DNA of 64,000 nt, taken from contig JALEZZ010000037.1 in assembly GCA_022773585.1 (NCBI GenBank), forward strand, positions 1 through 64,000, in the 5' to 3' direction. Made by a program: the position numbers and the translations under genes. Positions within the stretch are counted from its first letter, which is position 1. Each line of letters begins with the position of its first letter. Origin of the DNA: Selenomonas sp. Its GTDB lineage: Bacteria; Bacillota; Negativicutes; Selenomonadales; Selenomonadaceae. This document shows positions 1 to 64,000 of this stretch, in pieces. Under the pieces are notes generated by a model that saw only the letters and a program-made list of their open reading frames with translations, had not been told where the DNA came from and did not search any database.

Positions 1-156
1 GAATCAACAACAAGATCAAGACGCTGCGCCGCCAAGCGTACGGCTATCCTGATGATGAATATTTCTTTTTGAAGCTCATCGACATGAGCCGTCACTGATG
101 GATGGTACTACGCGAATCCCACAAGAAAAATGATTGAGCCAAAAAATGATTGAGCC
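1..156 (+). mobile_element. Right end of an ISL3-type insertion sequence (partial)
   Basis: An open frame runs in from the window edge and stops at 96-98. Its 31 residues include NNKIKTLRRQAYGY and DDEYFFLKLI, which I recognise as the C-terminal end typical of ISL3-family (DDE_Tnp_ISL3) transposases. The bases after the stop should hold the right terminal inverted repeat. The string aaaaatgattgagcc occurs at 126-140 and again at 142-156, so the probable IS tip is duplicated. The rest of the element lies outside the window. Family assignment is from recall of the C-terminal motif; the exact IS end is inferred. Confidence 0.65.
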
Positions 157-728
157 AGAATTTTCATGTGCATTCGGTGACTATCCTTTTGACACATGAG
201 CATCCAGATCATACAGCTGGCGTGCCTGCTTTGCGAAGAGAATTTTCCGTGAATTTAATCTGTCAGCGGGAATGCGCTCGAAGAATTATGGAAAAACGCA
301 ATAATCGCTTATTAGCGCTTCTTCCTTTGGCACGGCAGGGCAAGAGAAAAGAAATAAGTTTTTATTATCATGCATGCCCTTCAGAAACAATTCTTGCAGA
401 TGAGACATTTGATAGAGAAAAGAGGTTTCAATGGCATGAGCATTCTGTTTTCATGCAGGCATGGCCAGGCCATTCTCCTGGTAGTTGCGGTATCAAGGTA
501 GATGAGAATTGTATTTTTACAGGGGATGCTATGATTCCGGATTCGAAGGTGATTCTGCGCTATCCAGGAGCATCAGTCGAAGCCTATAAACATAGGACGC
601 TTCCAAAACTGCTTTCTATTTCGGAGCAGACTAGAATCTTTCCGGGACATGGCATGCCTTGTCAATATCGGGAGCTTCAGTATCGAGAGGGAATGTTTCA
701 GTATCGGGCAGGGGGAGGCCATAGGTGA
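150..728 (+). pseudogene. Metallo-beta-lactamase-fold hydrolase, 5'-truncated by the IS
   Basis: The 192-residue frame carries the metal-binding signatures of an MBL-fold hydrolase: THEHPDH (HxHxDH) at residues 15-21, a second His in GHSPGS, an Asp in FTGDAMIP and a final His in FPGHGMP. Intact family members have about 50 residues before HxHxDH; here only 14 remain after a TTG, with an in-frame stop directly upstream at 147-149. The 5' end has therefore been lost, most likely to the IS that abuts it. The gene is AT-rich compared with most of the window. It sits 3 bp before an adenylating-enzyme gene, suggesting a former small-molecule or acyl-activation operon. The substrate cannot be told. 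Confidence 0.75.
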
Positions 729-731
729 CGA

Positions 732-2177
732 ATGTGTGAGAAGAGCGGAATGTCGGCTTTGTTTTCGTCATGGTCAGGTTTTGGAAAGCGATGTGCGTTG
801 ATAACAGATGATGTTGCTGTTTCGTATCATGAGTTCAGAACATGGGGGGATGCGATAGCGAATGGAGTGGGTGAGAGGGCTTTAGTTTTTCTTCTTTGTA
901 CTAATACATTGGCTTCCATTGCTGGTTACACGGGCTTTCTGCGTCATCGTGCCGTTCCAGTCATGATGGACGCTGCGCTTGATTCTAGGTTGCTACGGCA
1001 TCTTGTGGCATTATATTGCCCATCCTTTTTTTGGATGCCGGAAGAGCGGCGAGCAGAATTTCCTAAGGCAGAAGAGAAGTTTCACTTTGGAGGATATGTA
1101 TTGCTTTCCATGGGAGAAAATGAGCCTTTTCCTCTCCATGACGATCTCGCGCTCCTGATGACGACGTCTGGCTCGACGGGGTCGCCGAAGCTGGTGCGGC
1201 AGTCGTATGAGAATCTCGCGGCGAATACAGCGTCCATCATTGATTATCTGCAGATTTTGGCAGAGGATCGCGCCATCACGAATCTTCCGATGCACTATGT
1301 TTACGGGCTTTCCATCATCAACACGTATCTTTCGGCGGGAGCGTCGCTCGTCGTGACAGACAAGACGCTGTTCGACCGCGGTTTCTGGCAGCTGATGCGC
1401 GAGCAGCAGGTCACGAGCCTTTCAGGCGTCCCGTATACGTACGAGATGCTGCGGCGGCTGCGGTTTTTTCGGCAGGATCTTCCGGCACTGCGCGTGCTCA
1501 CGCAGGCGGGCGGAAAGCTCAGCCCGAAGCTGCATGCGCAGTTCGCGGATTGGGCGGAGGAGACGGGACGGCAGTTCGTCGTGATGTATGGCGCTGCCGA
1601 GGCGACGGCACGCATGGGCTGGCTGCCGCCAGAGGAAAGCCGGCAGCATGTTGGTGCGATGGGCGTTGCCATTCCAGGCGGCCGCTTTGAGCTGGTAGAT
1701 GCGTCTGGCAGTGTCATCGAGACGTCGGACGTGGTCGGCGAGCTTGTGTATTATGGGCCGAATGTGACGCTCGGGTATGCTGAGAATGGAGCAGACCTTG
1801 CAAAGGGAGATGAGCGTCACGGGCGCTACGAAACGGGCGACATGGCCGTGCGAGATGCGGAGGGCTTTTATACCATCGTCGGGCGTAGGAAGCGTTTCCT
1901 CAAGATGTTCGGCAAGCGGACGAATCTTGAGGAGGCGGAGGAACTCCTGAAACAGCGCTTTGATGAGGCGGAGCTCGCCTGCGCCGGACGCGACGACGAG
2001 CTCTGGATTTTTTCGACGGATGAGGCGGCCCTGCCGGAGATGAAGTCGTATCTCGCGCAGACGACGGGGCTGCACCCGACGGGCATCCGAACGCAGTGCG
2101 TGGAAGCTATTCCGCGAAATGCGTCTGGCAAGGTGCGCTATCAGGAGCTGGAACATTTTTATCAGAAGACGGAATGA
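732..2177 (+). CDS. AMP-dependent acyl/aryl-CoA synthetase-like ligase (ANL family)
   Basis: This 481-residue ANL-superfamily enzyme should activate a carboxylic acid as its acyl-adenylate and pass it to CoA, a carrier protein or another acceptor. Visible core motifs are the P-loop TSGSTGSPK (about residue 144), the A5-like YGAAEATARMG, the A7 motif YETGDMA, the hinge region GRRKRFLKMFGKR and the catalytic lysine motif PRNASGKVRY near the C-terminus. It follows the MBL-fold remnant by 3 bp and overlaps the next gene by ATGA, so the three were one operon. The LuxE-like neighbour suggests fatty-acid or acyl-protein chemistry, but the substrate is unknown. Base composition changes sharply near position 1140: AT-rich codons before, GC-rich after. 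Confidence 0.85.
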   Translation: MCEKSGMSALFSSWSGFGKRCALITDDVAVSYHEFRTWGDAIANGVGERALVFLLCTNTLASIAGYTGFLRHRAVPVMMDAALDSRLLRHLVALYCPSFFWMPEERRAEFPKAEEKFHFGGYVLLSMGENEPFPLHDDLALLMTTSGSTGSPKLVRQSYENLAANTASIIDYLQILAEDRAITNLPMHYVYGLSIINTYLSAGASLVVTDKTLFDRGFWQLMREQQVTSLSGVPYTYEMLRRLRFFRQDLPALRVLTQAGGKLSPKLHAQFADWAEETGRQFVVMYGAAEATARMGWLPPEESRQHVGAMGVAIPGGRFELVDASGSVIETSDVVGELVYYGPNVTLGYAENGADLAKGDERHGRYETGDMAVRDAEGFYTIVGRRKRFLKMFGKRTNLEEAEELLKQRFDEAELACAGRDDELWIFSTDEAALPEMKSYLAQTTGLHPTGIRTQCVEAIPRNASGKVRYQELEHFYQKTE

Positions 2178-2446
2178 GATATATGGATGAATCATTTCTG
2201 ACATGGCAGCCCTACAGAACTGCCCATGAGGAGAAGCATGCGGCACTGACGAAGGTGCTGCTGGATTTGACAAAGCACCATCAGGCGAACTGCCCGGAAT
2301 ATGCGGCCATTCTCCGAGCGCTTTCATTTGATGCCGATTCGGTGCGAGGATATGAAGAACTGCCATTCCTGCCGGTGCGGTTGTTCAAGGAGTATGCACT
2401 GAAGAGCGTGGCGGACGAGGCAATCGTGAAGACGATGACGAGCTCG
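2174..2446 (+). pseudogene. LuxE-type acyl-protein synthetase, N-terminal fragment
   Basis: It starts with an ATG overlapping the stop of the ligase gene. The roughly 90 residues (MDESFLTWQPY near the start, LPFLPVRLFKEYALKS, then TMTSS) resemble the N-terminus of the LuxE acyl-protein synthetase family, whose members are about 350-400 residues and continue from here into a TSG-T-G nucleotide-binding motif. That continuation is missing. The frame instead runs into the coding sequence of an unrelated gene read in another phase. The gene is therefore broken by a deletion or rearrangement. Assignment to LuxE rests on motif resemblance only. Confidence 0.6.
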
Positions 2447-2970
2447 GCCAGCAGGCAGAGCTCATTCTGCCGAACCGCGAGCTCCGTTCGCTCTTCCGCA
2501 TCGAGGTGCTCGAACGCTACCAGAGCGACGATATGTATATCAATGTCGAAGACCTCATGCGGGCATTTGCGGCCGGCGACATCGAGACCGTCCGTGACGG
2601 CCTCAGCCAGTACATCGAAGTGCTTACGAGCAGCTTCGATGCGCAGAAGGGGAAGGAAGCCTTTTATCATGGCTTCGTCCTCGGTCTGACGGCGACGCTC
2701 ACGGGAGACTACCGCATCCGCTCGAATCGTGAATCAGGCTTTGGCCGTTATGACATTGCAGCATTCCCGCGGAAAGCGGGCGAGAGAGGCATGGTCATCG
2801 AATGCAAGCAGGCAGAGAGCGAAGATGCACTCGAAACCAAAGCACAGGAAGCCCTCGAACAGATCAAGGATCGCGACTACGATGCCGAATTCCGTGCGCA
2901 AGGCATAGAAGGCGTACTGCATTACGGCATATCATTTTGCGGGAAGCACGTACATGTGGAGATGATGTAA
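2431..2970 (+). pseudogene. AAA-ATPase-like / PD-(D/E)XK nuclease (PDDEXK_9), C-terminal fragment
   Basis: From about 2431 a frame reads DDELGQQAEL and continues to 2970 without a proper start. It matches the C-terminal part of the AAA-ATPase-like proteins (about 550 residues) that are highly multiplied in gut anaerobes. Their C-terminal PD-(D/E)XK domain is seen here as FYHGFVLGL, GRYDIAAF with the catalytic Asp, and VIECKQ with the E-x-K pair. The N-terminal ATPase region is absent. An internal GTG at 2506 could start a 154-residue product, but no ribosome-binding site supports it. The fragment is fused to the LuxE remnant at a short shared sequence. Confidence 0.75.
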
Positions 2971-4205
2971 TGAAGTTGCAGTACCCTGTTCGTCACTTTT
3001 GCTGCCAGGAATTGTCCCAAGAGGAAATGGAAGCTCGTTTCCGCGACAAGACAGGGTTCTTTTCTTCTGCTCAGCCGTTGATCGGGCCTGTGCGTGGGGA
3101 AACAGGAATCGATGGCTTGCGGCTCGATTTCAATGACGGCCTGCGCTTCGAGGTGCCGGAAGGGGATTTCCATGTGCGCATCAGCGATGCGGATTCGGAA
3201 ATGGTCTTTTTTGACGATGATGTTTCGGCTGTCCGGCTCCAGTCCATGGAGAAATTCTATGTCCATTGGCAGCTTGATGTCTACTACGGGGGGGCACTTG
3301 CCTTTTCACATGTGTTCGACCCGATGGGTCAGAAGGTATTTTTTGTTGATTGCAGCACAGCGCTCGGGGATTCTCTCGTCGTGCTGCCGTATCTGCGCGC
3401 GTTCCGCGAGCGGTATGGTGCAGAGGTTTCGTGTCATCTGCCAGAGTATCTTTACGGTTTCGCGCAGCGCTTGCTGCCAGGAATCGAATGGCGGGAGACA
3501 TGGCCGGAGGACTGTTATGCGACATTTTATTTCGGTGCGGCCATCGATGCACCGGCCCTGTCGCCAGAAGACGGACGGCTCGTGCCGATGGAAGAGCTCG
3601 GCCATCTGCTCTTCGGCGTGCCGCGCCCGCGGCAGAGGCTCATCTGGCCGGCGGGGAAAAAGCAGATAACAGAACCCTATGTCTGCATCGGCGTACAGGC
3701 ATCGCATCCTGCGAAAGGCTGGCACTATCCGGGTGGCTGGGAAACCATCGTCGCGGCGCTTCGGAAGGCGGGATATCGCGTCCTCTGCATCGATCGAGAA
3801 CGTGAGAATGAGGCGAATGGGTTCGTGGCACGTATGCCTGATTGTGCAGAAGATTTTACAGGAAACCGCCCGATCGAAGAACGTGCGGAATTGCGTTCTC
3901 ATGCAGATTTCTTCATCGGACTCGGGAGCGGTCTCTCGTGGCTTGCACATTTCGTCGGTTGTCCGGTCGTACTGATTTGCGGATTTTCAGAAAGCTGGTA
4001 CGAATTTGATACTCCCTATCGTGTCTACAACCGCCTCGCCTGCCATGGATGTCTCAACGATGTTCGAGAGCCATATTTTCAGAATCCCTGCCCGCGCCAG
4101 CCACATGGCTCAGACAAGATTCTCGAATGTCAGAAGACCATCACGCCGCGCATGGTGCTCGATGCCATCTGGCGGCTGCAGCAGGATCAAGAGAAAACTT
4201 TATGA
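2970..4205 (+). CDS. Autotransporter O-heptosyltransferase (BAHT, TibC/Aah-like)
   Basis: The 411-residue protein resembles bacterial autotransporter heptosyltransferases, which transfer heptose from ADP-heptose to serines of strand-loop-strand adhesin passenger domains in the cytoplasm. Visible signs are the GT-B start FVDCSTALGDSLVVLPYLR, ADP-sugar site candidates GVQASHPAKGWHYP and FIGLGSGLSWLAHFVGCPVV, and a C-terminal Cys set (CHGC, NPCPRQ, LECQ) like the iron-binding Cys cluster of TibC. The ATG overlaps the stop of the preceding fragment by one base, so its own promoter is unclear. No autotransporter gene is in view, so its target must lie elsewhere or is lost. A generic GT9 heptosyltransferase is the alternative, but the N-terminal beta-rich region and Cys set favour BAHT. 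Confidence 0.8.
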   Translation: MKLQYPVRHFCCQELSQEEMEARFRDKTGFFSSAQPLIGPVRGETGIDGLRLDFNDGLRFEVPEGDFHVRISDADSEMVFFDDDVSAVRLQSMEKFYVHWQLDVYYGGALAFSHVFDPMGQKVFFVDCSTALGDSLVVLPYLRAFRERYGAEVSCHLPEYLYGFAQRLLPGIEWRETWPEDCYATFYFGAAIDAPALSPEDGRLVPMEELGHLLFGVPRPRQRLIWPAGKKQITEPYVCIGVQASHPAKGWHYPGGWETIVAALRKAGYRVLCIDRERENEANGFVARMPDCAEDFTGNRPIEERAELRSHADFFIGLGSGLSWLAHFVGCPVVLICGFSESWYEFDTPYRVYNRLACHGCLNDVREPYFQNPCPRQPHGSDKILECQKTITPRMVLDAIWRLQQDQEKTL

Positions 4206-4229
4206 AGAAGATTTTTCGGCTGCGCGTGC

Positions 4230-4259
4230 TTGACGCGCGGCCGTTTCGTGTTTTAAGAT
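4230..4259 (+). promoter_or_regulatory. Possible sigma-70 promoter ahead of mfd
   Basis: TTGACG at 4230-4235 and TAAGAT at 4254-4259 are separated by 18 bp. A transcript from here would begin upstream of the hairpin at 4281-4306, which would then sit in the mfd leader. The -10 box is only a moderate match. Confidence 0.4.
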
Positions 4260-4280
4260 AAAGACTGTCAGCAAAAAATC

Positions 4281-4313
4281 GGGCTGCCTGCGTTGCGGGC
4301 GAGCCCCTTTTTC
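4281..4313 (+). terminator. Rho-independent terminator between heptosyltransferase and mfd
   Basis: GGGCT-g-CCTGC, a short loop and GCGGG-c-gAGCCC form a stem of about 11 bp followed by a run of T. It can end transcription from the heptosyltransferase. If the promoter at 4230 is real, it could instead act as an attenuator in the mfd leader. Confidence 0.65.
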
Positions 4314-4343
4314 CGTGAGAAGAATCCATTGGGAGATTGATTC

Positions 4344-7300
4344 ATGAAGACTTTGTTCCGCGCACTCGGCGAGGATGCCGCAGTGCAGAAGATTCAGGAG
4401 GCCTTTTCCAAAACGGACGGGCGGACGCTCGTCTATGGCCTCTCGGGGTCGCAGAAACATGCTGTTTATGCCTCGGCGTTTGACGTGTCGCCGCGGCCGA
4501 CGGTCGTGCTTGTCCACAGCCGCGAGAGCCTCGAAGCATGGCGGGAAAACCTGCATGCCCTGTTGCCAGACGTTCCTGTGCTCGAGCTGCCGGAGGTCGA
4601 TGCGGCGGCCGAGGACATCCAGGCGTCGGCGCGGAGCCTCGAGAGCACGGCAAGGCGCATGGACGTGCTCGGGCGGCTGCTGCGCGGCGAGAACCTCATC
4701 GTGCTCTCGACGATGGCGGCAGCGGCGGCAAAAGGCATGTCGCGCGGCGATTTCGAGCGGCTGAGCCTGCGCATCGGCACGGGCGATGACGTCGGCCTGC
4801 GGAAGCTCATCGGCAGCCTCGCCGACCTCGGCTATGCGCGCGTCGAGGAAGTCGAGTCGATGGGGCAGTTCTCGGCGCGCGGCGGCATCGTCGATGTCTT
4901 TCCGATTAATCGCACGGCGCCCGTGCGCATCGAGTTCTTCGATGACGAAGTTGATTCTCTGCGCGAGTTCGATCTTGAGACGAAGCGTTCGCAGCGGAAT
5001 ATCGGCGCGGTCTCCATCCTGCCGCTCGCACGTACGGACGCGAAAGGGCGGCCGGCGCTGTTCCTCTCGTATCTCAAGGGCAATGGCACCGTGCTGTTTG
5101 ACGAGCCGACGCGCCTGCGCGAGGAGCTCCGCACGATGGTCAAGGAGAATCCTGACATCAAGAAGCATATCTTCAGCTGGGAAGACCTGCTGGAGGAGGC
5201 GGAGCACAATAACGTCGTGTTCTCGGCGCTGATGCTTCAGCAGATTCATGGCGCGGAGCCGGACGCGACAATCAGCATCACGGTCACGAACATGACGCCG
5301 TTTCAGCGGCAGATGGATCTCTTCACGGGTGAGCTCTCGCGCTACCTTGCGGCGAAAGAGCGCATCCTGATCCTGCTCTCGACGAAGGAGAAGGCGAACG
5401 GCCTGCGCGAGATGCTCGCGAAGCGCCGCCTGCCGTCGAGCGTGATGGATGAGGGCGCAGACCTTTCGGAAAAACGCATCACGATTCAGACAGGGCTCTT
5501 GCTCTCGGGCTTCGAGCTCGCGAGCGACCGCCTCGTCGTCGTGACGGAGAAGGACATCTTCGGCCATGTGAAGCGGCGCATCGCGAAAACGGCGCCCGAA
5601 GGCGAGAAAATTTCGCATTTCCGCGACATCAAGCCCGGCGACTACGTCGTGCATGTCAACCACGGCATCGGCAAGTATGTCGGCGTCGTGACGCTCGAAG
5701 TCGGCGGCGTGCGGCGCGACTACCTGCACATCAAGTACGGCGGCGACGACAAGCTCTACGTGCCGACGGACCAGGTGCACCTGCTGCAGAAATACATCGG
5801 CAGCGAGGGCGAGGTGCCGCGCCTGCACCGCATGGGCGGCACGGAGTGGATCAAGGCGAAGGCGCGCGCGAAGAAGTCCGTCGAGGACATCGCGGAAAAG
5901 CTCATCGAAATCTACGCGAAGCGCAAGGACGCCGAGGGCTTTGCATTTTCGCCCGACGATGCGAGTCAGCAGGAGTTCGAGGATGCATTCCCGTTTCAGG
6001 AGACGGACGACCAGCTGCGCGCGATCAAGGAAATCAAGCGCGACATGGAATTGCCGAAGCCGATGGACCGGCTGCTCTGCGGCGACGTCGGCTTCGGAAA
6101 GACGGAAGTCGCCATCCGCGCGGCGTACAAGGCCGTCATGGACGGCAAGCAGGTCGCCGTGCTCGTGCCGACGACGGTGCTGGCGCAGCAGCACTACAAG
6201 ACGTTTTCCGAGCGCTTTTTGAATTTCCTGCCGACGGTCGATGTCATCAGTCGCTTCCGCTCGCAGCGCGAGCAGACGGATACGCTGAAGCGCGTGGCTT
6301 CGGGCGATGTGGACATCCTGATCGGCACGCATGCGATCCTCAATCAGCGCAAGGTGCATTTCAAGAACCTCGGCCTCCTGATCGTCGATGAGGAGCAGCG
6401 GTTCGGCGTCAAGCAGAAGGACAAGATCCGGAGCCTCGCGGCGGGCATCGACGTGCTGACGCTTTCGGCGACGCCGATTCCACGCACGCTCCATATGTCG
6501 CTCGTCGGCGCGCGCGACATGAGCATCATCGAGACGCCGCCTGCCGAACGCATCCCCGTGCAGACGTATGTCGTCGAGGCGAGCGATGCCGTGCTCGCAG
6601 GCGCCATCAAGCGCGAGATGCGGCGCGGCGGGCAGGTCTTCTTCGTCTACAACCGCGTCGCGAGCATCGACGCGATGAAGGCGCGGCTGCAAGCGCTCGT
6701 GCCCGAGGCGCGCATCCTCGTCGCGCACGGCCAGATGCCCGAGGAGCTCCTCGAGCGCGTCATGATGGATTTCTACGAGGGCGAGGCAGACATCCTGCTC
6801 GCGACGAGCATCGTCGAGAATGGCCTCGACGTTGCGAATGCGAACACGATCATCGTCTACAACGCCGACCATTTCGGCCTGTCGCAGCTCTACCAGATGC
6901 GCGGACGCGTCGGCCGTTCGCCGCGCATGGCGTTCGCGTATTTCGTTTATCAGGCGGACAAGGTGCTGTCGGAGACGGCGGAAAAACGTCTCGCGGCCAT
7001 GAAGGAGTTCGCCGAGCTCGGCGCAGGCTTCAAGATTGCCATGCGCGACCTCGAAATCCGCGGCGCGGGCAATTTGCTCGGCGCGCAGCAGCACGGCCAC
7101 ATCGCGAGCGTCGGTTTCGAGATGTACTGCAAGCTGCTCGAAGAAGCCATCGACGCATTGCAGAAGAAGAAGCCTGCGAAGGTCGTGCCGGAGCCGACGA
7201 TCGAAATCAATGTCGAGGCATATATCGAGAGCGACTACATCGCCGACGCGCAGCACAAGCTCGAACTCTACCAGCGCATTGCGGCCATCCGCAAGAACGA

Positions 7301-7673
7301 GGAGATTCCGGCGTTCATCGACGAGCTCATCGATCGTTTCGGCGAGCCGACGCCGGGCGTCATGAAGTTGCTCGAAGTCACGCGCATCCGCAACTACGCG
7401 CGCCAGCTCGGCATCGCGGTCATCGCGGAGAAGCCCGCGGCCATCGAGATGCACCTCACGAAAGAGCCGGCGTTCGAGATGGCGAATCTCATGAAGCTCA
7501 AGGAGCGCTTCGGCCCGAACCTCACGATTTTGCCACCGCAGGGGCTGCTGCGCTTCCGCCTGATGCCGTCGTATCGGAAGAACCTCACGAACTTCCTGAC
7601 GCGCGTGCTCATGGCGCTCGCGGGCGATGAGGCGGCGCTCGCGCCGAAAGAAAAGATTCAGAAGGGAGCATGA
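4344..7673 (+). CDS. mfd: Transcription-repair coupling factor
   Basis: Mfd (1109 residues) removes RNA polymerase stalled at DNA lesions and recruits UvrA. Domain order is as expected: a UvrB-like N-terminus, the RNA-polymerase-interacting/CarD-like region around GDYVVHVNHGIGKYVGVV (about residue 432), then a RecG-like translocase with Walker A GDVGFGKTE (about 581), the DEEQ box IVDEEQRFGVKQ (about 681), LSATPIPRT and the arginine-finger motif GRVGRS, and a C-terminal TRCF domain. The ATG at 4344 is preceded by GGGAGA at a suitable distance. The next gene starts 4 bp after its stop, indicating co-transcription. No unusual features. Confidence 0.97.
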   Translation: MKTLFRALGEDAAVQKIQEAFSKTDGRTLVYGLSGSQKHAVYASAFDVSPRPTVVLVHSRESLEAWRENLHALLPDVPVLELPEVDAAAEDIQASARSLESTARRMDVLGRLLRGENLIVLSTMAAAAAKGMSRGDFERLSLRIGTGDDVGLRKLIGSLADLGYARVEEVESMGQFSARGGIVDVFPINRTAPVRIEFFDDEVDSLREFDLETKRSQRNIGAVSILPLARTDAKGRPALFLSYLKGNGTVLFDEPTRLREELRTMVKENPDIKKHIFSWEDLLEEAEHNNVVFSALMLQQIHGAEPDATISITVTNMTPFQRQMDLFTGELSRYLAAKERILILLSTKEKANGLREMLAKRRLPSSVMDEGADLSEKRITIQTGLLLSGFELASDRLVVVTEKDIFGHVKRRIAKTAPEGEKISHFRDIKPGDYVVHVNHGIGKYVGVVTLEVGGVRRDYLHIKYGGDDKLYVPTDQVHLLQKYIGSEGEVPRLHRMGGTEWIKAKARAKKSVEDIAEKLIEIYAKRKDAEGFAFSPDDASQQEFEDAFPFQETDDQLRAIKEIKRDMELPKPMDRLLCGDVGFGKTEVAIRAAYKAVMDGKQVAVLVPTTVLAQQHYKTFSERFLNFLPTVDVISRFRSQREQTDTLKRVASGDVDILIGTHAILNQRKVHFKNLGLLIVDEEQRFGVKQKDKIRSLAAGIDVLTLSATPIPRTLHMSLVGARDMSIIETPPAERIPVQTYVVEASDAVLAGAIKREMRRGGQVFFVYNRVASIDAMKARLQALVPEARILVAHGQMPEELLERVMMDFYEGEADILLATSIVENGLDVANANTIIVYNADHFGLSQLYQMRGRVGRSPRMAFAYFVYQADKVLSETAEKRLAAMKEFAELGAGFKIAMRDLEIRGAGNLLGAQQHGHIASVGFEMYCKLLEEAIDALQKKKPAKVVPEPTIEINVEAYIESDYIADAQHKLELYQRIAAIRKNEEIPAFIDELIDRFGEPTPGVMKLLEVTRIRNYARQLGIAVIAEKPAAIEMHLTKEPAFEMANLMKLKERFGPNLTILPPQGLLRFRLMPSYRKNLTNFLTRVLMALAGDEAALAPKEKIQKGA

Positions 7674-7677
7674 TTTT

Positions 7678-8361
7678 ATGAGCATGGGAAGCATTCAGGT
7701 CATCGGCCTCGGCCCGGGGCGTGCGGGACTCATCACGCGCGAAGCGTGGGAGCTCATGAAGGGCGCGAAGCAGCTCATCCTGCGGACGTCCATCCATCCG
7801 ACGGTCGAAGCTGTGAAAAAGGCGGGCATCAAGTTTGCGACGTATGACAAACTCTACGAAAAAGCGCCGAATTTCGAGACGCTGTATCAGGCCATCGCGG
7901 ACGACCTCGTCCGCCGCGCAGCGATGGGCGAGCAGATCGTCTATGCCGTGCCCGGCAGCCCGCTCGTCGCCGAGCGCACGGTCGTGCTGCTCCGCGAGCA
8001 GGCGCAGAAGCGCGTGGACATCGACCTCGTCATTCATCCCGGCATGAGCTTCGTCGAGGTACTCTACACGCGTCTCGGCGTCGATCCCGTCGAGGGGCTC
8101 ATGATCCTCGACGCAGAGGACGTGGCAAAGCTTCACGAGCGGCCGTTCACGAACCTCGTCATCACGCAGGTCTACGACGAGCGCACGGCGTCGGACTGCA
8201 AGCTCTCTCTCATGGAATTCCTGCCCGACGATGCGCCCGTGACGTTCATCCACAACCTCGCGCTGCCCGACGAGAGCGTGCGCACGATTTATCTTTATGA
8301 GCTCGACCGGCAGAAGGACATCGACCATCTGACGACGCTTTTCGTGCCTCGAAAAGCATAA
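7678..8361 (+). CDS. YabN-type SAM-dependent tetrapyrrole methylase-like protein lacking the MazG domain
   Basis: The 227 residues match the N-terminal tetrapyrrole (corrin/porphyrin) methylase domain of YabN/MazG proteins: VIGLGPGRAGLITREA at the start, YAVPGSPLVAERTV and HPGMSFVEVLYTRLG. The usual Firmicutes protein is about 480 residues and continues into a MazG NTP-pyrophosphohydrolase domain. Here the frame stops at the domain boundary, and no MazG-like sequence follows before the HU promoter. Gene order mfd-yabN-hup is the normal one in this group. The ATG at 7678 has GAAGGGAG upstream; a GTG or TTG further up inside mfd is less likely. The function of the isolated domain is unknown. 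Confidence 0.8.
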   Translation: MSMGSIQVIGLGPGRAGLITREAWELMKGAKQLILRTSIHPTVEAVKKAGIKFATYDKLYEKAPNFETLYQAIADDLVRRAAMGEQIVYAVPGSPLVAERTVVLLREQAQKRVDIDLVIHPGMSFVEVLYTRLGVDPVEGLMILDAEDVAKLHERPFTNLVITQVYDERTASDCKLSLMEFLPDDAPVTFIHNLALPDESVRTIYLYELDRQKDIDHLTTLFVPRKA

Positions 8362-8407
8362 AATCGCAGTTTTTTCGCATCGAATCGCGCTTTTTTCGCA
8401 GAAAGCC

Positions 8408-8436
8408 TTGATTTTTCTAGGGTTTCTTGCTATATT
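8408..8436 (+). promoter_or_regulatory. Sigma-70 promoter for the HU gene
   Basis: TTGATT at 8408-8413 and TATATT at 8431-8436 are separated by 17 bp, an excellent vegetative promoter about 90 bp upstream of the HU start. Confidence 0.75.
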
Positions 8437-8525
8437 TCTGTAAGTAGACATAGCGGCGCGGCTTCGCGCGAGCGTATGCGCGGCTGTGCCGGAGAATCAT
8501 AAAATCTCTGAAGGAGGCTACGATT

Positions 8526-8801
8526 GTGAACAAAACAGAACTGGTAGCTAACGTCGCAGACAAGGCAGGACTGACGAAGAAGGACGCCGAGAAGGCTGTC
8601 ATCGCCGTCTTCGAGTCCATCGAGAACGCCCTCCAGGAGGGTGACAAGGTGCAGCTCATCGGCTTCGGCACGTTCGAGGTCAAGGAGCGCGCTGCCCGCA
8701 CGGGCCGCAACCCCCGCAGCGGCGAACCCATCGAGATCCCCGCTTCCAAGAACCCTGTGTTCAAGGCTGGCAAGGCCCTCAAGGATTCCGTGAACAAATA
8801 A
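8526..8801 (+). CDS. hup: DNA-binding protein HU
   Basis: The 91-residue histone-like HU protein bends and compacts DNA as a dimer. The N-terminal helices ([24 protein letters not shown], split here as [10 protein letters not shown] and TKKDAEKAV), the signature [18 protein letters not shown] and the beta-arm end [17 protein letters not shown] are all present, and the length is normal. Translation starts at GTG 8526, placed by GAAGGAGG just upstream. It is transcribed from its own strong promoter and closed by a strong terminator, so it forms a single-gene unit. Confidence 0.97.
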
Positions 8802-8816
8802 GCGTGAGCTTGTTGC

Positions 8817-8843
8817 AAGCCTCCCTTTCTGAGGGAGGCTTTC
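8817..8843 (+). terminator. Rho-independent terminator of the HU gene
   Basis: AAGCCTCCCT and AGGGAGGCTT form a perfect 10-bp stem with a 5-base loop, followed by T. The CCTCCC/GGGAGG core is the same as that of the repeat modules found elsewhere in the window. Confidence 0.8.
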
Positions 8844-8863
8844 TGTATATCTGGAGGCAGTGC

Positions 8864-9658
8864 GTGGAAAAGAAGCAGGAGAGAAGGGCCGTCCTCGTGA
8901 CGGGCGGCACATCGGGCGTCGGGCTTGCGGCGGCAAAGAGGTTCCGCCGCAGGGGCTTCGATGTCTGCATCGCAGGACGCAGCGAGGCGCGCGGGGAGAA
9001 AGCGCTGGCAGAGCTCAGGGACGTGGTGCCGGAAGGCGCGGCAGGCGGGGAAGCTGCGGCACCAGACGCCATCTTTGTCCCGGCGGATGTGCGTCGCGTC
9101 GCGGACTGCGAGGCGCTCGTGCAGGCGGCTGTGGCGCGGTTCGGCCGTCTTGACGTGCTCGTCAATTCGGCCGGCGTCTATGCCGAAGGCGCGATTGACG
9201 ACCTGACGGAAGAGCTCTTTGACGATGTGCTGGCCGTCAATCTCAAGGGCACGGTCTTCATGAGCCGTGCGGCTGTGCCGCATCTGCGGGAGACGCGCGG
9301 CTGCATCGTCAATGTTGGCTCGGATGCGGGTGTGCATGGCAATTATTTCTGCACGGCCTATTGCGCGGCGAAAGGCGGCGTCTCGCTCTTCACGCGGGCG
9401 CTGGCGCTCGAGCTCGCACATGAGGGCGTGCGCGTCAATGCCATCGCGCCCGGCGACCTCCTGACGCCGCTGACGGAGGCGCAGCTCGCGGCCGCACCCG
9501 ACCGCAGCGCGGCGCTTTCCGAGATGGCGTCGGTCTATCCCGTCGGCCATATCGGCACGGCCGACGATGCGGCGGCGGCCATCTGCTATCTGGCGTCAGA
9601 AGACGCAGGCTTTATCACGGGGACGATCCTCTCCATCGACGGAGGACTGACAGCATGA
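8864..9658 (+). CDS. Short-chain dehydrogenase/reductase (FabG-like)
   Basis: A 264-residue classical SDR oxidoreductase using NAD(P)H. The dinucleotide motif TGGTSGVGLA lies near residue 11, followed by NSAG, the catalytic Ser region VGSDAGVHG and YCAAKGG holding Tyr and Lys, and the C-terminal FITGTILSIDGGL typical of FabG-type enzymes. Start GTG 8864 is chosen because GGAGG at 8853-8857 stands 6 bases away; an upstream in-frame extension would run through the HU terminator. The stop overlaps the glycosyltransferase start by ATGA, so the two are co-translated. The substrate cannot be told: ketoacyl, sugar or other alcohol are all possible. Confidence 0.88.
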   Translation: MEKKQERRAVLVTGGTSGVGLAAAKRFRRRGFDVCIAGRSEARGEKALAELRDVVPEGAAGGEAAAPDAIFVPADVRRVADCEALVQAAVARFGRLDVLVNSAGVYAEGAIDDLTEELFDDVLAVNLKGTVFMSRAAVPHLRETRGCIVNVGSDAGVHGNYFCTAYCAAKGGVSLFTRALALELAHEGVRVNAIAPGDLLTPLTEAQLAAAPDRSAALSEMASVYPVGHIGTADDAAAAICYLASEDAGFITGTILSIDGGLTA

Positions 9659-10809
9659 CGGGAACGCTGAAACAGCGCCATCCGCGCTATCTCATCATGA
9701 CGGCCTCCATCGGTTCGGGCCACATCAAGGCCGCCGAGGCCATCGCGCGCGAGGTGCGCCGCGTCGACGAGGACGCCATCATCGAGATCGTCGATTTCAT
9801 GTCGCGCGGCGTTTCGACGCTGCACTGGCTCATGAAGCGCATCTACCTGCTCATGCTGGCCTTCGTGCCCGACCTCTACGACCGCTGCTACCAGTTCGCG
9901 GGCGGTGACTCGGGCGGGCGGCTGACGGACACGGCGTTCTCGCTCATCATGTACCGGCGCATGGCAAAGCTCATCGACAGCTTCCACCCCGATACGGTCA
10001 TCTGCACGCATCCATTTCCCGAAGGCGCGTGCTCGTTCATCAAGAAATTTTCGAAGCGGCAGTTCCGCCTCAGCGTCGTGCTGACGGACTACTCTCTGCA
10101 TGAAATCTGGGTCTACCCGCGCGTCGATGATTACTTCGTCGCCATCCCGAAGATGAAGGATGGCCTCGTCGCGAAGGGCTTTGCGGAAAGCGCTGTCCAT
10201 GTGACGGGCATCCCTGTCGACCGCAAGATCCTCGAGCTCCCCGACAAGGCGGGCGCGCGGCAGCAGCTCGGCCTCGCACAGGGGCGGCCTGTCGTCATGC
10301 TCATGGGCGGCGGCCTCGGTCTCGGCGGCATCGAGGCGATGCTCGACGATTTGGAGGGCATCGGGCAGCCGCTGACGCTGCTTGTCGTCGCGGGGCGCAA
10401 CGAAGACCTCGAGCTTGCGATCCGCAGGCGCATCCCGACGTCGCGCCACGAACTCCATGTCTGGGGCTTCACGCAGCGTGCGCAGCTCCTGATGCGCGCG
10501 TCCGACATCCTCGTGACGAAGCCCGGAGCGCTGACGACGAGCGAAGCGTTCATCCTCGGGCTGCCGACGGTGCTTCATGATCCGATTCCGGGGCCTGAAG
10601 AGGAAAACGCTGTCTATGCGACGGAGCATGGCGCGGCCGTCTGGGTGCATCCGGGCGAGAGCCTCGCGGGCGCGGTGAAGGAGCTGCTCTGGGCTCCCGC
10701 GCGCCTTGCGGCGCTCGCGGAAGGCGCGCGTGCCTGCGGCCGTCCCGATGCGGCACTCGAGATCGCGGAGACGCTGCGGAACAAAACGATATGTGAAGAT
10801 AACTCATAA
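9655..10809 (+). CDS. MGDG-synthase/UgtP-like glycosyltransferase (GT28)
   Basis: The 384-residue protein belongs to the family of MurG-like transferases that includes processive diacylglycerol glucosyltransferases. The N-terminal acceptor domain begins LIMTASIGSGHIKAAEAIA, the hallmark GSGH motif of MGDG synthases. The C-terminal nucleotide-sugar domain shows LMGGGLGLGG, WGFTQRAQLLMRASDILVT and KPGALTTSEAFILGLPTV. It probably glycosylates a lipid at the inner face of the membrane, but the acceptor is unknown. It overlaps the SDR gene by ATGA and is followed by about 90 bp without a clear terminator. Confidence 0.85.
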   Translation: MTGTLKQRHPRYLIMTASIGSGHIKAAEAIAREVRRVDEDAIIEIVDFMSRGVSTLHWLMKRIYLLMLAFVPDLYDRCYQFAGGDSGGRLTDTAFSLIMYRRMAKLIDSFHPDTVICTHPFPEGACSFIKKFSKRQFRLSVVLTDYSLHEIWVYPRVDDYFVAIPKMKDGLVAKGFAESAVHVTGIPVDRKILELPDKAGARQQLGLAQGRPVVMLMGGGLGLGGIEAMLDDLEGIGQPLTLLVVAGRNEDLELAIRRRIPTSRHELHVWGFTQRAQLLMRASDILVTKPGALTTSEAFILGLPTVLHDPIPGPEEENAVYATEHGAAVWVHPGESLAGAVKELLWAPARLAALAEGARACGRPDAALEIAETLRNKTICEDNS

Positions 10810-10898
10810 AATTTAAATTTTTTGATGGCAGGTTTTTCCCCGTCCGCGTGGAAATTTTTATTATTGGATTTTTGGGGAAAGCGAAGCTGGTGGGATAC

Positions 10899-11477
10899 AT
10901 GGCAGTTACGAAACTCGAAGTCGTTTGGGAGAAGAGATACCTTTGTCCGAAGTGCGGCAAGAAGCTGCACTACGTCGAAGGGGATGCCGTGTCCGTCGTG
11001 AACGGGCGCGTCGATATGAACAGCACGCTGCCGCGTTATGTCTGCACGTCTTGCGGTGTCTATTACCGCGAGCTCCTCGGATCGGGATATTTCGAGGAAT
11101 ACGATCTCAAAGAAGAGGTGCGCGCGAAAGCGGCGGCATCGATGAAAGCCGCGCGGGAGAAGTGGGCGGCCATCGGCACCGCGATGAAGGAAACGTCGGC
11201 AGCCCCTGCCACTCCCGCGCCACAGCCGCAGCAGCCGACGCGCCATGTCAAGCCGACGGGCGACCTCCAGCCCATGCAGCTCAAGCGCGAGGCCGATGGC
11301 AAGTGCGCGTGCCCGCGTTGCGGCACGCGCATGGACTTCGTCGAAGGCCAGCCTGTGCGCATCGTCGACGGCAAGCCGGACATGGAGAACGTCATGGATC
11401 ACTTCCACTGCCCGTACTGCGATTCCGTTTTCCGGCGCATCGCGACGACGGATTTCTTCCAGTATTCGGAGAAATGA
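10899..11477 (+). CDS. Hypothetical protein with two zinc-ribbon motifs
   Basis: I do not recognise this 192-residue protein. It has two similar halves. Each carries a zinc-ribbon pair: CPKCGKKLHYVEGD with CTSCGVYY, and CPRCGTRMDFVEGQ with CPYCDSVF. Each is followed by a matching stretch (VVNGRVDM and IVDGKPDM), so the protein looks like an internal duplication joined by an Ala/Pro-rich linker. No membrane segment or catalytic motif is seen. Start ATG 10899 is preferred over an upstream in-frame ATG at 10848 because the extra residues would be hydrophobic and unconserved; the ribosome-binding site is weak for both. It may bind nucleic acid or protein. Confidence 0.75.
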   Translation: MAVTKLEVVWEKRYLCPKCGKKLHYVEGDAVSVVNGRVDMNSTLPRYVCTSCGVYYRELLGSGYFEEYDLKEEVRAKAAASMKAAREKWAAIGTAMKETSAAPATPAPQPQQPTRHVKPTGDLQPMQLKREADGKCACPRCGTRMDFVEGQPVRIVDGKPDMENVMDHFHCPYCDSVFRRIATTDFFQYSEK

Positions 11478-11512
11478 GCATGCAGGGCGTCAGGGCTGCG
11501 GCGATAAAAAAC

Positions 11513-11541
11513 TTGCAGAAATGACGATTTCCTTGTATCAT
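11513..11541 (+). promoter_or_regulatory. Sigma-70 promoter for divIC-yabR
   Basis: TTGCAG at 11513-11518 and TATCAT at 11536-11541 are spaced by 17 bp and lie about 40 bp upstream of the divIC start. Confidence 0.6.
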
Positions 11542-11582
11542 AGGACTTGTTACAGTTTGCAGGCAGAGGGAAGGTTGCGCGT

Positions 11583-11876
11583 ATGGCGATGGAGCGAAGG
11601 AAGAAGCGGAGGAAGTTTGACTTCTTCGTGCCGCTCCTGATTGTCATCATCGGCTATTTCGCCTTCGTGCTCGTCGGCCAGCAGGTGCATCTCCAGGAGG
11701 TCGCCGCCGATCAGGAAGCGGCTGATGCCCGCCTCGCAGCGGCAGAGGCGGAGAATGCAGCGCTCAAGCAGGAAAAGGCCGACCTCAAGGATCCCGCGTA
11801 CGTCGAGAAGATCGCGCGCGAGGAACTCGGCATGACCCGCCACGGCGAGCTCCCCTATACGGATGCAGGCAAGTGA
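11583..11876 (+). CDS. Septum formation initiator DivIC/FtsB family protein
   Basis: A 97-residue bitopic division protein. A basic N-terminus (ERRKKRRK) precedes one membrane helix (PLLIVIIGYFAFVLVG), a coiled coil (about residues 35-70) and the family end motif PAYVEKIAREELGMTRHGE. In the divisome it pairs with an FtsL-type partner at the septum. Position directly before yabR and tilS matches the Bacillus divIC-yabR arrangement. Start ATG 11583 has GGGAAGG upstream; a longer in-frame start would add unlikely residues before the basic patch. Confidence 0.9.
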   Translation: MAMERRKKRRKFDFFVPLLIVIIGYFAFVLVGQQVHLQEVAADQEAADARLAAAEAENAALKQEKADLKDPAYVEKIAREELGMTRHGELPYTDAGK

Positions 11877-11878
11877 CA

Positions 11879-11939
11879 GGGAAGCGATGATTGCTTCCCC
11901 AGGAATATGTTTCAGTTTCAGGAAGCGATGATCGCTTCC
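11879..11939 (+). repeat. Two near-identical short inverted repeats between divIC and yabR
   Basis: GGGAAGC...GCTTCCC at 11879-11899 and GGAAGCGA...TCGCTTCC at 11921-11939 are two copies of a small hairpin about 20 bases apart. The second ends a few bases before the yabR ribosome-binding site. Neither has a T run, so they are not terminators; they could affect mRNA stability or yabR translation. Confidence 0.7.
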
Positions 11940-11958
11940 GCAAGGAGGAAGAATTAAT

Positions 11959-12453
11959 TTGGCCATTGAAGTAGGCAGCATCGTAGAAGGTGTCGTCACG
12001 GGCATCACGAATTTTGGTGCCTTTGTCGAACTGCCGGAAAAGAAAGTCGGCCTTGTCCACATCTCCGAGGTCGCGGATGAATACGTCCGCGACGTGCATG
12101 ATTTCCTGGAAGAGAACCAGAAGATCAAGGTCAAGGTTCTCAGCATCGATGAGAAGGGCAAGATCGGCCTCTCCATCAAGGCGCTCGAGAACAAGAAGGA
12201 GGGTGCCGGCGCATCGCATCATGACCATGCCGGAAACCATTCGAGCTTCCATGCTTCCCCCCGTCCGCAGGGCGGTCGCGGCCCGCGGGACTTCCGTCGC
12301 TCCGGGGGTGGCCGCTTCAATGGCAATCCCCGCATGAATGCCTCGTTCGAGGACAAGCTCTCGAAGTTCCTCAAGGACAGCGATGAGCGCCTCACGGACC
12401 TCCGCCGCAAGACGGACTCCAAGCGTGGCGGCCGCGGCTCGCGCAGAGACTGA
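11959..12453 (+). CDS. yabR: S1-domain RNA-binding protein, YabR-like
   Basis: The 164-residue protein has one S1 RNA-binding domain at residues 1-72 (GSIVEGVVTGITNFGAFVEL, KVGLVHISEVADEYV, and KVKVLSIDEKGKIGLSIK split as IKVKVLSID and KIGLSIKAL). A basic, Arg/Gly-rich tail follows (RPQGGRGPRD, RGGRGSRRD). This matches YabR/GSP13-type proteins that bind RNA or ribosomes. The start is TTG 11959, with AAGGAGGAAG upstream. The tail is likely disordered and may extend RNA contacts. A strong terminator follows. Confidence 0.9.
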   Translation: MAIEVGSIVEGVVTGITNFGAFVELPEKKVGLVHISEVADEYVRDVHDFLEENQKIKVKVLSIDEKGKIGLSIKALENKKEGAGASHHDHAGNHSSFHASPRPQGGRGPRDFRRSGGGRFNGNPRMNASFEDKLSKFLKDSDERLTDLRRKTDSKRGGRGSRRD

Positions 12454-12458
12454 GTGAT

Positions 12459-12483
12459 AGCCTCCCCTCGGGGGGAGGCTTTT
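12459..12483 (+). terminator. Rho-independent terminator of yabR
   Basis: AGCCTCCCC and GGGGAGGCT form the stem, followed by TTTTGC. It belongs to the same CCTCCC/GGGAGG hairpin type as the window's repeat modules. Confidence 0.75.
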
Positions 12484-12529
12484 GCATTATGCGGGCTTTT
12501 GCATTCTGTATGCAGCAGGAGGCGATGGC

Positions 12530-13498
12530 ATGACGAAGCTGGCACACCGCCTGCAGGCGCACCTGCAACGGACAGGGCTCCTGCCGCATGGCACGCGCGT
12601 CCTCGTCGCCTGCTCGGGCGGGCCCGATTCCGTCGCGCTGCTGCTGCTGCTGCTGGAGCTCGCCCCGGTGCGGCATCTTGCCGTCGCGGCAGCGCATTAC
12701 GAACACGGCTTGCGCGGCGAGGCGTCCCGCGAGGATGCGGCGTTTGTCGCGGCTCTCTGCCAGGCGCGCGGCGTCGCGTGCAAGACCGGCGCGGCGCCGC
12801 GCGGCAGCATCGAGGGCGCAGGCGAATCCGTCGAGACGGCGGCGCGCCGCATGCGCTATGCGTTCCTCGAAGAGGCGCGGCAGGCGGCCGGGGCGGACGT
12901 CGTCTGCACGGCACATCATGCGGGCGACCAGGCCGAGACGGTGCTCATGCACATCCTGCGCGGCACGGGGCTCGACGGCCTCGCAGGCATTCCTGCCGTG
13001 GATGAAAGACGTCATCTCGTGCGGCCGCTCCTGGCACTCTCGAAAACCGAGCTCATCGCCTACTGTGAGGCGCAGGGCATCACGCCGCGCCACGATGCGA
13101 CGAACGATGTGCCCGATGGCCTTCGGAACCGCGTGCGGCTGAAGCTCCTGCCGCAGCTCGCGGCCGCGTACAACCCGCGCATCCGCGAGGGGCTCTGCCG
13201 CCTCGCGAGCGTTGCAGGCGAGGAACGGGCGGCGCTCGATGTGGTTGCAGAAGACGCTTTCCAGCGTCTTTCAAGCGGCAGCCGCCTTGAGGCCAGGGGC
13301 ACATCAAAGCTCCCGCACGCCATCGCGCGGCGCGTGCTGCGCCGTTATCTCGCAGCGCTCGGCCACGCACAGGACGTGAGCCTTGAGCGCACGGAGGCGC
13401 TTTTGGCGCTTCTCCATGCCGAGGGCGGCAAGACCGTCGAGCTCCCCGGCATCACCATCATGAAAGAGCACGGCTGGCTCCGGCCCGTCGTTTTCTAA
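12530..13498 (+). CDS. tilS: tRNA(Ile)-lysidine synthase
   Basis: TilS modifies C34 of the AUA-reading tRNA-Ile to lysidine using ATP and lysine. The N-terminal PP-loop ATPase motif VLVACSGGPDSVALLL (SGGPDS) is near residue 25. AAHYEHGLRGEASREDA and CTAHHAGDQAETVLMHILRG are the other family signatures, and a C-terminal TilS domain follows. At 322 residues it is short compared with many homologues of 400-460, so the last substrate-binding domain is reduced. Start ATG 12530 follows GCAGGAGGC. The gene lies between yabR and hpt as in Bacillus. Confidence 0.93.
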   Translation: MTKLAHRLQAHLQRTGLLPHGTRVLVACSGGPDSVALLLLLLELAPVRHLAVAAAHYEHGLRGEASREDAAFVAALCQARGVACKTGAAPRGSIEGAGESVETAARRMRYAFLEEARQAAGADVVCTAHHAGDQAETVLMHILRGTGLDGLAGIPAVDERRHLVRPLLALSKTELIAYCEAQGITPRHDATNDVPDGLRNRVRLKLLPQLAAAYNPRIREGLCRLASVAGEERAALDVVAEDAFQRLSSGSRLEARGTSKLPHAIARRVLRRYLAALGHAQDVSLERTEALLALLHAEGGKTVELPGITIMKEHGWLRPVVF

Positions 13499-13543
13499 AA
13501 ATAAAAAGAACCACAAGCAAGAACAAGAAATGAGGAAGACGTC

Positions 13544-14089
13544 ATGATGAACGACGACATCGCAAAGATCTACTTTACGGAAGAACAGCTCAAGGCCAAG
13601 GTGGCGGAACTCGGTGCCAAGATCACCGAGGACTACAAGGATGCGAAGGAAGATATCTATTGCGTCGGCATCCTCAAGGGCGCGTCCGTCTTCTACACGG
13701 ACCTCGTGCGTGCCATCAACCTGCCCGTGCATTTCGATTTCATGATTGCATCGAGCTATGGCAACGGCACGTCGACGACGGGCTCCGTCAAGATTCTCAA
13801 AGACCTCGACTACGACATCGAGGGCAAGCACCTCATCGTCATCGAGGACATCATCGACTCGGGCACGACGATGAGCTACCTCTTGAAGTATTTCCAGCAT
13901 CGGAAGCCCGCATCCGTCAAGCTCTGTGCGCTGCTTTCGAAGCCTTCGCGCCGCACGGCGCAGGTGCCCATCGATTACTGCGGCTTCGAGGTGCCCGACG
14001 AATTCCTCGTCGGCTACGGCCTCGACTATGCGGAAGTCTACCGCAACCTGCCGTACATCGGCGTGCTGAAACCTGAAATCTATGCATAA
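13544..14089 (+). CDS. hpt: Hypoxanthine phosphoribosyltransferase
   Basis: A 181-residue purine-salvage enzyme making IMP or GMP from hypoxanthine or guanine and PRPP. The PRPP-binding motif VIEDIIDSGTTMSYLL is near residue 100. The N-terminal flexible-loop region has GILKGASVF and SSYGNGTSTTG, and the C-terminus has VPDEFLVGYGLDYAE. Length is normal. The start may be ATG 13544 or the next codon, ATG 13547. It sits between tilS and ftsH in the conserved Firmicutes order. Confidence 0.96.
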   Translation: MMNDDIAKIYFTEEQLKAKVAELGAKITEDYKDAKEDIYCVGILKGASVFYTDLVRAINLPVHFDFMIASSYGNGTSTTGSVKILKDLDYDIEGKHLIVIEDIIDSGTTMSYLLKYFQHRKPASVKLCALLSKPSRRTAQVPIDYCGFEVPDEFLVGYGLDYAEVYRNLPYIGVLKPEIYA

Positions 14090-14146
14090 CATCGGTATGC
14101 ATATCATCTTTTCGGCGGCCTGCGGGCTGCCGGCGGAGGAATGCGC

Positions 14147-16174
<2,028 letters not shown>

Positions 16175-16212
16175 GGCGTGTCTCAAAAAAGAAAATCGCA
16201 GATAAGGAAATG

Positions 16213-16250
16213 AAGCTCGTGCTATACTGACGGTGTAGCGCGAGCTTTTA
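16213..16250 (+). terminator. Rho-independent terminator of ftsH
   Basis: AAGCTCGTGCTATA pairs with TGTAGCGCGAGCTT (one wobble) around a short loop, followed by TTTA. Confidence 0.7.
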
Positions 16251-16408
16251 GGTGAGAGAAAAAGGCCCTATTGCGGTTACTGGAGGGTTTCATAGATTGA
16301 GAATATTGCTTGTTCAACAGGCGCTCCCTCTGGGAGGGAGCCAATAAATACGTGAGGATTGATTGTAGGACTAATCCATAGGATCCACTTTCGAAAGGGG
16401 ACTGTCAT
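16251..16408 (+). other. Non-coding stretch with one repeat-type hairpin
   Basis: No gene is seen. A hairpin GCTCCCTC-tg-GGAGGGAGC at about 16323-16341 is followed by CCAATAA. The same CCAATAA tail follows the outer hairpin of the large element that ends near 28134, so this is probably a remnant of that repeat family. A GAAAGGGG ribosome-binding site for the next gene lies at the end. Confidence 0.5.
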
Positions 16409-16702
16409 ATGATACATTTTTGGAGCAACCAATGGAGTCTCATGCTCCCTGAAAATTGTCCGTATTGCATCAAATACGAACAGATGGGGAGAGACTATGT
16501 CGTTACTCTTGAGTACGGAGAAACACGAGAAAAATTTCTTGCGAGCCTCGACATGGAATCCAATGCGAAAGAACTGTTGAGGCAGCTCTCCGAGTGTTTA
16601 TGCCTGAGAAAAGATTTTCGGACGGACAGCGATGTGAAAAACATATATAGCGGCATCCAGCCGGGAATCAATCTGTCCTTCATTCCGGATGGGGAAAAAT
16701 AA
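16409..16702 (+). CDS. Hypothetical protein, AT-rich small gene
   Basis: A 97-residue protein of unknown function. It begins MIHFWSNQWSLMLPENCPYC and has Cys residues at CPYC and at CLCLRK, but no recognised domain or membrane helix. Codons are visibly more AT-rich than in ftsH and birA on either side. GAAAGGGG precedes the ATG, and a perfect 15-bp terminator follows at once, so it looks like an autonomous single-gene unit inserted into the conserved ftsH-birA interval. Possible recent acquisition. Confidence 0.6.
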   Translation: MIHFWSNQWSLMLPENCPYCIKYEQMGRDYVVTLEYGETREKFLASLDMESNAKELLRQLSECLCLRKDFRTDSDVKNIYSGIQPGINLSFIPDGEK

Positions 16703-16714
16703 CGAAGATGTCTC

Positions 16715-16750
16715 AAAAGGCTGTTGCAGAAAAAACTGCAACAGCCTTTT
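16715..16750 (+). terminator. Rho-independent terminator after the small unknown gene
   Basis: A perfect 15-bp stem (AAAAGGCTGTTGCAG with CTGCAACAGCCTTTT) around a loop of six A residues; the right arm ends in T. Confidence 0.85.
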
Positions 16751-16755
16751 CCTTA

Positions 16756-16764
16756 TGGTATAAT
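16756..16764 (+). promoter_or_regulatory. Extended -10 promoter for birA
   Basis: TGGTATAAT: a consensus TATAAT at 16759-16764 with an upstream TG. The start codon of birA is 37 bases further on. No good -35 box is seen. Confidence 0.6.
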
Positions 16765-16800
16765 GATTTTCGAACTACAGCCTTGCAAGGGGGCATTCTT

Positions 16801-17796
16801 TTGCGGAAAGAAATCTTGGACCTGCTGAAGAAGGCAGGGGATACGTACATTTCGGGCGAGGACATCGCGGAAAAGCTTGGCGTGTCGCGCACGGCGGTCT
16901 GGAAACACATCAAGGAGCTGCGGCGTGCGGGCTATGACATCGTGAGCCAGGCGCACAGCGGCTATGCACTGAAGGGCGCGCCGGACGTGCTGACGCCGGC
17001 AGAGCTCGCGCCGCTTCTTCAGGATTCGCTCTTCGGAAAAAACATCATCTATCATGAGGAAACGCGCTCGACGAACGAAGATGCAAAGGCCGCGGCGAAC
17101 GACGGTGCGCCGGATGGGACGGTCGTTGTGACGGAGTTCCAGGGCACGGGGCACGGACGCCTTTCGCGCGGCTGGTTCTGCCCGAAGGGCGAGGGCGTGC
17201 TGTTCTCCGTCATCCTGCGGCCGACGTCGTTTCTGCCGCAGGAGGCGCCGAAGTGCACGCTGCTCGCGGCCGTGGCCGTTGCGCGGGCCATCCGGAGCCT
17301 CGGCATCGACGTCGGCATCAAGTGGCCGAACGACATTCTCGCGGGGGGACGCAAGCTCGTCGGCATCCTGACGGAGATGAGTGCCGAGATGGAGCGCATC
17401 CACTACATCGTCATCGGCACGGGCATCAACGTAAACATCGGCGCGGATGAGTTCTCACCCGAGATCCAGGATACGGCGACATCGCTCTCGATTCTTGCGG
17501 GGCACGCTGTCGACCGCCGTGCGCTGCTGGCCGCCATCCTGCGCGAGATGGAGACGCTCTATGCGGCTGTGCAGCGCGAGGGCTTTGCTCCCGTCTTTGA
17601 CGCATGGCGAGAGCTCTCCGTGACGCTCGGGCAGGAGGTGCGCGTGCTCGGCGTCAATGAGACGTTCGAGGGCACGGCCGCCGACATTGACGAGACGGGC
17701 GCGTTGCTCGTCGATACGCCGGAGGGCCGCCGCCGCGTGCTCGCAGGCGACGTGTCCATCCGTCCGAAAGGCTGGACGGGCAAGAAGAACAACTGA
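16801..17796 (+). CDS. birA: Bifunctional biotin-[acetyl-CoA-carboxylase] ligase / biotin repressor
   Basis: The 331-residue protein attaches biotin to carboxylase carrier domains and probably represses biotin genes. The N-terminal winged helix (GEDIAEKLGVSRTAVWKHIK) is followed by the ligase domain with the ATP/biotin loop GTGHGRLSRGW, SVILRP and KWPNDI, and by a C-terminal SH3-like domain (GTAADIDETGALLV). The start is TTG 16801, placed by AAGGGGG 7 bases upstream; a longer frame would run back through the -10 box and terminator. The coaX start follows 12 bases after the stop. Confidence 0.94.
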   Translation: MRKEILDLLKKAGDTYISGEDIAEKLGVSRTAVWKHIKELRRAGYDIVSQAHSGYALKGAPDVLTPAELAPLLQDSLFGKNIIYHEETRSTNEDAKAAANDGAPDGTVVVTEFQGTGHGRLSRGWFCPKGEGVLFSVILRPTSFLPQEAPKCTLLAAVAVARAIRSLGIDVGIKWPNDILAGGRKLVGILTEMSAEMERIHYIVIGTGINVNIGADEFSPEIQDTATSLSILAGHAVDRRALLAAILREMETLYAAVQREGFAPVFDAWRELSVTLGQEVRVLGVNETFEGTAADIDETGALLVDTPEGRRRVLAGDVSIRPKGWTGKKNN

Positions 17797-17808
17797 GGAG
17801 GACATCCC

Positions 17809-18657
17809 GTGCTTTTAGTATTCGATATCGGAAACAGCAACATCGTGCTCGGTACCTACGAGGGCAAGAAGCTCCTCAAGCATTGGCGCATCTCGACCGA
17901 CCGGCAGAAGACGGGCGATGAGTATGGCATGCTCATGAACAATCTGTTCGCTTATCAGGGTATCAAGATGACGGACATCGACGCGATTATCATTTCGTCG
18001 GTCGTGCCGCCGCTCGTCGTGCCGATGATCAAGATGTGCGAGCGCTATTTCCACATCAAGCCGCTGATCGTGGGCCCTGGCATCAAGACGGGCATCCGCC
18101 TGAACTATGAAAATCCGCGCTCCATTGGTGCCGACCGCATCGTCAATGTCGTCGGCGCCTACGAGCAGTACGGCGGGCCTCTCATCGTCATCGACATCGG
18201 CACGGCGACGACGTTCGATGTCGTCGATACGAATGGCGACTTCCTCGGCGGCGTCATCGCGCCGGGCATCGGCACGTCGTCGGATGCGCTTTTCGCGCGC
18301 GCGTCGCAGCTGCCGCGCATCGAGCTCGTGCCGACGCCGAAAGTCATCTGCCGCAACACGATCCAGGGCATGCAGGCGGGCATCGTCTACGGCTATGTCG
18401 GCCAGATTGACGGCCTCGTGCGCCGCATCAAGGAAGAGTATGGAAAGCCGATGAAGGTCATCGCGACGGGCGGCTTCGCGCGCATGATCGCGAAGGAGTC
18501 TCACACGATTGACAAGGTCGATCACTTCCTGACGCTTTCGGGCCTGCAGGTGCTCTACGAGCGCAACGAGGAAAAGCACCGCGAGCGCAACGAGCGGAAT
18601 GAAAGAAATGAACGCTCTCTGGAGAAATCGGAAAAGGCGCAGGAGGCGAACGCATGA
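17809..18657 (+). CDS. coaX: Type III pantothenate kinase
   Basis: CoaX catalyses the first step of coenzyme A synthesis. The acetate-kinase-fold motifs are visible: [11 protein letters not shown] at the start, [27 protein letters not shown] and [12 protein letters not shown]. The catalytic core ends near residue 254. The last roughly 25 residues are extra: a charged low-complexity tail repeating E-R-N units ([10 protein letters not shown]) that is not part of the family. The GTG start follows GAGGAGGA, 12 bases after birA, and the stop overlaps dusB by ATGA, so birA-coaX-dusB form an operon. Confidence 0.95.
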
Positions 18658-19631
18658 AGCTCGGCCCCTTTTCGTTTGATGCGCCCGTCTTTCTCGCGCC
18701 GATGGCGGGCGTGACGGACACGGCCTACCGCATCATCGCGCACGACATGGGCTGCCCGCTCTGCTATGCTGAAATGGTGTCAAGCCAGGGCATCCATTTC
18801 AAGAACGAGCGCACGCTCTCGATGCTGCAGTCGGAAAAGGCCGAGCGGCCGCTTGCCATGCAGATTTTCGCGGCGACGCCGGAGATGGCGGCTGAGGCGG
18901 CGGCCTACGTGGAAGCGCTCGGCACGGCAGACATCCTCGATTTCAACATGGGCTGCCCCGCGCCGAAAATCGTCAAGAATGGCGAGGGTTCGGCGCTCAT
19001 GCGCGACCCCGAGCGAGCGATGGCGATTCTTTCGGCCATCCGCAAGGCGGTCAAGATGCCGTTCACGGTCAAGATGCGCATCGGCTGGGACGAGAGCTCC
19101 ATCAATGTCGTCGAAATGGCGAAGCGCGCCGAGGCGGCAGGCGTCGATGCCATCACGGTACACGGCCGCACGCGCGAGCAGTTCTATCGCGGCCATGCGG
19201 ACTGGGAGAAAATCGGCGAGGTGCGCCGTGCGGTCAGCATCCCCGTCATCGCGAATGGCGATGTGCGGACGTATGACGACCTCGACCGCATCCGCGAGGT
19301 CACGGGCTGCGAGGCCGTCATGGTCGGACGCGCGGCGCAGGGCAATCCGTGGATTTTCCGCCAGCTCACGCATTACCTGCGCACGGGCGAGCGCCTGCCG
19401 GGGCCGACGATGCAGGAGCGCGCCGAGGTCATCGTGCGCCATCTCGACCTGCTGCTCCGCTACAAGGGCGACTACGTCGGCCCGCGCGAGATGCGCAAGC
19501 ACGCGACATGGTACACGCGCGGCATCGTGCACGGCGCCATCTTGCGCGACCTGTTCAACAAGGCGACGACGCGCGAGGACTTCCTCGAGATTCTCGAAGA
19601 ATATTTCGATTATCACGAGCCAAAGGCGTAA
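18654..19631 (+). CDS. dusB: tRNA-dihydrouridine synthase
   Basis: A 325-residue FMN enzyme reducing uridines in tRNA with NADPH. Family signatures are [41 protein letters not shown] with the conserved Cys, [22 protein letters not shown] and [10 protein letters not shown], and [12 protein letters not shown] for phosphate binding. Length and order match DusB. It is translationally coupled to coaX. Confidence 0.95.
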
Positions 19632-19648
19632 GAGATTCAGTGTGCGCC

Positions 19649-19672
19649 GGCTCCCTCTCAGAGGGAGGCTTA
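19649..19672 (+). terminator. Hairpin after dusB, repeat-module type
   Basis: GGCTCCCTCTCAGAGGGAGGCTT forms a short-loop GC-rich hairpin with few T residues after it. It is the hairpin half of the window's repeat module and probably ends the birA-coaX-dusB operon. Confidence 0.5.
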
Positions 19673-19707
19673 ATGTTATGACATGATAGAAAGGATGATA
19701 AAAAACA

Positions 19708-21108
19708 ATGGCAAAGAAAGACAAAGAAGAAAAAGAGTCCGTCTGGAACGGATATTCCAAGAAGGAGAAGAAGGAACTCGAGGAGCTCAATGCGGGTTAT
19801 CGCGAATTCCTGACGACGTGCAAGACGGAACGCGAGAGCGTCATCGAGGCCGTGCGCCAGGCCGAGGCGGCGGGCTACCGCAATCTTTCGGACTACATCG
19901 AAAAGGGCGAGACCATCCAGCCCGGCGACAAGGTTTATGCCGTCAACATGAAGAAGGCCGTCGTGCTGTTCCAGGTCGGTTCGAAACCGCTCGAAAAAGG
20001 CCTCGTCATCCTCGGCGCGCACATCGACACCTGCCGCCTCGATGTCAAGCAGAACCCGCTCTATGAGGACGGCGGCCTCGCATATCTCGACACGCATTAC
20101 TATGGCGGCATCAAGAAGTACCAGTGGGTCACGCTGCCACTCGCGATGCACGGCGTCGTTGCGAAAAAAGACGGCACGGTTGTCGATGTCAAGATCGGCG
20201 AAGACGAGGGCGACCCCGTGTTCTGCGTGACGGACCTCTTGATCCATCTTTCGGCTGAGCAGATGAAGAAATCGGGCGCGAAGGTCGTCGAAGGCGAGAA
20301 CCTCGACATCCTCGTCGGCAACTATCCGCTGAAAGAGGACGACAAGGAATCCGTCAAAGCGGGCGTGCTGAAGCTCCTGAAGGACAAGTACGACATCGAG
20401 GAAGACGATTTCCAGTCCGCCGAGCTCGCACTCGTCCCGGCGGGCAAGGCCCGCGAGCTCGGCTTCGACCGCAGCATGACGCTTGCCTACGGCCAGGACG
20501 ACCGCGTCTGCGCCTATACGAGCCTGCGCGCGATGCTCGACGCCGATGCACCGAGGGGGAAGACGTCGTGCTGCCTGCTCGTCGACAAGGAAGAAATCGG
20601 CAGCGTCGGCGCGACGGGCATGCAGTCGCGCTTCTTCGAGAACATCGTCGCCGAGCTCATGAATGCCTGCGGCGACTACAGCGACCTGAAGCTGCGCCGC
20701 TGCCTCATGAACTCGAAAATGCTCTCGTCCGACGTCTCGAGCGCCTACGATGCGCTCTATGCGAGCTCGTACGACAAGAAGAACGTCGCCTATCTCGGCC
20801 GCGGCATGGTCTTCAACAAGTTCACGGGCGCGCGCGGCAAGTCGGGCTCGAATGACGCGAATGCCGAGTACCTCGGCGAGATCCGCAAGATGCTCGACAA
20901 GCATGGCGTCCACTACCAGCTTGCGGAGCTCGGCAAAGTCGACCTCGGCGGCGGCGGCACGATTGCCTACATCATGAGCCTCTACGGCATGCAGGTCGTC
21001 GACAGCGGCGTCGGCGTCCTCTCGATGCATGCGCCGTGGGAAGCGACGAGCAAGATTGATGTCTACGAGACGAAGAAAGGCTACATGGCCTTCCTCGCCG
21101 AAGCGTAA
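19708..21108 (+). CDS. M18-family aminopeptidase
   Basis: A 466-residue zinc aminopeptidase of family M18 (ApeA/aminopeptidase-1 type), removing N-terminal residues from peptides in the cytoplasm. Metal-site regions are seen at GAHIDTCRLDVKQNPLYED, in the CLLVDKEEIGSVGATGMQS stretch (catalytic Glu pair in DKEEIG) and near the C-terminus at MHAPWEATSKID. It stands alone: hairpins of the terminator type lie before and after it. The start ATG 19708 is preceded by only a weak Shine-Dalgarno (GAAAGGATG). Confidence 0.92.
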   Translation: MAKKDKEEKESVWNGYSKKEKKELEELNAGYREFLTTCKTERESVIEAVRQAEAAGYRNLSDYIEKGETIQPGDKVYAVNMKKAVVLFQVGSKPLEKGLVILGAHIDTCRLDVKQNPLYEDGGLAYLDTHYYGGIKKYQWVTLPLAMHGVVAKKDGTVVDVKIGEDEGDPVFCVTDLLIHLSAEQMKKSGAKVVEGENLDILVGNYPLKEDDKESVKAGVLKLLKDKYDIEEDDFQSAELALVPAGKARELGFDRSMTLAYGQDDRVCAYTSLRAMLDADAPRGKTSCCLLVDKEEIGSVGATGMQSRFFENIVAELMNACGDYSDLKLRRCLMNSKMLSSDVSSAYDALYASSYDKKNVAYLGRGMVFNKFTGARGKSGSNDANAEYLGEIRKMLDKHGVHYQLAELGKVDLGGGGTIAYIMSLYGMQVVDSGVGVLSMHAPWEATSKIDVYETKKGYMAFLAEA

Positions 21109-21134
21109 CCCCCTGAAACTCCTGAAAATCTTGG

Positions 21135-21161
21135 GCCTCCCGTGTTTGCGGGAGGCTCTTT
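21135..21161 (+). terminator. Rho-independent terminator of the M18 aminopeptidase
   Basis: GCCTCCCG and CGGGAGGC form an 8-bp GC stem with a 6-base loop, followed by TCTTT. Confidence 0.75.
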
Positions 21162-21185
21162 GTGTACAAGTATACAGAGGTTGTT

Positions 21186-21235
21186 ACATGTATACATGTA
21201 TAATCCTTGCAATTTGTCTTTTCGTATCGTATAAT
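21186..21235 (+). promoter_or_regulatory. Strong promoter with an adjacent 14-bp palindrome (candidate operator)
   Basis: TTGCAA at 21207-21212 and TATAAT at 21230-21235, spaced by 17 bp, form a near-consensus promoter. Just upstream, ACATGTATACATGT (21186-21199) is a perfect 14-bp palindrome. A weaker inverted repeat of similar composition lies at about 21157-21180. Both could bind a dimeric regulator. Confidence 0.65.
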
Positions 21236-21282
21236 AATCCACAGACACGGCAAAGGCGCCGGAGTCAGATGGAGGGATTCTC

Positions 21283-21636
21283 ATGGATACGAGAGATTTG
21301 TCAGTCGCAAGAGTCAAGATCATCGCTCTGAGCCGCATCCACCAGATTGTGGACGATGTTCGGAGGAATCCGCTCGGTTATCGCAAAGATACGCGCGAGT
21401 ATTGCGATGCGATGTATGAAATCATCGATACCATGCCAGAAGACCGCCTGACGGAAACGGTCACTTCCATCTACAACGGCTACGCGGAAGTCGGCATGGC
21501 GGACGAAGGCTACACGGCCGATTCGCTCATGACGCTTGCGCTTGCGATTTATCAGGACGAGCTTGGCGAACAGACGATTTACGACATCGGCTGGGACAAG
21601 TACATCGAAGAATTCTTCCGCACGGTATCTGCCTGA
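21283..21636 (+). CDS. Hypothetical protein, 117 residues
   Basis: Not recognised. The protein is acidic, predicted mostly helical and cytoplasmic, with no signal peptide or Cys. Recognisable stretches are RIHQIVDDVRRNPLGYRKD and ALAIYQDELGEQ. It has its own near-consensus promoter with a palindromic upstream site and a strong terminator, so it is a separately regulated single-gene unit. The ATG at 21283 follows GGAGGGATTC. Confidence 0.7.
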   Translation: MDTRDLSVARVKIIALSRIHQIVDDVRRNPLGYRKDTREYCDAMYEIIDTMPEDRLTETVTSIYNGYAEVGMADEGYTADSLMTLALAIYQDELGEQTIYDIGWDKYIEEFFRTVSA

Positions 21637-21687
21637 GTGTTCCATGTTCTTCTAGAAAATCGCATAGAAACATCATAAGGATAGAAG

Positions 21688-21734
21688 AAAAGCAGGAACT
21701 TTTTCTAACGAAAAAGGAATCCTGCTTTTTTCGT
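21688..21734 (+). terminator. Rho-independent terminator of the 117-residue gene
   Basis: AAAAGCAGGA...TCCTGCTTTT with an inner TTTTTC/GAAAAA pairing makes a long stem followed by TTTTTT. The AAAGCAGGATTT string recurs at once downstream. Confidence 0.8.
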
Positions 21735-21871
21735 GGAAAAAGCAGGATTTCAAACGAAGATGTAGAAGTAAATAACAATATATAAACTTTAAGTAAAGTT
21801 TTGCGCTTGCCATCATCCTTGGGGGAAGGTGGCGGCAGGCGGGGGAAGAAGACAGATAAGGAGTGTTTTTT
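21735..21871 (+). other. Non-coding leader of the sugar-binding lipoprotein gene
   Basis: An AT-rich stretch with no gene. It ends in a GGGGGAAG region and the AAGGAG ribosome-binding site of the next gene. No confident promoter boxes; TATATAAACT near 21780 is AT-rich but has no matching -35. Confidence 0.4.
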
Positions 21872-22807
21872 ATGAAGCCATGGAAGAAGTGGCTGGCCAT
21901 TTTGCTGACAGGGTGCATGATGCTCTTTGCAGCAGGATGCGGCGGCCAGGGAAGCGGGTCGAAGACGATTGCTTTCGTCTCGCACGACGATCCGACGCTC
22001 GGATTCACGGCGATGCTCGAAAAGGCCATCGAAACAGGAGCAAAGGGCATCGGCTGCGAGGTCGAGGTCACGAATGCCGGCATGGATGCGAACAAGCAGA
22101 TCGACCAGATGAACGAGGTCATCGCGAAGAAGCCGGGGGCCATCATCCTGCTGCCAGTCGAGGCGAATGCGCTGACGCCGGCTGTCGAGAAGGCGAATGC
22201 AGCGGGCATCCCTGTGCTGATCACGAGCCGCGACATCGCGGGCGGCAAGACGGCGCAGGTGCACTCGGACGAGGAGCAGGCCGGCCGTATGCAGGGTGAA
22301 TATATGGCAAAGCACCTGCCGCAGGGGGCGAAGATCGTCTATTTCCTTGGCGACAGCACGCAGGCATCGGCGCAACTGCGCTGGAAGGGCTTCAAGGAAG
22401 CCTGCCTCGACAAGCGTCCCGACGTCGAGCTGCTTGCGATGACGGATGCGGGCTGGAGCCACACGGAAGCATTGAAGTACATGACGCTCTGGCTCAAGCT
22501 GTTCCCGCAGATTGATGCGGTTGCCTCGGGCAACGACGACATGGCACTCGGCGCCATTGACGCGATGAAGGCGGCCGGCCGCTTTGACAGCCACGTCCTC
22601 GTCGGCGGCGTCGATGCGAACCCGGATGCCGTGAAATCTGTTGCGGCAGGCGAGATGAGCCAGACGATCAAGCAGGATGCCGACACCTCGGCGACGACTA
22701 TCATGGATCTCATCCAGAAGATGATGAAGGATGGCCAGACGACGGACGACGAGAAAGTGCCCTTCATCGAAATCACGAAGGACAATGTCGCAGAGTTTCT
22801 GAAGTGA
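21872..22807 (+). CDS. Periplasmic sugar-binding lipoprotein (RbsB-like, Peripla_BP_4)
   Basis: The 311-residue exported binding protein has a basic start (MKPWKKW), a hydrophobic segment and two candidate lipobox cysteines (LLTGC at residue 15 and FAAGC at 23). The mature part has the fold of ribose/galactose-type binding proteins: [59 protein letters not shown]. No ABC permease or ATPase gene is near; instead a chemoreceptor gene starts 16 bases after the stop. The pair suggests a binding protein that reports to the receptor rather than, or as well as, feeding a transporter. Start ATG 21872 has AAGGAG upstream. Confidence 0.88.
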
Positions 22808-22823
22808 GCGGGAGGTGTGCATT

Positions 22824-24530
22824 TTGAAAGATCTCAGTGTCAAAATCAAGATCCTGCTGCTCGCGGTCATCATGCTCGTTATCACGTGCATCGTCGCGGC
22901 GGTCGGCATCTATTCGAATCATCAGTCGAAGCAGGCGGCCGATGACATGTACAACCGCAACCTCATGACGACGCAGTATCTCAATGAGGCGACGGTGCAG
23001 CTCAGCACGATGGAGAGTGACGTGGACTACCTGCTGCTGGAGAATTTCACGCCGGAAAACCAGAAACTCCTGATTGACGATCTCATCGCGAAAGCGAAGA
23101 CCATCCAGGGCGATGCGGACAAGATCAAGGACATCGATACGGGCGACCGTGCGCAGGAGTCCATCCAGAAACTCAATGGAAACCTCAGCGACTTCATCAC
23201 GGCAGCTGAGGGCGCAAAGAGTCTCACGACGTCGCAGGAGGACAAGGCCAAGCTCATGAAGAGCCTCGGCGGCGTCAAAGAAATCAGTGCGCGTCTTTCC
23301 GAGCTCACGCCGGACAACATCCAGCAGGGCAAGCTGCTGTTCGAGGCATCGAATACCGTCTATGAGCGCACGATCAAGATCTTCCTCGCCATCCTGCTCG
23401 CCGGTCTCGTGATCGGCGTCGTGGCCGCGCGCATCATTTCGAAGAACATCGCTGACCCGCTCGAAGAGTCCGTCGGACTCCTCAATGCCGTCGCGGACGG
23501 CGATCTCACGCAGGAACTGCCCGTCGAGCTTGCCGACCGCCGCGACGAAGTCGGCGAGATGGTCGCGTCGCTCGAAAAGATGCAGGGGGCGCTTCGGGCC
23601 TTCCTCAAGGATGTCCACGAGGAAGCCGAGCGCAGTGTCGCGATGGTGCATGAGGTGCAGGAACTCGTCGGCGCGCTCAACGACGGAGCGCAGGACATGT
23701 CGGCCGTTACGGAAGAGATGGCCGCGGGCATGGAGGAGACGGCGGCATCGACGTCGAACCTCGAGAACCTCAGCGACCAGATCAGCGCGAGCGTGAAGTC
23801 GAATGCTGACGAGGCGGAAAAGAGCGAGGCGTACACGAACGAAGTCGCCGAGCGCGCGAGCAAGCTCAAGCAGGATATGGATGCGTCGAGCAAGCGGGCG
23901 GAAGACGTCTATCATCAGACGAAGGGCTCGGTCGAGCAGGCCATCGAGGCGGCGAAAGTCGTCGACAACATCACGCTCTTGACGAAGGACATCACGGACA
24001 TTGCCGAGCAGACGAACCTCCTCGCGCTCAATGCGGCCATCGAGGCGGCGCGCGCGGGCGAAGCGGGACGCGGCTTCTCCGTTGTCGCTGACGAAGTTCG
24101 CAAGCTCGCTGAGCAGTCGCAGCAGACGGCCGAGAAAATCCAGTCGCTGACGGGCCGCGTGACGAGCTCGGTCAGCGACCTCTCCGAAGGCGCGAACGGC
24201 CTGCTGCAGTTCATGGAGCAGAACGTCGCGAAAGACTATGAAGCCATCACGAAGACAGCCGACCAGTACCGTGCGGATGCCGATTACCTGCGCGACTTTG
24301 CGCGCAAGAGCAATGAGGCGTCGCAGGGCATCTCGGGCGATGTCGATACGATGAACAACGCGATGACGCAGATTGCGAAAGCCACGCAGGAAGAGGCGCA
24401 GGGCAACACGCAGGTCGCCGAGAAGGTCACGGAAGTCGCCGACAAGGCGAACCAGATTCTCGAGAAGGTCCGCGAGTCGCAGGAAGGCGCCGAAAAGCTC
24501 AAGGAGCAGGTTGCAAAGTTCAAGGTTTGA
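22824..24530 (+). CDS. Methyl-accepting chemotaxis protein, 4HB-type
   Basis: A 568-residue chemoreceptor. Residues 1-30 hold the first membrane helix ([18 protein letters not shown]). A four-helix-bundle sensor of about 150 residues follows, then the second helix ([20 protein letters not shown]), a HAMP domain and a long signalling coiled coil with the conserved tip [20 protein letters not shown]. It should control CheA. The sensor domain is all-helical and could bind the sugar-binding lipoprotein encoded directly upstream. The start is TTG 22824, set by GGGAGG 8 bases away; a GTG at 22815 overlaps that site. Confidence 0.93.
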
Positions 24531-24551
24531 GCATGATTTGTTGAAAATGAA

Positions 24552-24589
24552 AGAATCTCCACCAGAAATGGCAGGAGATTCTTTTTTTC
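24552..24589 (+). terminator. Rho-independent terminator of the binding-protein/receptor operon
   Basis: AGAATCTCC and GGAGATTCT form a 9-bp stem followed by seven T residues. Confidence 0.85.
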
Positions 24590-24652
24590 TGTAGAATTTT
24601 GGAGAAGAGACAGAGAAACCAACATGGAATCATGGGAAGGGGCGCGGATGGG

Positions 24653-25273
24653 ATGCCGATGTTTCGAAAATCGATGATTGTGCTGCTGCTGATTGCTCTC
24701 GTCGCGGGCGGCGGGGCGCTCTATGGCATGCAGGCACAAAGCGATGCGACCGTGCTCGATGCGGCGACGCAGCCGGCCGCTTCCTCCTCTGGTGATGATG
24801 GCGCGTCACAGGACGGCGGTCTCACGGTCTACGTCACAGGCGCCGTGAACCAGCCCGGCGTCGTGACGGTCGCCTCGGGCGCGCGCATCGCCGATGCCGT
24901 CAACGCTTGCGGCGGACTTTCGCCGGAGGCAGATGCCGAGGGCATCAACATGGCGCAGGCCGTGAAGGACGGCCAGCAGATTCGCGTGCCAGCCAAGGGC
25001 GCGCAGAAAGCGGCGGCAAATGACACGGCCGGTACGAAGACAGCAGCCTCCGCCAAAGCGGGCGGTTCTGAAGATGCGGGCGGCCTCGTCAACATCAACA
25101 CGGCCGACGAAAAAGCGCTCGACACCCTGCCGGGCGTCGGCCCCGCAACCGCGCAGAAAATCATCGAGTACCGCGAAAACGAAGGCGCATTCCAGAGCCC
25201 CGAAGACATCATGAAAGTCCGCGGCATCGGCAAGGCGAAATACGAGAAGATGAAAGATAAAATCACGATATAG
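24653..25273 (+). CDS. comEA: Competence protein ComEA
   Basis: ComEA is the membrane-anchored DNA receptor of the natural transformation machinery. One N-terminal membrane helix (IVLLLIALVAGGGALYGM) is followed by a low-complexity linker, an SLBB domain (LTVYVTGAVNQPGVVTV) and a C-terminal helix-hairpin-helix pair (GLVNINTADEKALDTLPGVG, and VRGIGKAKYEKMK). About 206 residues from ATG 24653, chosen for the GGAAGGGG 10 bases upstream; in-frame starts at 24599, 24632 and 24659 are also possible. comEC follows after one repeat module. Confidence 0.93.
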   Translation: MPMFRKSMIVLLLIALVAGGGALYGMQAQSDATVLDAATQPAASSSGDDGASQDGGLTVYVTGAVNQPGVVTVASGARIADAVNACGGLSPEADAEGINMAQAVKDGQQIRVPAKGAQKAAANDTAGTKTAASAKAGGSEDAGGLVNINTADEKALDTLPGVGPATAQKIIEYRENEGAFQSPEDIMKVRGIGKAKYEKMKDKITI

Positions 25274-25275
25274 AA

Positions 25276-25320
25276 GCCTCCCTCTAGAGGGAGGGGGACC
25301 GCGAAGCGGTGGAAGGAGTA
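25276..25320 (+). repeat. Single GC-rich palindromic repeat module (type B) between comEA and comEC
   Basis: A 45-bp module. The hairpin GCCTCCCTC-tag-AGGGAGG is followed by a second hairpin, ACCGC-gaa-GCGGT, and by GGAAGGAGT. It is nearly identical to the copy inside polA at 62492-62536 and to one arm of the composite element at 29246-29449. It may also terminate comEA transcription. Confidence 0.85.
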
Positions 25321-25367
25321 GTTGGATGCTGGAGACTGGCAATTAGTACAAACGAGGCGAAGAATCC

Positions 25368-27827
25368 ATGAAGTATCTACTTGCACGTTTCGCCAATCTC
25401 GAAGAAGGGCAGCAGCAGGAGAGCTTTCTCGTGCTGCTGCTCTTCGCGCTTTCGCTCGGCATCTTCTGCGCGGCGGAATTGCCGTGGAAGCTGCCCGCCA
25501 CCATGCTCGGCGGCGCGTTCGTGCTTTTGCTCATCACATCCGCCGCCCTCGTCTTCCGCAGGAGCCGCTGGGCCTTCCTTCCGCTCCTGTTGCTTTTCCT
25601 CGTGCTTGGCGCTCTGCGATTTGTGACAGCCGACGCCCTGCCTGCGAATGACATTTCTGCCTTTGCCCGTCAGGACGTCCATGTGACGGGCCGCCTCGTC
25701 GAAGAACCGCGCATCACCGAAGATGCGGCGGGACAGACGAAAATCCGCTATCATGTCGAAGCCGAATCCATCCGCCAGCACGGCGAAGCGCCAGAGGCGG
25801 CGTGTGGCGGGCTCTACATCTACAGCCGCCCGCAGGAGGGGCAGGACGTGCCGGACGCCAAAATCGGAGACGTCGTCGAAGCCTCGGGCAAAGTGCGTCT
25901 GCCGCACGGCTACCAGAATCCCGGCCAGCTCGACACGAAGCTCTTATTGCGCGTGCAGGGCATCACGGCGTCGGTTGCGGTCGGCAAGGCGGGTGTGCGT
26001 GTGACGCCGGAGGAGCATCCGACACTCGCGATGCAGCTCATGCGGCGCATCGCGGCCATTCGCGAGCACTATGCAGCAAGCATGGCCGAGGTCATGCCGG
26101 AGCATGATGCGGCGGCGATTTTTGCGATGCTGTTCGGCGGCTATGACGGCATCGATCCGGCGCTGCTGATTTCATTCACCACAACGGGCATCATTCATAT
26201 TCTTTCAGTCTCGGGCTCGCATATCTCGCTCTTGGCGGCTGTGCTTGCCTGGTTTGGCGGCCTCCTGCGCCTGCCGCGCCTCGTGACGGCGGGGCTCGTG
26301 CTTTTCGCCATCACGGTTTATACGCTGCTCGCGGGCTGCGTGCCGCCGGTGTTGCGCGCGGCGGCCATGGGCGGGCTGACGTTTCTGGCACTGGCGCTCG
26401 GACGGGAGCGCGACGCGCGGCGGCTTCTGCTGATTGTCGGCATCGGGATGCTTTTGCTCTGGCCGCTCTTGCTGTTTCACATCAGCTTCCAGCTCTCGTT
26501 CCTTGCGACGGCCGGGCTCATCTACCTCGCGCCAGGGCTCGGCCGCTGGCTTGCGGCGCGCGGCCTGCCGCGCTTCCTCGCCGGGAGTTTTGCACTTTCC
26601 ATCAGCGCGCAGGGCGCGACGCTGCCGGTCATCGCCTGGTATTTCAACCAGCTTTCGCTCTCATGCCTGCTCGCGAACCTCATCGTCGTGCCAATCGTCG
26701 AGCTCATGATCGTCTTCGGCCTGTTCGCGGGCCTCGTCGGCTGGCTCATCGCGCCGCTCGGCAAGATCGTCTTTGCGCTCGACAGCCTGCTCCTCGGCCT
26801 CGTGCGCGAGATGACGCGCATCCTCGCGGAGCTGCCGGGCAGCATGGTCTGGGTGCCGACGCCGGGGCCGCTTGCCTGCTTCCTTTATTATCTTGGGCTT
26901 GGCGCATGTTTGCTGCCAGACGAAAAAAAGCAGGCGGCATCCGCCTTCCTCAAGACGCATCGGCGGCAGGGGCTTGCTGGTCTCGCAGCCGTTCTTGTCT
27001 TCTGCCTTGCGGCGCATCTCGCGCGGCCGAACGAGACGACCGTGCATTTCATCGACGTCGGGCAGGGCGATGCCGCGCTCGTCGTCACGCCGCACGGCCA
27101 TGCGTTTCTCGTCGATACGGGCGGCACGCGTGACGGTGCATTCGATGTCGGTTCGCGTGTCGATGTGCCGTATCTCCTGCACTATGGCATCCATTCCGTC
27201 GATGCGATTTTCCTTTCCCATGCGCACGAAGACCATGCGGCGGGCGCGGGTGCCGTCCTGCGCCTGCTGCCCGTCCAGCATGTCTTCACGTCGAGCGAGG
27301 GTCGCGAGATGTACGCAAAGAGCATGGGCCTTTCGACGGCGGATCCAGCGCTCCAGAAATTTGCGTCGCTCGAGACGGGCAGCCGCTACGAAATCGACGG
27401 CGTGACGGTCGAAGTCGTCTCTGCGCCGACCGCCGAGGAAGCGCAGGCGCAGGGCGGTGCGAATGGCAACGAGGCCTGCGACGTCGTGCGCGTGCAGTAT
27501 GGAAAGGCATCGTTTCTTTTCACGGGCGATATGACAAAGGAACAGGAAGCGCAGCTGCTCACAGACGGCCGCGACGTCTCTGCGACCGTGCTCAAAGTCG
27601 GTCATCACGGCTCGAACACGTCATCGAGCGAGCCGTTCCTGCGCGCCGTCGCGCCGCGCTGCGCCGTCATCTCCGTCGGCGCCGACAATACGTTCGGCCA
27701 CCCGAAGCCCGAAGTCCTCGAGCGATTCGCCAGCCTCGCCATCCCCGTCCTGCGCACGGATTTGCAGGGTGCCGTCGTGTTCCATACGGATGGAACGAAA
27801 ATATCTTATGAGACTTACGTGAAGTGA
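25368..27827 (+). CDS. comEC: DNA internalisation protein ComEC/Rec2
   Basis: The 819-residue polytopic channel protein takes single-stranded DNA across the inner membrane during transformation. It shows the N-terminal DUF4131 region with several helices, the Competence domain in the middle (FTTTGIIHILSVSGSHISLL is a conserved region, split here as GIIHILSVSGSHISLL), and a C-terminal metallo-beta-lactamase-like domain (FIDVGQGDAALVV, SHAHEDHAAGA, TGDMTKEQE, GHHGSNTSS). All segments are present and in frame, so the gene looks functional. ATG 25368 is the first good start, with a weak Shine-Dalgarno. Confidence 0.95.
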   Translation: MKYLLARFANLEEGQQQESFLVLLLFALSLGIFCAAELPWKLPATMLGGAFVLLLITSAALVFRRSRWAFLPLLLLFLVLGALRFVTADALPANDISAFARQDVHVTGRLVEEPRITEDAAGQTKIRYHVEAESIRQHGEAPEAACGGLYIYSRPQEGQDVPDAKIGDVVEASGKVRLPHGYQNPGQLDTKLLLRVQGITASVAVGKAGVRVTPEEHPTLAMQLMRRIAAIREHYAASMAEVMPEHDAAAIFAMLFGGYDGIDPALLISFTTTGIIHILSVSGSHISLLAAVLAWFGGLLRLPRLVTAGLVLFAITVYTLLAGCVPPVLRAAAMGGLTFLALALGRERDARRLLLIVGIGMLLLWPLLLFHISFQLSFLATAGLIYLAPGLGRWLAARGLPRFLAGSFALSISAQGATLPVIAWYFNQLSLSCLLANLIVVPIVELMIVFGLFAGLVGWLIAPLGKIVFALDSLLLGLVREMTRILAELPGSMVWVPTPGPLACFLYYLGLGACLLPDEKKQAASAFLKTHRRQGLAGLAAVLVFCLAAHLARPNETTVHFIDVGQGDAALVVTPHGHAFLVDTGGTRDGAFDVGSRVDVPYLLHYGIHSVDAIFLSHAHEDHAAGAGAVLRLLPVQHVFTSSEGREMYAKSMGLSTADPALQKFASLETGSRYEIDGVTVEVVSAPTAEEAQAQGGANGNEACDVVRVQYGKASFLFTGDMTKEQEAQLLTDGRDVSATVLKVGHHGSNTSSSEPFLRAVAPRCAVISVGADNTFGHPKPEVLERFASLAIPVLRTDLQGAVVFHTDGTKISYETYVK

Positions 27828-27840
27828 TTCTCGTATTTTA

Positions 27841-28134
27841 GCCTCCCTCTCAGAGGGTAATGTCATTAAGTTAAGCATAAGGCCCGCAAACTCTTGCCTC
27901 CCTCTCCGAGGGAGGGGAACCGCGTTAGCGGTGGTGGGTGTGTCGAAGGTAGGATGTAGCCACAAGTTCGATTGCATCTGCGAAGGTACGTCTTCGCAGA
28001 TACCAATCCTGTGATCCGATTCATCCTACCTTCGACACACCCCCAGTCAGCTTCGCTGCCAGCCCCCTCGGAGAGGGGGCCTGTGTTCGCTGGATTTTCG
28101 CTAACTTAATGACATTGCCCTCTGTGAGGGGGCC
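27841..28134. repeat. Composite palindromic element, 294 bp, between comEC and the CYTH gene
   Basis: No gene. The stretch is a long imperfect palindrome. The outer arms share a perfect 15-bp inverted repeat (AATGTCATTAAGTTA at 27859-27873, complement at 28102-28116). A repeat module follows inside each arm: hairpin plus ACCGCGTTAGCGGTGG on the left, GCTGGCAGCGAAGCTGACTG reading inward from the right. A perfect 21-bp inner inverted repeat (27936-27956 with 28022-28042) encloses a 65-bp core that itself holds a hairpin, ATCTGCGAAG...CTTCGCAGAT. The whole could fold into a cruciform or a long stem in RNA. Confidence 0.9.
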
Positions 28135-28206
28135 AATAAGAAACAACTCGTGTCTTTCTCACAACAATATGGTAAGATAAAAGAAAACGAAGGAGGAGGA
28201 ATCCCT

Positions 28207-28686
28207 ATGGGCGTAGAAATCGAGCGCAAGTTCCTCGTGCAGCCGTCGTGGCATCCTGCCGCATCAGGCGAGGAGATTGCGCAGGGGTATCTTTCATCCG
28301 TGCCGGAGCGCACAGTGCGCGTGCGCATCCGAGGCGCGAAAGGCTATCTGACGGTCAAGGGGAAGAACGGCGGCGCGGATGCGGCGCGGCGAGCGGAGTT
28401 CGAGTATGAGATTCCCGTTGCCGACGCCCGCGCGATGCTCGCGCTCTGCGAACCGGGCCTCTGCGAGAAAGTCCGCCATCTCGAGCGGGCGGCCGACGGC
28501 CATGACTGGGAAATCGATGTCTTTCATGGCAGGAACGAGGGCCTTATCGTCGCCGAGGTGGAGCTCGGCGCGGAAGACGAGCCGTTCGAGCGGCCAAGCT
28601 GGCTCGGCAAGGAAGTCACAGGCGACGAACGCTACTACAATTCGAGCCTGGCGCAGCATCCCTATGAAACATGGAAGCAATTATGA
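28207..28686 (+). CDS. CYTH-domain protein (triphosphate tunnel metalloenzyme family)
   Basis: A 159-residue CYTH protein. The N-terminal signature VEIERKFLV holds the family E-x-E-x-K. Basic and acidic tunnel residues recur in RTVRVRIRG, YLTVKG, RAEFEYEI and IVAEVELG. Members hydrolyse tripolyphosphate or make cyclic AMP; residues here do not decide between them, though small bacterial CYTH proteins are most often inorganic triphosphatases. ATG 28207 has GAAGGAGGAGG upstream. A candidate extended -10 (TGGTAAGAT) lies at about 28168-28176. The nitroreductase gene follows after 34 bp. Confidence 0.87.
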   Translation: MGVEIERKFLVQPSWHPAASGEEIAQGYLSSVPERTVRVRIRGAKGYLTVKGKNGGADAARRAEFEYEIPVADARAMLALCEPGLCEKVRHLERAADGHDWEIDVFHGRNEGLIVAEVELGAEDEPFERPSWLGKEVTGDERYYNSSLAQHPYETWKQL

Positions 28687-28720
28687 GAAAAGCACCTGTT
28701 GAAAATCGGAGGAAACGATC

Positions 28721-29239
28721 ATGGAATTTACTGACGTCATCCAGAACCGCTATGCCTGCAAGAAATTTGACGGCACGCCCGTTGCGAAAGAAGCGCTCGA
28801 CGCCATCCTCGCGGCCGGCCGCCTCGCGCCGACAGCGAAGAATTTGCAGGAGCAGCATGTCTATGTCATCCAGTCCGAGGAAGGGCTGAAAAAAATCGAC
28901 GAGCTCACGCCCTGCCGCTATGGCGCGCCCGTCGTGCTGCTCGTTGCGTTTGACACGACGAATGTCTTCACGTATCCGGGCGACAAATACAAGAGCGGCG
29001 TCGAGGATGCGACGATTGTTGCGACGCACCTCTGCCTCGCGGCGACAAATGCCGGCATCGAGAACTGCTGGCTGAACTTCTTCGACCCCGACAAGGCAAA
29101 AGAACTTTTCGGCCTGCCGGAAAACGAGCAGGTCGTCATGCTCCTCGACCTCGGCCACGCCGCCGACGTCCCAGCCGGCAAGCCGCTGAAAAATCATACA
29201 AGCCGCAAGCCCATTGATGAAACTGTAACGTATCTTTGA
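28721..29239 (+). CDS. Nitroreductase-family flavoprotein
   Basis: A 172-residue FMN-dependent oxidoreductase. The N-terminal FMN-phosphate motif NRYACKKFDG is followed by LAAGRLAPTAKNLQEQ, a dimer-fold helix region (ATIVATHLCLAATNAGIENCW) and the end GKPLKNHTSRKPIDE. It is at the short end of the family (170-200 residues). The physiological substrate is unknown. GGAGGAAACG precedes the ATG, and it probably shares a transcript with the CYTH gene. Confidence 0.9.
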   Translation: MEFTDVIQNRYACKKFDGTPVAKEALDAILAAGRLAPTAKNLQEQHVYVIQSEEGLKKIDELTPCRYGAPVVLLVAFDTTNVFTYPGDKYKSGVEDATIVATHLCLAATNAGIENCWLNFFDPDKAKELFGLPENEQVVMLLDLGHAADVPAGKPLKNHTSRKPIDETVTYL

Positions 29240-29245
29240 AGGAAA

Positions 29246-29449
29246 GGCTCCCTCTCAGAGGGAGCTGGCGCCGATAGGCGACTGAAGGAGTCTCACAAGA
29301 TAGACGATTTTGATTCTAGATTCCTGCTTATGCGGGTTGCGTAATTGCTTTTTGGGATGCCCGTGTAAGCTGCAATCGAACATCTCATATGCCCATCTTG
29401 TGAGACTCCCACCACCGCTTCGCGGTTCCCCTCCCTCTGAGAGGGAGGC
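29246..29449. repeat. Composite palindromic element, 204 bp, between the nitroreductase and helicase genes
   Basis: No gene. The left arm is a module with hairpin GGCTCCCTC...GAGGGAGC plus GCTGGCGCCGATAGGCGACTG. The right arm, read inward on the other strand, is GCCTCCCTC...GAGGGAGG plus AACCGCGAAGCGGTGG. A perfect 15-bp inner inverted repeat (GGAGTCTCACAAGAT at 29287-29301, complement at 29395-29409) joins them around a roughly 90-bp core that is itself weakly palindromic. Confidence 0.9.
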
Positions 29450-29464
29450 AAGGAGATACCATCT

Positions 29465-32062
29465 ATGTTAGAACTTCTCAACCTCAACGCCAAGCAACGT
29501 TCCGTCGCAGAAAATCTCGACGCCCATATTCTCCTGACTGCCCCGGCTGGCACGGGCAAGACGGACACTTTGGCCTACCGCATCGCGAACATTCTCGATG
29601 CCGGCCGCGCCGAGCCTGAGGAAGTGCTCTGCCTGACGTTCACGAACAAGGCGTGCCAGGAGATGCGGGACCGCATCGAGCTGCGGGCGGGCGAGCCGGG
29701 GAGCCGCGTCTGCGTGCGGACGTTCCACAGCTTCTGCTACGACATCATCAAGTCTGAGGCCAAGCGTCATTCCGACCTCTTCACGGATTTCGTGATTTTC
29801 GACGAGTCTGACTGCCGCACGCTGATCCGCGACCTCATGGGCGAAGACCTCGACGTGCCCGCCGCGACGCTCGCGCGCCTGCTGGCATTCACGAAGGAAA
29901 AGCTCGCAGTCTGGGACATCCTGACGGGCGATCCTGCCGCCGATGCCAAGGCCGTCGTCGCGCGCATCTATCGCGAGGCGAAAGACGATTTCGCGGCCAT
30001 CTGCGTCGATGACCATTACCAGCGCCTGCCGCGCCTCGTCGAGGGCTGGCAGGTCTGGGGCGCGTCGTTTCTGCGGCGCTACGACATGCGCTTGCAGGAG
30101 GCGCACGGCCTCGACTTCACCGACCTCATCGTGCGGGCGAAGCGGCTGCTGCGCGAGCGCGAAATCGCGCAGCGCTGGGCAGCGCGGTTTCAGTACATCA
30201 ACATCGACGAGGCGCAGGACACGAGCACGCTCGAATATGGCATTTTAGAGCGCATCTTTGGCAAGAGCAAGATTCTCTTGGCAGGCGACCTTTTTCAGAC
30301 CATCTACGGCTGGCGCGGCTCGCATCCCGAAGTCGTCGTGCGCCGCTTCGAGAAAACGCATCATCCCGAGAAAATCGTGCTGTCCGAAAATTATCGCTCG
30401 ACGCGCACGCTGCTCAAAGCCTCGTTCGGCGCGCTCGAGCGCCTGTTCCCGAAGCGCGTCGCCAAGGTCTATCCCGATGGCTTTGCGGCCGAGAGCACGG
30501 AGGAAGGTGCGCCCGTCGAAGTGAAAGGTGCGGCCGATTTTGCCGAGGAAGCGCAGTGGATCTACTACCGCATTCTCGAGCTCCCCGTGACGGATTATTC
30601 GCGCGTCGCCATCCTCGTGCGCAGCAACCGCTACGCGAAAGAACTTTCGGCGCAGTTCCGCGCCATCGGCCAGCACGTCGGCGGCGAGGCGCTGCCGTTC
30701 CTGCTGATTGATGACACGCGCTTCTTCCAGCGACAGGAGGTCAAGGATGCGCTGGCGTTCCTGCGCCTCGCGGTCAACCGCCACGATGTCGCGAGCCTCA
30801 TGCGCGTGCTCGGCCGCTATGTGCGCGGCGTCGGCCCTGCCGCCATCCGCACGATTTCCTCGCAGGAATATCGCCGCGCGGGCGTCCGCATGACGGATTA
30901 TCTCGATCCGGCTGCGCGCGAGGCGGGCGACCCGTTTGCGCCGCTCGTCGATGCGCTGGCCGCTGGGAACGTCGTCGTTTTCGATGTTGAATCGACAGGC
31001 CTCGATACGGCGCATGACGAAATCGTGCAGATTGCGGGCGTGCGTCTCGCGCCGGATGGCAGCATCAAAGAAAAATTCATGCGGTATCTCTGCCCGACGC
31101 AGCCCATCAGCCCGGGCGCGGAAGCCACGCATCATCTGACGCTGGCGTTCCTGCGCGAGCACGGCGAAGACCCTGCCGCCGTCCTGCGTGATTTCTGCGC
31201 GTTCGCGGCGGGCAGCGTCATCGTCGGGCACAACGTTACGTACGACCTGCGCATCCTCGGCAGCCAGCTCGCACGCCTCGGCCTACCGCCGCTTGCATAT
31301 CCCATGTATTTCGACACGCTCGACATCTTCCGCCGCTTTCATCCGAACCTGCCGAATCACCGGCTCGAATACCTCGGGCAGGTCTGCGAGGTCACGCACG
31401 CCTCGTCGCATGATGCATTCGATGACATCTGCGCGACGGCGGAGATTCTCTGCTACGCCGTGGGGCACGACATCCGGCCGACAGCTGCGGCGCGCCGCGC
31501 CTGCATGGAGAAATATCTCGACGTCTTTGCGCCGCTCGCGGAAAAGCTCGCGCTCCTGCGCGCGCAGGCGACGGAGCTCCGTCCGTGGCAGACGCTCGGC
31601 CAGATTGTGCTCGAGACGGGCATGGCCGACTACTACAAGAAGCGCCACGAGGAAAACCGCGTCGAGAACCTCCGCGACCTCTTCCGCCGCGCGAAGGAGC
31701 TCGATGACAAGGAGCTCCCGCCCGTTGATGCCGTCTACCAGTTCCTCAGGTACACGACGCTCTCGACGACCGACCTTGACGCGCTGACGAAGAAAAAGAA
31801 GATTCCCATCATCACGATTCATCAGGCCAAGGGCGCGGAGTTCGACGACGTCTTCCTCGCGGGTCTCCAGCAGGGCACATTTCCCGGCCTGCCTGCGCTC
31901 AAGAAGAAAGACACCAGCGAGGAAAAGCGCCTGTTCTACGTCGCCATCACGCGCGCGAAGCGGCAGCTCTTCCTCTCGTGGTGCCAGTTCCGCTACGGCC
32001 ATTACCAGCACGAAAGCGAGTTCATCCGGACGCTGCCGCAGGAGTGCGTGCGGCGGGTGTGA
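29465..32062 (+). CDS. UvrD/Rep-type helicase with an embedded DnaQ-like 3'-5' exonuclease
   Basis: The 865-residue SF1A helicase has Walker A APAGTGKTDTLAYR (about residue 30), CLTFTNKACQEMRDRIE, the DExx box YINIDEAQDTS (about 244), GDLFQTIYGWRGS, and in the C-terminal part TIHQAKGAEFDDVF (about 780) and FYVAITRAKRQL. Between about residues 500 and 665 a complete DEDDh exonuclease is inserted: VVFDVESTGLDT, IVGHNVTYD and SSHDAFDDICATAE. The insertion falls in the region of the 2B subdomain. The combination suggests DNA unwinding with 3'-5' trimming in repair or recombination. niaR follows at once. Confidence 0.92.
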   Translation: MLELLNLNAKQRSVAENLDAHILLTAPAGTGKTDTLAYRIANILDAGRAEPEEVLCLTFTNKACQEMRDRIELRAGEPGSRVCVRTFHSFCYDIIKSEAKRHSDLFTDFVIFDESDCRTLIRDLMGEDLDVPAATLARLLAFTKEKLAVWDILTGDPAADAKAVVARIYREAKDDFAAICVDDHYQRLPRLVEGWQVWGASFLRRYDMRLQEAHGLDFTDLIVRAKRLLREREIAQRWAARFQYINIDEAQDTSTLEYGILERIFGKSKILLAGDLFQTIYGWRGSHPEVVVRRFEKTHHPEKIVLSENYRSTRTLLKASFGALERLFPKRVAKVYPDGFAAESTEEGAPVEVKGAADFAEEAQWIYYRILELPVTDYSRVAILVRSNRYAKELSAQFRAIGQHVGGEALPFLLIDDTRFFQRQEVKDALAFLRLAVNRHDVASLMRVLGRYVRGVGPAAIRTISSQEYRRAGVRMTDYLDPAAREAGDPFAPLVDALAAGNVVVFDVESTGLDTAHDEIVQIAGVRLAPDGSIKEKFMRYLCPTQPISPGAEATHHLTLAFLREHGEDPAAVLRDFCAFAAGSVIVGHNVTYDLRILGSQLARLGLPPLAYPMYFDTLDIFRRFHPNLPNHRLEYLGQVCEVTHASSHDAFDDICATAEILCYAVGHDIRPTAAARRACMEKYLDVFAPLAEKLALLRAQATELRPWQTLGQIVLETGMADYYKKRHEENRVENLRDLFRRAKELDDKELPPVDAVYQFLRYTTLSTTDLDALTKKKKIPIITIHQAKGAEFDDVFLAGLQQGTFPGLPALKKKDTSEEKRLFYVAITRAKRQLFLSWCQFRYGHYQHESEFIRTLPQECVRRV

Positions 32063-32087
32063 TTTGCAAAGGAGGAAACCGGAAACC

Positions 32088-32609
32088 ATGACGACAGAAG
32101 AACGACGGCAGGAGCTCCTGCATCTCCTCACGCGCGCAGATGGTGCGCGGACGGGGACGGAGCTTGCGAAAAAGCTCGGCGTGAGCCGGCAGATCATCGT
32201 GGGGGACGTCAGCATCCTGCGCGCCGAGGGCGCGAAGATCCTCTCGACGCCGCGCGGATACCAGATGCTCGAAACATCGCCGGGCGTCATCGAAACGGTC
32301 GCCTGCCGCCATACGGCGGAGGAGATGGGCGCGGAGCTCGACGCGATGGTCGATAACGGCGTGACGGTGCGCGACGTCATCGTCGAGCATCCCGTCTATG
32401 GCGAGATTCGCGCCGACCTCATGATCGAGAGCCGCCGCGATGTCGCGGCCTTCGTGCGAAAGATGGAGGCCGCCGGCGCGCCGCCGCTTTCGCAGCTCAC
32501 GGCTGGCGTCCACCTGCATACGGTCGAGGCGAAGACGCGCGAAGAAATCGAGGACGCGCGAAAGGAACTTGCAAGGCTTGGCTTTCTCGCGACGAATGGC
32601 GATGCTTGA
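32088..32609 (+). CDS. niaR: Niacin-responsive transcriptional repressor NiaR
   Basis: The 173-residue repressor has an N-terminal winged helix (HTH_11: ELAKKLGVSRQIIVGDVSIL) and a C-terminal 3H domain, named for its conserved His residues, seen in CRHTAEE, VEHPVYGEI and GVHLHTVEA. NiaR proteins use nicotinate as corepressor and shut off niacin uptake and NAD synthesis genes. None of those genes is in the window. ATG 32088 is preceded by AAAGGAGGAAA. The stop codon lies in the loop of the terminator hairpin. Confidence 0.92.
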   Translation: MTTEERRQELLHLLTRADGARTGTELAKKLGVSRQIIVGDVSILRAEGAKILSTPRGYQMLETSPGVIETVACRHTAEEMGAELDAMVDNGVTVRDVIVEHPVYGEIRADLMIESRRDVAAFVRKMEAAGAPPLSQLTAGVHLHTVEAKTREEIEDARKELARLGFLATNGDA

Positions 32610-32624
32610 TTGCATCGCTTTTTT
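32599..32624 (+). terminator. Rho-independent terminator overlapping the end of niaR
   Basis: GCGATGC and GCATCGC form a 7-bp stem followed by six T residues. The stop codon TGA of niaR sits in the loop. Confidence 0.8.
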
Positions 32625-32656
32625 CGTATTGTGTCCGAAAGACACATCGAATGGTA

Positions 32657-32685
32657 GACGCAACAGGACAGACGTGGTAAAATAA
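32657..32685 (+). promoter_or_regulatory. Possible promoter for the HD-domain gene
   Basis: TAGACG and TAAAAT (32680-32685) are spaced by 17 bp, with TGG directly before the -10 box. Confidence 0.45.
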
Positions 32686-32718
32686 AGCGTATAGGTTTAC
32701 ACGAAAGGACGTTGCTTT

Positions 32719-33522
32719 TTGACGGACATATTGAAGGAAATGCATGTCTGGATGACGGCCTACATGAAGTCGTTCTACACGGCGGACGAAGAGGTCATGC
32801 AGGGCATCCGCATCAAGGAGCTGCATACGGGCTATGTGACAGGGCACATGGTTGCGCTCGCAAAAGAGCTCGGGCTCGATGCGCATGACCGGGCGCTCGC
32901 AGAAATCATGGGGCTCTTCCATGACGTCGGGCGCTTCCGCCAGTACATGCTTTACAAGACATTCAACGACGCGCAGTCGGAGGATCATGCAGTGCTCGCG
33001 CTCACGGTGCTCTCGGAGCTGCCGTTCATGAAAAAGCTGGCACCCGAGGACGAGGCGCTTGTGCGCTTTGCCATCGGCAACCATAATAAAAAGGAAATCG
33101 AGCCGACAGACGACAAGCGCCGCCTGCTGTTTGCGAAGATGCTGCGCGATGCGGACAAGCTCGACATCTACCGCGTGCTCGCACCGTTCCTCGACGAGAG
33201 CCATGCGGACGAGGCGCCGAAATTCATGGCAGGACTCAAGAGCCAGCAGGTGACGGAGCCGTTCGTGCAGGCACTCGTCGAGGGGCGTCAGGCCGACTAC
33301 CACGCGATTCGCACGCATGGCGACCGCAAGGTCGTGCGGCTGCTCTGGGTCTACGACATCAACTTCGCGTGGACGATGCGCAGCATCGTCGAGCGCGGCT
33401 ATATCGACCGCGTGATTCATGCGCTGCCGCATGGGCGTGAGCTGGCCATTGGCTTTGAAAAACTCAAATCTTACGTTGCAAAGAAATGCGCAGAGCAGGA
33501 CGTGCTTGCGGATTTTCAATAA
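32719..33522 (+). CDS. HD-domain phosphohydrolase of unknown substrate
   Basis: The 267-residue protein has the HD-superfamily metal motif: ELHTGYVTGHMVALA as the first His, GLFHDVGRFRQYM with the HD pair, SEDHAVLAL, and MLRDADKLDIYRVL with the last Asp. Members hydrolyse nucleotide phosphates or related phosphomonoesters; the substrate here is unknown. The start is TTG 32719, with GAAAGGA upstream. The end is followed by glnS after 19 bp, so the two may be co-transcribed. Confidence 0.85.
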   Translation: MTDILKEMHVWMTAYMKSFYTADEEVMQGIRIKELHTGYVTGHMVALAKELGLDAHDRALAEIMGLFHDVGRFRQYMLYKTFNDAQSEDHAVLALTVLSELPFMKKLAPEDEALVRFAIGNHNKKEIEPTDDKRRLLFAKMLRDADKLDIYRVLAPFLDESHADEAPKFMAGLKSQQVTEPFVQALVEGRQADYHAIRTHGDRKVVRLLWVYDINFAWTMRSIVERGYIDRVIHALPHGRELAIGFEKLKSYVAKKCAEQDVLADFQ

Positions 33523-33541
33523 ATTTTAAGGGGAGATCACT

Positions 33542-35200
33542 ATGGCGAACTTCATCCAGAACGAGATTGACGAAGACCTTAAGAAGGGCAAATATACGAC
33601 GGGCATTCACACGCGATTCCCACCCGAGCCGAACGGCTACCTGCATGTCGGCCATGCGAAGTCCATCTGTCTGAACTTCGGCCTTGCCGAAAAGAACGAC
33701 GGCCTCTGCAACCTGCGCTTTGATGATACGAATCCGACGAAGGAGGATGTCGAGTACGTCGATTCCATCCAGGAGGACATCCGCTGGCTCGGCTTCAGCT
33801 GGGGCGACCGCAAGTTCTACGCTTCCGATTACTTCGACAAGCTCTATGACTTTGCCGAGCAGCTCATCAAGAAAGGGCTCGCCTATGTCGATGATCTTTC
33901 GGCCGAGGAAATCAAGGCCTATCGCGGCACGCTGACGGAACCGGGCAAGGAGAGCCCTTACAGGAATCGTTCGGTTGAGGAAAACCTCGATCTCTTCCGT
34001 CGCATGAAGGCCGGCGAATTCGAAGACGGCGCGAAAGTCCTGCGCGCGAAAATTGACATGGCGTCGCCGAACATGGTCATGCGCGACACGGTCATCTACC
34101 GCATCGCGCACGCGACGCATCACCGCACGGGCGACAAGTGGTGCATCTATCCGATGTACGACTTCGCGCATCCGCTGTCCGATGCCATCGAGGGCATCAC
34201 GCATTCCGTCTGCACGCTCGAGTTCGAGGAGCACCGTCCGTTCTATGACTGGCTGCTCGATTCGCTCGATTTCGACCCGATGACGCGCCCACGCCAGATC
34301 GAGTTCGCGCGCCTGAACCTCACGAATACGGTCACGAGCAAAAGAAAGCTCCGCCAGCTCGTCGAAGAGGGCTATGTGCGCGGCTGGGACGATCCGCGCA
34401 TGCCGACCATCTCCGGCCTCCGGCGCCGCGGCTACACGCCGGCCGCCATCCGCAGCTTCTGCGAAGAAATCGGCGTCGCGAAGGCGAACAGCCTCGTCGA
34501 TGTCGCGATGCTCGAGCACGCCGTGCGCGAAGACCTCAACGAGCATGCTGACCGCGTCATGGCCGTGCTGCATCCGCTGAAGGTCGTGCTGACGAATGTG
34601 CCGGAAGACCATGAGGAAATGCTCGTCGCCGACAACAATCCGATGCACGGCGGCCACCGCTACGTGCCGTTCTCGCGCGTCATCTACATCGAGCAGGAAG
34701 ACTTCATGGAGGAGCCGCCGAAGAAGTTCTTCCGCCTGAAGCCGGGCGGGGAAGTGCGCCTGAAGCACGCCTACATCATCAAGTGCGACGAGGTCGTCAA
34801 GAACGACGACGGCACGATCCGCGAGCTCCACTGCTCCATCGACCCGGATTCCAAGACGGGCGGCAAGACGGCGAACCGCAAGATCAAGGGCACGATCCAC
34901 TGGGTTGCCGAAAAGACGGCGCTTGATGCGGAAGTGCGCCTCTATGACTACCTGATTGAGACGGATGAAGAGGGCAATGTGCCGAAAGACTTCATCGCGG
35001 CGCTCAACAAGCACTCGATGGAAGTTGTCGAGCATGCCTTCATCGAACCGTCCGTGCGCTACGCCGCGCCGGAGACGCATTACCAGTTCCTGCGCGAAGG
35101 CTACTTCGTCGTGGACAAGGACACGACGCCTGGCCATCTCGTCTTCAACCGCGTCGTCGGCCTGCGCGACAGCTGGGCAAAAGCAAAGAACAAGGGCTGA
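33542..35200 (+). CDS. glnS: Glutaminyl-tRNA synthetase
   Basis: A class I synthetase (552 residues) charging tRNA-Gln directly. The HIGH-type motif is [16 protein letters not shown] near residue 25. FDDTNPTKE and [15 protein letters not shown] are GlnRS landmarks, and the KMSKS-like motif is [10 protein letters not shown]. The C-terminal anticodon-binding beta-barrels are complete. Many Firmicutes lack GlnRS and use transamidation, so a full glnS is worth noting. GGGGAGATC precedes the ATG. Confidence 0.96.
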
Positions 35201-35245
35201 TTTCAAAGAACAAACGGCATAATTTTATCAAGGGAGGTGAAATGG

Positions 35246-35551
35246 ATGCCAAAGATTCCGAAGAACCTCACCGACAAAGATATGCTGAAGAACTGGGTCG
35301 AGGAAGAAACCGTCGAAGACAAGTTCCTCCGTGCGGAAAAAATCGAGGACAAGCGCCGCCGCGAGCGCGCAGGCATCGAACCACCGGCCGAGCTCGCACG
35401 CGCGGGACTCACGCGACAGCTGACGGAAGAACTCGGCAAGGCGCTGACGGAACTCAAGATGCAGCTCACGCTCAAGGGTGCAAAGGACATCACGTACAAG
35501 GTGAAGAATGACGGCACGAAGATCATCATCGCACCGAAGTACACGCTCTGA
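35246..35551 (+). CDS. Hypothetical protein, 101 residues
   Basis: Not recognised. The protein is charged (MPKIPKNLTDKDMLKNW, EKIEDKRRRERAGIEPPAEL) and probably helical at first, with a short beta-like end (ITYKVKNDGTKIIIAPKY). ATG 35246 is chosen because GGGAGG is 9 bases upstream; a GTG at 35237 lies inside that site. It starts 45 bp after glnS and has normal codon use for the region, so it is likely a real vertically inherited gene. Confidence 0.7.
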   Translation: MPKIPKNLTDKDMLKNWVEEETVEDKFLRAEKIEDKRRRERAGIEPPAELARAGLTRQLTEELGKALTELKMQLTLKGAKDITYKVKNDGTKIIIAPKYTL

Positions 35552-35637
35552 TGTGGAAAACAATAGATAGGACAATGGAAAAGGGCAAGAGGTTACGAGA
35601 CAACTTTATATTTTTTAAGAAAAGAAGTGTTTGAAAG

Positions 35638-36918
35638 ATGAGTACAACGACCATCGCAGTCATCATCTTCGTTGCAGCCTATGCGCTGATTATTTCTGAA
35701 AAAGTCCATCGTACCATCGTCGGCATCGTCGGTGCGTCGCTCATGATTCTCTGCGGCGTCATCGACCAGGCGACGGCCATCAGCCACATTGATTTCAACA
35801 CGCTCGGCCTGCTCATGGGCATGATGATCATCGTGAATATCACGAGCGAGACGGGCCTCTTCAACTTCCTCGCCGTCTGGGCAGCCAAGAAGGTCGAGGC
35901 GCAGCCGATCAAGCTTCTCGTTGCGCTCTCCCTGCTGACGATGGTCTGCTCGGGCCTTCTTGACAACGTCACGACGGTGCTGCTGACCGTGCCGATCACG
36001 TTCGGCATCACGTCACAGCTCAAAGTCGATGTCAAGCCATACCTCATTTCACAGATTCTCGCGTCGAACATCGGCGGCACGGCAACGCTGATCGGCGACC
36101 CGCCGAACATCATGATTGGTAGTGCCGTCGGCCTGAACTTCATGGATTTCATCGCGAACCTCACGGGCATCGCGTTCATCATCTTCATCGTCGTCGAAGC
36201 CGTGCTGATTGCGCTCTATCACAGCGAGCTCAAGACGCAGCCGGAGCTTCAGGCGGAAGTCATGAAGATGGATGCGAGCAGCGAGATCAAGGACGCTTCG
36301 CTCCTGAAGCGCTGCCTCGCCGTCATCTTCCTGACGATTGCGATGTTCGTGCTGCATGGCACGCTCGGTCTCGATACGGCGACGTGCGCGCTGTCGGGTG
36401 CGGGCCTGCTGCTGCTCATCACGTACACGCGCAACGAAGCCATGATTGGCAAAGTCCTCTCGAAAGTCGAGTGGCTCGCCATCTTCTTCTTTGCCGGCCT
36501 GTTCGTGCTCGTCGGCGCGCTCGTCGAGACGGGCGTCATCAAGATGCTCGCAGCCGAGGCCATCAAGATCACGAATGGCAGCGTCAATGCGACGGCCATG
36601 CTGATTCTCTGGATGAGTGCGATTGCGTCGGCGTTCATCGATAACATCCCGTTCGTTGCGACGCTGATCCCGCTCATCAAGGACATGGGCCAGATGGGCC
36701 TCACGAACCTCGACCCGATGTGGTGGAGCCTCGCGCTCGGTGCCTGCCTCGGCGGCAACGGCACGCTGATTGGCGCGAGCGCCAACGTCGTCGTCGCCTC
36801 GATGGCGGCGCGCCGCGGCAAGGCCATTTCGTTCATCGAGTTCATGAAAGTCGCGTTCCCGATCATGATTCTGACAATCATCATCTCGAGCGCCTATGTC
36901 TGGCTGCGGTATCTCTGA
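35638..36918 (+). CDS. Ion-transporter superfamily permease (ArsB/NhaD/SLC13-like)
   Basis: A 426-residue integral membrane protein with about 11 helices. The family's duplicated inner signatures are visible: [20 protein letters not shown] in the first half and [18 protein letters not shown] in the second, plus [14 protein letters not shown] and [14 protein letters not shown]. This places it in the ion-transporter superfamily with CitMHS, ArsB and P-protein-like carriers. The substrate (an organic anion, arsenite or sodium/proton) cannot be told, and no ars gene is near. The ribosome-binding site is weak (GAAAG). A terminator follows. Confidence 0.88.
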
Positions 36919-36933
36919 TGTGAACATTTCCCG

Positions 36934-36961
36934 AAGCGGACGGCTTGCCGCCCGCTTTTTT
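36934..36961 (+). terminator. Rho-independent terminator of the permease gene
   Basis: AAGCGG...CCGCTT with an inner CGGC/GCCG pairing, followed by TTTTTT. It separates the permease from recA. Confidence 0.75.
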
Positions 36962-36997
36962 CCGACAGAAAGCTCAATAAGCAAGAAAGGAACCTTC

Positions 36998-38104
36998 ATG
37001 GATCAGAATGAAAGAAAAGAAGCCCTTGACAAAGCGCTCAAGGGCATAGAGAAAGATTTCGGCAAAGGCGCCATCATGCGACTCGGCGATGCGAAGGCGA
37101 ACATGAACGTCGAGGTCATCCCGACGGGCATCCTGCCGCTCGACATCGCGCTCGGTGTCGGCGGCATCCCGCGCGGCCGCATCATCGAGATCTATGGCCC
37201 GGAATCGTCGGGCAAGACGACGGTCACGCTGCACATGATTGCCGAGGCGCAGAAGAACGGCGGCATCGCGGCGTTCATCGATGCGGAGCATGCGCTCGAC
37301 CCTGTCTATGCGCAGCACCTCGGCGTCGATATTGACAACCTGCTGATTTCGCAGCCGGACAGCGGCGAGCAGGCGCTCGACATCGTGGAGGCGCTCGTCC
37401 GCAGCGGCGCCATCGACCTCATCGTCGTCGACTCCGTCGCAGCGCTCGTGCCGAAAGCCGAAATCGAGGGCGAGATGGGCGACAGCAACGTCGGCCTGCA
37501 TGCCCGCCTCATGAGCAAGGCCATGCGCAAGCTCACGGGCATCATGAGCAAGATGCGGACGGCCGTCGTCTTCATCAACCAGATTCGCGAGAAGGTCGGC
37601 GTCATGTTCGGCAACCCCGAGACGACGACGGGCGGCCGCGCGCTGAAGTTCTATGCGTCCGTGCGTCTCGACGTGCGCCGCGTCGAGGGCATCAAGCAAG
37701 GGCAGGAGTTCATCGGCAACCGCACGCGCATCAAGGTCGTCAAGAACAAGGTCGCGCCGCCGTTCAAGCAGGCGGAGTTCGACATCATGTACGGCGAGGG
37801 CGTCTCGAAGCTTTCGTGCGTCCTCGACATGGCCGTCGATCTCGACATCGTCGACAAGAGCGGTGCCTGGTTCTCGTATGGCGGCACGCGCCTCGGTCAG
37901 GGCAAGGAAAACGCGAAGAAGACCATCGCCGAGACGCCGGGCATGCAGGAAGAGCTGGAACAGAAAGTCCGCGAAAAGCTCATGAACAATGAGGATGCGG
38001 ACGGCAAGGACAAAAACGATGCCAAGGATGCCAAAGGCAAGGGCGCGAAGGACGCTGCGACGGATCACGCTGCTGCCGAAGCTCCCGCAGGCGCTGACGC
38101 ATGA
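36998..38104 (+). CDS. recA: Recombinase RecA
   Basis: The 368-residue recombinase forms ATP-dependent filaments on single-stranded DNA and drives strand exchange and SOS induction. Walker A is GPESSGKTT (about residue 65). [39 protein letters not shown] (L2 loop) and the C-terminal domain are intact. The last 35 residues are Asp/Lys/Ala-rich low complexity. ATG 36998 follows AGAAAGGAACC. The stop overlaps recX by ATGA, giving the common recA-recX operon. Confidence 0.97.
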
Positions 38105-38637
38105 CGCAGCGCATGGAGCTGCCGCCCGAAGAGGAGATTGGCGGGAAAAAGAAGGCGAAAGGCCCGAAGACGGCGCTGATGTACGCCGTCGACCTGCTCG
38201 CACGGCAGGAACAGAGCAGCGCGAAGCTTCGCGAAAAGCTCAAGCGCAAGAATTATGACGAGGAGGAAATCGAGGCGGCGCTCCAGCGCCTCATGGAACT
38301 GCATTACCTCGATGATGCCGGTGCCTGTCAGCGGCAGTTCGATTTTCTCTACGAGGAGAGCCGCAGCTCTGTGCGGCAGATCGTGGCAAAGCTCTTGCAG
38401 CGCGGTTTCGAGAGCTCGATGATAAAGAGCTGCATCCCGTCCGATACGTACGAGCGCGAGAAAGAAGCGGCACTCCGCGTGCTTTCGCTCAAATACCATC
38501 GGCCTGCCGACCCGCGCAAAATGATGGCGAACCTCTACCAGAAGGGCTTTGCCGTGGACGCCGCGCGGGCGGCCGTTGAAACATTTGCCGCACAGATGGC
38601 GGAGCGCCAGAATGGCGCAGAAGATGATGAAGGGTGA
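38101..38637 (+). CDS. recX: Regulatory protein RecX
   Basis: A 178-residue modulator of RecA filaments. The fold of repeated three-helix units is seen in [49 protein letters not shown] and [19 protein letters not shown]. It is translationally coupled to recA by the overlapping ATGA. Confidence 0.9.
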
Positions 38638-38645
38638 TAACAAGT

Positions 38646-39116
38646 ATGGGAAATTTCAGTTTTGACAAGGAGAGCTTGCGGCAGAACTTCTTCACGACGG
38701 AGGGACGTCTGAATCGCAAAGCATTCATCCAACGCTTTTTCGGCGTCTCCATCTCGCTCGGCGTCTTTGCTTTCATCGTCTATGCGGCGCTCTATAATGG
38801 CACGGGCAGCAAGGACATCGCCGACAGCATTGCCATCTCGATTTCTGTCGTCGAGGCATTCATCGTCTACACGCTGATTGCGCGCCGTCTCCACGACCTC
38901 GGCTACGGCAAGGCGCTCGCCGTCATCTACCTCGTCTACGGCCTCACGCAGACGATGGTCATGAACTACCTGACGGACAACTTCGAGCCCGGCAGCATGC
39001 CGATTTACGCCTATCAGATTCTTTCGACCTGCGTCATCATCTTCCTCGTCTGCCTCATGTTCATGAAGGGCGTCAAGGGAGAGAACCGCTTCGGCAAGGA
39101 TCCGCTCGGCGAATGA
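38646..39116 (+). CDS. DUF805 inner-membrane protein
   Basis: A 156-residue membrane protein of family DUF805 with four helices. The N-terminus has the family feature of an amphipathic start (FFTTEGRLNRKAFIQRFF). ARRLHDLGYGKALAVIYLV is the characteristic RRLHD-G motif, and the end is KGVKGENRFGKDPLGE. Function is unknown in the family. GAAGGGTGAT precedes the ATG, directly after recX. It ends just before a bidirectional terminator. Confidence 0.87.
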   Translation: MGNFSFDKESLRQNFFTTEGRLNRKAFIQRFFGVSISLGVFAFIVYAALYNGTGSKDIADSIAISISVVEAFIVYTLIARRLHDLGYGKALAVIYLVYGLTQTMVMNYLTDNFEPGSMPIYAYQILSTCVIIFLVCLMFMKGVKGENRFGKDPLGE

Positions 39117-39123
39117 AAAAGTT

Positions 39124-39173
39124 ATAAAAATAGCGGCTGCACACCAGTTGTGGTGTGCAGCCGCTATTTTTAT
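39124..39173. terminator. Bidirectional terminator between DUF805 and trpD
   Basis: A perfect 23-bp inverted repeat (39124-39146 with 39151-39173) around GTTG. T runs on both strands suit the convergent genes on either side; the trpD stop codon lies 5 bp beyond its right arm. Confidence 0.92.
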
Positions 39174-39178
39174 GCCAC

Positions 39179-40192
39179 TCACTGCGACAGCTTTGCAAAT
39201 TCGTCGACTTTCTGGAGTGCCGCGCCGCTCTTGATGAGGGCGCGGGCTTTTTCGATGCCTTCGGCGATGCTTGCCGCTTTGCCGCCGAGGTAGATGGCGG
39301 CGCCGGCGTTGAGGAGGACGATGTCGGTCTTCGGGCCCTGCGCGCCCGAGAGGATGTCGCGCGTGACTTTGGCATTCTCGGCCGGCGTGCCGCCGACGAT
39401 GTCCTTCTTCTCGCAGCGTGTGAAGCCGAAATCTTCCGGCTTCACGGTGTAGCGCTTGAACCAGCCGTCCTTGAATTCGCAGATGCTCGTCGGGGCGCTC
39501 ATGGAGAGTTCATCCAGGCAGTCCTGTCCATAGATGACCATGCCGCGCGTGACGCCGAGGTCGATGAGGACATTGGCGAGCGGCTCGAGCAGCGCTTCGT
39601 CGTAGACGCCGAGCAGCATCGTCTTCGGGCGCGCCGGGTTCGTCAGAGGGCCGAGGATGTTGAAGACCGTGCGGATGCCGAGCTCCTTGCGGATGGCGCC
39701 GACGTATTTCATCGACGCATGGTATTTCTGCGCGAACATGAAGCAGATGTTGATTTTGTCCAAGAGTTCGACGCATTTTTCCGGCGCGAGGTCGAGGTTG
39801 ACGCCGAGCGCTTCGAGGCAGTCCGCTGCGCCCGATTTCGACGATGCCGCACGGTTGCCGTGCTTTGCGACTTTGATGCCAGCAGCTGCGATGATGAAGG
39901 AAGCCGTCGTCGAGATGTTGATGCTGCCCGCATGGTCGCCGCCCGTGCCGACGATGTCGAGCACGTCGAACGCATGCTCGACCTTCGTCGCGTGGTCGCG
40001 CATGGCGGCCGCCGAACCCGAGATTTCGGCGATGGTCTCGGCTTTCGTGCTCTTCGTCGAGAGCGCGGCGAGGTAGGCGGCGTTCTGCACCTGGCTCGTC
40101 TTGCCGCTCATGATCTCGTTCATGACGGTGTAGGCTTCGTCATACGTGAGGTCTTCCTTGCTGACGACTTTCTTGATGGCTTCTTCAATCAT
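39179..40192 (-). CDS. trpD: Anthranilate phosphoribosyltransferase
   Basis: TrpD (337 residues) joins anthranilate to PRPP in tryptophan synthesis. The PRPP/Mg motif is [38 protein letters not shown] and [13 protein letters not shown] (anthranilate sites) are present. No other trp gene is adjacent, so it is isolated here. ATG 40192 is chosen because AAAGGAGAG is 7 bases upstream; seven codons further up a GTG/ATG is possible but would overlap that site. This is the only convincing minus-strand gene of the window and has a leader with a terminator-like hairpin. Confidence 0.94.
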
Positions 40193-40284
40193 GCAGATCT
40201 CTCCTTTTGCCAAGGGGCATCAAAAATCCCCGGCAGTCTCAGAAACTGCCGGGGACGAAACTGCCGCTTGGGTATCAATAACAT
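40189..40284 (-). promoter_or_regulatory. trpD leader: attenuator hairpin and possible 31-codon leader peptide
   Basis: On the minus strand a 10-bp stem (ACTGCCGGGG pairing with CCCCGGCAGT, 40228-40254) followed by ATTTTT (40222-40227) forms a terminator between promoter and gene. A second copy of CGGCAGTTT just upstream could pair alternatively. The leader also holds an open frame of 31 codons from ATG 40284 whose TGA overlaps the trpD ATG. It contains only one Trp codon (25th), so classical Trp-codon attenuation is not clear. Its ribosome-binding site is poor. Confidence 0.55.
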
Positions 40285-40300
40285 CTTTGTTCTTCTGATA

Positions 40301-40329
40301 AGGATAGCACGAGGAAACAGACTTGTCAA
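40301..40329 (-). promoter_or_regulatory. Sigma-70 promoter of trpD
   Basis: Read on the minus strand: TTGACA (40329-40324), 17-bp spacer, TATCCT (40306-40301). A consensus -35 box. It lies about 110 bp upstream of the trpD start, ahead of the attenuator hairpin. Confidence 0.7.
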
Positions 40330-40672
40330 GATGACAGCAGGACGTTTGTTTTTTAAGTTGAATATGTCAACGATTCGGGCCTTTCGAACTCATTATAAGC
40401 AAATACGCCCCAAGAATCTTAAAAGAAATAGAAATTCATTGTTGATATTGGTTGTGTTATGTGTATATAATGTTCTTAGGAATAAAAAGACAGGTCATAA
40501 AAACTCGGGGGCGCAGAATATGAAGTAGTTGGATGATATAAGAGACAACAACGGCAGGAGAACGTCAAGGTACGCCAGAAATTAGGATGGAATTCCCAGT
40601 ACACCGAGAAACAAATGGAAACCGAATGTGATACGGTCTCAGATTTTGAATGAAATGCCACAGAACTCCCTG
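40330..40672. other. AT-rich intergenic stretch between trpD and the porin gene
   Basis: No gene I can support. It is clearly more AT-rich than its surroundings. A plus-strand promoter-like pair, TTGATA at 40442-40447 and TATAAT at 40466-40471 with an 18-bp spacer, faces the porin but stands more than 300 bp from it. Short interrupted reading frames follow; they may be remnants of a lost gene but match nothing I know. Confidence 0.4.
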
Positions 40673-40701
40673 TTGAATCCGCTGAGGGGCAGGCGTATAA
40701 T
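40673..40701 (+). promoter_or_regulatory. Sigma-70 promoter of the porin gene
   Basis: TTGAAT at 40673-40678 and TATAAT at 40696-40701 are spaced by 17 bp, giving a leader of roughly 85 bases. The string ACGGTCTC occurs on both sides of it (about 40634 and 40732), a possible repeated site. Confidence 0.7.
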
Positions 40702-40793
40702 GTTTATGAAAAGTATACAGTTGAGATGAAAACGGTCTCTTTTTGAAGGATTGTCAGATTTACGGATGATTCATAGATGAAAGGATGGAAGGC

Positions 40794-42029
40794 ATGAAGG
40801 ATTGGAAGAAACAGGCAGCGGCGGCACTGGCCGTTTCACTGGACGCAGCGATGCCAGGCACGGCTCTGGCAGCAGAAGCCTCGAAGGCAGAGGATCAGGC
40901 GGCCGAGGTCGCGCAGATGAAGGAAGAGATCGCGACCTTGACCGCGCGCCTCAACGCGCTGGAAAAGCAGCTCGACGAAGCGCAGAAAGCTGGAAAGTCC
41001 GATGACAAGGACAAAGCGGAAAAGAAGAAGGGCGCTTCGGAGCTCCAGTGGTCGGGCTCGACGAAGATGGGCTACATGTATAACTAGGACAAGAAGGGTT
41101 CGGCAAAGGCTGAGATACGTCTCAAGGCCAAGACGAAGGTCGATGATACCTATGATGTGGCGTTCGGCCTGAAATTCAAATCGACATCTGAGGAACCGGT
41201 ACCGGCGACAATCGATCCGAATGACCCGAAGCGGGTCCGCGATGGCCATGCGTCGGAGAAGAACAAGGTCAAGCTCGACGAGGCATCCATCGGTCGCGCC
41301 TTCGGCCCTGTCTACCTCAAGGCTGGCGTCCAGACGGCGACAGTCGGCGAGGGTCTCTGGATTGGCAAGAGCAGCCTGAACATCTTTTCGGGCAAGTACG
41401 ACATGACGCCGCGCGATTCACTGTTCTTCGGCTATGGCCGCGACTCGCAGGATTACCTCGCAGAAAACGAGAAGACGCAGTCGCGTCTCTTGAAGTTCGT
41501 CGATTACCAGCATCATTTCGGCAACGACGCGATGGCAGGCATCTATCTCGGCGCGCAGCAGCCGGATCGCTATCTCGGCGTGTATGGCGAGACGCCGCTC
41601 ATCGGCAAGCTCAGCCTTGCGGGCGAGTTCGTCCATAACACGAATACGAACAAGCCGGAAGAGAATCACAACCATTATGGATATGTGTATCGTGGCTCGA
41701 AATCCGACACGGACGGCTATTTCTTGAGCCTTGCCTATGGACAGGCGAAGAAGAAAGGCGACTTCCGCGCGGCCGTCAACTATTTCAACGTCGATCAGAA
41801 CCTCTTCATGGATGACGGATATACCGCATTCGATGACTATGTGACGAATGACGGCCTGCTCGGCTTCGGCCTCGTGCTCGATTACATGACGAGCGACCAC
41901 ACGAAGCTTTCGCTCGAGCGCTATTGGGCGCATACGAAGCCTGTGGCTGGAAATGTCGATCGTGACGGCAACGAGCTTCCTGAATCGCCGTATTATACGA
42001 CGTATGTGAAGTTCACGTCGAAATTCTGA
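40794..42029 (+). pseudogene. Outer-membrane porin with an in-frame amber codon
   Basis: One frame runs from ATG 40794 to 42029, interrupted only by TAG at 41085-41087 (codon 98 of 412). The N-terminus has a signal peptide ending AMPGTALA, then a coiled coil (EEIATLTARLNALEKQLDEA), then beta-barrel-like alternating strands up to a C-terminal aromatic end ([12 protein letters not shown], terminal Phe), typical of outer-membrane porins. Unlike the usual Negativicutes porins it has no SLH domain between signal and coiled coil. No alternative start with a ribosome-binding site follows the TAG, so without suppression only a 97-residue stub is made. The phytase gene follows after 34 bp. Confidence 0.75.
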
Positions 42030-42063
42030 TGGAGGATTTGTTGTTTTTGAGAGAAGGATGATC

Positions 42064-43092
42064 ATGGGAAATCGTTCGAAGAAAGTTGTATGCGGTGCTG
42101 CCTTTCTGGCAGCGGGGCTCTGGATGGCGCAGGGAAGTGCGCCGATGGCGCTGCCGGCAGAAGCGGCGGCGCGGCCGGGGCATCTCGTGGAGCAGGAGCA
42201 GCCGGCGGATTTTGAAGGCTTTGTCTGGCGCATCGACAGCGAGGGCAAAGAGCTGCCGCGCAATTTCCGCACGTCGGAGGGCGCTTTCCAGGCACCGGAC
42301 GAGAAGTATCAGCTCGATGCTTCGTATCAGCCGTCGCGGAAAGGCCTCGACACGCTTCGCGCCTCGGGCAGCGCGCAGTGCTCGCCTGAGGAGATGAAGG
42401 CGCTCTATCAGGAACTCAGGAGGCATACGGACGGCCCGATTTATGACATCGACCTGCGGCAGGAGTCGCATGGCTATCTCGATGGCACGGCCGTGAGCTG
42501 GTATGGCGAGCGTGACTGGGCGAACCTCGGCAAGAGCCGGCACGCGGCGCTGAGCGACGAAGCAAAGCGTCTCAAGGCGGCGGTCGGCAAGATGGTCTAT
42601 ATGGCAGAGCTCGGAAAGGACAAGCTGCCGGTCGGCGGCAAGGTCGTGCGCGTGCAGCAGGCGGAGAACGAGCAGCAGGTCGCCGAGGCCGCAGGCTTCC
42701 GCTATTTCCGCATCACAGCGACGGATCATGTCTGGCCGAGCGAAGAGAACATCGACCGCTTCATTGCATTCTATCGTACGCTGCCGAAAGATGCCTGGCT
42801 GCATTTCCATTGCGAGGCCGGCGTCGGCCGCACGACGGCGTATCTCGACATGTACGACATGATGCGCAATCCGGACGTTTCTTTCAAGGACATCACGTAT
42901 CGCCAGCACGAGCTTGGCGGTTTCTACTATGGCCCGTATAACGTGAAGCCGAAGACGGGCAAGGACGACTGGAAGCAGGCGTATTACCTCGACAAGGCGG
43001 CCATGATGCAGAAATTCTATGAATACGTGCAGGCGAACCGTGCGACGGGCTACGAGACGAGCTGGTCTTCGTGGCTGAAGGCGCAGAAATAA
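42064..43092 (+). CDS. phyA: Cysteine (PTP-like) myo-inositol hexakisphosphate phosphatase, phytase
   Basis: A 342-residue secreted phytase that removes phosphate from phytate by protein-tyrosine-phosphatase chemistry. The P-loop HCEAGVGRT (Cys about residue 249) is the C-x5-R active site and is identical to that of the Selenomonas ruminantium enzyme. The general-acid loop [15 protein letters not shown] lies about 30 residues before it. Other shared strings are [31 protein letters not shown] and [13 protein letters not shown]. An N-terminal signal peptide ([17 protein letters not shown]) sends it out of the cytoplasm. ATG 42064 is preferred over ATG 42058, which touches the GAAGG site. It sits just after the porin, consistent with phytate-phosphate scavenging. 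Confidence 0.95.
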
Positions 43093-43143
43093 AAGGAAAG
43101 GCAGATGACATCGAATGAAATGGTTTGATGATATGCGGTTTCG

Positions 43144-44835
43144 TTGAAGATTCTGGCATTGGTGGTGATTGCGGCCATCGCGCTGTTTTCCGTCGGCTAC
43201 ACGGGCTACAGCATGCTGGATGCCTCGAACTACCGCATGAGCAAGATGTACAACCAGAAGCTCAAGAACGTGCAGATGCTCGGCGAGCTCAAGTACTTCA
43301 TGCGCGATATGCAGGTGCATGAGCTGAACCTCGCTGACAGCACGGATTCGGCTTTGCAGGAGAAGAACCGTAAGACCATCGAGAGCATCAATGACCGTTT
43401 CCATCAGACGATGGATGCGTACAAGGACAATACGAAGGGGCTCGATGGTGTCGAGGAACGCGTGCAAGACATCGAGTCGAACTGGGAGAAGTTCTACCAG
43501 ACGGGCAAGAAGATCGATGCGCTGGCAAAGGACGGCAAGACAGACGAGGCGCGTGCGCTCTATTATGACGAAGGCCAGAAGAACAGCTCAGCTGTCGGCA
43601 ATCCAGTCAAAGAACTCCTCGAGATGACGAACACGAATGCCGAGGACGTCTACAACCGCAATCTCAAGAAAGCGGGTGAGGCAACGCGCAACATGCTGAT
43701 CGAGGGCGTCATCGCGCTCGTCATCCTCGTCGTCATCTCGCAGCTCATCGGTCGCGGTATCACGGCGCCGCTTTATGAGATGAAGCGCGCCTGCGAGCGT
43801 CTGCGCGATGGTGATTTCCGCGAGAGCGAGCGGCGCATCGTGCGCGGCGACGAGTTCGGCGAGATGGCCGCGACCGTCGCTGAGATGCGTACGAGCATCG
43901 GCAAGCTCATGCGCAGCACGAATGATTCGGCGCAGCAGATCGCGGCGGCAAGCGAGGAGCTCACGGCGAGTTCGGCGCAGTCGGCGCAGGCGTCCGAACA
44001 GGTGGCGCAGTCCGTGCAGCGCGCAGCAAATGCCGTGACGCAACAGGAGAAGGAAGTGCAGGCGTCATCGGAAGCTGTCGCAGGCGTCAGTACGGCCGTC
44101 GACAAGATGCACGAGCAGGCAACGCGTGTCGCGGCACATGCATCGGAGGCGCATGACCGTGCGGCTGCAGGCGGCACGGCCATCAAAGATTCTTCGGTCG
44201 GACGCATCCAGAACGCTGCGACGACCGTGCAGCAGTCGGCGCAGATTGTCGACAAGCTTGGCGACAACTCGAAGGAAATCGGCAAGATTGTCGAGACGAT
44301 TTCGAGCATTGCCGAGCAGACGAACCTTCTTGCGCTTAATGCCGCCATCGAGGCGGCGCGCGCAGGCGAGGCGGGCCGTGGCTTCTCCGTCGTTGCTGAC
44401 GAGGTGCGCAAGCTCGCCGAGGAATCGGCCGAGGCCGCCCAGCGCATCGCGGCGTTGATCGAGACCATCCAGAAGGATACGGCTGAAGCGGTCACATCGA
44501 TGAAGGAGGGCAGCGATGCCGTCGCCGATGGTGCCAGCTCCGTCGAGCAGCTCCGCGAGGTCTTCGACGAGATCCGCGTCTTCGTCGATGGCGTCTCGAA
44601 AGAGGCCAGCAACATGGCGCGGGAAATCAAGGAAGTCAACAATCAGGCGGGCGACATCTCGGGACAGGTGCAGCAGGTCGAAGCACAGGGCCGCACGGTC
44701 TCGGACGAGATGGAGAATGTCTCGGCCGCGACGGAAGAGCAGTCGGCATCCGCAAGCGAGATTGCGAAGGCGAGCGATGCACTCTCGAACCTCGCGCAGG
44801 GACTCCAGAATTCTCTCGCAAAATTCGAATACTAA
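43144..44835 (+). CDS. Methyl-accepting chemotaxis protein with a doubtful N-terminus
   Basis: A chemoreceptor of at least 563 residues: a first membrane helix ([21 protein letters not shown]), a four-helix-bundle sensor, a second helix ([20 protein letters not shown]), HAMP, and a signalling coiled coil with [20 protein letters not shown]. The frame opens at TTG 43144 without a ribosome-binding site, almost inside the membrane helix. In the other phase, ATG 43115 reads [10 protein letters not shown] and then stops at TGA exactly where the TTG frame begins. This looks like a one-base loss that split a normal start ([10 protein letters not shown]-x-KILALVV). The gene may be inactive, or a low-level start may be used. 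Confidence 0.8.
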
Positions 44836-44858
44836 TCTACGAATCTATGGATTACAGT

Positions 44859-44893
44859 GGCAGGCACATCTTTGCGGATGCGCCTGCCTTTTT
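44859..44893 (+). terminator. Rho-independent terminator of the second chemoreceptor gene
   Basis: GGCAGGC and GCCTGCC with an inner CATC/GATG pairing, followed by six T residues. Confidence 0.85.
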
Positions 44894-44916
44894 TCATTTC
44901 CTTTTCTGTTGCGGTG

Positions 44917-44925
44917 TGCTATAAT
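44917..44925 (+). promoter_or_regulatory. Extended -10 promoter of guaA
   Basis: TGCTATAAT: consensus TATAAT at 44920-44925 with the upstream TG. It stands about 43 bp before the guaA start. The -35 region is poor. No purine riboswitch fold is evident in the short leader. Confidence 0.6.
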
Positions 44926-44967
44926 TTTTCGTAGATTCACGGTCATTTCGAGGGAGGAACAAAACCA

Positions 44968-46521
44968 TTGAGCAAGCCTGCAAACGAACTCATTCTGGTG
45001 CTGGATTTCGGCGGCCAGTACAACCAGCTCATCGCGCGCCGCGTGCGTGAGGATCATGTCTACTGCGAAGTGCATCCGAACACGATGCCGCTCGAGAAGA
45101 TCCGCGCGATGGCGCCGAAGGGCATCATCCTGACGGGCGGCCCGAACAGTGTATATAAGGAAGATTCTGCGACGTGCAGCGAGGAGCTCTTCCATCTCGG
45201 CATCCCCGTGCTCGGCATCTGCTATGGCTCGCAGCTCATGGCGCACCTCCTCGGCGGCAAGGTCGAGACGGCACCGGCGAGCGAGTACGGCAAGACGGAG
45301 GTCGAGGTTACGGAGCGCGGGTCGAAGCTGTTCAAAGATGTCAGCGAGAAGACGATCTGCTGGATGAGTCATACGGACTACATCGCGAAAGCCCCGGAGG
45401 GCTTCACGGTCACGGCGAAGACGCCGGTCTGCCCGGTCGCCGCGATGGAGAATGCAGCCGAAAAGCTCTATGCGACGCAGTTCCATCCCGAAGTCATGCA
45501 CACGGCCGAGGGGAAGACGATGCTCAAGAACTTCGTCTATGATGTCTGCGGCTGCAAGGGCGACTGGAAGATGGATTCCTTCGTCAAGACGACGGTTGCC
45601 GAGCTCAAGGAGAAAATCGGCACGGGCCGTGCGCTTTGCGCGCTCTCGGGCGGCGTCGATTCATCTGTCGCGGCCGTGCTGCTCTCGAAAGCCATCGGCA
45701 AGCAGCTGACGTGCGTCTTCGTCGACCACGGCCTGCTCCGAAAGAACGAGGGTGACGAGGTCGAAGCTGTCTTTGGCCCCGATGGCCCGTATGATGTCAA
45801 CTTCATCCGCGTCAATGCGAAAGACCGCTTCTATGCCAAGCTCAAGGGCGTCACGGAGCCGGAGAAAAAGCGCAAGATTATCGGCGAGGAATTCATCCGC
45901 GTCTTCGAGGAAGAAGCGAAGAAGATCGGCGCGGTCGATTATCTCGTGCAGGGCACGATTTATCCGGACGTCATCGAGAGCGGCCTCGGCAAGTCGGCCG
46001 TCATCAAGAGCCACCACAATGTCGGCGGCCTGCCGGACTATGTCGATTTCAAGGAAATCGTCGAGCCGCTGCGCCTGCTGTTCAAGGATGAAGTGCGCGC
46101 GGTCGGCCGCGAGCTCGGCATCCCCGAGTACCTCGTGAACCGCCAGCCGTTCCCAGGCCCGGGCCTCGGCATCCGCATCATCGGCGAGGTCACGGAGGAA
46201 AAAGTCAAGATTGTGCAGGAAGCAGACGCCATCTATCGCGAGGAGGTTGCGAAGGCGGGCGCGGACAAAGGGCTCGGCCAGTATTTTGCGGCGCTCACGA
46301 ACATGCGTTCCGTCGGTGTCATGGGCGACGGCCGCACGTATGATTACGCGATTGCACTGCGCGCTGTCGAGACGAGCGACTTCATGACGGCCGAGAGCGC
46401 GAAGCTGCCGTGGGAAGTTCTCTCCGTTGTCACGAGCCGCATCGTCAACGAGGTCAAGGGCGTCAACCGCGTGCTCTACGATTGCACGGGCAAGCCGCCT
46501 GCGACGATCGAGTTTGAATGA
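44968..46521 (+). CDS. guaA: GMP synthase (glutamine-hydrolysing)
   Basis: The 517-residue enzyme aminates XMP to GMP. The N-terminal class I glutamine amidotransferase has [15 protein letters not shown] with the nucleophilic Cys (about residue 86) and the distal His/Glu in QFHPEVMHT. The ATP-pyrophosphatase domain starts [16 protein letters not shown], and the C-terminal dimer domain ends [10 protein letters not shown]. The start is TTG 44968 with AGGGAGG upstream. Confidence 0.97.
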
Positions 46522-46554
46522 TTTGTGAGAGGGAGTTATTGCAATCAGTGACAT

Positions 46555-46724
46555 GGCTCCCCCTTTGGGGGAGCTGGCACCCGTAAGGGTGACTGAGAGG
46601 GTAGCGACGTTTGAGAATTTCGATACGTCGCTACCCTCTGCTCTGTATAAGCGACCACTAGGCGCTAAAGCGCCAAGTGTCTGCTTATCCGCCCCTTCGG
46701 GGCACCTCCCCCAACGGGGGAGGC
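46555..46724. repeat. Composite palindromic element, 170 bp, between guaA and maf
   Basis: No gene. The left arm is hairpin GGCTCCCCC-ttt-GGGGGAGC plus GCTGGCACCCGTAAGGGTGACTG. The right arm, read inward on the other strand, is GCCTCCCCC-gtt-GGGGGAGG plus a variant second hairpin, GCCCC-gaa-GGGGC. A perfect 15-bp inner inverted repeat (AGAGGGTAGCGACGT at 46596-46610, complement at 46625-46639) encloses 14 bp. An additional hairpin, GGCGCT-aa-AGCGCC, lies in the right arm. Confidence 0.88.
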
Positions 46725-46745
46725 TTATAATATGGAGGGAATTGT

Positions 46746-47312
46746 ATGGAAACCATCATCCTCGCTTCTGCTTCGCCACGCCGGCAGGAGCTTTTGCAGC
46801 AGATTGGCGTGCCGTATGAAGTCGTGAAGAGCGACGCGGAGGAAGTGCTCGATGCCGTGGAGGGCCCGCGGGCACTGGCTGTCGAAAATGCGCGCCGCAA
46901 GGCGCTCGCCGTCGCGGATCGCTATCCGGGCCGCGTCGTGCTCGGCGCGGACACCGTCGTCTTTCAGGATGGCGCGGTCTATGGCAAGCCGAAGGACGAA
47001 GACGACGCGCGGAAGATGCTGCGGAGCTTTGCCGGACGCCGACACGATGTCGTCACGGGTGTCGCTGTGGTTGCAAAAGGGGGCGCTTGTTACACGGACG
47101 CAACGGAGACGAAAGTCTATTTTGCCGACCTCACGGATGACGAAATCGCGGCCTACATCGCGACGGGCGAGCCGATGGACAAGGCGGGCGCCTATGCCGT
47201 GCAGGGCCGTGCGGCGGCGTTCATCCCGCGCATCGAGGGCTCGTTCTCGAATGTCGTCGGCCTGCCGCTCGCCGAAGTCGCGTCGCTCCTTCGGGAAGCG
47301 GGGGCGATGTAA
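46746..47312 (+). CDS. maf: Maf family nucleoside-triphosphate pyrophosphatase
   Basis: A 188-residue house-cleaning enzyme that hydrolyses dTTP/UTP or modified nucleotides. Maf signatures: the N-terminal LASASPRRQELLQQIG, the central GADTVVFQDG with the catalytic Asp, GKPKDEDDARKML, GRRHDVVTGV and AGAYAVQGRAAAFI. The ATG follows GGAGGGAATT. radC starts on the next base after its stop. maf-radC-mreBCD is the standard Firmicutes order. Confidence 0.95.
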   Translation: METIILASASPRRQELLQQIGVPYEVVKSDAEEVLDAVEGPRALAVENARRKALAVADRYPGRVVLGADTVVFQDGAVYGKPKDEDDARKMLRSFAGRRHDVVTGVAVVAKGGACYTDATETKVYFADLTDDEIAAYIATGEPMDKAGAYAVQGRAAAFIPRIEGSFSNVVGLPLAEVASLLREAGAM

Positions 47313-48002
47313 ATGACCATCATGGTGCGCGACCTGCCGATGGACGAGCGGCCGCGCGAAAAGCTCATGAAATATGGCCCGTCGTATCTCAGCAACGCCG
47401 AGCTTCTCGCGATCCTCCTGCGCACGGGCACAAAAGACGTCTCCGTCATCCGCGTCGCCGAGGAAGTCCTGTCGCACTTCGAGGGACAAGGGCTTTCGGG
47501 GCTCGTCCACATGGTGCCTGACGAGATTGCACAGGTGAATGGCGTGGGGCCTGCAAAGGCGGCAACGATTCTTGCAGCGGTCGAGCTCGGGCGTCGGCTC
47601 GCCGTGCAGGCGGCCGAGAACATCAGCACGATTGGCGGGCCGGAGGACGCCGCGCACTATGCGATGCCGCGCTACCGCCACGAACTGCAGGAACATTTCG
47701 CTTTGATGACGCTCGATACGAAGAACCATGTCACGGGCTTCTTCGACCTGACGACGGGCACGCTCTCGGCCTCGCTCGTCCATCCGCGCGAAGTCTACCG
47801 CAAGGCCCTCCAGATGTCGGCGGCCTCCATCATCGTCTTTCACAACCATCCGAGCGGCGATCCGTCGCCGAGCCGCGAGGACATCGCCGTGACGGAGCGC
47901 CTCGCGAAGAGCGGCAAAGTCCTCGGCATCGACCTTCTCGACCATATCATCCTCGGCAAAGAGAATTTTCTGAGCATGAAAGAAGAAGGTATGGTACAAT
48001 GA
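47313..48002 (+). CDS. radC: DNA repair protein RadC homologue (JAB/MPN domain)
   Basis: The 229-residue protein has an N-terminal helix-hairpin-helix region (MVPDEIAQVNGVGPAKAATI) and a C-terminal JAMM-type metal motif: FHNHPSGDPSPSREDIAVT with the HxH-D pattern. Biochemical function is unsettled, and a direct repair role is doubtful. The gene is translationally adjacent to maf, and its end overlaps a possible promoter for mreB (TGGTACAAT at 47992-48000). Confidence 0.93.
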   Translation: MTIMVRDLPMDERPREKLMKYGPSYLSNAELLAILLRTGTKDVSVIRVAEEVLSHFEGQGLSGLVHMVPDEIAQVNGVGPAKAATILAAVELGRRLAVQAAENISTIGGPEDAAHYAMPRYRHELQEHFALMTLDTKNHVTGFFDLTTGTLSASLVHPREVYRKALQMSAASIIVFHNHPSGDPSPSREDIAVTERLAKSGKVLGIDLLDHIILGKENFLSMKEEGMVQ

Positions 48003-48063
48003 AAGGACTTGTGGTAAAATAACTACGTTGCAAATTCGTTGATTTATTCCTTGAAGGGAGTTT

Positions 48064-49113
48064 TTGGATAACATGTGGAGTCTTTTTGGTGGTTTGTCGC
48101 ATGATATGGGCATCGACCTCGGCACGGCGAATACGCTCGTGCATGTCAAGGGGCGCGGCATCGTGCTGCGCGAGCCGTCGGTCGTTGCAATCAAGAGCGA
48201 CACGGGCGATGTGCTCGCGGTCGGCGAGGAAGCAAAGCAGATGATCGGCCGCACGCCGGGCAACATCGTCGCGATCCGCCCGATGAAGGACGGCGTCATC
48301 GCCGATTTCGACGTGACGCAGGCCATGCTCAAATATTTCATCCGCAAGGCCATGAATACGAAATCGTTCGTGCGTCCGCGCGTCGTCGTCGGCGTGCCGT
48401 CGGGCGTCACGGAAGTCGAGAAGCGCGCTGTCATCGACGCGGCCCAGCAGGCTGGTGCGCGCGAGGCATATCTCATCGAAGAGCCGATGGCAGCGGCCAT
48501 CGGTGCCGGCCTTCCCGTCGAGGAAGCGACGGGCTCCATGGTCGTCGACATCGGCGGCGGTACGACGGAGATCGCTGTCATCTCGCTCGGCGGCATCGTC
48601 ACGAGCCGTTCCATCCGCATCGGCGGCGACGAGATGGATTCTGCCATCGTGCAGTACATCAAGCGCATGTACAACCTCATGATCGGCGAGCGCACGGCCG
48701 AGGAAATCAAGATCAACATCGGCACGGCCATCGTGACGCCGGAAGCGGACAAGACGATGGAGATTCGCGGCCGCGACCTCGTCTCGGGCCTGCCGAAGAC
48801 GCTGACCATCGAGGCGAAGGAGATCCGCGAAGCGCTCGACGAGCCGATTTTCAAGATTATCGACGCCGTCAAGTCCACGCTCGAGAAGACGCCGCCAGAG
48901 CTCGCAGCTGATGTCATGGATCATGGCATCATGATGACGGGCGGCGGTGCTCTGCTGACGAACCTCGACCGCCTGCTCTCGAAAGAGACGGGCATGCCTG
49001 TGCTTGTTTCGGAAGACGCGCTTTCGTGCGTCGGCGAAGGCACGGGCAAGTCGCTTGAAAACATCGAACTCCTGAAGCGCGTCGTCATGACATCGAAGAA
49101 GTTGAGACAGTAA
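48064..49113 (+). CDS. mreB: Rod shape-determining protein MreB
   Basis: The actin-like cytoskeletal protein (349 residues) guides lateral wall synthesis. Phosphate-1 motif [31 protein letters not shown] and the adenosine motif [15 protein letters not shown] are present. The start is probably TTG 48064 just after GAAGGGAG; ATG 48073 is the alternative, and neither spacing is ideal. Extended -10 boxes at 47995 and 48015 suggest a local promoter. mreC overlaps the stop by one base. Confidence 0.96.
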
Positions 49114-50141
49114 TGGGAACAAGACTCCGCAGGGACAAGAATGACAACCGGCGGACATGGGCGCTCGTGTTCGTCTTTCTCAGCGTGTTCTGCATCATCT
49201 TTTTCGCGGCGCAGGGACGCTTTCAGACGCCGGTGCTCGGCAAGACGGCCAGCACGATTGCCGCACCGTTCCAGAAAGCCGTTTCGTGGGTCGGCGACCA
49301 GCTGAACTTCGTCACGAGCAACATCTGGGAAATCGTGACGATGCACCAGCAGAACAAGATGCTCAGGAACGAGGTCGACCAGTTGCGCATCCAGAACCTG
49401 CAGGCGAGCGAGTACGCGGCGGAGAATGCGCGCCTGCGGGCGTTGCTCGGCTACAAGCAGGCAGCGTCGCAGTTCGATCTCGTTGCGGCCCGCGTCATCG
49501 GGCGCGAGGCGGACAGCTGGTCGCACATAATCACGATTGACCGCGGCACAGCCGATGGCGTGCATGAGAACATGGCTGTCGTGACGGAAAAAGGCCTCGT
49601 CGGCCATGTCGTCGAAGCTGGCCCGAACTACGCGAAAGTCCAGTTGATCCTCGATCCGCGCTCGTCCGTCGGCACGCTCGTGCAGCGCGCCGAATCGCGC
49701 GTCGTCGGCATCGTCGAGGGTGATCCGGCGAATCCCACGATGCCGCGTATGGTCAATGTGCCGAAGAATGCCGACATCCAGGAAGGCGACATCATCGTGA
49801 CGTCGGGCTTTGGCGGCATGTACCCGAAAGGACTTGTCGTCGGTCTCGTCTCGTCGCTTGAAAACGATGAAGCAGGCCTCTTGAAGATTGCACTGCTCGA
49901 GCCCGCTGTCGATTTCCAGAAACTCGAGGACGTTGCGGTCATCGTGGCGTCGCGCGAAGCGCCGCCCGAGCCGCTCAAGACGCCGCCGCAGACGCCGGGC
50001 ACGGAGACGGATCCGGTTGCCGAGGCGAAAGCGCAGCAGGAAGCGGCAAATGGCACAGCAGACGGCGGTGACGCAGGCGCAGCTCCGGCGGCGCCTGCCG
50101 CTCAGGCTCCCGCGGGCGCACAGGCAGGTGGCGCACAGTGA
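49113..50141 (+). CDS. mreC: Rod shape-determining protein MreC
   Basis: A 342-residue bitopic protein linking the cytoskeleton to periplasmic wall enzymes. One N-terminal membrane helix (ALVFVFLSVFCIIFFAA), a coiled coil (about residues 65-105) and two beta-barrel domains (VAARVIGREADSWSHI, MVNVPKNADIQEGDIIVTSG) are seen. The last 65 residues are an unusual Pro/Ala/Gln-rich tail. mreB overlaps by one base and mreD by four. Confidence 0.93.
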   Translation: MGTRLRRDKNDNRRTWALVFVFLSVFCIIFFAAQGRFQTPVLGKTASTIAAPFQKAVSWVGDQLNFVTSNIWEIVTMHQQNKMLRNEVDQLRIQNLQASEYAAENARLRALLGYKQAASQFDLVAARVIGREADSWSHIITIDRGTADGVHENMAVVTEKGLVGHVVEAGPNYAKVQLILDPRSSVGTLVQRAESRVVGIVEGDPANPTMPRMVNVPKNADIQEGDIIVTSGFGGMYPKGLVVGLVSSLENDEAGLLKIALLEPAVDFQKLEDVAVIVASREAPPEPLKTPPQTPGTETDPVAEAKAQQEAANGTADGGDAGAAPAAPAAQAPAGAQAGGAQ

Positions 50142-50632
50142 AGAACATCCTCAAGTGGACGGCGCTCGTCCTCGGCCTCTATGTGCTGCAGTCGGCGCTG
50201 ATGCCGCGGCTCGCGTTCCACGGCGCGTCGGCAGATTTTCTGCTGCTCTTTGCCGTGTCGTTCGGCTTCATCCGCGGCATGCGGCTTGGCGTGCTTATGG
50301 GATTTCTCGTGGGCCTGATGCAGGACCTTTTGACGGGCACATTTTTCGGCATGAACATCTTCACGAAGATGCTTGCAGGTTTCATCGCGGGCCTGCTTTC
50401 CGACCGCGTCTTCAAGGAACAGATGTTCCTGCCCGTCGTATCGTCAGTCGTAGCAGCGGTCGCGAGCTATTTCATTTTAGCGCTGCTTATGCTATTATTA
50501 GGGTATCGCTTCAATCTGATCGAGAATGCGCAGTACATGCTCGTGCCGTTCATCCTCTATCAGCTGGTTTTTTCCTATCCCGTGCACGCGATTACGCGCC
50601 GGGTCAACGAATGGACGAGGGAAAAACAATAA
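50138..50632 (+). CDS. mreD: Rod shape-determining protein MreD
   Basis: A 164-residue membrane protein with about five helices (LFAVSFGFIRGMRLGVLMGF and GLMQDLLTGTFFGMNIF are family landmarks). It completes MreBCD. The start is GTG 50138, overlapping the mreC stop. Confidence 0.92.
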   Translation: MKNILKWTALVLGLYVLQSALMPRLAFHGASADFLLLFAVSFGFIRGMRLGVLMGFLVGLMQDLLTGTFFGMNIFTKMLAGFIAGLLSDRVFKEQMFLPVVSSVVAAVASYFILALLMLLLGYRFNLIENAQYMLVPFILYQLVFSYPVHAITRRVNEWTREKQ

Positions 50633-50643
50633 ATTGCTTTTGC

Positions 50644-50680
50644 AGGCACCTCGCGCCTTTGTTGGGGTGCCTTGCTTTTT
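50644..50680 (+). terminator. Possible terminator between mreD and mrdA
   Basis: AGGCACC and GGTGCCT form a 7-bp stem with a 15-base loop, followed by TGCTTTTT. The stem is modest, so read-through into mrdA is likely. Confidence 0.5.
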
Positions 50681-50692
50681 GGGAGAGATATT

Positions 50693-52543
50693 TTGGAAAA
50701 TGAAGGATACGACGGCTATCAGAGCCGTCTCCGCATCCTCGGCGTCTGCATGGTGCTCGTCATCGCTATCTTGATCGGGCGCGCGGGATACCTGCAGATT
50801 TATGAGGGCGATTACTACGCAGGGCTTGCGGATGGCAACCGCATCCGCATCATCCCGTCGATGGCGCCGCGCGGCACGTTCTATGACCGCAACGGCCAGC
50901 TCCTCGTGACGAACCGCCCAGGCTTTACGGTCTCTCTCCTGCCGCTGACGTCGCCAATCAAGGACGACGTGATCGAGCGCCTTTCGAAGCTCGTCAACGT
51001 GCCGGTCGAAGACATCAAGGACAAGATTGCGGCACACAGTGGTTTCAACCCCATCCGCATCAAGACGGATGTCACGCCGGACATCGTCTCGATCATCGAG
51101 GAGCAGAAAGACCTCTATCCGGGCGTCATGATCGAGAACCAGCCAATCCGCGACTACGTGCTGAAGCAGGAAGGCGCGCATACGTTCGGCTACGTCAGCG
51201 AAATCAATGACCAGGAGCTCGAGGACAAGAAAGACCAGGGGTACAAGTCCGGCGACATCATCGGCAAGTTCGGCCTTGAAAAGGTCTATGACCAATACGT
51301 GCGCGGCCAGGACGGCGGCGACCAGGTCGAGGTTGATGTCTCGGGCCGGCCGGTCAAGCGCCTCGGGCGCAAGGTGCCCGTGCCGGGCAACGATCTCGTG
51401 CTGACGATTGACAAAGACCTGCAGACGGCGGCTGAAAAGGCGGTTGACAGCCGTCTCGCGGCCATCAACGCATCGGCGGCCGCCGCTGTCGTCATGAATC
51501 CGCAGACGGGCGAGGTGCTCGCGCTCGTCTCGCGTCCGGCGTTCGACCCGAACCTCTTCGCGCACGGTATTTCGTCAAAGGACTGGGCCGTGCTCAACAA
51601 CAACCCGTTCCATCCGATGGATGACAAGGCCATCACGGGTGAGTATCCGCCGGGCTCAACGTTCAAGATTGTCACGGGCACGGCGGCGCTGACCGAGGGC
51701 AAGGTCTCGCCGGAGGAAAAGATTCTCGATACGGGCCATCACTGGATCATCCCGAAGGGGAACTCCGAGGGCGAGGCGCTCGGCTGGATCAACTTCAAGG
51801 AAGCGCTCGCACATTCCGACAACGTCTATTTCTATGAAATGGGCAACCGTCTCGGCATCGACAACCTCGAAAAATATGCACGCATGTTCGGTCTCGGTGC
51901 GCGTACAGGCATCGACCTGCCGTATGAGGCGGACGGCCTTGTCGCGAACCGCCGCTACAAGGAGAAGAATTTCGACGATGGCGAATGGTATCTCTCCGAG
52001 ACATTCGATGCCGCCATCGGCCAGGGCTTCAACCTCGTGACGCCGCTGCAGGCGGCCATGGTCATGGGCGAGATTGCGGCGGATGGCAAGCGCTATAAGC
52101 CGCATGTCGTGAGCCGCATCCAAACGCAGAACGGCGAGGTTGTCAAAGATTTCCAACCGGAACTCCTTTCGACGCTCGAAGTGCCGGAGAATGTCATCAA
52201 GCTCGTGCAGGAAGGATTGCATGACGTCACGAAGTTCGGCACGGCGGCCTCGACGTTCCGCGGCTTCCCCGTGGACATCGCGGGCAAGACGGGTACGGCT
52301 GAGAACTCGCAGGGCCGCGACCACGGCTGGTTTGTCGCCTATGGGCCGTTTGACAATCCGAACATCGTCGTCGCCGTCATTGTCGAGCAGGGCGGTTTCG
52401 GTGCGCAGTCGGCCGTGCCGATCGGGCGCGAAATCCTCGAAGCGGCGTTCCACGTCGGCCGCTATGCGCCTGAGGCGCAGGCGGCAGCGGCGGCTGAGGC
52501 GGCGAAGAAGGCAGCGGCCGGTCAGCAGCAGAAGAAGCAGTAA
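50693..52543 (+). CDS. mrdA: Penicillin-binding protein 2 (elongation transpeptidase)
   Basis: The class B PBP of the rod complex (616 residues) cross-links peptidoglycan together with RodA. One membrane helix (ILGVCMVLVIAILIGRAGYL), the pedestal domain with PRGTFYDRNGQLLVTN, and the transpeptidase motifs SxxK (PPGSTFKIVTG, about residue 321), SxN (HSDNVYFYE) and KTGT (GKTGTAENS, about 531) are seen. The start TTG 50693 follows GGGAGA by 6 bases. The C-terminus is an Ala/Gln/Lys-rich run. Confidence 0.95.
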   Translation: MENEGYDGYQSRLRILGVCMVLVIAILIGRAGYLQIYEGDYYAGLADGNRIRIIPSMAPRGTFYDRNGQLLVTNRPGFTVSLLPLTSPIKDDVIERLSKLVNVPVEDIKDKIAAHSGFNPIRIKTDVTPDIVSIIEEQKDLYPGVMIENQPIRDYVLKQEGAHTFGYVSEINDQELEDKKDQGYKSGDIIGKFGLEKVYDQYVRGQDGGDQVEVDVSGRPVKRLGRKVPVPGNDLVLTIDKDLQTAAEKAVDSRLAAINASAAAAVVMNPQTGEVLALVSRPAFDPNLFAHGISSKDWAVLNNNPFHPMDDKAITGEYPPGSTFKIVTGTAALTEGKVSPEEKILDTGHHWIIPKGNSEGEALGWINFKEALAHSDNVYFYEMGNRLGIDNLEKYARMFGLGARTGIDLPYEADGLVANRRYKEKNFDDGEWYLSETFDAAIGQGFNLVTPLQAAMVMGEIAADGKRYKPHVVSRIQTQNGEVVKDFQPELLSTLEVPENVIKLVQEGLHDVTKFGTAASTFRGFPVDIAGKTGTAENSQGRDHGWFVAYGPFDNPNIVVAVIVEQGGFGAQSAVPIGREILEAAFHVGRYAPEAQAAAAAEAAKKAAAGQQQKKQ

Positions 52544-52581
52544 GATATACGGGATTTGTGGTACGAAAGGAAACGCGAACC

Positions 52582-53313
52582 ATGAGTGACGAAATCGTAA
52601 GGATCAAGGGGACGAAGTCGGGCCTGCAGCTGCTGTTTGCGGCAGGCGCGACGTACGCGGCCATCGAGGAGGAGATCCGCGCGAAGCTCAAGGCGGGCTC
52701 TGGCTTTTTTTGCCGCGGCACGGTCATGCATGCGATGGAGGGCTCGCTGCCAAAAGACGAGATGGAGAAGCTCAGGAAGCTCTTCCATGAGTCCGGCGTC
52801 ATTTTCAGCGTCACGCGCAGCCACATCCCTGGAGCGGCGGAAGGGCCTGGGGAAAGGCCGCGCCGCAGGGCTGTCAAAGCGCAGAAGCGGCAGATGGAAG
52901 CGCCGGCGCAGGCAGAAGCAGCTGTGCCCGCAGAAGCTACCGCTGCCGCGCAGGCGCCAGCAGCAGACGATGAAGCCGTGCAGATGGTCGTCGTGAACAG
53001 GACGCTGCGCGGCGGGCAGGAAGTCCGCACGAAGAGCTCCGTGCTCGTCTGCGGCAACGTGAACCCCGGCGCGCAGATCATCGCGGGCGGCAGCATCGAC
53101 ATCCGCGGCACCTGCCGCGGGCTCGTGCATGCAGGCGCATTCGGCAACCAGAAGGCGTTTGTCGTCGCCGACCACCTGATCCCGACGCAGATCCGCATCG
53201 CGGATCTCATCGCGCGTTCGCCCGATGACCCGCAGCAGATTGAGAAGACGGCGCGCCCCGAGCGCGCTTCCATCAAGGACGGCCAGATCGTCATCGAACC
53301 GATTGAAAGGTAA
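52582..53313 (+). CDS. minC: Septum site-determining protein MinC
   Basis: A 243-residue inhibitor of FtsZ assembly. The N-terminal domain (IVRIKGTKSGLQLLF) is followed by an Ala/Gln-rich linker and the C-terminal beta-helix that binds MinD (TLRGGQEVRTKSSVLVCGNV, NPGAQIIAGGSIDIRG, FVVADHLIPTQIRIAD). ATG 52582 has GAAAGGAAAC upstream. The order minC-minD-minE is intact. Confidence 0.94.
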   Translation: MSDEIVRIKGTKSGLQLLFAAGATYAAIEEEIRAKLKAGSGFFCRGTVMHAMEGSLPKDEMEKLRKLFHESGVIFSVTRSHIPGAAEGPGERPRRRAVKAQKRQMEAPAQAEAAVPAEATAAAQAPAADDEAVQMVVVNRTLRGGQEVRTKSSVLVCGNVNPGAQIIAGGSIDIRGTCRGLVHAGAFGNQKAFVVADHLIPTQIRIADLIARSPDDPQQIEKTARPERASIKDGQIVIEPIER

Positions 53314-53336
53314 CCGGAGAAAGGCAGGAAACATAG

Positions 53337-54125
53337 ATGAGTGAAATTATCGTAATCACGTCCGGCAAGGGCGGAGTCGGCAAGACGACGACCACGGCGA
53401 ATCTCGGCATGGGGCTCGCGATGCGCGGCAAGAACGTCGTGCTCATCGATACGGACACGGGCCTTCGCAACCTCGACCTGCTCCTCGGCCTCGAGAACCG
53501 CATCATGTACGACCTCATCGACGTGACGCAGGGCCGTGTGCCGTACAAGAAGGCGCTCGTGCGCCATAAGAAGGTCGAAAACCTCTTCTTGCTGCCGACG
53601 TCGCAGGTCAAGGACAAGTCGGCGGTGAATCCTGAGGAGCTCGTGAAGCTCTGCGAGGAGCTCCGCAAGGAATTTGATTACATCCTGATTGACTGCCCAG
53701 CCGGCATCGAGCAGGGCTTCCAGACGGCCATCGCGGCCGCTGATGTCGCCATCGTCGTGACGATGCCCGAAATCTCGGCCGTGCGCGATGCCGACAAGAT
53801 CATCGGCGAGCTCGGCCGCGCGGACAAGGAGAACATCAAGCTCATCGTCAACCGCATCCGCCTGCAGATGGTGGAGTCCGGCGACATGCTCGACATGAAC
53901 GACATCAATGACATCCTCTCCATCGACTGCATCGGCCAGGTGCCCGATGACAAGATGGTCATCACGAGCACGAACCGCGGCGAGCCCTGCATCACGATGG
54001 ACAAGTCGACGGCGGGCCAGGCGTACCGCAACATCGTCGGCCGCCTGCTCGGCGAAAAAGTCCCGTTCATGACGTTCCCGAAAGAGGGGTTCTTCTCCCG
54101 TCTGAAGCACGTCTTCGGCATGTAA
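53337..54125 (+). CDS. minD: Septum site-determining ATPase MinD
   Basis: A 262-residue membrane-associated ATPase of the ParA/MinD family. The deviant Walker A is ITSGKGGVGKTTTTANLG with both Lys residues. DTDTGLRNLDLLLG and ILIDCPAGIEQGF are present, and the C-terminus ends in an amphipathic membrane-targeting helix (FFSRLKHVFGM). Confidence 0.97.
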   Translation: MSEIIVITSGKGGVGKTTTTANLGMGLAMRGKNVVLIDTDTGLRNLDLLLGLENRIMYDLIDVTQGRVPYKKALVRHKKVENLFLLPTSQVKDKSAVNPEELVKLCEELRKEFDYILIDCPAGIEQGFQTAIAAADVAIVVTMPEISAVRDADKIIGELGRADKENIKLIVNRIRLQMVESGDMLDMNDINDILSIDCIGQVPDDKMVITSTNRGEPCITMDKSTAGQAYRNIVGRLLGEKVPFMTFPKEGFFSRLKHVFGM

Positions 54126-54137
54126 GGGGGGAGAAGG

Positions 54138-54407
54138 ATGCTGAATGCACTCATGAAAATCTTTGGCAAGAAAGAGCCTTCGGGCAAGGTCGCGCGCGAC
54201 CGCCTCAAGGTTGTGCTGATCCATGACCGCGCGAGCGTCTCGCCCGAGGTCATGGAGCACCTCCGGCGCGACATCCTCGATGTCGTCGGCCGGTATCTCG
54301 ACATCAATCCCGAGGAGATGGACATCTCCCTCGCAAACGATGAGGACTCTGTCGCGCTCGTCGCGAACATCCCCGTCACGAATCTCAGGCACGGTGGAAA
54401 ACGTTGA
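54138..54407 (+). CDS. minE: Cell division topological specificity factor MinE
   Basis: An 89-residue protein that drives MinD off the membrane. The N-terminal MinD-stimulating helix region (KDRLKVVLIHDRA in the family; here RDRLKVVLIHDRASVSPEVM) and the dimerisation beta region are present. Presence of MinE, rather than DivIVA alone, implies an oscillating Min system. The stop overlaps the TTG of rodA. Confidence 0.94.
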   Translation: MLNALMKIFGKKEPSGKVARDRLKVVLIHDRASVSPEVMEHLRRDILDVVGRYLDINPEEMDISLANDEDSVALVANIPVTNLRHGGKR

Positions 54408-55507
54408 ACAAGAAAATCTTCAAGCGGCTCGACATGCCGCTCGTCATCGCGACGGCGGGCATCATCGTCATGAGCCTCGTCATCATCGGCAGTGCGACGC
54501 ACATCAATACGCCGAGCGATGAACGCTACTGGTTCGTCCAGCGGCAAGGGCTCTTTGCCATCATGAACGTCGCGCTTGCGGCATTCCTCATGAACTTCGA
54601 CTACAAGATGCTTGCGGGCTTCCGGAAGAAGCTCTACATCTTCAATCTCGTCATGCTGATCGCCGTCATGCTCGTCGGCCAGTCGGCGCTCGGCGCGCAG
54701 CGCTGGATCGTCATCGGCCCGATCAGCCTGCAGCCGTCGGAGTTCTCGAAACTCATCATGATCATCTGCCTCGCAGGCATGATGGAGGAGCGCGTCGGCC
54801 ATCTCAATACGCTCCGAGACCTCTTGCCGATTGCGGCCTACGTCGGCGTGCCGTTCCTGCTCGTGCTGAAGCAGCCAGATCTCGGCACTTCGCTCGTCTT
54901 CATGGCGATTTTCTTCGGCATGATTTTCGTTTCAGGCATCCGGCTGCGGCTGCTCGGAGGAATCTTTGCGGCCGGACTTGCGGCCATGCCGGTGCTCTGG
55001 CATTTTCTCAAGGACTACCAGAAAATGCGCATCATGGTCTTCATGGATCCGAATGTCGATCCTCTGGGCTCCGGCTATCACATCATCCAGTCGAAAATCG
55101 CCATCGGGTCGGGCATGCTCTTCGGCAAAGGGCTCTTCCACGGAACGCAGAGCCAGCTGAACTTCCTGCCGGAGAACCATACCGACTTCATTTTCGCCGT
55201 CGTCGGCGAAGAGCTCGGCTTCATCGGAGCGGCGTTCCTGCTGCTCCTCTACCTCGTCGTGCTCTGGCGCGGCATCCAGATTGCGCGCGATGCCGCCGAT
55301 GCGTTCGGCCGTCTGCTCGCCGTCGGCATCACGTCGATGATCGCATTCCACGTGCTCGTCAATGTCGGCATGACGATGGGCATCATGCCGGTCACGGGCA
55401 TCCCGCTGCCACTCATGAGCTATGGCGTCAGCTCGCTGACGACGAACATCTTGTCGATCGCGATATTGCTCAATATCCACCAGAGAAAACAGAAGCTGTT
55501 ATTTTAG
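54404..55507 (+). CDS. rodA: Rod shape-determining SEDS protein RodA
   Basis: A 367-residue SEDS-family peptidoglycan glycosyltransferase with about ten membrane helices. Landmarks are GAQRWIVIGPISLQPSEFSK, LKQPDLGTSLVF, PENHTDFIFAVVGEELGF and GIPLPLMSYGVSS. It works with PBP2 encoded four genes upstream. The start is TTG 54404 overlapping the minE stop. RodA rather than FtsW is inferred from the neighbourhood. Confidence 0.94.
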   Translation: MNKKIFKRLDMPLVIATAGIIVMSLVIIGSATHINTPSDERYWFVQRQGLFAIMNVALAAFLMNFDYKMLAGFRKKLYIFNLVMLIAVMLVGQSALGAQRWIVIGPISLQPSEFSKLIMIICLAGMMEERVGHLNTLRDLLPIAAYVGVPFLLVLKQPDLGTSLVFMAIFFGMIFVSGIRLRLLGGIFAAGLAAMPVLWHFLKDYQKMRIMVFMDPNVDPLGSGYHIIQSKIAIGSGMLFGKGLFHGTQSQLNFLPENHTDFIFAVVGEELGFIGAAFLLLLYLVVLWRGIQIARDAADAFGRLLAVGITSMIAFHVLVNVGMTMGIMPVTGIPLPLMSYGVSSLTTNILSIAILLNIHQRKQKLLF

Positions 55508-55510
55508 ACG

Positions 55511-55541
55511 AAAAAAAGGGCGGCTTTGCCGCCCTTTTTCC
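55511..55541 (+). terminator. Rho-independent terminator of the shape/division cluster
   Basis: AAAAGGGCGG and CCGCCCTTTT form a 10-bp stem with a 5-base loop, ending in T and closing the mre-min-rodA operon. Confidence 0.9.
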
Positions 55542-55562
55542 ATAAGGAGAGAACTGAACGAA

Positions 55563-58193
55563 ATGGTAACCCTCGACCCCAGCGTGCTGCAGAGCGTCGA
55601 AAAGCCGGCGCGCTATACGGGCAGCGAATGGAACGCCGTCATCAAGGACCATGCAGATGTCAAATGCACGTTCGCGCTCGCGCTGCCGGACGTCTACGAG
55701 GTCGGCATGAGCAACCTCGGCCTCGCCATCCTCTACGAAATTTTGAACAGCCGCAAAGACATCGCGGCCGAGCGCGTTTACGCACCTTGGACAGACATGG
55801 AAGCCATCCTGCGGGCACAGGACATCCCGCTCTATTCGCTCGAAACGAAGACGAAGATCAAGAACTTCTCGTTCCTCGGCTTTTCGCTCCAGTACGAGAT
55901 GATTTACTCGAACGTGCTCAACATGCTCGACCTCGCAGGCATCCCGCTCCATGCGGCGGACCGTACGCTCAGCGATCCGTTCGTTGTCGGCGGCGGGCCG
56001 TGCGTCTACAACGTCGAGCCCGTCGCGCCGTTCTTCGACTTCTTCGTCATCGGCGAGGGCGAAGAGGTCATCACGGAGGTTTGCGACGTCTACGAAGCGT
56101 GGAAAGAAGAAGGCTGTCCGGACGGGCGGCGCGGGTATCTCCGCCGCCTGCTCGATGTCGATGGCATCTATGTGCCGTCGTTCTATGAAGACCGCTATGA
56201 CGAGGACGGCCATTTCGCCGCATTGACGCCGCTTGACCCTGCCGCGAAACCCGTCATCTACAAGCGCATCGTCAAGGACATGGACAAGGTGAAGTCCGTC
56301 GAGCATCCCGTCGTGCCGTACATGAACATCGTGCACAACCGCATCATGCTCGAACTCTTCCGCGGCTGCTCGCGCGGCTGCCGCTTCTGCCAGGCCGGCA
56401 TCTGCTACCGTCCGGCGCGCGAGCGCACGGAGGAACACCTGAAGGAGATGGCGCGCGGTCTCGTTGATGTCTCTGGCTATGACGAGATGAGCCTGACATC
56501 GCTTTCGTCGGCTGATTACTCGTGTCTCGGCCGCCTCGTCGATGACCTCATGGACGAGTTCCGCCATGAGAAAGTCAGCTTCTCGCTGCCGTCGCTGCGC
56601 ATCGACAGCTTCAGCATCGACCTCGCGCACAAGATGCAGCAGGTGCGCAAGTCCGGCCTGACGTTCGCGCCTGAGGCTGGCACGCAGCGCCTGCGTGATG
56701 TCATCAACAAGGGCGTCACGGAGGAAGACCTCCTGACGGCTTGCGGCGCAGCGTTCCGCCAGGGCTGGAAGCAGGTCAAGCTCTACTTCATGATGGGCCT
56801 GCCGACCGAGACGGACGAAGACGTCATCGGCATCGCCGACCTCGCGAAAAAAGTCGTTGACCTTTATACGGAAATCAAGGGCAAGCGCGGCGTCAAGGTC
56901 ACGATTTCCGTCGCCTGCTTCGTGCCGAAGCCCTACACGCCATTCCAGTGGTTCGGCCAGGTGCCGCTTGCAGAGTTCGAGCGTCGCCAGCAGCTGCTGA
57001 AAGAGCACATCACGGACCGCGCCATCACGTTCAATTATCACGATGCGCGCCTTTCCGTCATCGAAGGCGCATTTGCGCGCGGCGACCGCCGCCTTGCAGC
57101 CGTGCTCGAACAGGCATGGAAAGATGGCGCGAAGTTCGACGGTTGGAGCGACCTCTTCCACGACGACATCTGGCACGAGGCATTCCGAAAATGCGGCCTC
57201 GACATCAAAGATTATGCCGAGCGCACGCGCAGCTTCGATGAGCCCTTGCCGTGGGAGGTCACCTCGCCGGGCGCGACGAAAGATTTCTTCCTGCGCGAAT
57301 GGAAGAAGGCCATGGCCGCCGAGCTCACGGAGGACTGCCGCCGCGGCAAGTGCAGCGCCTGCGGCATCTGCCCGACGCTCGGCGTCCATGTCATCGACTA
57401 CAAGAGACAGGAAGAGGCGAGAGGCGCGTTTCAGGAGAAATTCGTGCCGACGCCCGTGCATCCTGAGGACAATGGCAAGAAACAGCAGCCGCCGGTTTAT
57501 TGGTACCGCGCCCGCGTCACGAAGGATGCTGATGTGCGTTTTGTTTCGCACCTCGAGTACGCGGATGTTTTCATCAAGGCGTTCGACCGCGCGAAGCTGC
57601 CGATGGCATATTCCGAAGGCTTCAATCCGCACATGAAGGTCGCATTCGGCTCGGCGCTCGCCGTCGGTGTTTCGAGCGAGGCCGAGTACATGGACTTCGC
57701 CTTGCGCAAGCAACTCGCGCAGCCCGAGGTCTTCGACCGCCTGCGCGCGCAGCTGCCGCCCGGGATTCGCGTGCTGAAACTCACGGAAATCAAGGGCAAG
57801 CATATCGCGCTGATGAACCTCGCCGACGAAGCGCGCTACCACATCCGCGTGCCGCTTCATGGCGACGCAGAAACGGCTGTCAGAGCCGCGCAGGAAGCCA
57901 TTGCGAAGTTCAATGCGGCGACGGAGGTCATCTACACGCGTGTCACGCCGAAGAAGACCCGCACGAAGGACATCAAGAAATTCCTCGGCGCCCCGCTCAC
58001 GGCGGCCATCGCAGACAACATTCTCACGATGGACATCGCCACCAGAATTCTCGGCACCACCGGCAGCGTCAAGCCCGGCGAAATTCTCGAGACCCTCTCC
58101 AAAGAGTTCGCCCTGCCCATCACCGTCGCCGAAGCCGACATCCACCGTATCTCTCTGACAGGAAAAGGAAAGGACTTAATTGATTATGCCTAA
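55563..58193 (+). CDS. Fused B12-binding radical SAM protein (TIGR03960) and DUF2344 domain (TIGR03936)
   Basis: The 876-residue protein has an N-terminal B12-binding-like region, a radical SAM core with CSRGCRFCQAG (C-x3-C-x2-C, about residue 270), a second Cys set (GKCSACGICP, about 598), then from about 640 a DUF2344 domain (ARVTKDADVRFVSHLEYADV, AYSEGFNPHMKVAFGSALAV). In many Firmicutes the two parts are separate adjacent genes; here they form one polypeptide. The known gene order with rng downstream suggests an RNA or ribosome modification role, but the reaction is not established. The ATG 55563 ribosome-binding site is AAGGAGAG at a longish distance. Confidence 0.9.
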   Translation: MVTLDPSVLQSVEKPARYTGSEWNAVIKDHADVKCTFALALPDVYEVGMSNLGLAILYEILNSRKDIAAERVYAPWTDMEAILRAQDIPLYSLETKTKIKNFSFLGFSLQYEMIYSNVLNMLDLAGIPLHAADRTLSDPFVVGGGPCVYNVEPVAPFFDFFVIGEGEEVITEVCDVYEAWKEEGCPDGRRGYLRRLLDVDGIYVPSFYEDRYDEDGHFAALTPLDPAAKPVIYKRIVKDMDKVKSVEHPVVPYMNIVHNRIMLELFRGCSRGCRFCQAGICYRPARERTEEHLKEMARGLVDVSGYDEMSLTSLSSADYSCLGRLVDDLMDEFRHEKVSFSLPSLRIDSFSIDLAHKMQQVRKSGLTFAPEAGTQRLRDVINKGVTEEDLLTACGAAFRQGWKQVKLYFMMGLPTETDEDVIGIADLAKKVVDLYTEIKGKRGVKVTISVACFVPKPYTPFQWFGQVPLAEFERRQQLLKEHITDRAITFNYHDARLSVIEGAFARGDRRLAAVLEQAWKDGAKFDGWSDLFHDDIWHEAFRKCGLDIKDYAERTRSFDEPLPWEVTSPGATKDFFLREWKKAMAAELTEDCRRGKCSACGICPTLGVHVIDYKRQEEARGAFQEKFVPTPVHPEDNGKKQQPPVYWYRARVTKDADVRFVSHLEYADVFIKAFDRAKLPMAYSEGFNPHMKVAFGSALAVGVSSEAEYMDFALRKQLAQPEVFDRLRAQLPPGIRVLKLTEIKGKHIALMNLADEARYHIRVPLHGDAETAVRAAQEAIAKFNAATEVIYTRVTPKKTRTKDIKKFLGAPLTAAIADNILTMDIATRILGTTGSVKPGEILETLSKEFALPITVAEADIHRISLTGKGKDLIDYA

Positions 58194-58222
58194 CGGAAAG
58201 GAACGGAACCTGACAAAAAGGC

Positions 58223-58269
58223 AGCCCCCCTCTAGAGGGGGGACGGGCCGCGTAAGCGGCGGGGGGAGT
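58223..58269. repeat. Single palindromic repeat module between the radical SAM gene and rng
   Basis: AGCCCCCCTC-tag-AGGGGGG is followed by GGCCGC-gta-AGCGGC and GGGGGGAGT. This is a C-rich variant of the type B module. The 62 bases to the rng start hold nothing else recognisable. Confidence 0.8.
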
Positions 58270-58331
58270 CCCCTGCATGGCAATACGATTCGTAGGGCAA
58301 TTTCTTCCGCGGGTGCGACAGGAGAATCCAA

Positions 58332-59780
58332 ATGAAGTCCATCCTCCTAAACATCGTCCCCGAAGAAACCCGCATGGCCGTCGTCGAGAACGGCGACCTC
58401 CTTGCCGTCGAAGTCGAGCGCGCCTCGCACGCCCACCTCGTCGGCAACATCTACAAGGGCCGCGTGCAGAACGTCCTGCCGGGCATGCAGGCCGCCTTCG
58501 TCGACATCGGCCAGGAAAAGAACGCTTTCCTCTACGTCGGCGACGGCGCGCCGCACGACATCCCGAAGGGCGTCGCAAAAGCCGCGAAGCCCCAGAAAAT
58601 CCATGTCGGCCAGACGCTTCCCGTCGGCATCATCAAAGACGCCGTCGGAACGAAAGGCCCGCGCGCGACGCTCCATCTTTCCATCCCTGGACGCAACCTC
58701 GTCCTGATGCCGACGGCCGCCTACATTGGTCTTTCGCGGCGCATCGAGGACGAGCAGGAGCGCAGCCGCCTCCATGCGCTCGCCGAAAAATATGCGCCCG
58801 AAGGCATGGGCCTCATCGTGCGCACGGCGGCCGAAGGCATTTCCGAAGAAGCTTTTGCCGAGGACGCGAAGTATCTCGAAAACCTCTGGGCGTCCATCGC
58901 GCGCAAGTTCAAGCTCAGCCATGCGCCGGCACTCCTTTACCGCGACGCCGACCTGCTCGTGCGCATCGTGCGCGACCGCTTCAGCGCCGACGTCGACGAG
59001 CTCATCGTCGATGACCGCGAGGCCTACGAGCGCGTGCGCGAACTCGTCGGCTTCCTTTCGCCCGACCTCGCTGCGCGCGTCAAGCTCTACGACGGCCGCG
59101 AGCCGCTGTTCCAGCGGTATCACATCGAACAGGAGATCGAGAACGTCGGCGCACGGCAGGTCGAGCTCAAGTCCGGCGGTTTCCTCGTCATTGACAAGAC
59201 AGAGGCACTGACGGTCATCGACGTCAATACCGGCAAATATGTCGGCAAGACGAATCTCGGCGACACCGTCTATCAGGCGAACCTCGAAGCGGCGGCCGAA
59301 ATCCTCAAGCAAATCCGTCTGCGCGACATCGGCGGCATCATCATCGTCGATTTCATCGATATGGAGACGGACGAGCAAAAAACGGCGCTCTTGGATTTCC
59401 TGCGCGATGGTGCGCGAAATGATCGTGCGAAGACGAACATCATCGACATCACGTCGCTTGGCCTTGTCGAGATCACGCGCCGCAAGTCGCGCTCGAATTT
59501 CGAGAGCGTCGTCTACAGCGAGTGTCCCGTCTGCCACGGCCGCGGCCGCATCGAGTCACCAGAGACCGTCTCCATCCGCATCAGCCGCGACATCCGCCGC
59601 ATGGAGCATAAGAACCATGCGAAGAACGGCTATGAAATCGAAGTTCACGAGACCGTCGCCGAAGAGCTGCGCCAGAACCAGCTCATGATGAACCTCGCGG
59701 CGGAATTCGGCACTGACATCAAAGTCGTCACCCGCCCCGGCATCCATCCGGAGACGTACACGATCTTGCAGCAAAGTTGA
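58332..59780 (+). CDS. rng: Ribonuclease E/G family endoribonuclease
   Basis: The 482-residue RNase G-type enzyme cleaves single-stranded AU-rich RNA and matures 16S rRNA. An N-terminal S1 domain (NIYKGRVQNVLPGMQAAFVD), the RNase H-like and 5'-sensor regions, the catalytic DNase I-like motif VIDVNTGKYVG and IIIVDFIDM with two metal-binding Asp residues, and the zinc-link ECPVCHGRGR are seen. It lacks the long C-terminal scaffold of RNase E. Confidence 0.95.
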   Translation: MKSILLNIVPEETRMAVVENGDLLAVEVERASHAHLVGNIYKGRVQNVLPGMQAAFVDIGQEKNAFLYVGDGAPHDIPKGVAKAAKPQKIHVGQTLPVGIIKDAVGTKGPRATLHLSIPGRNLVLMPTAAYIGLSRRIEDEQERSRLHALAEKYAPEGMGLIVRTAAEGISEEAFAEDAKYLENLWASIARKFKLSHAPALLYRDADLLVRIVRDRFSADVDELIVDDREAYERVRELVGFLSPDLAARVKLYDGREPLFQRYHIEQEIENVGARQVELKSGGFLVIDKTEALTVIDVNTGKYVGKTNLGDTVYQANLEAAAEILKQIRLRDIGGIIIVDFIDMETDEQKTALLDFLRDGARNDRAKTNIIDITSLGLVEITRRKSRSNFESVVYSECPVCHGRGRIESPETVSIRISRDIRRMEHKNHAKNGYEIEVHETVAEELRQNQLMMNLAAEFGTDIKVVTRPGIHPETYTILQQS

Positions 59781-59825
59781 AGAAGATAGAAAAACTTTCG
59801 CAAGAAACGGAGCTATCCTTATTCC

Positions 59826-59930
59826 GCAGCCCCCCTCCATGAGGGGGGACGGGCCGCGTGAGCGGCGGGGGGAGTAGTAGGATGCTGTAGCCGAACTTAT
59901 TCCTATCAATGCATCTAAGAAATTTCTTGT
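59826..59930. repeat. Palindromic module with an extended tail between rng and the L,D-transpeptidase gene
   Basis: The type B module (AGCCCCCCTC...GAGGGGGG, then GGCCGC-gtg-AGCGGC) is followed by GTAGGATGCTGTAGCCGAAC, then GCATCTAAGAAATTTCTT. The same order of strings, GTAGGATG-TAGCC, then GCATCTGCGAAG and a small palindrome, follows the left inner arm of the composite element at 27950-27999, so this looks like a diverged half of that element. No gene lies in the 59781-60002 interval. Confidence 0.65.
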
Positions 59931-59955
59931 GTATCACTGTCAGAAATGCTAGGAT
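59927..59955 (+). promoter_or_regulatory. Possible promoter of the L,D-transpeptidase gene
   Basis: TTGTGT at 59927-59932 and TAGGAT at 59950-59955, 17 bp apart, with TGC before the -10 box. It lies about 48 bp upstream of the start and begins within the tail of the repeat element. Confidence 0.5.
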
Positions 59956-60002
59956 AACAAAGGATTTATTTTTTGATTTTTCATAGAAAAGAGTCTTTCA
60001 CC

Positions 60003-61256
60003 ATGAACAAAAAACATCTCACTGCGGCCATCCTGAGTGCCGCCCTCATCACCACGTCGTTCCCGGCTGCTTTTGCTGCCGAGCAGGCGACAGCTGAGAC
60101 CACGACCACAGCAACGACTGCGACGCCAGCTGCTGCTCCGGCTGCAGCAACGCCAGCAACGACAACGGCTCCGGCCGCTGCGACGACGCAGACTGCAACA
60201 GCAGCCACGGCAACGACCACCACGACGCAGACAACTGCAACGCAGACCACGACGGCCGAGACGCCGACGAATGATGAGGCAGTCATTGACAGCCGCAAGA
60301 TCAGCATCAATCTCGCAGCCCGTTCGCTCGCCGTTTACGAAGGCCAGAAGCGCATCCGTCTCTATCCCATCGGTCCGGGCAAGGCTTCGACGCCGACGCC
60401 GGTCGGTTATTTCAAGGTCCAGTCGAAAGACCTCAATCCGACGTGGACGGATCCGACGGATCCCGAGTATTCCATTCCGTCGGGCGAGAGCAATCCGCTC
60501 GGTTACCGCTGGATGGAAGTCCAGGGCAATTACGGCATCCACGGCACGAACAAGCCGGAATCCATCGGCCATTACGTTTCGAACGGCTGCATCCGCATGA
60601 ATGAGAAGGACGTCGAGGACGTCTTTGACCTCGTCAAAGTCGGCACGCCGATCGAGATCACGTACAACCGCATCGTCGTCGAGAAGACGCCGGACGACCG
60701 CGTGGCATTCTACGTTTATCCGGACGGCTATGGCCGCCAGCCGCTCGACGTCGAGGAAGCAACGAAATGGCTCAAGGGCTATGGCGTGCAGAACTTCATC
60801 AGCGACGAAGACATCGAGAAGAAGATCGAGGCATCGGACGGCGAGCCGACGTACATCGGCAAGGTCTATAACATCACGGTCGATGGCAAGAAGCTCCAGA
60901 ACAAGGCCGTCGAGCAGGATGGCATCACGTATCTGCCTGCCATCGACCTCGCAGATGCGGCCGGTGTGAACCTCGGCTGGGACGAGAAGTCCGAAGTCCT
61001 TTTCAGCACGGTCGGCAAGGCCACGGGCTACAACAAAAAAGACGTGCTCTACTGCAACGCCGATGACGTGCAGACGCTGTTCCACCTCGACGGCGGCCTT
61101 TCGGGCAAGCAGTATGTCTATCACAAGATGACGGCAGCTCCGGCTGCGGCAGCAACGTCTGCCACGACAACGACGGCTGCGACGACCACGGCTCCGGCGT
61201 CCACGACAGCTGCGCCGGCGGCCACGGCTGCAGCGACTGCGCCTGCCACGAAATAA
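60003..61256 (+). CDS. L,D-transpeptidase (YkuD domain) with Ala/Thr-rich flanks
   Basis: A 417-residue exported protein. A signal peptide (AAILSAALITTSFPAAFA) is followed by about 65 residues almost wholly Ala, Thr, Pro and Gln. The YkuD catalytic domain runs from about residue 97 to 215, with YGIHGTNKPESIG and the active-site SNGCIRM (Cys about 196). A region resembling the copper-amine-oxidase N-terminal domain (GKVYNITVDGKKLQNKAVE) comes next, then another Ala/Thr-rich tail. It should form 3-3 cross-links or attach proteins to peptidoglycan. The flanks may be wall-spanning linkers, possibly glycosylated (inference). Confidence 0.9.
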   Translation: MNKKHLTAAILSAALITTSFPAAFAAEQATAETTTTATTATPAAAPAAATPATTTAPAAATTQTATAATATTTTTQTTATQTTTAETPTNDEAVIDSRKISINLAARSLAVYEGQKRIRLYPIGPGKASTPTPVGYFKVQSKDLNPTWTDPTDPEYSIPSGESNPLGYRWMEVQGNYGIHGTNKPESIGHYVSNGCIRMNEKDVEDVFDLVKVGTPIEITYNRIVVEKTPDDRVAFYVYPDGYGRQPLDVEEATKWLKGYGVQNFISDEDIEKKIEASDGEPTYIGKVYNITVDGKKLQNKAVEQDGITYLPAIDLADAAGVNLGWDEKSEVLFSTVGKATGYNKKDVLYCNADDVQTLFHLDGGLSGKQYVYHKMTAAPAAAATSATTTTAATTTAPASTTAAPAATAAATAPATK

Positions 61257-61289
61257 TCCGCAAGCGTTCTGATGACAGGAGGGAATCCC

Positions 61290-63821
61290 TTGAAAAAGCG
61301 TTTCGTCATCCTTGACGGCAGCAGCCTCTTCTTCCGGGCATTCTTCGCCCTGCCGCCGCTCACGTCTCCGACGGGAGAGTACACGAATGCCATCTTCGGC
61401 TTTGCGAACATGTTCCTGAAACTCTGGGAAGAGCTGAAGCCGGACGAGCTCGTCATCGCGTTCGACAAGAGCCGCCATACGTTCCGCACGGAACTTTACC
61501 CTGACTATAAAGGCACGCGCGATAAGACACCCGACGAGCTCAAGAGCCAGATTCCGCTGCTCGAAGAGTTCGCGGGGGCGCTCGGCGTGACGTTCCTCGA
61601 AAAGGATAACTACGAAGCCGATGACATCATCGGCACGCTCGCGACGCAGGCGGCGGCCGCAGGCTATGAAGCGAGCGTCGTCACGGGCGACCGCGATGCG
61701 CTCCAGCTCGTGCGGCCGAATCTGCGCGTGCTCATGACGAAGAAGGGCATTTCCGACCTCAAGGAGTACGACGAAGCGGCGTTCACGGAAGAATACCAGA
61801 TGGAGCCGCTGAAGCTCATCGACCTCAAAGGCCTCATGGGCGACACGGCTGACAACATCCCAGGCGTTCCGGGCGTCGGGCCGAAGACGGCAACGAAGCT
61901 GCTCTTGGAATACGGCACGCTCGAAAACGTCCTCGACCATGCGGGCGAGGTCAAGGGGAAGAAGCTTCAGGAACGCCTGACGACGTTTGCCGAGCAGGCG
62001 AGACTCTCGAAGACGCTGGCTACCATCAACTGCAGCGTGCCAGACCTCGACGCGCCGGGCGCGTACAGCGTCCATCCAGACGCCGCGAAATTTACGACGT
62101 TCTGCCAGCGCTACAACCTCAAGGCCGTGCTGACGCGCGGCAAGAAATTGCTGGCCAAGCTGGCGGCTGCGGAAAAGGGCGATGCATTGACGCTGTCGTC
62201 TGATGACGCAGCCAAAGCAGGCAGCAAGGCGACAACATCCCCGAAAGCCGCAAAGAAAGCTGCGGCGGATGCGCCAGCGATGCCGGACCTATCAAAAATC
62301 GATGTTGTCACGGCGGACGGCCATATCGTCTTTGACTGGAAAGCCTGCCTCCATGCGGGACTTCGCTTTGATGATGGCAAGCATGTCGATGACCTCAAGC
62401 TTATGGCATACCTGCTGCATCCCGAGGTGACGGAATACACAATTCCCGCGCTGCTCGCGGAATTTTTCCCCGAAGAAGTGACCACCCTCATGCCTCCCCC
62501 TCTGGGGGAGGGGGACCGCGAAGCGGTGGAGAGGGTTACCCGCGCTGCTTATGAACGCCTCCGCCCTGTTATGCGCGCCCAGCTTGACGCGCTCGGCCTG
62601 ACGAAGCTTTACGAGGACATCGAACTGCCGCTCGTGCCCGTGCTCTATGAAATGGAGCAGACCGGCGTCTTTGTGAACCGCGACCACCTCGCAGAAAAAG
62701 CCGAGGTCATCGGCGACCGCATCAAGGGGCTTGAAGACGACATCTACACGCTTGCGGGCAAGACGTTCAAAATCAACTCGCCGAAGCAGCTCGGCGCCGT
62801 CCTTTTCGACGACCTCGGCCTGCCGCCCGTCAAGAAGACGAAGACGGGCTATTCGACGAATGCCGAAGTCCTCGAGACGCTCAGGTACCAGCACCCGATT
62901 ATCGAGTGCATCCTTTCCTATCGTCTCTGGACGAAGCTCAAATCGACATACCTCGACGGCATCGCGGCACTGATTCATCCCGAGACGGGCCGCGTCCACA
63001 CGAGCTTCAACCAGACCGTCACAGCGACGGGCCGCCTTTCGAGTTCCGACCCGAACCTCCAGAACATCCCTGTGCGCACAGAGCAGGGCAAGGAGATTCG
63101 CGCGCTGTTCGAGCCGGGGGAGGGCTACGATGCCATGCTCTCGGCCGACTACTCGCAGATCGAACTGCGCCTGCTCGCGCACATGTCGCAGGATGAAAAC
63201 TTCATCGAGGCGTTCCGCGAAGGGCAGGACATCCACGCGCGCACGGCCGCCGAAGTCTTCCATGTCCCCATCGAGGACGTCACGAGCGAGGAGCGCCGCC
63301 GTGCGAAAGCGGTCAACTTCGGCATCGTCTACGGCATCAGCGATTACGGCCTCTCGCGCGACCTCCACATTTCGCGCAAGGAAGCGGCAGGCTACATCGA
63401 CGAATACTTTGCGCGCTATCCTGGCGTCAAATCGTTCATGGACAAGGTCGTCGAAGAGGCACACCAGACGGGCGCCGTCACGACGATGTACGGCCGCCGC
63501 CGCGAGCTCCCGGCCATCCACAGCAAGAACTTCAACCAGCGCTCGCTCGCCGAGCGCATGGCGATGAATACCCCCATCCAGGGCACGGCGGCTGACATCA
63601 TCAAGATTGCCATGATTCGCGCCTCACGCATGCTCAAAGAAGCAAATGTCAAGAGCCGCATCCTGCTCCAAGTCCACGACGAACTCGTACTCGAAGTGGT
63701 GAATGAAGAAATCCAGAAAGTCACGGACATCCTCAAAGAAGCCATGGAGCACGCGGCCGACCTGTCCGTCCCGCTCGTCATTGACGTCAATGTAGGAAAG
63801 AACTGGGCGGAGGCAAAGTAG
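61290..63821 (+). CDS. polA: DNA polymerase I, with a repeat-encoded insertion
   Basis: The 843-residue polymerase for repair and lagging-strand processing has an N-terminal 5'-nuclease (ILDGSSLFFRAFFALPPL, VTGDRDALQL, PGVPGVGPKTATKLL). The central exonuclease-like domain lacks clear catalytic acidic residues and is probably inactive as in Bacillus. The polymerase domain has motif A ADYSQIELRLLAHMS (about residue 619), motif B RRRAKAVNFGIVYG and motif C QVHDELVLEV (about 795). At residues 401-416 the string MPPPLGEGDREAVERV is encoded by a palindromic repeat module inserted in frame. The start TTG 61290 has AGGAGGG 6 bases upstream. Confidence 0.96.
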   Translation: MKKRFVILDGSSLFFRAFFALPPLTSPTGEYTNAIFGFANMFLKLWEELKPDELVIAFDKSRHTFRTELYPDYKGTRDKTPDELKSQIPLLEEFAGALGVTFLEKDNYEADDIIGTLATQAAAAGYEASVVTGDRDALQLVRPNLRVLMTKKGISDLKEYDEAAFTEEYQMEPLKLIDLKGLMGDTADNIPGVPGVGPKTATKLLLEYGTLENVLDHAGEVKGKKLQERLTTFAEQARLSKTLATINCSVPDLDAPGAYSVHPDAAKFTTFCQRYNLKAVLTRGKKLLAKLAAAEKGDALTLSSDDAAKAGSKATTSPKAAKKAAADAPAMPDLSKIDVVTADGHIVFDWKACLHAGLRFDDGKHVDDLKLMAYLLHPEVTEYTIPALLAEFFPEEVTTLMPPPLGEGDREAVERVTRAAYERLRPVMRAQLDALGLTKLYEDIELPLVPVLYEMEQTGVFVNRDHLAEKAEVIGDRIKGLEDDIYTLAGKTFKINSPKQLGAVLFDDLGLPPVKKTKTGYSTNAEVLETLRYQHPIIECILSYRLWTKLKSTYLDGIAALIHPETGRVHTSFNQTVTATGRLSSSDPNLQNIPVRTEQGKEIRALFEPGEGYDAMLSADYSQIELRLLAHMSQDENFIEAFREGQDIHARTAAEVFHVPIEDVTSEERRRAKAVNFGIVYGISDYGLSRDLHISRKEAAGYIDEYFARYPGVKSFMDKVVEEAHQTGAVTTMYGRRRELPAIHSKNFNQRSLAERMAMNTPIQGTAADIIKIAMIRASRMLKEANVKSRILLQVHDELVLEVVNEEIQKVTDILKEAMEHAADLSVPLVIDVNVGKNWAEAK
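62492..62536 (+). repeat. Type B palindromic module inside polA, in frame
   Basis: A 45-bp module with hairpin GCCTCCCCCTC-tg-GGGGGAGG, then ACCGC-gaa-GCGGT and GGAGAGGGT. It differs from the comEA-comEC copy by only a few bases. Its length is a multiple of three and it carries no stop in this frame, so polA remains open across it. Confidence 0.9.
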
Positions 63822-63847
63822 GCCCGCGAAGCTAGGCTTGCATGCGT

Positions 63848-63919
63848 GACGGAAAAGGGATTCCAACGGAACCCACGGACGATTCCTTAACGGGTTCCTT
63901 ATGAAATCCCTTTTCCGTC
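63848..63919. terminator. Nested inverted repeat after polA (possible terminator)
   Basis: A perfect 15-bp outer inverted repeat (63848-63862 with 63905-63919, GACGGAAAAGGGATT) encloses an inner GGAACCC/GGGTTCC pair. The right arm carries CCCTTTTCC rather than a clean T run. It may terminate polA mRNA or protect its 3' end. Confidence 0.6.
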
Positions 63920-63955
63920 CGAAGATGTTTTCGAGTTCGCGAAGATGCTTTTTTA

Positions 63956-64000
63956 GCCCCCCTCTCAGAGGGGGGAGGGCCGCGTGAGCGGCAGGGGGAG
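63956..64000. repeat. Palindromic repeat module at the window edge
   Basis: GCCCCCCTCTC-AGAGGGGGG, then GGCCGCGTGAGCGGC and AGGGGGAG: a further C-rich type B module, cut by the end of the window. Whether a facing module follows cannot be seen. Confidence 0.8.

Follow-up and report, generated by a model that had tools for sequence, protein, structure and literature searches.

How does a palindromic repeat come to lie inside the reading frame of polA, the gene for DNA polymerase I, and what has kept it there? The 64-kb stretch of DNA analyzed here (the window) belongs to a Selenomonas genome (G000), that of a gut, probably rumen, bacterium, and its polA, the single match to this gene in the genome, contains a 45-nt module with two hairpins (Table). 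The reading we favor, with a probability of roughly 0.88, is that a dispersed selfish hairpin repeat inserted in frame into polA and has been kept there as a trapped copy.

The DNA of the module, GCCTCCCCCTCTGGGGGAGGGGGACCGCGAAGCGGTGGAGAGGGT, holds two stem-loops, of 8 and 5 bp, separated by 3 bases and followed by a purine-rich end, and is translated as MPPPLGEGDREAVERV, the last codon ending at 62537. Counted from the ATG at 61272, these are residues 407–422; the original prediction gave 401–416, which holds for a TTG start at 61290. The closest copy within the window, on the minus strand at 29404, matches the module at 37 of 45 positions without gaps, compared with a best match of 25–28 positions when the window was shuffled base by base 20 times, and thus the resemblance exceeds what chance provides. 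The near base-for-base match that had been proposed with the copy between comEA and comEC is looser than this: the core GGGAGGGGGACCGCGAAGCGGTGGA is common to both, but several small gaps are needed to align the rest. An exact 45/45 copy, with both hairpins, is found in the sister genome G003 (L095, G003:C32:2012-2056), the only one among 310 loci beyond polA itself (L001 and L064), and there no frame has a good coding score on both sides. Judged by its sequence, the polA module is a genuine member of a dispersed repeat family, and its in-frame position in the gene is as originally described.

Table. Features of the window, with positions on the 64-kb stretch and the evidence for each.
Feature	Positions	Strand	Evidence
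polA, DNA polymerase I, 849 aa with ATG start	61272..63821	+	ORF/translation; Pfam 5_3_exonuc_N, 5_3_exonuc, DNA_pol_A
45-nt palindromic module, in frame in polA	62492..62536	+	R1 covariance model, 66.9 bits (this copy was itself part of the model alignment); exact copy in G003
Stem-loop 1 (8 bp) of polA module	62493..62511	+	sequence; 95.6% of cells paired, 17 copies
Stem-loop 2 (5 bp, GAA loop) of polA module	62515..62527	+	sequence; 90.4% of cells paired, 17 copies
Copy between comEA and comEC	25277..25320	+	R1, 59.4 bits; neighbors by Pfam
First arm of head-to-head composite	27897..27942	+	R1, 64.9 bits
Second arm of head-to-head composite	28036..28080	-	R1, 45.1 bits; sequence
Copy downstream of nitroreductase-like ORF	29247..29292	+	R1, 35.1 bits; Pfam
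Copy upstream of UvrD-type helicase gene, 37/45 with polA module	29404..29448	-	R1; Pfam
Copy ending in GAGAGGGTAG type	46556..46603	+	R1, 48.8 bits
Module plus TAAGCAGAC..GGCGCT..AGCGCC unit	46661..46723	-	R1; sequence
Module copy	58225..58270	+	R1, 56.6 bits
Module copy	59831..59876	+	R1, 53.8 bits
Copy cut by window end	63957..64000	+	R1, 52.0 bits; entire copy in contig, 62.9 bits

The covariance model of the family (R1) rests on an alignment of 17 copies, of which 9, including that in polA, come from the window and 8 from elsewhere in the genome, with a two-stem structure written by hand from the 17 sequences. In this alignment 93.6% of the cells are paired, a level seen in none of 500 shuffles and in none of the slid versions (46–80%), and changes on both sides of a stem affect 15 cells (again 0/500 shuffles as high). 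Two covariation measures are weak: changes on both sides occur in 5 of 13 pairs (18/500 shuffles as high), and there are 10 further pair types (477/500). The repeat family is palindromic and hairpin forming.

Searches with R1 return 10 copies in the window at E < 1e-8, 9 of which are its own members by construction. At least 150 copies are present in G000 as a whole, and at least 150 in each of the sister genomes G003, G004, G005, and G006; for G001 and G002, of the same genus, the counts are at least 17 and at least 1, respectively. Six other genera of Selenomonadaceae (G007 to G012) have at least 94, at least 130, at least 79, 0, 0, and at least 85 copies among the matches listed, and elsewhere in the class, seven of eight additional genomes have 0 among the matches listed and one (G018) at least 6. 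The 11 copies in 64 kb extrapolate to ~475 per genome, a rough figure; a stem-based scan gave "263 distinct copies" with false hits included, and no count is taken from it. Flanks were analyzed for 143 of the 150 G000 copies listed, and the repeats are abundant outside genes. Rfam has no match above gathering score within the 64-kb window.

Behind the core, tails read in 38 copies include gtcgaaggtag, cccctgca..cgcgggtgcg, ctcacaag, agtaggatgc..ccaactact, and ataagcagac.., and cores often stand head to head with a second core, an inner hairpin between them. In several tail classes there is a long inner hairpin, and its two arms seem to covary. In the window, a composite of ~290 bp (27845–28134) consists of a hairpin, a CAATGTCATTAAGTTAAGC-like end, two head-to-head modules with an inner hairpin between them, an inverted end, and a hairpin, and has a MITE-like look. 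Ends of the CAATGTCATTAAGTTAAGC kind flank composites, and ends like these also adjoin module copies close to several contig ends of G000. The module between comEA (24599–25273) and comEC (25368–27827), genes assigned by Pfam, starts no more than 3 nt from the stop codon of comEA (window 25275–25320), as a terminator might. Two other stretches considered as comEA and comEC (28721–29239 and 29465–32062) were ruled out by Pfam.

Analysis of the polA site across relatives reveals that the insert is present in four of seven genomes of the genus (G000, G004, G005, and G006, the polA of G005 ending at a contig end inside the module) and absent from the other three (G001, G002, and G003). Among named records, RUG102 (L031), RUG12578 (L032), and RUG371 (L045) have the insert and RUG043 (L033) is without it; these records and the genus genomes are probably the same genomes. 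In 11 polA loci from other genera of Selenomonadaceae (L034 to L044, taking in Mitsuokella multacida, M. jalaludinii, Selenomonas ruminantium, and Anaerovibrio) and in the partial L046, R1 detects no module at E up to 0.01; the comparison leaves out 17 more distant polA loci (L047 to L063). The expectation that the insertion would be restricted to one lineage is supported by the alignment of PolA orthologues, where it occurs only in part of one genus and is encoded by repeat DNA.

From FFP to the next anchor there are 40 residues in the window, 43 in G004 (L031), 60 in L032, 30 in L033 and in G001, and 32 in G002, while L034 to L044 and L046 have 34–35, with the exception of L039 (51). An insertion of roughly 15 residues had been predicted, and an insert there is, but the net gain over the PolA of G003 (81–85% identical to that of G000, and without insert) amounts to +10 in the window and +13 in G004. 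Compared with 10 of the 11 other-genus loci it is 5–9 residues, L039 being longer than the window, and the window PolA has also lost three residues (QPE) beside the module. A net gain of fewer than 15 residues means either that something other than a clean +45 nt was inserted or that later indels followed. In addition, L039 (RUG179) has a loop of its own at the same site, 16 residues longer and without an R1 match; given this independent longer loop, the site seems generally tolerant.

Two genomes differ inside the module itself. In G006 (L032) and G005 (L045), the module in polA holds 51 nt more, the core of which (TAAGCAGAC..GGCGCT..AGCGCC) is itself repeat, recurring at 46661–46687 of the window, as part of the unit listed in the Table, and at other loci. 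Their module also has a different 3′ end, which resembles another subtype and goes unmatched by the 27-nt subtype pattern used below, so that conversion or a separate insertion is possible in these two. Strong conservation of the module within polA was considered and rejected: conservation is ordinary, with 227 of 832 15-codon windows of polA differing as little between G000 and L031.

An AlphaFold2 model of PolA from 23 sequences (mean pLDDT 85.9, pTM 0.61) shows no regular structure for residues 403–415 (block means of 67 and 63, and below 50 at 411–413) and begins a helix at residue 416, inside the module, the helix part being well ordered. Alignment with Taq polymerase, using what we take to be its domain borders, places the site toward the C-terminal end of the degenerate exonuclease domain. 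The original prediction had put it between the exonuclease-like and polymerase domains; the module does lie ~50 residues before the polymerase domain (471–847 by Pfam), but both the model and the Taq alignment set it within the degenerate exonuclease domain. The module is accordingly modeled as a loop of low confidence that leads into the first part of a helix, within the vestigial 3′–5′ exonuclease domain.

The module is not confined to polA. A search for similar peptides had been proposed as a check, and further G000 genes do encode them; in total 10 modules lie in six protein genes: polA and those for a U32 peptidase, DHFR, TmcAL, CbiA, and CbiQ-CbiO. The five besides polA were obtained by following frames through modules, and were then confirmed by Pfam, genus orthologues, and the covariance model. 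All six genes have sites that are empty or filled otherwise in sister species. For example, the U32 peptidase has three modules in G000, two each in G004, G005, and G003 (one of the latter partial), and one in G006. Its site 1 is filled in G000, G004, and G005 (204–207 nt between anchors) and empty in G006 and G003 (108 nt), while site 2 holds modules in all five and is short in G001 and G002. DHFR, whose Pfam domain is split in two stretches, has one module in each of G000, G004, and G005 (258 nt between anchors), two in G003, and none in G006 (165 nt). In TmcAL, the anchors are 414, 411, 273, 192, and 174 nt apart in G000, G004, G005, G006, and G003, with two modules, two modules, one module, a lone stem-loop 1, and none, respectively.

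Linkers between domains are filled as well. The linker between the two Pfam domains of CbiA carries modules in G000, G003, G004, and G005, whereas the linker of G006 has a weak match to a stem-loop. CbiQ and CbiO form a single frame in G000 (545 aa; L227:1035-2669), G004, and G006, with modules in the linker of the first two and none in G006, and occupy separate frames in G001 and G002. Overall, the TmcAL, CbiA, U32 peptidase, DHFR, and CbiQ-CbiO sites appear to be recurrently filled, with different modules in sister species, and the in-frame fillings of G000 outside polA measure 93–240 nt above the empty or shortest site. G003 has a further case, a 1328-aa frame (L293:1319-5302, contig C136) with two ABC transporter halves and three modules, located where the halves join and in the second linker; our guess is that it is CydD-CydC-like. 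Domain borders and alignments suggest that the sites in these non-PolA proteins are loops or linkers. Among the 150 G000 copies listed, four are in the six genes (polA, U32 site 2, DHFR, and CbiQ-CbiO), which under-counts in-gene copies because the remaining in-gene modules are absent among the matches listed.

The scan for read-through frames gave 202 rows. The first 60, minus window rows and duplicates, were inspected singly, and many of these were dropped as antisense or upstream extensions. A codon-score filter over the 202 kept 13, of which both L099 rows, L190, L141, and two antisense L001 rows were judged false; TmcAL and CbiA fall below this filter and are retained by homology and the covariance model. 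Out of nine further read-through stretches, only L293 was retained: L288, L289, L291, L292, L295, and L296 have low coding scores or arginine-rich, antisense-like translations, L290 was set aside as a module upstream of, and in frame with, membrane-protein-like sequence, and the frame read for L294 has 88 aa, vs 320 aa from the frame scan.

The exact subtype of the polA copy may add a temporal aspect. The 27-nt 3′ part of the module (GGGGGACCGCGAAGCGGTGGAGAGGGT, at most one mismatch allowed) has a single match in G000, the polA copy, compared with 101 in G003, 7 in G004 (one being polA), 1 in G005, and 2 in G006; it is absent from G001 and G002, and a backward control pattern has 0 matches in all seven genomes. 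In G000, a subtype ending GGTGGTGGGAGT is common. With a single occurrence in G000, in polA, against 101 in G003, the polA copy may be the fossil of an earlier burst of its subtype. We keep this as a conditional reading, given that looser relatives ending GAGAGGGT are present elsewhere in G000 (L008, L012, and window 46556) and that the pattern allows up to one mismatch.

These observations are best accounted for by a REP/MITE-like selfish module that entered polA in the lineage leading to G000, G004, G005, and G006, in a loop ahead of the last helix of the vestigial 3′–5′ exonuclease domain. The module would have survived because it is short, keeps the frame, and sits in a tolerant loop, and its 3′ half would supply the start of the next helix. 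It would now be fixed, since imprecise loss would break an important gene, and, being held in place, it would have outlived the other copies of its exact subtype in G000. A number of further genes in the genus would have undergone like events, often in the same linkers and with different modules. The data directly show the repeat family, its in-frame modules, and their distribution over the genus, whereas we infer a single origin of the polA insert, mobility by a trans-acting enzyme, the fossil status of the polA copy, and tolerance rather than benefit.

Could the resemblance have arisen without any insertion, by a linker drifting toward a proline/glycine-rich peptide with repeat-like, GC-rich DNA? 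Hairpins form easily in such DNA, and the original prediction had named as a sign of chance the same residues at this site in distant relatives, encoded by non-repeat DNA. What other Selenomonadaceae have there is a faint likeness, i.e. an acidic helix start of similar character (e.g. FADEREEAVWQA), and L034 to L044 gave no R1 match. With both stems present, 45/45 identity to a copy in another species, and 37/45 to a copy in the window, where none of 20 shuffles exceeded 28, chance or convergence has next to no probability. It is also conceivable that the peptide or the mRNA hairpins have become useful to PolA, through a translation pause, binding, or regulation, which would suit the retention of the insert in 4/4 mutually nearest genomes of the genus and the well-ordered helix part of the model. 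Against such recruitment, part of the module is modeled as a loop of low confidence, its middle holds the 51 extra nt in G005 and G006, its conservation is ordinary, and similar modules occur in unrelated proteins. The notion that the module is unusually open was likewise rejected, as the consensus has about as many open frames when shuffled; with openness given by base composition and conservation ordinary, we see no sign of function and regard recruitment as quite improbable.

Gene conversion or template switching might instead have copied the module into polA, with spread by recombination and no transposase. Recombination between copies evidently shuffles modules, given that ends and tails combine freely, and the polA form of G005 and G006 blends two subtypes, as does a similar mixture at L319 of G003. 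The search for a mobilizing enzyme, made with the Y1 transposase domain PF01797 alone, also fits this account, with no match in G000 (a 99.99% complete draft in 94 contigs), G001, or G005; matches exist in G002, G003, G004, and G006, and the search was positive in 5 of 14 control genomes. However, a first insertion at a copy-free site demands more than conversion, and the head-to-head composites with inverted ends look MITE-like, so we consider this route unlikely as the origin of the insert. No target-site duplication is discernible in the alignment of filled and empty sites, whose flanks are too diverged for the ends to be read. Most likely, the module is a non-autonomous hairpin repeat, retained where its frame is open and the protein tolerant. 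A wider proposal, that palindromic modules keep driving the evolution of linkers in the genus and that trapped copies form a datable fossil record of bursts in core enzymes, is tentative, and we would place the odds slightly against it.

Rickettsia provides the best-shown case of protein-building selfish DNA, for which an obligate intracellular life under weak selection is a ready excuse, and the palindromic elements of Wolbachia are likewise dispersed between genes and in frame inside unrelated proteins. Selenomonadaceae, with genomes of 2.2–3.4 Mb, do the same in polA, DHFR, TmcAL, CbiA, and others, and their sister species present every stage, i.e. empty, one module, composite, and differently filled. 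Insertion mode, tolerant protein sites, and usefulness thereby become testable by comparison and simple enzyme assays. In-frame palindromic repeats in Selenomonadaceae are, as originally supposed, without a description that we could find in the open-licence literature, a scope outside which most subscription papers fall. The large case in this family is apparently new and independent; its modular core and the recurrent filling of the same sites are new there, and so, it seems, is a trapped copy outliving its subtype.

Rickettsia palindromic elements (RPE) are dispersed, both intergenic and in frame in unrelated conserved proteins (PMC2229807, PMC10969869). The parallel drawn at the outset holds up, as the present repeat is palindromic, has many copies outside genes, and lies in frame in six unrelated genes, a likeness of behavior. 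RPE measure ~105–150 bp (PMC2229807, PMC10969869), against a 45-nt two-hairpin core here. Unlike RPE, this core stands alone, as in polA, or inside longer composites, and it is read in different frames, e.g. as PPPLGEGDREAVERV in PolA and as APLxxGGGPEGxGxSPA in U32 site 1; the host of RPE is an obligate intracellular alphaproteobacterium, and here it is a member of the Selenomonadaceae. The enterobacterial ERIC/RU-1, YPAL/RU-2, and RU-3 are small mobile repeats with open frames fused to genes (PMC2759123, PMC2229807), and their units of 103–168 bp (PMC2759123) again exceed the present core. One linker filled differently across sister species, as found here, is not described for them in the accessible parts of PMC2759123 and PMC2229807. 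REP sequences and BIMEs associated with RAYT/TnpA-REP are short palindromes of high copy number that form composites of alternating orientation (PMC3733652, PMC2817692). The Selenomonadaceae repeat is similarly short, palindromic, many-copy, and composite forming, but it differs from REP with RAYT in having two hairpins per core and no Y1_Tnp match in G000.

Finally, the PolA of G006 (L032, i.e. RUG12578; also L066 and L073, on G006:C17) is split in two frames near query residues 766–771, which is either a real frameshift or an assembly error.
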